Part shown: positions 1 through 38,762 of the stretch, one piece after another | How the letters are laid out: every line of letters begins with the position of its first letter | Position numbering within the stretch: the stretch's first letter is position 1 | Source: an uncultured Gammaproteobacteria bacterium | Lineage (GTDB): Bacteria > Pseudomonadota > Gammaproteobacteria > PS1 > Pseudothioglobaceae | Length of the DNA: 38,762 nucleotides | Assembly (NCBI GenBank): GCA_937899995.1 | Contig: CALCCK010000063.1 | Coordinates: forward strand, 1 to 38,762 | Direction of reading: 5' to 3' | The notes under the pieces: generated by a model | Told to the model about the DNA's origin: nothing | What the model saw: only the letters and a program-made list of their open reading frames with translations | Databases searched by the model: none | Translations under genes and position numbers: made by a program

Positions 1-90
1 ACTGAAACTAAACAGCGTGGTAGTAGTACATTTTAAAAAAATAAAAAAAATGATTTTTGTTTTTTTGTTTTTTGGTTTTGTTTTTTTTTT
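1..90. other. low-complexity assembly artefact
   Basis: A short unrecognised stretch is followed by A-rich and then T/G-rich homopolymer runs that lead directly into an Illumina adapter. Because it lies outside the adapter it cannot be trusted as genomic DNA. Confidence 0.85.
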
Positions 91-154
91 CAAGCAGAAG
101 ACGGCATACGAGCTAGGCTTGTGACTGGAGTTCAGACGTGTGCTCTTCCGATCT
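91..154 (+). other. Illumina P7 index adapter (contamination)
   Basis: Positions 91-112 match the start of the P7 primer (CAAGCAGAAGACGGCATACG and onward). About eight index-region bases follow, then 121-154 match the TruSeq read-2 primer ending in CTTCCGATCT. This is library adapter left in the assembly. Genuine sequence starts at about 155. Confidence 0.97.
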
Positions 155-1144
155 TTTAGTATGCCAAAGTACCAAGCTGGCTGATAAAACAAGTCCATCA
201 TAAAACATGCCTTGCTCACCTGCAAGTGCTGCCTTACCTAACTTAACCGTGCAGTCTGCTAACTCAGAAATATTTTGGTGTACATCTAATTCACCCGGGA
301 ATGAGATAGCACGCATATCTTGTTCGATACCCAATGATTTTGGGTCAATATCCACGCGACCTTTCTCATCGATACCTTCATAAGACACCATCAAGCCTTT
401 TTGACGCAATGATGGAATCACACCGCCTTCAACACCGCGCACTAATAAAGCACTATCCATACCAGAGGCTTTGACCAAATGGGCGTAAATTGGTGGATAA
501 GGCTTGTGCACATAACCCAAAATAGAATGTGTGATTTTACCTCTAAGCGGGCCAATTAAGGTTTCTACCGTATTAATCACGGTACGTTTAATCACGCGAT
601 TACGTAAAGATACAATATCATGCAACCCTTTACAATAACTTGCTTGGTCAATGTATGTCCAACCAATTGCTGGATTTTCTAATCTTGCTTTGGCTTCAGC
701 TGTTGAATGATCAACCGTTAAACCTAATGCTTTACTAATATGACGATGCGTTAAACCATATTTAGGCGCAACACTGTCCAAGCCGTGAATTACTGTCGGT
801 AAACCTAACTCAGCCAATAAAGGTGGTAAAAATGATGAAATAGGGATGGAGCGATTATAACCACTATAAGGATCGCCCAAATCTACCAAGTGCTCAACGT
901 TGACAGTTTGCTTATCACTCTCAGCTAAAATCGCTGCTAAGATGCCTTCATTTTCCTCCATGGTCTCACGCTTCATACGCAATGCAATTAGGAATATAGC
1001 CGATTGCACATCGTCAATCTCTCCACGAAGTATTGCTTGCATACCATCTTTAGCTTCTTCAAAATCAATATTCTTACTCAAATCAGGGCCAGTGGCCACA
1101 CGCTGAATAATAGATTTCATTAATGCTTGGGAGTCAGTACTCAT
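155..1144 (-). CDS. TrpD-like phosphoribosyltransferase-fold protein, 3' end missing
   Basis: About 330 residues are present before the adapter cuts the C-terminus; full TrpD-family proteins are about 335-345 aa, so little is lost. Residues 1-95 resemble the helical N-terminal domain of the anthranilate phosphoribosyltransferase family, and the rest the catalytic-like domain. The classical TrpD motifs are not intact: the glycine-rich PRPP loop (GTGGDG in TrpD) reads DLGDPYSGYN, and the KHGNR-like motif reads VIHGLDSVAPKYG. This suggests a TrpD2/YbiB-type homologue rather than a tryptophan biosynthesis enzyme, and no other trp gene is nearby. It is last in a five-gene operon, starting 2 nt after the Rieske gene stops. 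Residues after the genuine end (RSEEHTSELQS) are adapter-encoded. The fold is fairly sure; the function is not. Confidence 0.75.
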
Positions 1145-1146
1145 GA

Positions 1147-1449
1147 TTAAACCTCGATATAAATTTTATTATTTTCTTGCTTGATAGCATAAGTTTGCAT
1201 ATCGTCAACATCATCTTCTGAAGAGTCGCCCGTTTCTAAATCAAAACTATAGCCATGTAATGAACACTTAACTCGATTACCTTTTAAACAACCTAATGTA
1301 AGTTTAATATCTTCGTGTGGGCAACGATTCTCTGCACAATATAAAACACTATTATTCATAGTCACAAACAAATCTCTACCTTCAATGCTGATTTCTACCA
1401 TCGTGCCCTCTTTGGGCGCTTGATCTAAAATCTTTATCCAGCTAGACAT
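1147..1449 (-). CDS. Rieske [2Fe-2S] ferredoxin, NirD-like
   Basis: A cytoplasmic Rieske-type electron-transfer protein of about 100 aa. It shows the two cluster-binding motifs, C-x-H (CPHED) and C-x-x-H (CSLHG), near residues 43 and 63. There is no signal peptide or membrane segment. The start beginning MSSWIKI was chosen because it overlaps the upstream stop as TAATG and because the second Rieske protein in this window (nirD at 9579) also starts MSSW. It shares the NirD fold, but sits with a TrpD-like gene rather than a nitrite reductase, so its partner enzyme is unknown. Confidence 0.85.
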   Translation of the reverse strand: MSSWIKILDQAPKEGTMVEISIEGRDLFVTMNNSVLYCAENRCPHEDIKLTLGCLKGNRVKCSLHGYSFDLETGDSSEDDVDDMQTYAIKQENNKIYIEV

Positions 1450-2054
1450 TAAAATAATCTCCAAATACTATTTCTATCCAACTCTGATCTACATTGATCA
1501 AGCTGTTGTCTATATTTTCGTGCATTACTAGCAACACCTCTAGCAACACTCATCAACCATGGCTTGGCCTCATATGTCTTCTTATTAAAGCCATTGTGAC
1601 CTTCGTGATACGCTAAGTATTGGTGGTAGGCATCTGTTTTCTTAATACCCGATAATGCCTCTGATCGATCAATATACCAGCCAACAAAATCTGCAGCATC
1701 GTCAAAATCATCACGGTCTGCACCTTTATTTCCGGTTTTTAATTGATACCAGTCCCAAGTCTTATCTTGAACTTGCGCAAAACCATAAGCTGTTGTTAGT
1801 CTTAGCCAAGGTATCACTCCAAAAAGTTTTTCTCTCGGTGGTTTTGCATCAGAAGCAAAGCGAGATTCTTGATATATAATAGCTAATTGCACATACATTG
1901 GGGAACCGTATTTTTTCTCACTGGCTTTAACCGAGCGATACCAACTAACCTCTTCATCCATCAAATTACAAATATTACTAACCTCAACTGCCGGTGTTGA
2001 AAAACACCCACTCAACAGGGTTGAGAGAAAAATAATCAGTAAACTTTTTTTCAT
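1449..2054 (-). CDS. SLT-domain-like lipoprotein (putative lytic transglycosylase)
   Basis: 201 aa. The N-terminus is a lipoprotein signal: two lysines, a hydrophobic stretch, then the lipobox LLSGC with Cys17 as the likely lipidated residue. Residues about 50-150 resemble the lysozyme-like transglycosylase SLT fold. QESRF gives a candidate catalytic Glu, followed by AYGFAQVQDKTW, comparable to the GLMQI-type motif of Slt enzymes. The expected role is peptidoglycan cleavage from the outer-membrane inner face. Start and stop are coupled on both sides by TAATG overlaps, so it is translated as part of the tpm operon. Family assignment is from motifs only. Confidence 0.75.
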   Translation of the reverse strand: MKKSLLIIFLSTLLSGCFSTPAVEVSNICNLMDEEVSWYRSVKASEKKYGSPMYVQLAIIYQESRFASDAKPPREKLFGVIPWLRLTTAYGFAQVQDKTWDWYQLKTGNKGADRDDFDDAADFVGWYIDRSEALSGIKKTDAYHQYLAYHEGHNGFNKKTYEAKPWLMSVARGVASNARKYRQQLDQCRSELDRNSIWRLF

Positions 2055-2374
2055 TAGCCTGCTGCTGGGAAAAATACCTTATAAGCCACAACAACTTGCA
2101 GAATAAACAATACAGCAAACATGCCTTTAATTGCACCATCTGACAATGGGGCTGCCGATTCAGTATTGCCAGATTTCTCTAATTCAACATTAGTTGCCAC
2201 CATACCTTTTTCAGAACTTTCTGCCTGAAACACAACACGTGTATCTGCTGTTAAACGTGACTTGTTATAAATATTCTTTTGGTGAACGAAATATTTCTCA
2301 CCATCATCACCTGTAATAAAACCATACCCTTTAGTACCAAACTGTGCGACTACACCCTTTAATTTTTTTGCCAT
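2054..2374 (-). CDS. cold-shock-domain protein with C-terminal membrane segment
   Basis: About 106 aa. The N-terminal 65 residues form a cold-shock/OB-fold domain with RNP1-like KGYGFI and RNP2-like YFVHQ motifs, expected to bind single-stranded nucleic acid. The C-terminus has one hydrophobic helix (MFAVLFILQVVVAYKVFF), so the domain is probably tethered to the inner membrane. The start MAKKLKG was chosen over an upstream one because GGAG lies just upstream and the cold-shock domain begins there; a longer start would run into tpm. It begins 2 nt after the tpm stop. Confidence 0.8.
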   Translation of the reverse strand: MAKKLKGVVAQFGTKGYGFITGDDGEKYFVHQKNIYNKSRLTADTRVVFQAESSEKGMVATNVELEKSGNTESAAPLSDGAIKGMFAVLFILQVVVAYKVFFPAAG

Positions 2375-2376
2375 TT

Positions 2377-3033
2377 TTACTCTCCATTCTTGTGCAAACA
2401 ATAAGTTGCTTTTTCAATAAAATCTACGCCAGCGCGTAGAAACTTAGGCTCATTTTTAATGTCATTAAAACATTGTAATTGTTGACATTCGAACCCATTA
2501 CTAAACAGTGAAACCACCTCATCCTCATCAACTGCAAAAGGCGGGCCACTTATTTGTGATTGCGGATAATTTAGTGTCAATAATAACACCCTGCAATCAT
2601 TCGATATTATAGAGTATAAATGCTGCGCATATTTTGCTCTTAAATCAACTGCTAGCGCGATTAGCGCTGCACGATCATACACTGCAGAAACTGATTTTAA
2701 TATAGCCTCATCCAATGCAAAGTAATCCCCACAATACAAAGTAATATTGTCACCTTGGTACATCGTAAATTGATCTGTTTGATGTATTGTGTAAGTAAGA
2801 TTATTTTCATCAAAAAATTGCTCAATAGCCAATTGGCTGAGTTCAACGCCAATCACCTTAAAGCCTTGCTCAAGCAAATAAACCATATCATAGCTTTTGC
2901 CACATAAAGGTACAAATACCGTGTCGCCTTGACTTAGTTGTAAGTAATCTATAAATTCAATCAGCTTAGAGTTTACTTGCTTTCGGTGCCAACCTGTTTC
3001 TCCATCTTTCCAACGCTGTATCCAATCTGTCAT
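2377..3033 (-). CDS. tpm: thiopurine S-methyltransferase family protein
   Basis: 218 aa, the usual length for bacterial TPMT. The SAM-binding fold shows FVPLCGKSYDM and GVELS in the N-terminal half, and a C-terminal NEPKFLRAGV segment; the opening W-x-x-RW-x-x-GETGWH is typical of the family. Members S-methylate thiopurines and, in several bacteria, selenium or tellurium oxyanions. The natural substrate here cannot be told from sequence. It is first in the minus-strand operon running to 155 and is divergent from the TlpA-like gene, with only 26 nt between the start codons. Confidence 0.9.
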   Translation of the reverse strand: MTDWIQRWKDGETGWHRKQVNSKLIEFIDYLQLSQGDTVFVPLCGKSYDMVYLLEQGFKVIGVELSQLAIEQFFDENNLTYTIHQTDQFTMYQGDNITLYCGDYFALDEAILKSVSAVYDRAALIALAVDLRAKYAQHLYSIISNDCRVLLLTLNYPQSQISGPPFAVDEDEVVSLFSNGFECQQLQCFNDIKNEPKFLRAGVDFIEKATYCLHKNGE

Positions 3034-3059
3034 TGTTATCCTTAAGTATAATATGTAAC

Positions 3060-3560
3060 ATGAAAATTAATCGCCCAAGCAGAAAAACCATCATGCAATT
3101 TATGATGGTTATTTTAGCCATTTTTGTCATCCGTGCATGGCAACAGCAAGACCTCACTCAAGGCATGACACCTAGCTTCAGTTCTCAAACCTTAACCGGT
3201 GAAGTCATAAATTCTAATCCTTTGCCTGATCAAAGTGTTTTGATTCACTTTTGGGCAACTTGGTGCCCGGTTTGTGCTGTCGAAAATGATAACATTCAAG
3301 CCATATCTGAAGACTACAAAGTGCTTAACATCGCTATTCAATCTGGCTCTGATGAAGACATTAAAAAATACGCCGAAGAAAACAACCTGAAATTAGACAA
3401 CATCATTAACGATCAGTCTGGTTCTTTGTCTCGATTATTCGGCATTAAAGGCACACCCAGTAGTTTTTTCATCAATACCGAAGGTCGCATCCAATTTGTT
3501 GAAGTGGGCTATACCACTACACTAGGTTATCGACTAAGACTCTGGTGGGCTGGGCTTTGA
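3060..3560 (+). CDS. membrane-anchored TlpA/ResA-like thioredoxin
   Basis: 166 aa. A positively charged N-terminus and one hydrophobic helix (about residues 11-26) anchor it in the inner membrane, with the thioredoxin domain outside. The active site is WCPVC (Cys69, Cys72), and the cis-proline loop is GTPSS. It resembles protein disulfide reductases of the ScsD/TlpA type, which act in periplasmic thiol exchange or cytochrome maturation. The ATG at 3060 is used because an upstream TTG would place residues before the charged start. Its stop overlaps the start of ung. Confidence 0.85.
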   Translation: MKINRPSRKTIMQFMMVILAIFVIRAWQQQDLTQGMTPSFSSQTLTGEVINSNPLPDQSVLIHFWATWCPVCAVENDNIQAISEDYKVLNIAIQSGSDEDIKKYAEENNLKLDNIINDQSGSLSRLFGIKGTPSSFFINTEGRIQFVEVGYTTTLGYRLRLWWAGL

Positions 3561-4216
3561 TCGCCGACTGGTCTCAACAACTTGATTTTATTTTTAAGCA
3601 AGATTATTACCAACAACTGCTTAAATTTCTAGAATACGAATCAGTGCGCAACAAAATTATTTATCCACCTAAAGATCAAATATTCAATGCTTTCGATCTA
3701 AGTAGTTTTGACAATACTAAGGTTGTTATTCTTGGGCAAGACCCTTACCATAACGAAGGCCAAGCACATGGTTTGAGCTTCTCAGTACCTGAGGGTGTTA
3801 GCATTCCACCTTCACTGAGAAACATCTATCAAGAGCTAGAATCAGACCTCAATATTAAACCCAGTAAAAATGGCAATTTAACCCATTGGGCTACCCAAGG
3901 TGTTTTGCTACTCAATAGTGTACTGACCGTTGAAAAAAACTCACCAGGCTCACATGCCAAATCAGGCTGGGTTGATTTCACCGACACGGTGATTGATGTT
4001 TTAAATGAACAAAAACAAAATTTGGTGTTTTTATTGTGGGGCACCTATGCACAACAAAAAGCTGAACTGATTGATCAAAACAAACACTTGGTTTTAACCG
4101 CAGCTCATCCGTCTCCCTTCTCAGCCCACAAAGGCTTTTTTGGCTGCAAACATTTCTCTCAATCCAATGAATATCTTAAAATACACAACCAACAACCTAT
4201 TGATTGGACACTATGA
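3557..4216 (+). CDS. ung: uracil-DNA glycosylase
   Basis: Family 1 uracil-DNA glycosylase, about 219 aa, which removes uracil from DNA at the start of base-excision repair. Visible motifs are VILGQDPYH (catalytic Asp), LLLNSVLTV and [17 protein letters not shown] (DNA-intercalation loop). There is no suitable ATG at the start. A TTG at 3557 overlaps the previous stop as TTGA and aligns with the E. coli N-terminus; a GTG at 3545 is the alternative. It overlaps pdxB by 4 nt (ATGA). The product is certain, the exact start is not. Confidence 0.95.
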
Positions 4217-5256
4217 AATTAGTTATTGACGATGCATGCTACGCCTACAATGAGATGTTCTCACAATTTGGTGAGATTATTACTTTGCCTGGTCGAAACA
4301 TTGATTCAGACTCTGTAAAGGATACAGACATACTCATCGTACGCTCACGTACCAAAGTCAACCAATCGCTACTAGAAGGAAGCAAAGTTAAGTTTGTTGG
4401 CTCAACGGTTGCTGGTCTTGATCATGTTGATCAAGATTATTTAGCAAAAAACAATATTACTTTCTTTTCAGCTCAAGGCTGTAACTCAATGGCAGTGGCC
4501 GAATTTGTTATTACTGCGATTGTTAATTTGGCCGATGAACTTGAGTTTGATTATCGCGACAAAACTTTGGGAATAATCGGTGTGGGTAATGTCGGCTCAA
4601 GATTGGCAGCCAAAGCTCAACTAATGGGCATTAAAACTCTACTTAATGATCCACTACGTCAAGCACGTGAAAATTTACCTCATTTTGTTGATTTAGACAC
4701 AGCACTTAGTGCAGATATTGTTACTTTTCACACACCACTGACTTTTGATGGAAAACACCCATCCTACCAATTATTAAATAAAAGTAATTTCCACAATATT
4801 ACCAACCAAACTATTATGTTTAATGCTGCTCGAGGTGGTGTGATCGTTGAAAATATTTGGCAAAAAACTCAAACAATGGCCAATATCATTGACTGCTGGG
4901 AAAATGAACCAGACATCAACCAAAATCTACAAAAAAATGCCTATTGGGCCACACCACACATTGCTGGACACTCAGTTGATGCCAAATTTATGGGTAGTTT
5001 TATGGTTTATGAGGCTTTATGTGACTTTACTGGTCACAAACAAGATGAAAGCATTGTTAATTTGATTAATCCAGGCGTTTTAGAAGTTAAAAAACATAAT
5101 CTTAAAGATACACTAAACGAAATTTATGATTTTAAGCAAGACACAGCGGCAATCAAAAATATTGGAAATTTTGAAGATTATCGAAGAAACTATCCTATTC
5201 GCTATGAATGGCCACATTACAATAGCCTAACTGCACTACCTATTGTCAATAATTAA
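4213..5256 (+). CDS. pdxB: erythronate-4-phosphate dehydrogenase
   Basis: 347 aa. NAD-dependent D-2-hydroxyacid dehydrogenase acting on 4-phosphoerythronate in the DXP-dependent pyridoxal phosphate pathway. It has the Rossmann motif [16 protein letters not shown], the FHTPLT segment, an NAARGG catalytic-Arg region, DCWENEP with the catalytic Glu, and ATPHIAGHS with the catalytic His. The order follows E. coli PdxB closely. The start at 4213 is preferred to an upstream TTG because it gives the classic ATGA overlap with ung. The stop shares TTAA with the convergent DmsBC gene. Confidence 0.95.
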
Positions 5257-7121
5257 CCACCTCTAACAATTGACCTTAATTGCATTAAGGCATCCTTGAA
5301 AGTAGTTTGTTTTATCGTACTAATTAGCGCTTTTACATCAAACTTATGATGGCGTTCGGCCATGACACCCATTTGTGGCATATCGGCTAATCCTGTTTCA
5401 ATCGCATGCTCTTTGAACTTGTCATTTTTCCAGAAGAAACCACCTGGCATAGTTGTTGGAATAACTACGGCATAAAACAAGATTCTACCTAAATAAGCTG
5501 AAACTAGAACAGACACAAAACTAACTGTAAATAATAAAGTACTTGGCTCAATCATTAACAAAATCATGATAGCCATATTGATGCCCAGCATCGAATTACG
5601 TAAACGGTAAGTTTTACCAAATGTAGTCACTTGCTCAAAATAAGATGCTTGACCTTCGCCGGTTTTTTGTACATCTTTGCGATGCACAACATGGCCAATA
5701 CTCTCGAATGCTAATCCGAATAAAACAATTGATGCAAACTGTGATATAGCAATATCACTCAAACCAAATGGCATCAATAGTACTCCGAATAACAAACTAC
5801 CAAGGCTTAATGCTGTGCCATAAAAGGCACTACCTGTTTGCCAATGATCCCAAAATGGTCTAGCTGGAATTCGATAAAGTTTGTACATGTAATAAGAACC
5901 TGCAGCAAGCCCTATAAATGTTACAGCGTAAGCAATATTTATTAAAAATTCTAAACCAGTAATATATACTGCCAGCAACATGATTAACCCGATAAAGAAG
6001 ATAGTCACACCAAGGATTTCTCGACTAACCGGCGATAATCTTAAATTGTAATAACCACGATAAAAGAATTGAGGCTTGCCTAAATGCATATTGAGCTTAA
6101 ATAATCCATAGCCTAATAATACTAATAGCACAGCCAAAATCACAGTCATACCATCAACATTGGTTGCGACCACTGAATCTATATTAAATAAATCAGACAC
6201 AATTAACCATAGACTTGCTCCCATCACCGTCTGTACACATAATGTAAAGATTGCATGTGCATTTTCATGAGAATTAATTAATGTACGTATACCCCATGCT
6301 TTTTTGTGTGAATGTTTTGTATCATCTAAAACAGATTTGAATTCACCATCTTCTTGCTTGTGATATTTAATCGGCATACCATCAGGTCTGACCATGTCTC
6401 GTTGCGTATCTTTTGTTTGCTGAAAACGGATATTGGGATGAGTGATCTCAGGATCTGGGAAACCTGGAATCGAAATTTTTGCTTGATCTCTATTCTTAGG
6501 TATATTTTCCACTACACCGAAATCTAGTGCAAAACTCAAACATGCAGCAACACATGCAGGCTGAAGACCCACCTCAAGACGATCAACACACATATTACAT
6601 TTACTTACTTGACCCTTGACTGGATCTAGTTGTGGTGCATTATATGGACATACCCAAGTACAATATCCACAGCCAAAACAAATATCTGGATCTTGTAATA
6701 CTGCACCATACTCAGCAAATTTGGTATAGGCACGAGTTGGGCATCCTGTTAAACATACTGGATCATCACAATGATTACAGGCCATGGAAAGATTAAGACG
6801 CTGATAATTAGGATATGAGCCACCCTCAACAAAGCCAACTGAACGGTATGCTATATGATCAGGAACATCATTTTTTTCACTACAGGCTGATTCACAAGCA
6901 TGACAACCAATACAATTATCTGCATTAAAATAAAAGCCATGTTGTTTATAACGATTAGGATTATCGCCAATACTGGTGTCACCATTGATATTTAAACTCT
7001 GATTACGTAACGGATCACCTGCTTCAGTTGTTTCAATAGAATCGCCATAACAATTGGTTTGTTTAGTTTGTTTATCCCATAAAAAGGCATCTTTTGGCTC
7101 ATCTGACCTAACTTTCCACAT
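5253..7121 (-). CDS. DmsB-DmsC fusion: four-cluster ferredoxin plus quinol-side membrane anchor
   Basis: 622 aa. Residues 60-200 carry sixteen cysteines in four groups (70/73/76/80, 115/118/123/127, 148/151/154/158, 175/178/190/194), the arrangement of DmsB-type subunits with four [4Fe-4S] clusters. From about residue 280 to 580 there are roughly eight hydrophobic helices of DmsC type, expected to bind and oxidise quinol in the inner membrane. DmsB and DmsC are normally separate chains. The gene starts 9 nt after the nasA-like gene stops, with AGGA upstream, so it is the likely electron donor for that molybdoenzyme (inference). A role with a different molybdoenzyme cannot be excluded. Confidence 0.85.
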
Positions 7122-7130
7122 AATATTTTC

Positions 7131-9335
7131 CTAAAATTCTCTCATTTCCATGCTCAACTGTGCAGCTGCTTTTTGATCTTTAATAATTTCAACTCTAACC
7201 GCTTGTTGCTTATAAGCTGGTTGTCTTGAATGTGGATCTAATAAACCCAGTGTTAATCGATTGGCGCAATCATGAAAATGGAATGGTAAGAACACCATGT
7301 TCTTTGCCACACGATTGGTAAATTTTGCCATTACAATTGCATCTGATCGTCTAGAAACTAAGCGTACATAATCACCATCCTTAGCCCCTATTTCAATAGC
7401 TAAATCAGGATTTATTTCAATAAACGGGATAGGGCTAAATTTATTATTATTAGCCACTTTTCCAGTTTTACTACGCCCATGCCAATGCTCAACCAATCTA
7501 CCTGTATTCAACCAAATCGGATACCTTTCATCAGGGACTTCGTTATTATCAATAAAAGGAAGTGGTATCAATTTTGCCTTGCCATCTTCATATCTAAAGG
7601 TAGCATCCTCTGTATAGATACGCTTACCTCCTGCTGGTGGCTGCTCTCCATTCTTAGCCTGTTCTTCTGTATATGGCCATTGAATGCCTCGGTTCTTTTC
7701 AATATTTTCATAGTTCATGCCTGATATATCGCATAGACGCCCCTTAGATAACACTTTCATCTCTTCAAATACGTCTGAAGTTTTTTCTGGAAAAGTTACC
7801 TTGTTATCTGTATTAAAACGCTTAGCCATTTCATTGAAAATCCAAAAATCTGGTCGCGAGTCGCCATACGGCTCAATAATTCCACCGACTAAATTCACAC
7901 GTCTTTCAGTGTTGGTCATCACGCCAGTTTTTTCTGCCCATACCCCCGCCGGTAAAAATACATTGGCATATTGATTACTTTCAGAATCTTGATAACAATC
8001 TTGAACGACGCAATATTCTAATTTTTCCATTGCCTTTCTGATTCTAGCTGTATTAGGCAAAGAAGAGAGTGGATTGGTAGCAATGAGCCACAAGCCTTTA
8101 ATTTCACCAGTTTCAATCGCTCTATAGATATCAGTTTGAAACATGCCACGCTTAGTTGGTAAAAAATCAACATCAATATTCCAATATTTAGCGATATCTT
8201 CTCGATCTTTTGGATTTTCTAAAAATCGATAATTAGGTAGTCCCGAACATGACGACCATTCTCGCGTACCCATAGCGTTACACTGACCAGTGATAGACAA
8301 ACTAGTACCACCTGGAATGCCGATGTTACCGGTAATAAGTGCTAAATTATTGATACCAACCACTCCATCAGAGCCATGAGTTGATTGATTAATACCCATT
8401 GCCCAGATTTGCATTGCAGCTTTCGATTTGGCAAATAATCTAGCCACCACTCTAATGGTATCTTCATCAATGCCGCAAATTTTAGAGGCTGTCACCGGAT
8501 CGTACTTATCTACTTCAGCTTTCAACTCATCAAGCCCATTGGTGTTCTTTTCAATATAGTCCTTATCTTCTAGCCCTTCGTTTAGAATAACATACATTAA
8601 GGCATTCATTAATACAACATCGGTGCCTGGTGTTACCGTTAAATGAATATCTGCACTTTGCGCCAACATAGTAACTCGTGGATCGACGACAATGAGTGGG
8701 AAATTACGCTTCTCCTGAGCCTCTTTCATTCTCCAATAGATAATTGGATGTTGCTCGGGTAAATTTGAGCCCCAAGCAATTAAACAATCAGTATGCTCAA
8801 AATCCTCATAACAACCTGGAGGGCCGTCTGAACCAAACGAGCGCTTATAACCTGATACGGCTGAAGCCATACAAAGCGTGGTATTACCATCGTAATTATT
8901 AGTGCCAATCAGACCACGAATCAATTTCCCCAGAGTATAAAACTCCTCAGTTAACATTTGACCAGTGGAAACCACTGCTATAGAATCCCTACCATATTTT
9001 TCTTGGATTTTTTTCAAATTATTCGCAACATCATCAATTGCAGTGTCCCAAGTAGTTTCTTTAAACTCTTCGTGCCAACTATTACGTATCAGTGGTTTAT
9101 CGCCACGACCCTCTGAAACAAACAACTCGTGCTCCATAATTCCTTTTAAACATAACTTACCACGATTAACGTCTGCACCGCCCACACCTCTTGAAGATAC
9201 TGCGTGGTTGTCTTTATTAAAGCCAACCTCCATAGAGCAGCCCGTAGAGCAATAGCCACAAGTAGCATACTTCCATTCAACAATTTTCTTATCAGTAATT
9301 TTGATTGGATTTTTCTGAGTTCTTCCGAGTAACAT
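7131..9335 (-). CDS. nasA: assimilatory-type nitrate reductase catalytic subunit
   Basis: 734 aa molybdopterin oxidoreductase. Cys26, Cys29, Cys33 and Cys62 bind the N-terminal [4Fe-4S] cluster, and Cys155 in TTLCMASAV is the expected molybdenum ligand as in NasA/NarB. The C-terminal MopB domain (WLNTGRLVEHWHGRSKTG) is present. There is no twin-arginine signal, so it acts in the cytoplasm, reducing nitrate to nitrite. The [2Fe-2S] C-terminal extension of some NasA proteins is missing. Neighbours narK, nirB and nirD support nitrate as substrate; formate dehydrogenase-like alternatives are less likely. AGGAT lies upstream of the start. Confidence 0.88.
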   Translation of the reverse strand: MLLGRTQKNPIKITDKKIVEWKYATCGYCSTGCSMEVGFNKDNHAVSSRGVGGADVNRGKLCLKGIMEHELFVSEGRGDKPLIRNSWHEEFKETTWDTAIDDVANNLKKIQEKYGRDSIAVVSTGQMLTEEFYTLGKLIRGLIGTNNYDGNTTLCMASAVSGYKRSFGSDGPPGCYEDFEHTDCLIAWGSNLPEQHPIIYWRMKEAQEKRNFPLIVVDPRVTMLAQSADIHLTVTPGTDVVLMNALMYVILNEGLEDKDYIEKNTNGLDELKAEVDKYDPVTASKICGIDEDTIRVVARLFAKSKAAMQIWAMGINQSTHGSDGVVGINNLALITGNIGIPGGTSLSITGQCNAMGTREWSSCSGLPNYRFLENPKDREDIAKYWNIDVDFLPTKRGMFQTDIYRAIETGEIKGLWLIATNPLSSLPNTARIRKAMEKLEYCVVQDCYQDSESNQYANVFLPAGVWAEKTGVMTNTERRVNLVGGIIEPYGDSRPDFWIFNEMAKRFNTDNKVTFPEKTSDVFEEMKVLSKGRLCDISGMNYENIEKNRGIQWPYTEEQAKNGEQPPAGGKRIYTEDATFRYEDGKAKLIPLPFIDNNEVPDERYPIWLNTGRLVEHWHGRSKTGKVANNNKFSPIPFIEINPDLAIEIGAKDGDYVRLVSRRSDAIVMAKFTNRVAKNMVFLPFHFHDCANRLTLGLLDPHSRQPAYKQQAVRVEIIKDQKAAAQLSMEMREF

Positions 9336-9371
9336 TTTTTTATCCTAGTTAATTTTGTTAATACTGAATAT

Positions 9372-9554
9372 TTAAGTTAGTATACGTACAGAAATAAATT
9401 TGATTATAAATTTTAATGTGTCGGCAAATATTAAACTGCCAATCGACAACATGGCCATTGAAGATGGTTCGTTAATGCCATTACTATACACAATCATAAG
9501 GCCAAAAAACATCCAACTAAACGCCCACACAAACTTCCAAATATAATTTTTCAT
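9372..9554 (-). CDS. small two-helix membrane protein, unknown
   Basis: 60 aa with two hydrophobic segments (about 5-25 and 32-54) separated by a short polar loop, and basic residues at both ends. It lies between nirD and nasA, 24 nt after nirD and 36 nt before nasA, on the same strand. A purine-rich GAGAGA stretch sits just upstream of its ATG, which supports translation. No family is recognised. It may be an accessory to the nitrate reductase, but this is only inferred from position. Confidence 0.6.
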   Translation of the reverse strand: MKNYIWKFVWAFSWMFFGLMIVYSNGINEPSSMAMLSIGSLIFADTLKFIIKFISVRILT

Positions 9555-9578
9555 TATTCTCTCTCTTCTTCAATATTT

Positions 9579-9887
9579 TTATAAATTAATATAAACCATA
9601 CCTTGTTCAACCTTGGTCTCAAAGCAAGCCGTTGAACCTTCGTCCGCCCCTTGAGCTTCGCCATCTTCTAAATTAATCACCCAATTGTGAAGTGGGCATG
9701 TTACTTTATGACCATGAACGATTCCCTCAGACAAAACGCCACCTTTATGTGGGCAAGTATTACGCACAGCAAACACATTGTCATCTCTAGTACGAAAAAT
9801 GGCAATTTCTTGCTCGTTTGTCCGAAAAATTCTTGAACCCAATACTGGAATACCATCCAATGCAACTACTTCTTTCCAACTTGACAT
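9579..9887 (-). CDS. nirD: nitrite reductase (NADH) small subunit
   Basis: 102 aa Rieske-fold protein with CPHKGG and CPLHNW carrying the C-x-H and C-x-x-H cluster ligands at about residues 45 and 65. All four ligands are intact, unlike E. coli NirD, where they are lost. It partners NirB in six-electron reduction of nitrite to ammonium. AAGGAG lies 8 nt upstream of the ATG, and it follows nirB by 16 nt. Confidence 0.93.
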   Translation of the reverse strand: MSSWKEVVALDGIPVLGSRIFRTNEQEIAIFRTRDDNVFAVRNTCPHKGGVLSEGIVHGHKVTCPLHNWVINLEDGEAQGADEGSTACFETKVEQGMVYINL

Positions 9888-9903
9888 AAATACTCCTTAA
9901 TAA

Positions 9904-12333
9904 TTATTGTGTAATAACTTCGAACTGATGGCTTTGTGCGCCTTCTGCACGCTCTTTCCATGGATCGTTTTGAGTCTTCTGCTGAGAAACTAAAAATCTA
10001 GCATGCAACGCTTTTCTGTTATCTTCATCATCAACTAATTGCTCAGTAACGAATGACAAACCTACACGATCAATCCATGGTGCAGTTCTCTCTAAATAGA
10101 GCGCATCCTCACGATAAAGTTGGATATAAGCACCAACATATTCAATCGCCTCTTCGTCACTTTCAACTCGAGTCAATAAATCGGTCACTCGAACTTTAAT
10201 ACCACCATTACCACCAACATGAAGCTCCCATCCTGATTGAACTGCCACTAGACCAAAGTCCTTAATAGTTGCTTCAGCACAGTTTCTAGGGCAGCCAGAT
10301 ACGGCTAATTTAAACTTATGAGGCATCCACGAGCCCCAAGTCATTTGTTCTAATTGTATGCCCATTGTCATAGAATCCTTAGTACCAAATCGACACCAAG
10401 TATCACCGGCACAAGTTTTAACTGTTCTCAAAGATTTACCGTAAGCATGGCCAGAAACCAATCCACCAGCACCGAGGTCTTTCCACACTTTAGGAAGATC
10501 TTCTTTAGTCACACCGAATAAATCAATACGTTGTCCGCCTGTTAGTTTCATGGTTGGTATATTAAATTTATCAACCACATCAGCAATGGTTCTAAGTTCA
10601 AGCGGCGTGGTAACACCACCCCACATTCTTGGCACCACAGAGTACGTACCATCTTTTTGGATATTGCCGTGCGAACGCTCATTAATAAATCGTGATTGTG
10701 CATCATCTTCATAATCAGGATTAGCTGCCAATAAATAATAATTTACTTCAGGTCGACATACATGGCAACCATCTGCATTTTCCCAATCCATCTTAGCAAA
10801 TACTTCAAATACTGTATCAAAATCATTGTCAAAAATAAAATCATGAACTTCTTGCTTAGTGTGTTCAGCACAACCACAAATTGGTTTCTTCTTTGGTGAT
10901 TCTGAATATTCCCCACCTAAAGTTGAAGCAATTAATTGCTCAACCAAGCCCGTGCAAGAACCACATGAACTTGACGCCTTAGTATGGGCGCGAACATCTT
11001 CTAAAGTAAAAAGATTTTTCTCATTAATGGCGCTCACAATGTCACCCTTACACACACCATTACAGCCACAAATCTCTGCTGAATCATCCATTACCATAAT
11101 CATCTCTAATGGACCATGCCCAGAGTCACCAACATGTGCTTGACCAAATAGTAGACGATCACGCATATCAGCAATATTATTTTCATCTTTCATTAGCTGG
11201 AAATACCACGACCCATCAATGGTATCTCCATACAATACTGAGCCAATAATTTTGTCGTTCTCAATTACAATTTTCTTGTACACACCTTTAGCAGCATCCT
11301 GAAAAATTAAATTTTCACTATTATCAGTTCCTTGAAAATTACCAGCAGAAAACAAATCAATACCTGTAACCTTAAGTTTAGTCGAAGTTACTGAACCCTC
11401 GTATAAACCAATACCGTATTCGGCAATATGATTGGCGCAAACTTTAGCTTGTTCAAATAACGGTGCTACAAGACCATAACACAGGCCTCGGTGTTGTGCA
11501 CATTCGCCCACCGCATAGATACTTGGATCAAATGTTTGCATCGTATCGTTCACCACAATACCACGCTCACAATGAATACCCGCTTGTTGTGCTAAGACAA
11601 TATTAGGTCGAATTCCTACTGCCATCACCACCAATTCAGTGGTAATTTTCGAACCGTCATCAAATTCAATTGTGCGAACTTTGCCCTTGTTATCCCCAAT
11701 CAATTGTTTAGTTTGTGCTTGTAATTTAAACGCCATACCGCGTTCTTTTAAGGACATTAACAACATTTGTGACGCTGCACTATCAAGTTGCATATTCATC
11801 AAATCTTCAAGTAAATGCACTACAGTCACGTTCATGCCTTGCTTCATCAAGCCGTTAGCCGCCTCTAAACCCAGTAAACCACCGCCAATTACCACTGCAT
11901 TTTTATGATGTTTCGCCGCATCAATCATTTGATCAACATCAGCCACATCTCTAAAACCAATCACACCATCAAGGTCATGACCTTCAATTGGTAAAATGAA
12001 TGAATTAGAACCAGTTGCAATTAATAATTTATCGTAATCGTAGCTAATACCATTTTGATCAATAACTCTTTTATGAATACGGTCAATCTCGCTAATAGCA
12101 CAATCTGTGTGCAATGCAATATCATTGTCCTTGTACCAATCTAGATCATTAATCATGATTTCGTCAATCGTTTTCTCGTCTGCTAGAACTGGGGAAAGCA
12201 TAATACGATTGTAATTACCGTAGGGTTCAGAACCAAATACAGTGATATCAAATTTTTCATCAGTAATTTTTAATAACTCTTCAAGGGTTCTGACACCTGC
12301 CATACCATTTCCGATTAAAATTAATTTCTTCAT
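9904..12333 (-). CDS. nirB: nitrite reductase (NADH) large subunit
   Basis: 809 aa, cytoplasmic, reduces nitrite to ammonium with NAD(P)H. Domains in order: FAD-binding (GNGMAGVRTLEE near residue 8), NAD-binding (GGGLLGLEAA near 150), a BFD-like [2Fe-2S] domain with CGCNGVC and CGSCTG, a second cysteine-rich segment (CGC and CHVC), then the sulfite/nitrite reductase domains. The siroheme-[4Fe-4S] cysteines are Cys641, Cys647, Cys681 and Cys685 (CAGDTWC and SGCPRNC). It has a strong AGGAGAGG ribosome binding site and starts 8 nt after the kinase gene. Confidence 0.95.
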   Translation of the reverse strand: MKKLILIGNGMAGVRTLEELLKITDEKFDITVFGSEPYGNYNRIMLSPVLADEKTIDEIMINDLDWYKDNDIALHTDCAISEIDRIHKRVIDQNGISYDYDKLLIATGSNSFILPIEGHDLDGVIGFRDVADVDQMIDAAKHHKNAVVIGGGLLGLEAANGLMKQGMNVTVVHLLEDLMNMQLDSAASQMLLMSLKERGMAFKLQAQTKQLIGDNKGKVRTIEFDDGSKITTELVVMAVGIRPNIVLAQQAGIHCERGIVVNDTMQTFDPSIYAVGECAQHRGLCYGLVAPLFEQAKVCANHIAEYGIGLYEGSVTSTKLKVTGIDLFSAGNFQGTDNSENLIFQDAAKGVYKKIVIENDKIIGSVLYGDTIDGSWYFQLMKDENNIADMRDRLLFGQAHVGDSGHGPLEMIMVMDDSAEICGCNGVCKGDIVSAINEKNLFTLEDVRAHTKASSSCGSCTGLVEQLIASTLGGEYSESPKKKPICGCAEHTKQEVHDFIFDNDFDTVFEVFAKMDWENADGCHVCRPEVNYYLLAANPDYEDDAQSRFINERSHGNIQKDGTYSVVPRMWGGVTTPLELRTIADVVDKFNIPTMKLTGGQRIDLFGVTKEDLPKVWKDLGAGGLVSGHAYGKSLRTVKTCAGDTWCRFGTKDSMTMGIQLEQMTWGSWMPHKFKLAVSGCPRNCAEATIKDFGLVAVQSGWELHVGGNGGIKVRVTDLLTRVESDEEAIEYVGAYIQLYREDALYLERTAPWIDRVGLSFVTEQLVDDEDNRKALHARFLVSQQKTQNDPWKERAEGAQSHQFEVITQ

Positions 12334-12341
12334 AACCTCTC

Positions 12342-14039
12342 CTAACGTACTAACATTAACAATAATACGACATTTAGTGCGAACGATAGTGCAACTAATA
12401 ATCGATACTTTTTCAATAAAAATTCTGGCTGGGTTGTCTCTGAAGGTGTAAATAATGCCTGGTTCGGATGCTCTAAATCAAACAAAAACTCTGATAAAAC
12501 TTCATATCTACCTTCTACGCTTAAACAGCATGCTTTATGAATAGCGCCATCAATCCATATTGGAACATGTGGATCCTGCTTTAATACTGATTCATAAGAC
12601 AATTTTGACAATTTTTTGGCTGTCAGATTTTTATCTAATTTATCCCCATAAGGAAGGCAAGATGCTAGCATCTCATAAACAATAGCACCTAAACTAAACT
12701 GATCAGATGCTTGAGATACTTTTTCATTGAGTATTACCTCTGGCGCTGTATATCCCTGAGTGCCTTGATTACCCACTGCACTGATTGGATTCACCAATTC
12801 GGAAACACCAGCAATTCTTGCTGAACCAAAATCAATCAACTTAACTTGACCCATTTCATCAATCATGATATTTTCTGGCTTGAGATCACAATGCAACATT
12901 TCTTGGCGATGAAATGCCCTTAAACCTTGAATAATTTGCTTAACAATACTTAATACTATTGTCATATCTGGATTAGGATTTTCATCAATCCACGTTCGTA
13001 GCGTTTTCCCCTTAATGTATTCCATCGCATAAGCTAGAAATTTAGAGTCTTCGTTAGATTTATGAATTTTGACCACATTAGGACTTTGAATTCTCTGCCC
13101 AACCCATTCTTCATAGATAAAATGTTTAAGATATTGGGGGTCGTCTTCAAAATTGACAGAAGGTGTTTTTAACACAACTGATTGAGAAGTGTGAATATCT
13201 TTAGCTAAATATAATTGCATTTTGGCACTTGAAGCGATTAATGACTCTATTTCTAATCCATTAATTTTCATACCCTTTGCCAAATCAGGGGGCACTGGTC
13301 TTTGTGTCAATTCATCAAATGCTTCATCAATATTCTTTTCTGGTAGTTGCTCGATATGACAAATCATAGCTGAGGCATTGTCCTGACTGCCAGCAGAAAT
13401 TGCCCTTTTAACTAAATCATCAGCCGAAATATCCTTATTCATTAAAATTTCTAATAACGAATGGTTTAAATAATCATGCACACCATCAGTAGTTAATAAG
13501 AATCGGTCACCTTCCTTAATATCAAGTGTTTGATAATCCACACTGACTTTTAAATCAAAACCAATTGCTCTTGATAAGTAAGTTTTTTCTTTGTTGATAC
13601 TCAAGATGTGGTCTTTAGTAAACTGAGTTAAAACATCATCTCGTATTCGATAAATACGGGAATCACCTACATGGAATAAGTGCGCAGTATTAGATTTAAT
13701 AACTAACACACTCAATGTGGACAACATTGAAGAAATTTCATTTGCTCTCATTGATTGTGAATACAGCCAATTATTCAATGCTGAAATCACTTTAATAGCG
13801 GAATTTTCCGTACTCCAAGAATCAGGTGTTGAATAATAATCACTTAAAAACCCTTGAACACAAGTACTGCTAGCCTCTTTAGCCCTTTCACAAGCACTAA
13901 CACCATCGGCAATAACGCCAACAATACCCTTGTTTTCAAGCAACGGAGCGCTCGGGGCATGGTAAGCGCAAGCATCCTGATTCTCAGGCTTAATACCTGC
14001 CTGAGAGCTAAGTTGAATATTGACCTTAAGTGCTTTCAT
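12342..14039 (-). CDS. PP2C phosphatase-Ser/Thr kinase fusion, membrane-anchored
   Basis: 565 aa. Residues 1-235 are a PP2C-type phosphatase (VIADGVSA, LFHVGDSRIYRI, LLTTDGVHDYL and GSQDNASAM motifs with the metal-binding aspartates). Residues about 265-520 are a protein kinase: VVLKTP lysine, HCDLKPENIM catalytic loop, LIDFGSA and GYTAPEV. The glycine-rich loop is degenerate. A single C-terminal helix (about 545-563) would anchor it with both domains in the cytoplasm. It lies between narK and nirB with gaps of 2 and 8 nt. Related fusions are known in nitrate assimilation loci of other proteobacteria, and regulation of transport or reduction is a reasonable inference. No target is evident. 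Confidence 0.88.
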   Translation of the reverse strand: MKALKVNIQLSSQAGIKPENQDACAYHAPSAPLLENKGIVGVIADGVSACERAKEASSTCVQGFLSDYYSTPDSWSTENSAIKVISALNNWLYSQSMRANEISSMLSTLSVLVIKSNTAHLFHVGDSRIYRIRDDVLTQFTKDHILSINKEKTYLSRAIGFDLKVSVDYQTLDIKEGDRFLLTTDGVHDYLNHSLLEILMNKDISADDLVKRAISAGSQDNASAMICHIEQLPEKNIDEAFDELTQRPVPPDLAKGMKINGLEIESLIASSAKMQLYLAKDIHTSQSVVLKTPSVNFEDDPQYLKHFIYEEWVGQRIQSPNVVKIHKSNEDSKFLAYAMEYIKGKTLRTWIDENPNPDMTIVLSIVKQIIQGLRAFHRQEMLHCDLKPENIMIDEMGQVKLIDFGSARIAGVSELVNPISAVGNQGTQGYTAPEVILNEKVSQASDQFSLGAIVYEMLASCLPYGDKLDKNLTAKKLSKLSYESVLKQDPHVPIWIDGAIHKACCLSVEGRYEVLSEFLFDLEHPNQALFTPSETTQPEFLLKKYRLLVALSFALNVVLLLMLVR

Positions 14040-14041
14040 GA

Positions 14042-15511
14042 TTAATTAAGTTTAATGATCTCAACGGTTCCATCGTCCAATACCTCTATCATCTGGTTTT
14101 TTGGCTCATCTAAAAGAAGCACAATGATGGCTAATACAACTGTTGACACAATACCAATCAACATAAAGAATTGGTCATAATCAACCAATGAGTTAATGGT
14201 TAGAAACAACACAGAACCTGTCGCACCAAAAGCACCGACCATGCCAGCAATTTGCCCAGTAAGACGCCTTTGAATAAGTGGTACCATGGCAAAGACCGCA
14301 CCTGAACCTGCTTGAGAAAATATTCCACCCAAAATAGTCAGTCCAACTACCCAACTAATCGACCAAGTGTCTTTATCAACATTGCCCAATATTAAAAAGC
14401 TAATAGAAATACCAAAAAAAGCAATCACCAGTGTTAGTTTACGGCCAATCTTATCACTAATCCAGCCACCGCCTGGTCGGGCAAACAAATTAATAAACGG
14501 GTACACACCGGCTAATAGCGCAGCCGTAACTTTAGGCAACTCAAACCAATCCACATAGAACATCGCTAAAATTGATACTACAGCTAATTCAGTGCCAAAA
14601 GTAGCTAAGTAAGCCCAATCAAGAATAGCCACTTGTTTAAAATGATAGCGACTTTGCTTGGGCACAGGATTTTTAACAAATTCTGCATTGATCTGCCAAA
14701 TTTTGAATAACTGCAATACAAATACAGACACCAGTATGGCATATACCATCCAAGTAGTCTCTGTTGAAATTAACCCTGCTTTTGCAGGTGAAAGCTTCCA
14801 AGTTAACAATGCCAACACTAGATATAGCGGAATGTTCATTAAGATGTATAAAACCAAATCACCAAAACTGGTCACTTCCATTGCGCCTGATTTTTTTGGC
14901 TTAAAGTAAGTAGAGCCTTTGGGTGTATTGCTCACATTAAAGTAATAAAAAATTCCATAAGCAATAGCAATAAGGCTAGCAATGGTAATGGCATATCTCC
15001 AACCATCCGCATCACCAAAACTGGCAGCAACAAACGGCAAAGTAAACATCGCACCAGCAGAACCAAAGTTACCCCAACCACCATAAACACCTTGTGCGGT
15101 ACCAGTTTGTTTAGCTGGGAACCATTCTGAAATCATACGAATACCGACCACGAAACCAGCACCAATAAAGCCCGATAAAAAACGCATCATCGCCAACTGC
15201 TCATAACTTTGCATCCAACTAAAGGCGATTGAGATCAGTCCACCCAATATCAAAATAAATGAAAACATAATTTTAGGACCGAACTTATCAACCAACATAC
15301 CCACAACAATTCTTGCAGGAATAGTTAAACCCACATTTAAAATTAACAATATTTTTGCCTGCTGATCAGTCAGTGACAATGCCTCTTGAATAAATGGCAT
15401 CATTGGGCCAATGCTTAACCAAATAACAAAAGTCATAAAAAAAGCAAACCAGGTTAGGTGCAAAATCCGATATTTACCGCTAAATGAAAATAGATTAAAT
15501 TTATCTTCCAC
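14042..15511 (-). CDS. narK: nitrate/nitrite transporter, MFS
   Basis: 489 aa NNP-family major facilitator with about twelve hydrophobic helices. The family signatures are visible: the glycine-rich GGWGNFGSAGAMF and a second FARPGGGWISDKIGRK, plus the substrate arginines expected near RFLSGF and RRLTGQ. It imports nitrate or exchanges it for nitrite. The start is GTG at 15511, with GGAG 7 nt upstream. It is the first gene of the nitrate operon and follows a structured leader with a terminator. Confidence 0.93.
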   Translation of the reverse strand: MEDKFNLFSFSGKYRILHLTWFAFFMTFVIWLSIGPMMPFIQEALSLTDQQAKILLILNVGLTIPARIVVGMLVDKFGPKIMFSFILILGGLISIAFSWMQSYEQLAMMRFLSGFIGAGFVVGIRMISEWFPAKQTGTAQGVYGGWGNFGSAGAMFTLPFVAASFGDADGWRYAITIASLIAIAYGIFYYFNVSNTPKGSTYFKPKKSGAMEVTSFGDLVLYILMNIPLYLVLALLTWKLSPAKAGLISTETTWMVYAILVSVFVLQLFKIWQINAEFVKNPVPKQSRYHFKQVAILDWAYLATFGTELAVVSILAMFYVDWFELPKVTAALLAGVYPFINLFARPGGGWISDKIGRKLTLVIAFFGISISFLILGNVDKDTWSISWVVGLTILGGIFSQAGSGAVFAMVPLIQRRLTGQIAGMVGAFGATGSVLFLTINSLVDYDQFFMLIGIVSTVVLAIIVLLLDEPKNQMIEVLDDGTVEIIKLN

Positions 15512-15521
15512 TTAAAACTCC

Positions 15522-15564
15522 AAAAAAAAAGCCTACATAATCCTTAATAAAGAATTATGTAGGC
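15522..15564 (-). terminator. intrinsic terminator in the narK leader (attenuator)
   Basis: Arms GCCTACATAAT (15531-15541) and ATTATGTAGGC (15554-15564) form an 11-bp perfect stem with three further inner pairs. On the minus strand the stem is followed by nine T (15522-15530) and then the narK ribosome binding site. The only gene upstream is moaE, which diverges, so there is nothing upstream to terminate. It must act on the narK transcript itself. Confidence 0.85.
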
Positions 15565-15580
15565 CTCAATGCCAAAAAAT

Positions 15581-15707
15581 AGACAACTACGTCTGGCTCA
15601 ATCAATGCAACTTTTCATTGACGAAAAAAAATGTTTACCCAATTTTATTCACTTAAGTAAAAAACTGGATAAACATCGATGTTAAATTATTACCCATCGT
15701 TGGATAA
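15581..15707 (-). promoter_or_regulatory. structured 5' leader of the narK operon, ANTAR-like hairpins
   Basis: In transcript order: hairpin A at 15690-15707 (TTATCC/GGGTAA, six-base loop AACGAU); hairpin B with 9-bp arms at 15666-15674 and 15633-15641; hairpin C at 15602-15621 (UCAAUG/CAUUGA; read with one A-G mismatch it has the six-base loop AAAGUU); hairpin D at 15581-15594 (AGAC/GUCU, loop GUAGUU). Loops A and C have A at position 1 and G at position 4, the pattern reported for RNA targets of ANTAR antiterminators such as NasR. Hairpins A and B use near-identical arms and could exchange partners. Pairings were derived by eye. Confidence 0.6.
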
Positions 15708-15716
15708 TGTGCAACT

Positions 15717-15725
15717 ATTATATCA
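15717..15725 (-). promoter_or_regulatory. extended -10 promoter of the narK operon
   Basis: On the minus strand TGATATAAT gives a perfect TATAAT (15717-15722) with an extended TG element; no good -35 box stands 17 nt upstream. Transcription from about 15710 would give a leader of some 200 nt before the GTG of narK. Confidence 0.6.
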
Positions 15726-15807
15726 AAATAATACCACCTATATTAATAATTAATAATATTTAGAGAAAATATATAAAAAAAAACACCACAAAAAGCTAAA
15801 ATTAACC

Positions 15808-16257
15808 ATGGATAAAATAATCATTCAACATCAAGACTTTGATTTAACAAACGAAGTCGGCCTTGCTAAAGACGATGATAGCAATATTGGTGCTATAGTC
15901 AGTTTTGTCGGTACGGTGCGTGATTTAGACAACGAATCCATCACTAAGATGACACTTGAACACTATCCTGAGATGACTGAAAAATCCCTTGCATCAATCG
16001 CCAATCAAGCACATGAGCGCTGGCAGTTAGGCAGCATCACTATTATTCATCGTATTGGCGATCTTTCAGTCAATGATCAAATCGTATTAGTAATTACCAC
16101 CAGCAAACACAGGAAATCAGCCTTTGAATCTTGTGAATTCATTATGGATTATCTAAAAAATCAAGCACCTTTTTGGAAAAAAGAGCATACTCAGAATTCT
16201 AGCAAATGGGTTAAGTCTAAAACAACAGATGAAGATCAAACTACTAGTTGGGATTAA
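15808..16257 (+). CDS. moaE: molybdopterin synthase catalytic subunit
   Basis: 149 aa. Large subunit of molybdopterin synthase, which with MoaD transfers sulfur to precursor Z. Family motifs include GAIVSFVGTVRD, LEHYPEM, HRIGDL, and the C-terminal HRKSAFESCEFIMDYLK followed by PFWKKE with conserved lysines. It diverges from narK across 296 nt of AT-rich DNA. Its stop overlaps that of the convergent mobA by 4 nt. No clear ribosome binding site is seen. Confidence 0.95.
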   Translation: MDKIIIQHQDFDLTNEVGLAKDDDSNIGAIVSFVGTVRDLDNESITKMTLEHYPEMTEKSLASIANQAHERWQLGSITIIHRIGDLSVNDQIVLVITTSKHRKSAFESCEFIMDYLKNQAPFWKKEHTQNSSKWVKSKTTDEDQTTSWD

Positions 16258-16829
16258 ATCTTATCGAAATCCTGAGGATTGTTTAAATTAATAAACACTT
16301 TAGGTTGATCTGAAAAATCCACCTTTTGCAAGTTATTCTGCTCAATCCACAAACCTAATTTTCGCTCACCCGACTCTAAAAACGCTAACAAATTATTTTT
16401 TAGATTGGTCTTAATTAAAGCGATGGTTGGATGTATTCTCAATCCATCATCTGCCACACAAATATCCACATCGGTTCTATCCATCGCATCAATCAATCGA
16501 TCAATAACTGTCTTGTTAATCATGGGGCTATCACATGGCAAGGTTAATAAATAAGTGGTGGTTGTTTTTGATAGCGCCGTTGAAATGCCAGCTAATGGCC
16601 CTTGAAAATCGGTCAATTCATCAACAATCACTTCGCCATAGGGTTGATACTTCTCAATATTTCGATTAGCACTAATCAATAATCGACCTGCCCTGTCATC
16701 AACCACATCAACCACATAACTAATCAGCGGTTTATCATTTAGCAAGATCAAACCTTTATCCTCACCCTGCATTCTACTTGAGCGCCCGCCCGAGAGAATA
16801 ACGGTTGTAATATTGTTTTTATCAATCAT
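16254..16829 (-). CDS. mobA: molybdenum cofactor guanylyltransferase
   Basis: 191 aa. Transfers GMP to Mo-molybdopterin to make the guanine dinucleotide cofactor used by DMSO-reductase-family enzymes, such as the nitrate reductase here. The N-terminal nucleotide-binding motif LSGGRSSRMQGEDKGL is textbook MobA, and LPCDSP follows near residue 98. It is the only reversed gene inside an otherwise plus-strand cofactor cluster. Confidence 0.95.
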   Translation of the reverse strand: MIDKNNITTVILSGGRSSRMQGEDKGLILLNDKPLISYVVDVVDDRAGRLLISANRNIEKYQPYGEVIVDELTDFQGPLAGISTALSKTTTTYLLTLPCDSPMINKTVIDRLIDAMDRTDVDICVADDGLRIHPTIALIKTNLKNNLLAFLESGERKLGLWIEQNNLQKVDFSDQPKVFINLNNPQDFDKI

Positions 16830-16887
16830 TTGCCAGGTCTTTTATTGCTTATCATGTTTAACGAGATTAGATTATATTAGCATTCTA

Positions 16888-16896
16888 TGATACAAT
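16888..16896 (+). promoter_or_regulatory. extended -10 promoter for moeA-moaCAD-mog
   Basis: TGATACAAT gives TACAAT with an extended TG, 28 nt before the moeA ATG, in the 95-nt gap between mobA and moeA. A weak TTAGAT lies 18 nt upstream as a possible -35. The short leader leaves no room for a molybdenum-cofactor riboswitch. Confidence 0.5.
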
Positions 16897-16924
16897 CAAT
16901 CCATCAGTTTGAGTTATTTTTATT

Positions 16925-18190
16925 ATGAACAACCAGGAAGTTGATTGCGGTTGCGATCAAGTACAACAGCCTTTATTAGCGATGGATGAGGCCCTAGATT
17001 TTCTGCTTAATGCAGTAGTAGTCAACACCAATACGCACACCGTATCGCTTGATAATTCACTCTATCAGGTGCTAGCACAAGATGTATGCTCAACCATTAA
17101 TGTACCCGATTTTGATAATTCTGCGATGGATGGCTATGCCATCAACCTCAAAGAAGATCAAGTTAATACCTCAGGTGGGGTTAATTTTGAAGTTACTGAT
17201 CGAATCCCTGCCGGTAGCATAGGTAATACACTTACACCTGGGTGTTCTGCTCGCATCTTTACTGGCGCCCCTATTCCACAAGGTGCTAATACCGTTATCA
17301 TGCAAGAAGAGTGTGAAGTATCAGAAGATGGAAAAAGTATCGAAACTTGGCGCCCCTTATCAATCAATGAAAATATTAGACCGATGGGTAACGACATTCA
17401 AACAGGTGATGTAATTTTACGAGCTGGCATGCAACTGAAACCGCAAGATGTTGCTCTAGCTGCCTCTGTTGGTGTGGCTGAGCTGGAAGTCTTTACAAAA
17501 CTTAAGGTTGGTGTATTTTTCACTGGAGATGAATTGGTTGAGCCAGGCAATGCTTTAAATAGGGGTGAAATCTTTAACTCTAATCGCTATGCGCTAGTCG
17601 CCCTACTTAAACAACTAAATTGTGAAGTAATCAATCTGGGTAATATCAAAGACAGCCTAGATTCAACTTGTAAGGCTTTAGAAACACTGGCATCCGATTG
17701 CGACTTAATTATGACCACCGGGGGTGTCTCTGTTGGGGAAGAAGATCATGTCAAACCTGCAGTAGAAAAGCTCGGTAAGTTATCTTTATGGCGCATTAAA
17801 ATGAAACCAGGTAAGCCACTGGCTTTTGGTCATGTTGGCAAAACTGCCTTTATTGGCTTGCCAGGTAACCCAGTGTCAGCCATGGTAACGTTCTTCTTAT
17901 TCGCACGGCCTTTTATTAAAAAAATGCAAGGTGTTAGCAACCATAAAAATCAAACCACTCAAGTGCAAACCAACTTTGATTGGCGCAGGCCAAGGCCACG
18001 ACGTGAGTTTGTCAGAGTAAAATTAGACCATTCTACCATTCCTGCTTCAGCCAACCTCTACCCTAAACAAGGTTCAGATGTATTGAGCTCTGTTGTTTGG
18101 GCTGATGGCTTGGTAGAAATACCAGAAAACAGCACCTTCACTCCGGGAGAGGTACTAAATTATTATTCATTAACTGAGTTAACCCTATGA
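16925..18190 (+). CDS. moeA: molybdopterin molybdenumtransferase
   Basis: 421 aa. Inserts molybdate into adenylylated molybdopterin. Motifs include [10 protein letters not shown] near residue 63, the [19 protein letters not shown] segment, [15 protein letters not shown] with the catalytic Asp region, and [13 protein letters not shown]. The first residues (CGCDQ) precede the MoeA domain proper. It is first of a tight five-gene plus-strand operon, and its stop overlaps moaC as ATGA. Confidence 0.95.
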
Positions 18191-18660
18191 GCAAACTAAC
18201 CCATATTAACGATAAAGGTGATGCACAAATGGTTGATGTGTCTGACAAGGCTATTACCACTCGTATTGCTGTAGCAAAGTCAGTGGTACTCATGCAGCCA
18301 TCAACCTTAGAATTGATTACTTCTGGCCAACACAAAAAAGGTGATGTTTTGGCGGTGGCACGTATCGCCGGCATTCAAGCGGCTAAAAAGTGTGCCGACC
18401 TTATTCCATTGTGTCACCCCCTAATGCTGACTAAAGTTAGTGTAGAGTTAAGCACCAATACTGAAGATTCGAGTGTTGAGATTATCGCCACCACCAAACT
18501 TGATGGTAAGACTGGGGTGGAGATGGAGGCACTGACTGCAGCCAGTGTGGCAGCGCTCACTGTGTATGACATGTGTAAGGCGGTTGATCGTGGCATGGTG
18601 ATTAGCCAAACCCAAGTACTTGAAAAATCAGGTGGAAAATCTGGGGACTGGAAAGCTTAG
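18187..18660 (+). CDS. moaC: cyclic pyranopterin monophosphate synthase
   Basis: 157 aa, normal length. Converts the MoaA product to cyclic pyranopterin monophosphate. Conserved segments are [65 protein letters not shown] and the C-terminal KSGGKSGDW. It overlaps moeA by 4 nt and ends 2 nt before moaA. Confidence 0.96.
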
Positions 18661-18662
18661 AA

Positions 18663-19658
18663 ATGAAGCAATTAATTGATCCGTTTAATCGCAATATTAC
18701 CTACCTTAGGGTGTCGGTAACGGATCACTGTAACTATCGTTGTCACTATTGTCGCGATGAAGATCATATCACCGACACCACTCGAAATGAGATCATGTCC
18801 TATGAAGAGATTGCAAAAATTGTGAGATTATTCAGCGAACTGGGTGTCACAAAAGTTAGACTTACTGGTGGTGAACCGTTACTACGTAAGGACATCCTTA
18901 GTTTGGCTTTGATGCTCGGTGAAATTCCAACTATTAACGATATCCCAATCTCAACCAACGCACACTTACTAGCACCTATTGCCAAAAAGCTAAAAGCAGC
19001 TGGCATTAATAGAGCCAACATCTCCATTGATTCGCTTGATAAAGATCGATTTAAGCAAATTACTCGTGGCGGTGATTTAGACAAGGTTATCCAAGGGATA
19101 GACGCCGCTATCGAATCAGGCATGAGCCCTATTAAACTCAATATGGTAGTGATGCGTGGTGTTAACGATGATGAGATTGAAGCCATGATTGATTTTTCTA
19201 TAAAACGTAAACTTGATATTCGTTTCATTGAAACCATGCCAATTGGCACGGCAGGTATTAACGCGGTCGATTATCACTATAGTGAAGCCGACATCTTAAA
19301 AAGAATACACAAACACTTGCCAGATCAGTTGATTGCTATTAAATCTAAACAAACTGCAGGCCCTGCTAAAGGCTATTTAATTGAAAACACCAACTCGTCT
19401 GTGGGTACGATATCAGCCGTTTCAAATAATTTTTGTGATAGCTGTAATCGAGTTAGATTAACAGCTAAAGGGCAATTAATCTTATGCTTGGGTCAGAAGA
19501 ATTCAGTTTCCCTGCGTGATGCACTGAGATCAGATATGAGTGACGATGACATTAAAATCATGATTGTAAATGCCATTATCAACAAGCCTGAGAGACATGA
19601 ATTCGATACTAATATTAATAACATTGACAGTGCGCAAATGGTGGAGATTGGCGGATGA
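18663..19658 (+). CDS. moaA: GTP 3',8-cyclase, radical SAM
   Basis: 331 aa. The first molybdenum cofactor step, rearranging GTP. The N-terminal radical-SAM cysteines are Cys23, Cys27 and Cys30 (C-x3-C-x2-C). The C-terminal second cluster is CDSCNRVRLTAKGQLILC, and the protein ends in the conserved GG tail required in MoaA. It overlaps moaD by 4 nt (ATGA). Confidence 0.96.
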   Translation: MKQLIDPFNRNITYLRVSVTDHCNYRCHYCRDEDHITDTTRNEIMSYEEIAKIVRLFSELGVTKVRLTGGEPLLRKDILSLALMLGEIPTINDIPISTNAHLLAPIAKKLKAAGINRANISIDSLDKDRFKQITRGGDLDKVIQGIDAAIESGMSPIKLNMVVMRGVNDDEIEAMIDFSIKRKLDIRFIETMPIGTAGINAVDYHYSEADILKRIHKHLPDQLIAIKSKQTAGPAKGYLIENTNSSVGTISAVSNNFCDSCNRVRLTAKGQLILCLGQKNSVSLRDALRSDMSDDDIKIMIVNAIINKPERHEFDTNINNIDSAQMVEIGG

Positions 19659-19891
19659 AGATCTTGTATTTTGCTTCACTCAAAGAATCGCTTAAGCTCT
19701 CCAATGAAAATATACCCGCCAGTACAAATATGACGGTCAATGCACTAAGATTGATGTTGATTGATAAATATGGTGAACAGCATTTTCCTAACAATATTCT
19801 TTGCGCCGTTAATCATGAAATTGCGAATGACTCTACTCAATTAAGTGATAATGATGAAGTGGCTTTTTATCCGCCTGTTACTGGAGGCTAA
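19655..19891 (+). CDS. moaD: molybdopterin synthase sulfur carrier
   Basis: 78 aa ubiquitin-fold sulfur carrier. The C-terminus PPVTGG ends in the required Gly-Gly, which is adenylated and thiocarboxylated by MoeB-type enzymes. No moeB is in the window, so activation must come from elsewhere. It is overlapped with moaA and 12 nt from mog. Confidence 0.94.
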   Translation: MKILYFASLKESLKLSNENIPASTNMTVNALRLMLIDKYGEQHFPNNILCAVNHEIANDSTQLSDNDEVAFYPPVTGG

Positions 19892-19903
19892 TCCTAACTA
19901 ATT

Positions 19904-20431
19904 ATGAATAACACAAAAATTAAAGTTGGCTTTATTACTATTTCTGATCGTGCAGCGCGTGGTGAATACAAAGACATTGGTGGCCCTGCCATGCAGGCTT
20001 GGATTAAAAATGCCGTACTCTCACCTTATCAAGTAGATACCATTATTATTGAAGATGAGCAAGCGTTAATTGAACAGACACTAATTGATTTTGCCGATAA
20101 TAAAAATTGCAATTTAATCCTCACTACTGGTGGCACTGGCCCAACTACTCGCGATGTCACTCCTGAGGCAACAGTTATGGTATGTGAGCGCATCTTTGAT
20201 GGCTTTGCAGAGCAAATGCGCAACGTATCATTACGCACAGTACCTACGGCTATTTTGTCACGTCAGACAGCAGGTACGCGTGGTAAAAGTTTAATTATTA
20301 ACTTACCGGGTAAACCGGATGCGATTGCTGTGTGTTTGGGTGCAGTATTTTTAGCGGTACCAAAATGCTTGGAATTGCTGGATAATTCTAATATCCAAAT
20401 TGACTTAGATTTTGTAGAGCAAGACTTTTAA
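19904..20431 (+). CDS. mog: molybdopterin adenylyltransferase
   Basis: 175 aa MogA/MoaB-family protein that adenylylates molybdopterin before MoeA inserts molybdenum. It shows GFITISDRAARGEYKDIGG, TTGGTGPTTRDVTPEAT and INLPGKPDAI. It is slightly shorter than E. coli Mog (195 aa), but the residues expected for Mog are present. A GGAGG overlapping the moaD end serves as an upstream signal. The gene now ends 21 nt before a duplicated fragment of the next gene. Confidence 0.9.
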   Translation: MNNTKIKVGFITISDRAARGEYKDIGGPAMQAWIKNAVLSPYQVDTIIIEDEQALIEQTLIDFADNKNCNLILTTGGTGPTTRDVTPEATVMVCERIFDGFAEQMRNVSLRTVPTAILSRQTAGTRGKSLIINLPGKPDAIAVCLGAVFLAVPKCLELLDNSNIQIDLDFVEQDF

Positions 20432-20452
20432 CTAAACGCAAGGTTGTAAATT

Positions 20453-20496
20453 ATGGGAAAAAAATATTCCGAAATCCCCGATAATCTGACACAGTT
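20453..20496 (+). repeat. 44-bp direct repeat, copy 1 (orphan start of the PNPOx-like gene)
   Basis: Identical over 44 bp to 20792-20835, which is the start of an intact CDS. This copy has AAGG 8 nt upstream of its ATG but its frame ends after about 23 codons. It looks like the original, well-spaced start of the gene downstream of mog, separated from the body by an inserted segment. Confidence 0.95.
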
Positions 20497-20555
20497 AACT
20501 TTCAATAAACTCAGTTTTTAACTAATATACAATTTAAATTAACAGGATAATAATT

Positions 20556-20765
20556 ATGATTGAATGGGTTACTGTATTTTCAAGCGATATTCAAAAAATC
20601 GGTTATGACTCAACCACAAACAAATTGCACATCGATTTCAAGGATAGTAGTGACACCTACTCTACTTATTGTAATGTGCCTCAGGATTTATACTACCAAT
20701 TTGTGTCTGCAAGTTCTGTAGTTCATTTCTACAACCAGTCTATTAAAGATAAATATGATTGCTGA
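20556..20765 (+). CDS. KTSC-domain small protein
   Basis: 69 aa, matching the short KTSC domain family: SSDIQKIGYDSTTNKLHIDF, a central CNVPQDLYYQFVSASSV, and a C-terminal FYNQSIKDKYDC close to the family ending. The biochemical role of the family is not established; some members are linked to RNA- or phage-related loci. AGGAT lies 6 nt upstream of its ATG. It lies wholly inside a 295-bp segment bounded by 44-bp direct repeats, which suggests recent arrival. Confidence 0.8.
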   Translation: MIEWVTVFSSDIQKIGYDSTTNKLHIDFKDSSDTYSTYCNVPQDLYYQFVSASSVVHFYNQSIKDKYDC

Positions 20766-20791
20766 CGGAACAAAAAAACTAATACAAAACA

Positions 20792-20835
20792 ATGGGAAAA
20801 AAATATTCCGAAATCCCCGATAATCTGACACAGTT
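20792..20835 (+). repeat. 44-bp direct repeat, copy 2
   Basis: Identical to 20453-20496 and forming the first 14 codons of the PNPOx-like gene. The upstream sequence differs from copy 1 from the base before the ATG, and no Shine-Dalgarno motif lies at proper spacing. Confidence 0.95.
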
Positions 20836-21343
20836 TATTGAGAATCAAAAAATATTCTTCGTTGGTACTGCAGCTGCTGATGGCAGAGTAAATATATCGC
20901 CAAAGGGCATGGATTCGTTTCGTATTTTAGACGCAAATCGTGTTTTATGGCTGAGTGTTACTGGTAGTGGAAATGAAACATCAGCTCATGTGCAAGAAAA
21001 TCCTAGAATGACAATAATGTTTATTGCATTAGAGGGTAAGCCAATGATTTTAAGGCTTTATGGTAATGCTAGAGTAATTCACAAAAGTGACTCAGACTGG
21101 GAAGATTGTGCCAGTCTATTCGAATTACTACCCGGCACAAGACAAATCTTTGATTTAACTATTGATCTTGTCCACACATCCTGTGGTATGGGCGTACCAT
21201 TTTATAATTATACTGGTGAAAGAGATCAGTTAAATGCGTGGGCAAATAAAAAAGGCGAAGAAGGCATAAAAGAGTATTGGCGAGAAAAAAATGAGGAAAG
21301 TCTCGATGGTAAGATTACTCATATTATTGAAAAAAATATCTAA
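20792..21343 (+). CDS. pyridoxamine 5'-phosphate oxidase-family protein
   Basis: 183 aa with the split-barrel flavin-binding fold of the PNPOx-like family: FVGTAAADGRVNISPKGMDSF near residue 25, then LWLSVTGSGNETSAH and NPRMTIMFIALEG. The family includes flavin-dependent oxidoreductases and stress proteins; no substrate can be assigned. The first 14 codons are duplicated 339 bp upstream beside mog. The copy used here lacks the ribosome binding site that the orphan copy retains, so expression may be reduced or coupled to the KTSC gene, 26 nt upstream. Confidence 0.82.
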   Translation: MGKKYSEIPDNLTQFIENQKIFFVGTAAADGRVNISPKGMDSFRILDANRVLWLSVTGSGNETSAHVQENPRMTIMFIALEGKPMILRLYGNARVIHKSDSDWEDCASLFELLPGTRQIFDLTIDLVHTSCGMGVPFYNYTGERDQLNAWANKKGEEGIKEYWREKNEESLDGKITHIIEKNI

Positions 21344-21354
21344 ATAGTCAGCCC

Positions 21355-21636
21355 TTAGTCTCCGTCTTCAAGCTCTTCTGCCAGAAGTCCTTTTAGTATA
21401 TGTTTGTCAATGTCGAAATCAGTTTGGTCCGAAACTGCAGCCAGAACTAAGGGTACGATGCGCGACTGCTCCTCTTTAATCTCAAAATCTTTGAACTTAG
21501 CCTCAAGAGCTTCGACTTTCATTTGTCTCATCAACCGCTTTGCCTTATCTCCGAAGGTCTCTACGTCAGGATTGGCGCCGGGAAGGATGTTTTCCTCGAT
21601 CCAGTCCGATGCCCATTTATTGTATCGCATGCTCAT
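21355..21636 (-). CDS. hypothetical protein, 93 aa
   Basis: A soluble, acidic, helical-looking protein with no signal or membrane helix. The opening (NKWASDWIEENILPGANPD) is faintly like DUF768-type small proteins of alphaproteobacteria, from memory only. The DNA is visibly richer in G and C than neighbouring genes (GGCGCCGGGAAGG-type runs), which hints at transfer. An AGGTAG stretch precedes the ATG at 21636; a second ATG six bases later is possible. It converges with the PNPOx-like gene. Confidence 0.55.
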   Translation of the reverse strand: MSMRYNKWASDWIEENILPGANPDVETFGDKAKRLMRQMKVEALEAKFKDFEIKEEQSRIVPLVLAAVSDQTDFDIDKHILKGLLAEELEDGD

Positions 21637-21889
21637 GATTGTCTACCTATTTTCTGCATTGTATTCTGGGCCGGTCACCCGAGCCACTATAATCTAACCG
21701 ATATTTCGATTATTTTAGTATAATATAAATCCGTGACTTCATAACAATAAACAATCGCTTAAATTATTATTTTTTAGGAACAAAATTCGCTATTTGAGCC
21801 GTTTAAAAAATTCGCCAATTATTAGTTATTTAAGGAGCCTCTGATTAAGTCGAATTTGTCACGTTGCTACGAGCTATCTGATGAATGCC
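21637..21889. other. 253-bp intergenic region, no gene seen
   Basis: Between two unknown minus-strand genes. The left 50 bp is relatively GC-rich, while the middle is AT-rich with a TATAAT on the plus strand near 21718. No stem with a T-run was seen. The stretch from about 21834 (GGAGCCTCTGATTAAGTCG) resembles ends of IS5-like elements from memory, but no partner end or transposase is present. Confidence 0.5.
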
Positions 21890-22210
21890 TTAGGCGGAAT
21901 CGTCATTGTCTTCAAAAGTAGAGGGTGTTAAGTCATTGTCATGTCGGTAAATTTCCGAAAGAAGATCATTAACTGCGTCATGGAGAATCGCAACATGTTT
22001 ATTACTCGTGCTTTCGTATTTAGCACGAGCCCTATCCTTCAGCACAGTGAAAGCATCGGAGACTTTATATTCCTTATCAATAATGCTATCTGCCCAACCT
22101 ACCATATCAGCAAGCTCGTGCGCCTGTTTGGTAAGATCTATTAAAACCATGTTGTTAGGAACTCCGGAAAGTGCCTCCATTGCGGCCTGGTGAAACTCTA
22201 CTATAGTCAT
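21890..22210 (-). CDS. hypothetical protein after cbbX, 106 aa
   Basis: Predicted soluble and largely helical: an N-terminal MTIVEFHQAAMEAL helix, a central KVSDAFTVLKDRARAKYES segment and a strongly acidic tail (FEDNDDSA). No known family is recognised. It begins 22 nt after the cbbX stop on the same strand, with a GAGA ribosome-binding-like stretch, so it is probably cotranscribed with the RuBisCO genes. A role linked to RuBisCO or CbbX is inference from position only. Confidence 0.6.
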   Translation of the reverse strand: MTIVEFHQAAMEALSGVPNNMVLIDLTKQAHELADMVGWADSIIDKEYKVSDAFTVLKDRARAKYESTSNKHVAILHDAVNDLLSEIYRHDNDLTPSTFEDNDDSA

Positions 22211-22232
22211 TTAATTTGTCTCTACGATGATC

Positions 22233-23207
22233 TTAGGAATCAACAATAGGTTCTTGAGGTTTAATATCAGCACCTTCATCCCCATCCATATCTAATGTAC
22301 CTTCTTCAAACACTCGACTAGCAAGTATGTCTTCTGCTTCAATGGTCATAAGATCAATTTTCTTCACTGACTTACTAGTGCTATTAAATAACCTATTAGC
22401 TTGGCGCAAACGCGCTCTATCTAATGCATTACGAATTGAACGTGCATTAGCAAAATGTATCATCTTCATGCGACGTTTTGTGTATTCAAGCAATGCTTCT
22501 GCTGCATCATCACTCAAACGGTAGTTCTGATCTGCTAGCATTAATTTAGCAATCATCAGTAATTCATCTGGACTGTAATCAGGGAAATCGATATGATGTG
22601 CAACACGTGAGCGCATACCCGGATTTGAATGGAAAAAAGTATCCATCTTGTCTTTATAGCCAGCAAGCACGACAACTAAATCATCACGATTATTTTCCAT
22701 CACCTGTAACAGAATCTCTATCGACTCTGCACCGTAATCACGCTCATTTTCAGGTTTATAGAGATAATAGGCTTCATCAATGAACAATACACCACCCATT
22801 GCTTTTTTGATGACTTCTTTGGTTTTAGGAGCAGTATGTCCAATATATTGACCAACTAGATCATCACGAGTAACGGTAACCAATTGACCAGTGCGTACAT
22901 ACTCCAAGCGATGAAGAATCTCGGCCATGCGTAATGCTACTGTGGTCTTTCCAGTGCCAGGATTACCTGTAAAACTCATGTGTAAAGTAGGTGAAGCAGC
23001 GGTGAGATTCATCTTATTACGTACACGATCGACTAACAAAAGAGCCGCAGTTTCACGAATACGTGTTTTGACAGGTTTTAGCCCGATTAATTCTTTATCT
23101 AGTTCATCAAGTACCTCCTGTACATTGGATAAGCGCAATTCTTTCTGTAGATCTACCGGTGTATCATCTGGCAAAATTATCTTAGGTGTTTCGTTTTCTT
23201 CAGTCAT
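22233..23207 (-). CDS. cbbX: red-type RuBisCO activase
   Basis: 324 aa AAA+ ATPase that remodels form I red-type RuBisCO to release inhibitory sugar phosphates. Walker A is GNPGTGKTT (81-89) and Walker B is VLFIDEA (140-146). The pore-loop region [11 protein letters not shown] and arginine-finger region [15 protein letters not shown] are present. AGGAG stands 7 nt before the ATG. It follows cbbS after a 107-nt gap that contains a terminator-like stem. The C-terminal tail is acidic. Confidence 0.95.
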
Positions 23208-23255
23208 AAATATTCTCCTGAAATTTATTTAGAATTAATTATTATAAAGTTTATC

Positions 23256-23287
23256 AAAAAAAAAGGCGACATATGCCGCCTTTTTTT
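23256..23287. terminator. bidirectional stem-loop between cbbS and cbbX
   Basis: A GGCG/CGCC core (23265-23268 with 23277-23280) is extended by A-T pairs from the flanking A and T runs, with an 8-base loop. In the cbb direction (minus) it ends in nine T. It sits after cbbS and before cbbX, so it may act as a partial terminator that lowers cbbX relative to cbbLS. Confidence 0.8.
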
Positions 23288-23314
23288 ATCCATCAGTTAT
23301 AACGCTCTCTTATA

Positions 23315-23749
23315 TTAAGAACGTTCGCCTTCTGGTTTATCGCAAGCGTAAGGCAAAATTGTGTAACCTTGCGTACGACCAGTACGTTCTTCACGAACCA
23401 AATTATAACCTGGCTCATTTGAAGGACGATTAACGATGTAAGACATTTTCACAGATTCAGTACCGCGTGTTGCGTCTGAAGCCATTACACGAATGTAACA
23501 GTTTGCAAAAGTCTTACGGCACTCATTAATCTCCATAAGAATACCTGCAGGGTCTGTCATGTCAAACATAGGCATGCCGTACATTTCCCAGTAAGTATTA
23601 CGTGGATGTGGATCGTCTGTGTACTCAATATTAACAGCCCATTTATTATCTAGTGCATATTTAATTTGCATAGTGATTTGCTCATCAGTCATGTCTGGCA
23701 GAAACGAAAACTGTCCCTGCGTCATGCGATTACCGTAGTTAGTCATCAT
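23315..23749 (-). CDS. cbbS: RuBisCO small subunit, red-type form I
   Basis: About 144 aa. Assembles with CbbL into the L8S8 enzyme. Recognisable segments are MTQGQFSFLPDMTDEQI, NIEYTDDPHPRNTYWEMYGMP and INECRKTFANCYIRV. The C-terminal extension (IVNRPSNEPGYNLVREE onward) is the beta-hairpin tail typical of red-type small subunits. The ATG at 23749 has GGAG at 7-nt spacing; the next codon is also ATG. It starts 16 nt after cbbL. Confidence 0.95.
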   Translation of the reverse strand: MMTNYGNRMTQGQFSFLPDMTDEQITMQIKYALDNKWAVNIEYTDDPHPRNTYWEMYGMPMFDMTDPAGILMEINECRKTFANCYIRVMASDATRGTESVKMSYIVNRPSNEPGYNLVREERTGRTQGYTILPYACDKPEGERS

Positions 23750-23765
23750 AATTAAACTCCTTTTA

Positions 23766-25241
<1,476 letters not shown>

Positions 25242-25271
25242 TTAAGCTCTCCTTTCATTAAAAGAACCACA

Positions 25272-25300
25272 ATCATACAAGAACACTTAAATAATGTAAA
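25272..25300 (-). promoter_or_regulatory. sigma-70 promoter of cbbLS
   Basis: On the minus strand TTTACA (25295-25300) and TATGAT (25272-25277) are spaced by exactly 17 nt, 31 nt upstream of the cbbL start. Both hexamers match the consensus at five of six (-35) and five of six (-10) positions. Confidence 0.65.
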
Positions 25301-25332
25301 ATCATATTTATTTAATAAATAATAAGTTTTAC
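25296..25332. promoter_or_regulatory. candidate CbbR operator
   Basis: An inverted repeat ATTTATT-T-AATAAAT (25306-25320) is nested in an outer pair GTAAAA (25296-25301) and TTTTAC (25327-25332). It overlaps the upstream edge of the cbbL -35 and lies directly before cbbR, the usual place for a LysR-type operator. The AT-rich context weakens the case. Confidence 0.45.
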
Positions 25333-25334
25333 TT

Positions 25335-26228
25335 ATGATTAATTATACACTTAAACAACTGTATAGCTTTGAGGCTGTTGTGCGTCTTAAAGGTTTCACA
25401 AAAGCCAGTAAAGAATTAAATATTACCCAGCCAGCTGTCTATATGCAAATTCAACAACTCAAAAAAAATATTGGTTCCGATTTGGTTAAAATCAATGGTA
25501 AGACCATTACACCCACTCATATTGGTAAAAAGCTTTATCAAACCTGCATCGAAGTCATTGCTAAGTTAGAGAAAACCCGATTAGACATTGAACAAACACT
25601 AGACCCTGAGGCTGGCCACCTCCAAATTGCTGTTGCCACCACCACTAACTCATTCGTGAGTCGTGTATTAGCCAAGTTTAAGAAACAATATCCAAAAATG
25701 ACTTTTTTTCTAGAAGTAACTAACCGAAAGTCTCTCTTGGAAAAACTTAGTAACAATGAAACTGACTTAGTGATTATGGGTGAACCACCAGCGGATATGC
25801 CGCTAATTACAAAGCCATTTATGGAAAATCCGTTGATTGCCATCGCTCATCCTAATCATCCGCTATTGAACAATAAAAATAATTCTATTGAAACGCTTAA
25901 CAAAGAAACACTTATTACACGTGAAGAAGGTTCGGGTACACGTATTACTATTGAGCGTATTACTGGTATGCATTTTAACTCTGATATTGAGATTAACTCA
26001 AATGAAGCGATTATTGAAGCGGTTCAGGCGGGACTGGGTATTGGTTTTGTATCTAAACACACCGTTAAACTTGAGTTACAAACTGGCATTATTAAACAAC
26101 TGCAAGCGGATAAATTTCCGATTACCCGTCATTGGTACGTTGTACATCACGCTAAAAGTCAACTTTCACCAATAGCAATACGTTTTAAAAAATTTATTAT
26201 AGAAAATGGCGACTTAAAATTAAGTTGA
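25335..26228 (+). CDS. cbbR: LysR-family regulator of the cbb operon
   Basis: 297 aa. The N-terminal winged helix-turn-helix (residues 5-62, with the recognition region TKASKELNITQPAVYMQIQQLKK) and the C-terminal periplasmic-binding-like sensor domain (about 90-295) are both complete. It is divergent from cbbL across 93 bp, the standard arrangement for CbbR, which activates Calvin-cycle genes in response to metabolites such as NADPH or RuBP. Its stop abuts the stop of convergent argJ. Confidence 0.9.
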   Translation: MINYTLKQLYSFEAVVRLKGFTKASKELNITQPAVYMQIQQLKKNIGSDLVKINGKTITPTHIGKKLYQTCIEVIAKLEKTRLDIEQTLDPEAGHLQIAVATTTNSFVSRVLAKFKKQYPKMTFFLEVTNRKSLLEKLSNNETDLVIMGEPPADMPLITKPFMENPLIAIAHPNHPLLNNKNNSIETLNKETLITREEGSGTRITIERITGMHFNSDIEINSNEAIIEAVQAGLGIGFVSKHTVKLELQTGIIKQLQADKFPITRHWYVVHHAKSQLSPIAIRFKKFIIENGDLKLS

Positions 26229-27413
26229 TTAAGTGCGATACTCGGCGTTAATCTTTACATAATCATAAGAAAAATCAGTGGTCCACACTCTCTCAACTGT
26301 ATCACTCTTACCAATCTCAATAGTGATCACAATCATCTCTTTTGCCATCTCGGCGCTGCCCGCTGCTTCCGTATAGCTTTCATCTGGCTCGCCAGCTTGA
26401 ATAATACTCACCTCGTTCAGATAAATATTAATGTCTTCAATAGTTAAGCCGCTAATATTTGCACGACCAACTGCTGCCAAGATACGACCCCAATTGGCGT
26501 CAGAGGCAAATAATGCTGTTTTGACCAAAGGCGAGTGTGCAACAGTATAGGCAACTTCAAGACAATCATTATTAGTATTGCCACCCTTCACACACACCTC
26601 AACAAACTTGGTGGCACCCTCGCCGTCTTTAATAATTTGATGCGCTAAAGATTGTGTTACTTCATTCAATGCCTGCTGAAATTCATCAACACAATCGTGG
26701 ATATCAACACCACTCAAACCAGTTGCACTCAGTGTGCAAGCATCATTGGTTGAGGTATCGCCATCTACTGTAATACGGTTAAACGATTGGTTGACGGATA
26801 ATGTTAAACATTGTTGTAATTTGGCCTGGGTTGACTTAACGTCAGTAAAAATAAAACTGAGCATCGTCGCCATATCTGGGCGAATCATGCCAGAGCCTTT
26901 AGCAATACCACTAATGGTGACTGTTTTGCCTTTCACTTCAAACTGTTTTGTGGCAGTTTTTTCAACCAAGTCGGTGGTTAAAATGCCTTTAGCCACATCA
27001 CTCATTGCATCGTCTGATAATTTAACAATGGCTTTTGGAATACCTTTATTAAACTTTTCTAGATCTAATTGCTGGCCAATCACACCCGTTGAGAACGGTA
27101 ACACTTGTTCAGTCTTGATATTAAGCTCGCCAGCTAAACACGTACAAGTGTGTAGTGTATTTTCCATACCTTGGGTGCCAGTGCCTGCATTGGCATTACC
27201 ACTATTTATGAGTAAAGCTTTAGGTTGGTGATTAAGGTGGTTTTTAGCAACCACCACAGGCGCTGCACAAAAAACATTTTGGGTAAAAACCGCAGCCGTT
27301 GTTGTGCTTTCTGTCAAATAAATAACTGACAAATCAGCGGCGTTATTATTCTTGATACCCGCGTCAATCGATGCTGATAATACGCCTTCTATATTTAATA
27401 ATAACTGACTCAT
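26229..27413 (-). CDS. argJ: glutamate N-acetyltransferase / amino-acid acetyltransferase
   Basis: About 394 aa. ArgJ transfers acetyl from N-acetylornithine to glutamate in arginine synthesis. The self-cleavage site is GILTTDLVEK, where a Thr becomes the N-terminal nucleophile of the beta chain. RITVDGDTSTNDAC and the C-terminal YVKINAEYRT are conserved. The ATG at 27413 is preferred to a TTG nine bases upstream. It appears to stand alone as a transcription unit. Confidence 0.95.
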   Translation of the reverse strand: MSQLLLNIEGVLSASIDAGIKNNNAADLSVIYLTESTTTAAVFTQNVFCAAPVVVAKNHLNHQPKALLINSGNANAGTGTQGMENTLHTCTCLAGELNIKTEQVLPFSTGVIGQQLDLEKFNKGIPKAIVKLSDDAMSDVAKGILTTDLVEKTATKQFEVKGKTVTISGIAKGSGMIRPDMATMLSFIFTDVKSTQAKLQQCLTLSVNQSFNRITVDGDTSTNDACTLSATGLSGVDIHDCVDEFQQALNEVTQSLAHQIIKDGEGATKFVEVCVKGGNTNNDCLEVAYTVAHSPLVKTALFASDANWGRILAAVGRANISGLTIEDINIYLNEVSIIQAGEPDESYTEAAGSAEMAKEMIVITIEIGKSDTVERVWTTDFSYDYVKINAEYRT

Positions 27414-27508
27414 GTTTAGCAATAAATCCTTAATAGTTAAAGGTATTTTACTGACTTAGAGTTCTTAGAATAAATTTTTAACCTATATTCAATATTGTAA
27501 ATATATGA

Positions 27509-28336
27509 CTAATTACTTACTGTTACTCTTTTATTGTATGAAGCCCAATAACCAAACATAGAAAAGGTGAATAAATACTGCACAATAAACTGAATCCATT
27601 CAGGTTTCGAATACCAGCCAAACAATAAATGTAATGGTATTCCCAGAGCACCATCTTTATGACTAAATATTGTTTGTGCTACATTAAATGCCTTGTCAAA
27701 AACAAAACTATCTGGAGTAATCATGCCGTAACCTTTTAAGGCTGAGAACCCTTCATGTAACGAATAACCTAATAAAAATCCAGCCTGTAAAATCAAATAA
27801 GCCAAAGTAATCTTAAATAAAATAGATATATTCACCTTGATCATAGAGTAGAAGATTAAAACAGACAATACTAAAGCCGACAAAACGCCCATAATAACTA
27901 TATCAAATGGGTATTTTCCTGCAAATGAAAAGATGGCGATTTCAGTACCTTCTCGGGCGATAATAATACACGAGATCCAGAATAAAGCTTTAGCAGAGAT
28001 ATTTTCCCCTACCTGCTCTTTGACGTGTTGAGCCATATTGGTACCATGACGAATCATCCAAACAATAAAACCAGATACAAGTAATAAAGCGACCAAACTA
28101 GCTGCGCTTTCCCATAGCTTTGTTAGACTTGAAACGCCACCTAAATACTCAGAAAGTTGAAACAACAGTAATCCCAAGGTTATGGAAATAATTACGCCGA
28201 CAGAGGCGCCTTGAGTAATTTCACTTTTTAAGTGTTCTTTGTCAATCCTTGTAATATATTGCAAAACGATAGCAATTAAAAGAAAGGCTTCTAGACCTTC
28301 TCTGAACCCCATAATAAAGCTTGGCATTTGTACCAT
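27509..28336 (-). CDS. FTR1-family iron permease-like protein
   Basis: 275 aa with about seven hydrophobic helices. The two hallmark R-E-G-x-E motifs are REGLE (12-16) and REGTE (128-132), used by FTR1/EfeU-type high-affinity iron permeases. No EfeO or EfeB partner is adjacent. The start at 28336 has AGGA about 10 nt upstream, and an upstream extension lacks family similarity. It is divergent from a CDF transporter, so the 153-bp gap probably holds metal-responsive control. Confidence 0.82.
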   Translation of the reverse strand: MVQMPSFIMGFREGLEAFLLIAIVLQYITRIDKEHLKSEITQGASVGVIISITLGLLLFQLSEYLGGVSSLTKLWESAASLVALLLVSGFIVWMIRHGTNMAQHVKEQVGENISAKALFWISCIIIAREGTEIAIFSFAGKYPFDIVIMGVLSALVLSVLIFYSMIKVNISILFKITLAYLILQAGFLLGYSLHEGFSALKGYGMITPDSFVFDKAFNVAQTIFSHKDGALGIPLHLLFGWYSKPEWIQFIVQYLFTFSMFGYWASYNKRVTVSN

Positions 28337-28374
28337 TTTATTTATTCCTAAATTAGTTATTTTATAAAACACGC

Positions 28375-28395
28375 AAATGATACCAGTTCTTATTT
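28375..28395. promoter_or_regulatory. possible Fur-like operator
   Basis: A 21-bp imperfect inverted repeat, AAATGATA-N5-TCTTATTT, lies about 40 bp upstream of the FTR1-like start. Six of eight arm positions are complementary. Fur control would fit an iron permease, but the match is weak and the region AT-rich. Confidence 0.3.
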
Positions 28396-28446
28396 GTATT
28401 TGCATTAATAATTAAAAAAAATGAAAAATAAAATATTGATACCCAG

Positions 28447-28465
28447 ATGTCATAAAATGTCATAA
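28447..28465. repeat. tandem ATGTCATAA repeat with 10-bp period
   Basis: ATGTCATAA occurs at 28447-28455 and again at 28457-28465, on the same face of the helix, 25 bp before the CDF gene and about 110 bp before the divergent FTR1-like gene. It is a candidate activator or repressor site; no family is assigned. Confidence 0.4.
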
Positions 28466-28489
28466 TTATCAAAAACTATCTAACACTTA

Positions 28490-29623
28490 ATGAATTCAGA
28501 AATACGTACGAAGGCTAGCCAAAAAGTTACCATTGTTGGCGCTATTGTTGATTTCCTACTGGCCATCTTTAAAGTAGTGGCTGGTGTGATTGGTAACTCT
28601 GGCGCATTGATTGCAGATGGTATTCATTCATTCTCAGATCTTTTGTCTGATGGTGTGGTTTTGTATGCAGCCAAACACTCAGCCGATGAAGCAGACGAGG
28701 AGCACCCGTATGGTCATAAAAGGTTTGAAACCGTTGCCACGCTTGGTCTTTCTGTCATTCTGGCAATTGTCGGTACAGGTATTATCTTTGATGCATTTAA
28801 TCGTCTAAGCAGTCCGAGTGAGCTCTCATACAGTACTTTGCTTTTAAGTGTTACCGCACTATCCATCTTCTCTAAAGAGGCTTTGTACTGGTATACACTC
28901 AAAGTAGCCAAAACTTATAAATCAGAAATGCTTAAGGCCAATGCTTGGCACCATCGCTCTGATGCATTGTCATCGATTGTGGTATTTATTGGTATTTTGG
29001 GTAGTTTGAATGGTTACCTATACCTTGATGGTGTTGCAGCTATTGTGGTTGGTTTGATGGTGATTTACATTGCTTGGGAATTAGGTACTGGTGCCACTAA
29101 AGAGTTGGTAGATACTTCTATTGACGCCGCACAAGTAGAGCAACTGCGTCATGCGATTGGTATGATTAGTGGGGTTAATAATGTACATTCATTACGTACT
29201 CGTAAAATTGGCCATGCCATATCAGCCGACGTGCATGTGCAAGTAGATCCATTTTTAAGTGTGAGCGAAGGGCATATTATTACTATAAGTGTTGAGCGTG
29301 TGGCTAAAAAATGTTTAGAAGACTTACAAGACGTTACTGTACATATTGACCCTGAGGATGATGAAACCGCCAAACCTTGTGAAAACTTACCTGAACGTGC
29401 AGAAGCGCTTGGTATTCTTAATAAAGCTTTGTTTAACAATAAATGTGATGGTGAGATCAAACGCATCCAATTGCATTATCTTGATGGCAAGATCCACGTG
29501 GATTTCTTTTTACCACTTTCATGTTTATCTTCTGACAAAAGCTACGACGAAATCTTAGAAAAACTAACCGAGGTAGTGAGAGAACTACCTGAATTTGGCG
29601 ATATCAAAGTTTACTTCGGTTAA
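28490..29623 (+). CDS. cation diffusion facilitator transporter
   Basis: 377 aa. The membrane domain has about six helices, with metal-site motifs DGIHSFSDLLSD in helix 2 and HHRSDALSS in helix 5, followed by a cytoplasmic ferredoxin-like domain. A C-terminal extension of about 80 residues goes beyond the typical FieF length (about 300 aa) and may form a second cytoplasmic domain. It exports divalent metals (Zn, Fe, Mn or Co) using the proton gradient; metal choice cannot be read with confidence. It has only a weak ribosome binding site. Confidence 0.88.
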   Translation: MNSEIRTKASQKVTIVGAIVDFLLAIFKVVAGVIGNSGALIADGIHSFSDLLSDGVVLYAAKHSADEADEEHPYGHKRFETVATLGLSVILAIVGTGIIFDAFNRLSSPSELSYSTLLLSVTALSIFSKEALYWYTLKVAKTYKSEMLKANAWHHRSDALSSIVVFIGILGSLNGYLYLDGVAAIVVGLMVIYIAWELGTGATKELVDTSIDAAQVEQLRHAIGMISGVNNVHSLRTRKIGHAISADVHVQVDPFLSVSEGHIITISVERVAKKCLEDLQDVTVHIDPEDDETAKPCENLPERAEALGILNKALFNNKCDGEIKRIQLHYLDGKIHVDFFLPLSCLSSDKSYDEILEKLTEVVRELPEFGDIKVYFG

Positions 29624-29632
29624 AAGCCTAAA

Positions 29633-30103
29633 CTACAAGCTGTGATAAGCATGGCACATTGCACCTGCTAGTGCGTCTGCTGCGTCTTCTTGTGGGGCTT
29701 TATTAAGCTTTAAAGACTTTTGCACCATGTAAGACACTTGATCCTTAGTAGCATGGCCTTTACCAACAACTGCCTTTTTGATTTGATTGGGACTGTATTC
29801 CACCATAGTAATGCCGTTCACACCCGCTGCTGAAATAATAGCACCTCGCGCATGACCTAGCTTAATTGCCGCATCAGGGTTAGGTCGATCAGGTCGCATA
29901 AAAACACGCTCAATCACTACGATATCAGGCTGATATTTTTTAATAAGTTGATCAATCTCAATAAAGATAGTGGTGATACGATCGGTGAGTTCGCCCTTGG
30001 TACGAATGCAGCCACTGGATAGATAGGTGAATTTGAGTTTTTGCGCTTCGATTAAACCGAAGCCTGTGACTCTTGAGCCGGGATCAACCCCTAAGATTTT
30101 CAT
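29633..30103 (-). CDS. ruvC: Holliday junction resolvase
   Basis: 156 aa. Cuts Holliday junctions during recombination repair. The acidic active site is complete: Asp7 (GVDPGS), Glu65 (VIERVFM), Asp140 and Asp143 (EDAADALA). It is slightly shorter than E. coli RuvC (173 aa) at the C-terminus. It is not next to ruvA or ruvB; the ruvB fragment lies 8 kb away at the right edge. Confidence 0.95.
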   Translation of the reverse strand: MKILGVDPGSRVTGFGLIEAQKLKFTYLSSGCIRTKGELTDRITTIFIEIDQLIKKYQPDIVVIERVFMRPDRPNPDAAIKLGHARGAIISAAGVNGITMVEYSPNQIKKAVVGKGHATKDQVSYMVQKSLKLNKAPQEDAADALAGAMCHAYHSL

Positions 30104-30154
30104 TTTAAAAATTTTATCATTTAATCAGTTTTTACAATGTATATCAGTATTTTA

Positions 30155-30163
30155 TGATATACT
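30155..30163 (+). promoter_or_regulatory. extended -10 promoter of the thioredoxin gene
   Basis: TGATATACT gives TATACT (30158-30163) with an extended TG element, 30 nt before the ATG. A TTTACA upstream is too far away (21 nt) to be a normal -35. Confidence 0.5.
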
Positions 30164-30193
30164 TCGTTTTTTCAAATTTAAAAGGGTAGAAAG

Positions 30194-30562
30194 ATGGCGG
30201 TATTAGAGTTAAACAAAGATAATTTTGACGATACAATTCAAAATAATGATATTGTGATTCTTGATTTTTGGGCGCCATGGTGTGGTCCTTGCAAACAATT
30301 TGCGCCAACTTACGAAGCCATGAGTGAGAAAATTGATGGTGTGACATTTGCAAAAATTAACACTGAAGATGAGCAAGAATTAGGCGGTCAATTCCAAATT
30401 CGCTCTATCCCAACATTGATGATTTTCAGAGAACAAATTGCTATTTTCTCTCAACCAGGTGCAATGGCTGAATCAGATCTTGAAGCTGTACTTAATAAAG
30501 CCAAAAAGCTTGATATGGCAGTGGTACGTAAGGAAATTGCAGAGAAAGCAGATAAAGCCTAA
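30194..30562 (+). CDS. thioredoxin-family protein
   Basis: 122 aa cytoplasmic thioredoxin with the canonical WCGPC active site (Cys30, Cys33) and SIPTLMIF cis-proline loop. It has a C-terminal lysine/glutamate-rich tail of about 15 residues beyond standard TrxA (108 aa). It probably reduces protein disulfides; whether it is the main TrxA is unclear. AAAGGG precedes the start. Its stop overlaps that of the convergent ArsC-like gene by 4 nt. Confidence 0.9.
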   Translation: MAVLELNKDNFDDTIQNNDIVILDFWAPWCGPCKQFAPTYEAMSEKIDGVTFAKINTEDEQELGGQFQIRSIPTLMIFREQIAIFSQPGAMAESDLEAVLNKAKKLDMAVVRKEIAEKADKA

Positions 30563-30888
30563 ATCAAACTCAGATAAAGTTTTTCATTAAACCCAACGTT
30601 TATATCATTCCCCGTTACTAAGACGGGACGTTTGATAAGTGTTGGGTTTTTTAACGTCAACGCCAAGGTAATGTTTTGTTTTTCAGCATCGGTGAAATTA
30701 CGATACGTAGTTGAGCGTTTGTTAATTACTTTATCCCACCCCAAGGCATCAACAAAGCTTTGTAAGGTTTGCTCATTAATTGGGTTTTGACGAAAATCAA
30801 TAAATTCAAACTCAACACCTTGTGTCTCTAAAAACTTCTGTGCCTTTTTAATGGTGTCACAATTTTTAATGCCGTACATTTTGATCAT
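30559..30888 (-). CDS. ArsC/Spx-family (YffB-like) protein
   Basis: About 109 aa with the family opening YGIKNCDTIKKAQKFL, carrying a single N-terminal Cys, and the later KRPVLV segment. It resembles YffB-type proteins, which have the arsenate-reductase fold but are not proven arsenate reductases. The ATG at 30888 is chosen; a TTG at 30903 overlapping the previous stop is possible. It is last in the long ruvB-tol-glyS operon. Confidence 0.85.
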   Translation of the reverse strand: MIKMYGIKNCDTIKKAQKFLETQGVEFEFIDFRQNPINEQTLQSFVDALGWDKVINKRSTTYRNFTDAEKQNITLALTLKNPTLIKRPVLVTGNDINVGFNEKLYLSLI

Positions 30889-30899
30889 AATAGTCACAC

Positions 30900-31524
30900 T
30901 CAAAAATTATAGAATTCTAGCATTTCTTTACGTGCAACATTCACAATAATTCGTAGACCTTTACTAGGATAGTACCAATACTCAACACCAGGCTCAACCA
31001 GCTCAACACGTGCTGTCTTTTTAAACAATCCTAACAATGTGTCGGCTGATAAATCAGCACTTGGAATAAAAGTTAACTCACTAATGGTTAAGCCAAACAT
31101 CGAAGACTCTCCTGCTTGGTTAAAAATGGTTTTTTTGTTACCAGTTGGATTACCTCAGTCTCTTTGATGTTGCTACTTAGATAATCAAATTGATGATTAT
31201 TGAGTGCTAAATTAAGAATAACCCTTGCCGAAATACCACCTATTTTGGTATTTGCAAAGAAAATCTCTAGTGTTTGATTTTGGTCTTTGTCTTCAAACAA
31301 AGAGGACTCGACCTCGGTGCCAAATAGACGCATAGATTCAGCCAATGTACTCTCAACCCATAGTCAGGTCAAAAACAACAGTTTTGCCTTGATCATTAAC
31401 ATAGCTTTGCCAAGGCATGTCTTGATTGTCAGGGATTTTCAACATCACGTGTGCTTAGATAAAACACACTATAAATCAAAAAGGTGATCAATAAAATAAT
31501 AAGAATCAATCTGCTCTCTTTCAT
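30900..31524 (-). pseudogene. frameshifted membrane-anchored protein with SmpA-like end
   Basis: A coherent protein of about 207 aa appears if three single-base shifts are corrected. It would start at 31524 (MKESRLILIILL, an N-terminal membrane helix). The shifts fall near 31433-31443, near 31355-31362, and at a seven-T tract (31130-31136). After them come the segments KIPDNQDMPWQSYVND, VESTLAESMRLFGTEVE and FGLTISELTFIPSADL, ending in an SmpA/OmlA-like YWYYPSKGLRI. The start overlaps the upstream stop as ATGA, typical of this operon, so it was a real gene. It may be decayed in the organism or damaged by sequencing or assembly errors. Function unknown. Confidence 0.7.
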
Positions 31525-31931
31525 CGATCAAATGGGTCTTTATTGGCTTTTCCTCTTAGCCAGTTTAGTGCTTTGAATGTTGGCTCGTGGTTAATCAGCT
31601 TCAACTCTAACTTGCGTTTACCTGGAAACTCCATTAAGAATAAACCCAGCAAAATAGAGATTATGCCTTGGCCTGGTGTTACCAACATAATAATGCCAGC
31701 TATTAAAATTACAAAGCCAATCAAGGTTCTAATGACGACAATAATCAAATGACCAAGGTGTTCGATTTCAACTTTGTGTTGATTGGTATGGATAAAATAA
31801 TCCTGAGGAATCTTGCCTAATAATAATGGGGTTAATAAAAGACTGGTAACAAAAACAACAAAAGACACTATCCCTATCCAGACAAAATACTGATGATAGT
31901 CTGCTGTGGCTTGGGTAATAAAATCTAACAT
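31521..31931 (-). CDS. small membrane protein, PGPGW-like
   Basis: 136 aa. Hydrophobic helices at about 15-38 and 60-100, with LVTPGQGIISILLGLFLMEFPGKRK, which resembles the proline/glycine motif of the PGPGW transmembrane family. The C-terminus is basic and cytoplasmic. Role unknown. It overlaps dtd by 7 nt upstream and the pseudogene by ATGA. Confidence 0.75.
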   Translation of the reverse strand: MLDFITQATADYHQYFVWIGIVSFVVFVTSLLLTPLLLGKIPQDYFIHTNQHKVEIEHLGHLIIVVIRTLIGFVILIAGIIMLVTPGQGIISILLGLFLMEFPGKRKLELKLINHEPTFKALNWLRGKANKDPFDR

Positions 31932-32362
31932 TCTAATAAGAAAGTTACTGGACCATCATTGGTGAGTGATACTTGCATATCAGCGCCAAAAATACCTGTG
32001 GCCACTGTGTTATGTGCTTTTTGCATTTGATGAACAAAATAGTTGTACAACTCTTCAGCTTCTTCAGGTGGTTTAGCAATGGAAAATCCAGGCCGTGTTC
32101 CAGAGCTAGTATCTGCAACTAAGGTAAATTGTGAAACAAGTAAAATACCACCTTTAACATCACTAACCGATAGATTCATTTTATCATCGGCATCGTAAAA
32201 CACACGATACGACAACAGGCGCTTAATCATTTTGTCGGCTTCGGCCAATTCATCATATTTTTCAATGCCTATAAATACCAATAACCCCTGGTCAATCCAC
32301 CCTATTACTTGCCTATCAACTTCAACTTGAGCATGACTAACACGTTGAATTAAGATTTTCAC
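31925..32362 (-). CDS. dtd: D-aminoacyl-tRNA deacylase
   Basis: 145 aa, exactly the usual length. Hydrolyses D-amino acids (and glycine from tRNA-Ala) off tRNA. The active-site motifs are SQFTLVAD near residue 78 and the C-terminal TNDGPVTF, with RPGFSIA between. The start shares a base with the glyS stop, so the two translation-quality genes are coupled. Confidence 0.96.
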   Translation of the reverse strand: MKILIQRVSHAQVEVDRQVIGWIDQGLLVFIGIEKYDELAEADKMIKRLLSYRVFYDADDKMNLSVSDVKGGILLVSQFTLVADTSSGTRPGFSIAKPPEEAEELYNYFVHQMQKAHNTVATGIFGADMQVSLTNDGPVTFLLEC

Positions 32363-34395
32363 TATGAAAGATAAGAAACGTCTGCCACCGATAAGAATAA
32401 AGTTCTTATCCAGTTAAGTAATGTTAAGCGTGAACGTTTGAGTGTTTCATCGTCAGTATTGACCATGACTTGATCAAAAAAGGTATCGATTGTTTCTTTA
32501 AGACTAAGCAATTCTCTCATTGATTGCGTGTAGTTATTACTACTATTGAGCTGCTTAGCGACAGCTGTTGTTGCTTCAAACAGTGCTTTTTCTGCGGTTT
32601 CAACCAATACGCTGTCATCAACTTGAACACCTAAATCTTGATGGTCTTTAAGCATATTAGCAATACGTTTATTGGCCTCAATCAAGCTAGCTGATGCACT
32701 ATCGCCGGTGAATTCATTTAACGCTGCTACTCTTAGGTGGAAATCATACGGTGATTCTGGGCGTACTGCCAATACGGCTTCAAATGCTTTAGAGCTAACT
32801 TTTTGTTCTTTATAGTAAGCGCGTAAACGATCCATCATAAATTGGTAGATAGCGTCTGCACTCGATCTATCAACTTCTGAAGCATGTAACTCAAGTGATT
32901 GCTTAATAAGCGCTTTAAGATTAAGTTTAAGCTCAGCTTCCACCATGATTCTCAATAAACCTAATGCCATTCTTCTTAAGGCGTATGGGTCTTTCGAACC
33001 AGTTGGTCCCTGACCAATGCCATAGATGCCTGTAATAGTATCAAGCTTGTCGGCAATTGCCACTACCAAGCCTTCTTTGGTGCTAGGTAAAGTATCACCT
33101 GCAAATCTTGGATGATAGTGTTCGCTAATAGCGGTTGCTACAGCAGCATCTTCGCCATCATTTAGTGCGTAATAGCCACCCATCACGCCTTGTAAATCAG
33201 CAAATTCACCGACCATGTCAGAGACTAGATCAGTTTTAGCCAGTAGACCTGCGCGGGCGCTGTGATCAGCATTAGCGCCAATTACATTGGCAATATAAGT
33301 TGACAACGATTCAATGCGTTTGGCTTTTTCACCCATAGAGCCTAAGGACTTCATAAATAAAACACTGTCTAATTTAGGTAAGCGTGAAGCCAGGGAATTG
33401 GCTTTGTCTTGCTCCCAAAAAAACTCTGAGTCAGTTAAACGTGGTCTAATTACGCGTTCGTTACCATCAATAATCACCGATAAATTGCTAGATTCGATAT
33501 TGGCAACTGAGATAAAGGCTGGTAATAATTTGCCATTATCGTCCACCATATGAAAATACTTTTGGTGTGACTTCATAGCCGAGATGAGTACCTCTTCTGG
33601 CACGTCTAAAAATCTTGCATCAAAGCCACCTGAAAATGCTCTTGGGTATTCAACCAAGGCACAAACTTCCTCTAATAATGATTCATCAATCACTGCATTT
33701 GATTGGCAATCAAGTGCGACTTGGATAACTTGCTCACGGACTATTTCTTTACGTGCATCGAAGTCAACTTCAATTTGTGCTTTATCGAACAAAGTTTGGC
33801 GATAATCGCCAGCATTATCAATGCTAAACGTTTTCTCACCAGTAAAACGTAAGCCTCGAGTGGTATTGCCACTGGTTAAGCCCATGATTGTTGCCTCTAC
33901 TACATCGCTACCTAGCATCATGATTAACCAGTGTGTTGGGCGCACAAAGTTAAAGTCTAAATCACCCCAACGCATGGCACGTGTAATGGGTATTTTTTTA
34001 ATGGCTGTATCAACGATGTCTTGTAATAAATCTTGTGTTTTTAAGCCTTTCTGCTCTTTGGTAAAAAAGTAATAATCAGCTTTGCCGAAGGCCTTTTTCC
34101 CTAGGTCGACTTTACTAACACCGCATGATTTTGCAAAACCTTCGACCGCTTGATCGGGCGCACTAACTGCAGGACCTTTGCGTTCAATGAGCTGGTCTTC
34201 TTGCTGTAATTGTAAGTCACTCACTAATACAGCTAGACGTCTTGGCGTGGCAAAAGACACAACCTTAGTGTAGGACAAATTAAGCTCAGACAATTGTGTA
34301 GTTACATTGTTTTTGAGTGCGTTAGATAACTGCTTTAATAACTTGGGTGGTAGCTCTTCTGTGCCGAGTTCTAGTAAAAAATCTTGTGTCCTCAT
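32362..34395 (-). CDS. glyS: glycyl-tRNA synthetase beta subunit
   Basis: 677 aa, beta chain of the tetrameric bacterial glycyl-tRNA synthetase. The opening [12 protein letters not shown] is diagnostic, and the HD-like region [29 protein letters not shown] and the C-terminal anticodon-binding DALR-type region (residues about 560-677) are present. The alpha subunit gene glyQ, usually adjacent, is not in this operon. It is coupled to minC by ATGA. Confidence 0.96.
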
Positions 34396-35102
34396 ACTAT
34401 TTGAAACCTTAATTTACCTTTGTTTAAATCAATCATGACTGAGCGTGCATAAAGCTTGGTTGGCACTACGTCAAACTTTTTGTACACACCAGCAATCGAG
34501 ACTAATTGTGCATTGAAAGAATGAATAAAGATGGTGGCTTTTTCATCACCATAAATACCAGCAAATACTTTACCCCGCACTTCTTTATAAGCAGAAACAC
34601 TGCCATATGACATAACTTCTGCATCGGATTTAACCACACCCAATAATACTAAATCACTATCCATTGCTACCACTTGCGCTGATGAATAGACTTTATTAGC
34701 TACAATTTTAGGCGCTTGATAAACTTTGTCTTGATGCAGATTAGGTGACTCATCATTAGCGATCTTTTTAGGGGTTTTTGGCTTGCTTGGTGTTAATGAT
34801 TTACCAAACACTGCCAAGCCTGAAAATTTAGCAAAATCAATTAATTCTTGTTTGCGTGAACGAATCCCCACTGCTACCATATCATTCTGGGTTAGGATTT
34901 CTATTAATACTGCCAACTCGTTAGCCTGAAAATGTTTGTTTTCAATCTCGAGAATAACAGGTGCATGTTGAAATTGTTTTTTATTCTTACTGGCCAAATC
35001 AGCAATTTCAGTGAGTAAATCATCCGTGTTGTTGGTTAGTACTCTAAGCGTATAAAGAGCTTCAGTTTGAGTTTTTACTTCAATTAAATTTGGCTTTTTC
35101 AT
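34392..35102 (-). CDS. minC: septum site-determining protein
   Basis: 236 aa. An N-terminal FtsZ-inhibiting domain (about 1-105), a lysine/proline-rich linker ([10 protein letters not shown]), and a C-terminal beta-helix domain with [35 protein letters not shown], which binds MinD and itself. It blocks Z-ring formation away from midcell. minD and minE are not beside it, which is unusual for gammaproteobacteria. It starts 4 nt after the ParS-like gene. Confidence 0.92.
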
Positions 35103-35106
35103 CTGT

Positions 35107-35502
35107 TTAATCCTTCCAACTTTGCGTACAATCTAGAAAAAACCAAACACGCTTCATGCCAGTATCACCGCTAAGCATTAATTCTAATGGGGCTTTATGT
35201 TTAAACTTTTTAACCGGTCGCTTCAGCCAAATAGCAGCATATTCACTATTAGTAGGAAAGGTTGTTCCAAGAGATTCATGAATACCTAAAATCATCTCGC
35301 TACGGTTAATAGAGGTTTGGTCAAAATCAAAAGACTTGTCACCTCTTCTATATAAATACAAGTGTCTGGCTTTAAATGATTTCGGTAAACCTAATAGTGT
35401 AATTTGATCTTGGTCAGCTAATTTCCACTGTTCCATAACTTGCGTTAAACGGAAAGTAAGCTTGTTTTTTTGATCATCAGTAATACTATCAAGATCTACC
35501 AT
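35107..35502 (-). CDS. MbcA/ParS/Xre antitoxin-like protein (DUF2384)
   Basis: 131 aa. An N-terminal helical region (about 1-60) that could be the Xre-like part, then a C-terminal toxin-binding-type domain: AAIWLKRPVKKFKHKAPLELMLSGDTGMKRVWFFLD, matching the W-x-x-x-P ... PLELM-x-G pattern of DUF2384. No RES-domain toxin is adjacent. Instead it is sandwiched between tolA (TAATG overlap) and minC, so a role in cell envelope or division control, rather than a toxin-antitoxin pair, is possible. Family fairly sure, function unknown. Confidence 0.72.
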   Translation of the reverse strand: MVDLDSITDDQKNKLTFRLTQVMEQWKLADQDQITLLGLPKSFKARHLYLYRRGDKSFDFDQTSINRSEMILGIHESLGTTFPTNSEYAAIWLKRPVKKFKHKAPLELMLSGDTGMKRVWFFLDCTQSWKD

Positions 35503-36446
35503 TAGTTCACCCTAAAATGAAATAAGATATCACGATCAAACACACTTTTGTCTGGCGCACTTGGTAGTGGGGAGGCTTTGTTGACCGCACGTTCAATTGA
35601 ATCTCTAAATGACTTGCGTTTAGTGTTTTTATCAACAACACAAGACTGGACATTAACACTCTTAACATTGCCTTGAGCGTCCTGCATAATATGAACATCA
35701 CAACCCCAACTATCTTTCGCACCTTTATAACGCCAATGCTCTTTTACTCTGGCGGCAATCTGATTAATGTAGCTCACTTTTAATGCCTCAATCTGACTTT
35801 GTCTAATTATTTTTCTCTCTTGATCGGTCTCAGCTTGAATCTCTTGTGTTAGGGCGCGTATATTTTGTTCTTTTTTAAATTTCTTAGCCTCTAACTTTCT
35901 TTTCTTTTCAATTTCCTGTTTTTTCATTTCAGCAGCTTTTGCCTGCTTCTCGGCAATCTTTTTCTTTTGCTCTGCTTGTTTGGTTTTTTTATCAGCTATT
36001 TTTTTCTTCTTTAATATTTCTTTAATTTTCTTCTCAACGGCTTTTCGTTTTTTCTCAGCCAACGCTTTGGCTTTTCTCTCTTTTTTGGTCTTAGCTTTTA
36101 ATTTTTTAAGGCGTTGTTGTTCTTTATAACGTTCATTTTCTACTTTTTTCTCTGCACGCTGTAAGTCTCTAAGGCGCTTTTCTTTTTTCTTCTGAATATT
36201 GATTAAACGCTGTTTCTCTTGCTTAATCTCACTTAAATCAATTGTTATTGCTTTAGGAACGACATAAGTTGGCTTGGATTGGGTAGCCTTCTTGCTCTCA
36301 TCCCAACTTTGCAAATTAGAATTAAACAAACCAATCAAAACAACAACATGTAGTGCGATTGCCACCCAAAATGCGATTGGATGTTTTTGCGCAATTTGAG
36401 GTAATTTAATTTTTTTAAGAAAATCAGTATTCATATTATTTTGCAT
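35502..36446 (-). CDS. tolA: TolA, envelope-spanning protein
   Basis: 314 aa. One N-terminal membrane helix (about 25-43), a long charged helical domain rich in Lys, Glu and Ala (about 70-200) that crosses the periplasm, and a C-terminal TonB/TolA-like domain (WRYKGAKDSWGCDVHIMQDAQG) with the two cysteines typical of TolA. It links TolQR energy to the outer membrane during constriction. The helical domain is unusually lysine-rich compared with the alanine-rich E. coli form. The start may also be an ATG at 36434. No tolB or pal follows. Confidence 0.9.
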   Translation of the reverse strand: MQNNMNTDFLKKIKLPQIAQKHPIAFWVAIALHVVVLIGLFNSNLQSWDESKKATQSKPTYVVPKAITIDLSEIKQEKQRLINIQKKKEKRLRDLQRAEKKVENERYKEQQRLKKLKAKTKKERKAKALAEKKRKAVEKKIKEILKKKKIADKKTKQAEQKKKIAEKQAKAAEMKKQEIEKKRKLEAKKFKKEQNIRALTQEIQAETDQERKIIRQSQIEALKVSYINQIAARVKEHWRYKGAKDSWGCDVHIMQDAQGNVKSVNVQSCVVDKNTKRKSFRDSIERAVNKASPLPSAPDKSVFDRDILFHFRVN

Positions 36447-36888
36447 CTGGTGATTCAGTCACAATACCCACTTTATTAACACCGTTCTTTTGTAAAAAAA
36501 ACATTAATGATACAACCCTTCCGTAAGGCACATTACGATCACCTCTCACAAAGACTTTCATTTCTGGATAGATATCCATACGCGCACGCACACGACCTGC
36601 AATAATGCCCAAAGGTAGGCGCTCACCTTTAGACACTTCGGCACTTTCATCATCTAGTGAATTGATAAAATACCGGCCAGTCTTGTCAATTGTAATAATC
36701 GTAGGCTGGTGCTCGCTGAAATCAACCATTTTTGCTTCAGCAGAAGGTAAATCCACTTCAATTCCTTGCTCAATAATGGGTGTAGTCATCATAAAGATAA
36801 CTAAAAGAACTAACATCACATCAATATAGGGAACAATGTTAATTTGCGCATCGATAATCGGTCTGGCGCGTTTTGGTAATTCAATCAT
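36436..36888 (-). CDS. tolR: TolR, proton-channel subunit
   Basis: 150 aa of the ExbD/TolR family. The single N-terminal helix contains NIVPYIDVMLVLLVIFM with the proton-carrying Asp. The periplasmic domain follows, with VFVRGDRNVPYGRVVSLM near the C-terminus. It works with TolQ. It overlaps tolA and begins 9 nt after tolQ. Confidence 0.94.
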   Translation of the reverse strand: MIELPKRARPIIDAQINIVPYIDVMLVLLVIFMMTTPIIEQGIEVDLPSAEAKMVDFSEHQPTIITIDKTGRYFINSLDDESAEVSKGERLPLGIIAGRVRARMDIYPEMKVFVRGDRNVPYGRVVSLMFFLQKNGVNKVGIVTESPDAK

Positions 36889-36897
36889 TACTATTTA

Positions 36898-37560
36898 CTA
36901 CTGTCTTTGGAAAATAACAAACAACTCTTCAATAAAGGCTGTGTACTTGTTACCAATTGCCTCTACTTGAGAAACCAAGCGATTATAAGCAATGGTAGCC
37001 GGAATTGCGGCAAATAAACCAAATGCTGTCGCAATTAAAGCCTCAGCAATACCAGGTGCTACAATTGCAATCGTGGCTTGTTTAACAGATGCTAAGCCAA
37101 TAAAAGAATGCATAATCCCCCATACAGTACCAAACAAACCAATATACGGACTAGACGAAGCAATCATTGCCAAAATACTCAAACCACCATCTAGGCGATC
37201 AATTTCATTATTAGCGGTGGTGTTCATTGAGCGATAAGCACGTTCAGAATTCATAATCAGTGCCTGATTAGAGCTTGACTTTGAGTAAATAAACTCACCG
37301 TAGCCAGAACCAAAAATATGTTCCATTGCTGAGCGATTAGCAGCAATCGTTGGGATTTGATCAAGCAGTTTATCTAGATCTTTATCAGCAAGAAAATGAC
37401 GATGAAAATCAGTAATATCTTTTTTTGCATCTATCAAAATTTTCTTTTTTGACAAAATTAACGTCCAAGAATAAATGCTCATCAATACCAAAATAAACAT
37501 CACTACTTTCACTACAAAACCAGCATTTATAATTAAACTAAAGATTGACAAGCTATCCAT
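36898..37560 (-). CDS. tolQ: TolQ, proton-channel subunit
   Basis: 220 aa of the MotA/TolQ/ExbB family, with three membrane helices: about residues 10-32 and two in the C-terminal half (ASSSPYIGLFGTVWGIMHSF and APGIAEALIATAFGLFAAIPA). The conserved GLFGTVWGI and ALIATAFGL motifs are present. Its start overlaps the ybgC stop by 8 nt. Confidence 0.94.
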   Translation of the reverse strand: MDSLSIFSLIINAGFVVKVVMFILVLMSIYSWTLILSKKKILIDAKKDITDFHRHFLADKDLDKLLDQIPTIAANRSAMEHIFGSGYGEFIYSKSSSNQALIMNSERAYRSMNTTANNEIDRLDGGLSILAMIASSSPYIGLFGTVWGIMHSFIGLASVKQATIAIVAPGIAEALIATAFGLFAAIPATIAYNRLVSQVEAIGNKYTAFIEELFVIFQRQ

Positions 37561-37951
37561 TTATTTTCTCCAAAATGATTGTTGGGATACCACAAGGCTT
37601 AAAACTATCGGCATGTAAACATACCACTGTTATTTGCGCTTTAAATAATACCTTATTTTGCTCTGAAGGCGTTATTTTCTGTGAAAAAATCAAGCTTGCT
37701 TGACCCACTTTTTCAATCAAAGTTTGCACACTCAATAAATCATTAAATCTAGCTGGTGAATGGTAATCTGCATTGATTGATCTTACTGCAAAAATTACAT
37801 TATGCGTTTCAACTAAATCATCTTGCTCAAAACCTAAATCTCTAAGAAATTCAGACCGCCCTCTTTCGATGAACTTTAAATAATTGGCGTAATAAACCAC
37901 GCCACCGCTGTCTGTATCTTCGTAATAAACTCTAACATTTATTTCACTCAT
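37553..37951 (-). CDS. ybgC: acyl-CoA thioesterase of the Tol cluster
   Basis: 132 aa hotdog-fold thioesterase. The active-site motif [19 protein letters not shown] contains the catalytic Asp, and [12 protein letters not shown] follows. It hydrolyses short or medium acyl-CoA (or acyl-ACP) and classically heads the tol-pal cluster, as here. It overlaps ruvB by 8 nt. Confidence 0.94.
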
Positions 37952-38609
37952 TAAACAAATCTGATACTTGAGATGGGTTGGTCAAACCTAAATGTGAGTA
38001 GGCTAAATCTGTTGCGCTACGACCACGTGGTGTGCGCATAATAAAACCTTGTTGAATTAAATAAGGCTCTACCATGTCTTCTAATGTACCACGATCTTCG
38101 CCAATGGCAGTTGAAAGCGTATCAAGACCCACTGGCCCACCTGAAAATTTTAGAGTCATGATCGATAAATAATCTCTATCCAATTGCTCTAATCCACGCT
38201 CATCAACTTTAAGTGTAATTAAAGCCTCAATAGCGAGTTGCCGATGAATCACGCCATTTGTTTTTATATCGGCAAAATCACGTACTCGGCGCAACAAACG
38301 GTTGGCAATTCTTGGTGTACCACGTGAACGTTTAGCAATTTCAAGTGCGCCCTTTGTTTCAATTTGAATGCCAAGAATATCAGCCGAACGCTGAACAATT
38401 TTTTGTAAATCTTTTATTTCATAAAATTGCAAACGTTGCACAATGCCAAATCGATCACGCAGTGGAGAAGTTAACATGCCGGCGCGGGTGGTAGCACCAA
38501 TGAGTGTAAAGGGTGGCAACTCCAGCTGCACAGAATGTGCTGCCACACCCTCACCCACCATAATATCAAGCTTAAAATCTTCTAAAGCAGGATAGAGAAT
38601 TTCTTCAAC
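37944..38609 (-). CDS. ruvB: Holliday junction helicase RuvB, 5' end missing
   Basis: About 221 C-terminal residues of RuvB, beginning at [11 protein letters not shown]; Walker A lies in the missing part. Present are the sensor-1 segment [22 protein letters not shown], the sensor-2 region [18 protein letters not shown], and the C-terminal winged-helix [17 protein letters not shown]. RuvB drives branch migration with RuvA. The adapter starting at 38610 truncates it; residues read beyond that point ([14 protein letters not shown]) are encoded by adapter. Confidence 0.95.
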
Positions 38610-38667
38610 AGATCGGAAGAGCGTCGTGTAGGGAAAGAGTGTAGATCTCGGTGGTCGCCGTATCATT
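38610..38667 (-). other. Illumina universal adapter (contamination)
   Basis: AGATCGGAAGAGCGTCGTGT and the following bases match the reverse complement of the TruSeq universal adapter through to the P5 end (GTCGCCGTATCATT), at 58 nt. It marks the true right end of genomic DNA. Confidence 0.98.
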
Positions 38668-38762
38668 AACAAAAAAAAACAACAACAAAAAAAAAAACAA
38701 CAACAATCAACCCGATCTATCACGCTCCACACACGGCTTCGAAGTCACTCGCTGGTCCCTCC
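38668..38762. other. low-complexity and unplaced artefact
   Basis: AACAACAAA-type low-complexity sequence followed by about 50 nt of unrecognised, more GC-rich sequence. Being outside the adapter, it should not be treated as genome. Confidence 0.85.

Follow-up and report, generated by a model that had tools for sequence, protein, structure and literature searches.

A structured leader precedes a nitrate assimilation operon

The window, which is the whole 38,762 nt (38.8 kb) stretch of DNA analysed here, from a marine sulfur bacterium of the Gammaproteobacteria, carries on its minus strand an operon whose genes are listed below in the order of their transcription.

14042..15511, minus strand: narK-type MFS transporter for nitrate/nitrite, starting at a GTG; opens the operon
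12342..14039, minus strand: PP2C phosphatase-Ser/Thr kinase fusion; second gene of the operon
9904..12333, minus strand: nirB, nitrite reductase large subunit
7131..9335, minus strand: molybdopterin nitrate reductase (NasC/Fdh-like)
5253..7121, minus strand: ferredoxin-DmsC-like membrane anchor fusion; the same-strand run ends here

Relatives of the PP2C-kinase fusion occur in 127 of the 370 genomes sampled across the class. Assimilatory enzymes do not usually have a fused ferredoxin-DmsC-like anchor after the catalytic subunit, as this nitrate reductase does, and it may take electrons from quinol.

The narK leader, as the term is used here, begins on the minus strand at the predicted start (~15710) and runs up to the GTG of narK (15511). 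Its elements, and the promoter element ahead of it, are the following, with the loop bases of the hairpins in square brackets.

15717..15722, minus strand: extended -10 promoter element TGATATAAT; predicted start ~15710
15689..15708, minus strand: P1 hairpin of module 1 (P1a), AUUAUCC[AACGAU]GGGUAAU; hexaloop with A1 and G4
15672..15683, minus strand: P2 antiterminator hairpin of module 1 (P2a), AAC[AUCGAU]GUU; overlaps the 5' arm of T1
15632..15675, minus strand: terminator T1 hairpin, -16.6 kcal/mol
15624..15631, minus strand: U8 tract of T1
15602..15621, minus strand: P1 hairpin of module 2 (P1b), UCAAUGA[AAAGUU]GCAUUGA; A-G closing pair in the window
15581..15594, minus strand: extra (middle) hairpin, AGAC[GUAGUU]GUCU, between P1b and P2b
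15562..15573, minus strand: P2 antiterminator hairpin of module 2 (P2b), GGC[AUUGAG]GCC; overlaps the 5' arm of T2
15528..15567, minus strand: terminator T2, -23.4 kcal/mol; adjoins the narK ribosome binding site
15522..15530, minus strand: U9 tract of T2

A transcription start near 15710 is favoured because an extended -10 element recurs just upstream of P1 in relatives, at the same distance as TGATATAAT in the window.

The leader holds two predicted ANTAR modules in series

Published ANTAR targets, as described in the 2012 survey (PMC3369931), consist of two hairpins, P1 and P2, whose hexaloops carry A1 and G4, with the 3' arm of P2 serving also as the 5' arm of a terminator. The narK leader is two complete modules of this kind arranged in series, with four A1/G4 hexaloops and with each P2 overlapping the 5' arm of a terminator. 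Specifically, the GUU arm of P2a is the beginning of T1 and the GCC arm of P2b is the beginning of T2. Both hairpins of module 1 conform fully to the definition of an ANTAR-target hairpin (at least 3 bp, a hexaloop, A1 and G4), and the 5 nt linker between them lies within the short-linker range of that definition. P1b qualifies in the window only if its A-G closure is counted. The two P2 hairpins have 3 bp each, with energies of +1.3 (module 1) and -2.7 kcal/mol (module 2).

A sequence-only reading of this DNA had proposed ANTAR-type antitermination from two hexaloop hairpins, at 15690-15707 and 15602-15621, the latter with an A-G mismatch closing its loop. Both hairpins were recovered as described. 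However, they are the P1 hairpins of separate modules and not one unit, and both P2 hairpins and T1 had been missed; pairing the two loops as a single P1-P2 unit was rejected, as each has its own P2 and terminator. The intrinsic terminator that had been placed before the narK ribosome binding site is real and ends in nine T, but its stem forms up to 18 pairs if the count extends into the U tract, rather than 11 bp. It has no upstream gene to terminate, as had been noted, because only the divergent moaE lies upstream.

Folding of the leader, a check that had been suggested, gave an energy of -67.6 kcal/mol (z = -7.8), and none of 200 shuffled sequences was as stable. Dinucleotide shuffling of the leader produced a full module (P1, P2 and an overlapping terminator) only once in 2000 trials. 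When both strands of the window were scanned for modules, module 1 was the sole match; module 2 was skipped because an A-G mismatch closes its P1 loop. A terminator scan of 15300-16000 returned T2 as the only terminator-like site, with 0.2 expected. A search of the leader against Rfam gave nothing at gathering score and only chance miRNA- or snoRNA-like matches at a relaxed threshold, and no ANTAR RNA family was found in that collection.

Module 2 departs from the published targets in several respects. The P1b loop is closed by C-G or U-G in most relatives and by A-G in the window, and the linker from the conserved P1b to P2b is ~28 nt. An additional hairpin between P1b and P2b, present in the window and in the lineage of G023 and G038, lies 7 nt from P2b. 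Position 1 of its loop in the window (GUAGUU) is G, not A; the corresponding loops in relatives are ACGGAA (L064) and AGUGCA (L068). Linkers range from 5 to 12 nt in eut targets, and 2-25 nt were allowed in a later study (PMC8164766). For EutV, a 14 nt linker cut induction and the addition of 20 nt abolished antitermination (PMC3369931, PMC8934654). Because of the P1b mismatch, the ~28 nt linker and this intolerance of EutV to long linkers, module 2 may here use the middle hairpin, a possible substitute P1, or may be weak.

Conservation of the double module in the SUP05/Thioglobus family

The nitrate operon was traced by its second gene, encoding the PP2C-kinase fusion, across 83 genomes of the SUP05/Thioglobus family, whose members include Candidatus Thioglobus, SUP05 MAGs, thiotrophic symbionts of Bathymodiolus, Ruthia and Vesicomyosocius. 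The double-module layout is kept, with compensatory changes, in 25 nitrate-operon leaders. The position of the leader tracks the first gene of the operon. It stands before narK in the window and in G001 (L069), G023 (L064) and G038 (L068); where nirB comes first, as in most other genera, the leader sits before nirB, and for this reason none precedes narK there.

The search for compensatory changes that the sequence-only reading had called for therefore turned out positive, and the strongest signals lie in P1a and the two terminators, where covariation goes well beyond slid controls. In the 25 leaders, the P1a helix pairs are kept in 83-99% of cases and four of the seven covary. T1 is 97% paired, with covariation in 6 of 9 scored pairs, and T2 is 96% paired, with covariation in 8 of 9. 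Taking P1 and P2 of module 1 together, 92% of cells are kept, versus at most 54% in slid controls, and five pairs show changes on both sides. P2a is paired in 97% of cells, with most pairs varying little, and P2b likewise keeps 97% of cells and has no covariation of its own. The evidence for both P2 helices is accordingly the conservation of their loops and their overlap with the terminators, because their own covariation is little or none. This scarcity is as expected for a protein-stabilized hairpin whose arm is also constrained by a terminator.

The loops themselves are strongly conserved. Three positions never vary in the 25 leaders, namely G4 of P1a and the A1 and G4 of P2b; A1 of P1a and A1 and G4 of P2a are conserved in at least 90%. 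Exceptions are L106, with G at position 1 of P1a, L114, where the P2a loop has seven bases, and L118 and L119, with degenerate P1b loops. The P1b loop AAAAGUUG is identical in all four narK-first leaders, where a change in the stem is compensated (A-U to C-G). The exchangeable arms that had been proposed for two hairpins, A and B, are unconserved; in L069, for example, the P1a arms read AUUAUCC/GGAUGAU, as against GUUUGCUUGG for the T1 arm.

R1, a covariance model built on module 1, matched six of the 370 genomes of the class, four of them family members and two of them weak matches. The order contains no sister family with which to compare. When 40 loci surrounding the kinase gene, limited in genomes and flanks, were scanned more strictly, no double module emerged; single modules at these loci precede nrtA-like, nirC-like and porin-like genes.

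A NasT-like protein and its predicted regulon

The genome from which the window derives (1.24 Mb, 99% complete) encodes one ANTAR protein (71.2 bits, E 8.1e-20), so that the suggested search for such a protein also succeeded; an E. coli genome used as control had no match. This finding, together with the compensatory changes, supports the prediction of ANTAR-type antitermination. The protein is not the NasR-like NIT-ANTAR regulator that had been anticipated; it has 194 aa, comprises receiver and ANTAR domains and resembles NasT. Its best PDB matches are 1s8n, a putative antiterminator known as Rv1626 (PMC8934654), and the response regulator 6wsh, and its identity to distant receiver-ANTAR relatives is 45-37%. 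The nasT gene (L001:1096-1680, contig C15 of G000) is located downstream of glnK (PF00543) and amtB, and is joined to these genes instead of nasS.

R1 has three matches in this genome: the narK leader, the glnK-amtB-nasT leader and the leader of an unannotated ORF. Like the narK leader, the glnK-amtB-nasT leader comprises two modules, and NasT therefore probably governs nitrate assimilation and ammonium uptake as well as its own production. An automatic scan of 43 glnK leaders from family genomes located module 1 in 40, module 2 in 40 and both in 37. Among the 49 family genomes of good quality, R1 is present in 48 and an ANTAR protein in 47, versus 29 with the kinase-marked nitrate operon, and R1 modules lead glnK-amtB(-nasT) also in genomes without that operon. 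These counts identify glnK-amtB(-nasT) as the shared target, to which nitrate genes are added where present. G068 (99% complete) has two R1 leaders and no ANTAR match, reflecting either an assembly gap or a loss.

The third R1 target (L165:582-664, contig C66 of G000) is a single module before a 274 aa ORF (800-1624), which has no Pfam, NCBIfam or PDB match, is porin-like (outer-membrane) in appearance and is a possible third member of the regulon. In relatives, leaders resembling module 1 precede genes for fructose-bisphosphate aldolase, serC and an aminotransferase (L173:491-569, L175 minus strand, L170:500-584), a hint that the regulon extends further in some genera.

A search for the NasS-type domain PF13379 found none in the genome of the window, with a control search positive in 12 of 14 genomes, and gave weak matches only across the family. 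The phospho-acceptor position of the NasT receiver is occupied by Asn56, and this residue is N in 82 of 82 close relatives and D in 10 of 11 distant ones. Because NasS was undetected and the acceptor Asp is Asn, both NasS-based nitrate sensing and classical phosphorylation are unlikely. Sigma-54 was detected neither in this genome nor in most relatives.

A predicted double attenuator and alternative explanations

We consider it highly probable that the cell's single ANTAR protein, the NasT-like receiver-ANTAR protein, reads the narK leader as a double transcription attenuator. With EutV and NasT as models, we infer that NasT binds the leader and acts by antitermination, that the gates operate in series and that the circuit feeds back positively. 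Without active NasT, RNA polymerase would halt at T1, ~85 nt into the transcript, or otherwise at T2 before narK. An active NasT dimer would grip P1 and P2 of module 1, depriving T1 of its 5' arm, and would repeat this action at module 2, so that both gates must open for expression of narK, the kinase, nirB and nitrate reductase. The effects of two gates in series would multiply. NasT would probably promote its own synthesis along with ammonium uptake, a positive feedback that follows because nasT sits behind the same double gates.

An explanation that we regard as unlikely is that module 1 alone responds to NasT, with module 2 having decayed to a simple terminator whose effect is to reduce expression or to shield narK from transcription arriving from upstream. 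The mismatched P1b loop and the ~28 nt linker would fit such decay, given that longer linkers abolish EutV function (PMC8934654), and the third target in the genome carries just module 1. However, the P1b loop is constant in the narK-first leaders and its stem changes are compensated, A1 and G4 of P2b are invariant in the 25 leaders, and the middle hairpin gives back a 7 nt spacing. A far more improbable explanation is a protein-free riboswitch or a ribosome-mediated attenuator that senses a metabolite or codon supply. A structured leader of ~200 nt with mutually exclusive hairpins and two terminators would suit such a device, yet the Rfam search produced no credible candidate, conservation centres on the hexaloop A1/G4 positions and the helices, and an unsystematic look noticed no leader peptide feature.

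A further alternative is that nitrate itself is the signal, as direct inducer of an ANTAR system of the NasR (NIT-ANTAR) or NasS-NasT kind. The downstream genes serve nitrate and nitrite assimilation, and NasT-NasS works in this manner in Paracoccus (PMC3795266). Against this stand the receiver domain of the sole ANTAR protein, the absence of PF13379 from the genome and its weak matches in the family, and the similar leader before glnK-amtB(-nasT), even where the kinase-marked nitrate operon was not found. We therefore judge direct nitrate sensing improbable, and the nitrate-specific response predicted by the sequence-only reading is not sustained, because NasS was undetected and the module is shared with glnK-amtB(-nasT). 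NasT-dependent antitermination at the predicted modules is well supported by the sequence comparisons, whereas nitrate as the direct signal is not. Our guess is that the double attenuator responds not to nitrate directly but to nitrogen status, either through the abundance of NasT or through a partner, for example GlnK.

More tentatively, and with somewhat less than even confidence, we suggest a broader reading of this arrangement. In a family mostly without sigma-54 and NasS, an orphan NasT with a dead receiver may have become a general nitrogen regulator, forming a self-amplifying glnK-amtB-nasT circuit. It would act at the RNA level only, through serial double ANTAR gates that give a steep, AND-like response, and would replace initiation control of the NtrC type.

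Comparison with known ANTAR systems

The targets of EutV (eutP), NasR (nasF) and AmiR (amiE) described in the survey (PMC3369931) resemble the leader studied here in their two short A1/G4 hexaloop hairpins, in the sharing of an arm between P2 and the terminator and in the nitrogen genes downstream. Unlike these targets, the narK leader has two complete modules and two terminators, and module 2 of the window combines a long linker with an additional hairpin and a loop closed by A-G. NasT also binds a nasA leader (PMC3795266), and the NasS-NasT systems of Paracoccus, Pseudomonas and Azotobacter (PMC3795266, PMC5424462) resemble the present one in having a receiver-ANTAR protein and a nitrate operon whose leader is subject to antitermination. 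They differ in that here NasS was undetected, nasT lies with glnK-amtB and the phospho-acceptor Asp is Asn. ANTAR proteins with a non-phosphorylated pseudo-receiver are already known, and NasT here shares this type with AmiR (PMC3369936).

In contrast to AmiR, no AmiC-like partner was identified here. AmiR is controlled by AmiC, and NasT in this genome represents a case that needs control by means other than NasS or phosphorylation.

The 2012 survey (PMC3369931) likewise already described ANTAR leaders upstream of nitrate, PII and ammonium transporter genes. It reports 13 ANTAR RNA matches in six transcription units of the Firmicute Desulfotomaculum acetoxidans, a regulon that, like the present one, has several ANTAR RNAs and includes PII and ammonium transporter genes. 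In the papers available to us, we came across no report of twin ANTAR attenuators placed in series within one leader and conserved through a family, nor an account of a twin-ANTAR regulon in the SUP05 family; individual leaders may stand in the supplementary tables of that survey. The parts of the system are of known kind; what seems new is that they occur twice and that the customary nitrate sensor has been lost.

Which of ammonium and nitrate the SUP05/Thioglobus bacteria choose has consequences for nitrogen flux in the sea. These organisms are abundant in oxygen-poor seawater and live as symbionts of vent mussels and clams. The twin ANTAR leader offers a concrete RNA-level regulon that is open to testing, and a natural serial arrangement of antiterminators.

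Elsewhere in the class, two of three single-module leaders contain sigma-54-like promoter sequences, as judged by eye, whereas sigma-54 was undetected here. In other gammaproteobacteria (L213:2780-2960 and L217:1740-1880), single modules follow such sigma-54-like sequences and precede nitrate ABC-transporter-like genes; the element upstream of the narK leader is a sigma-70-type -10.
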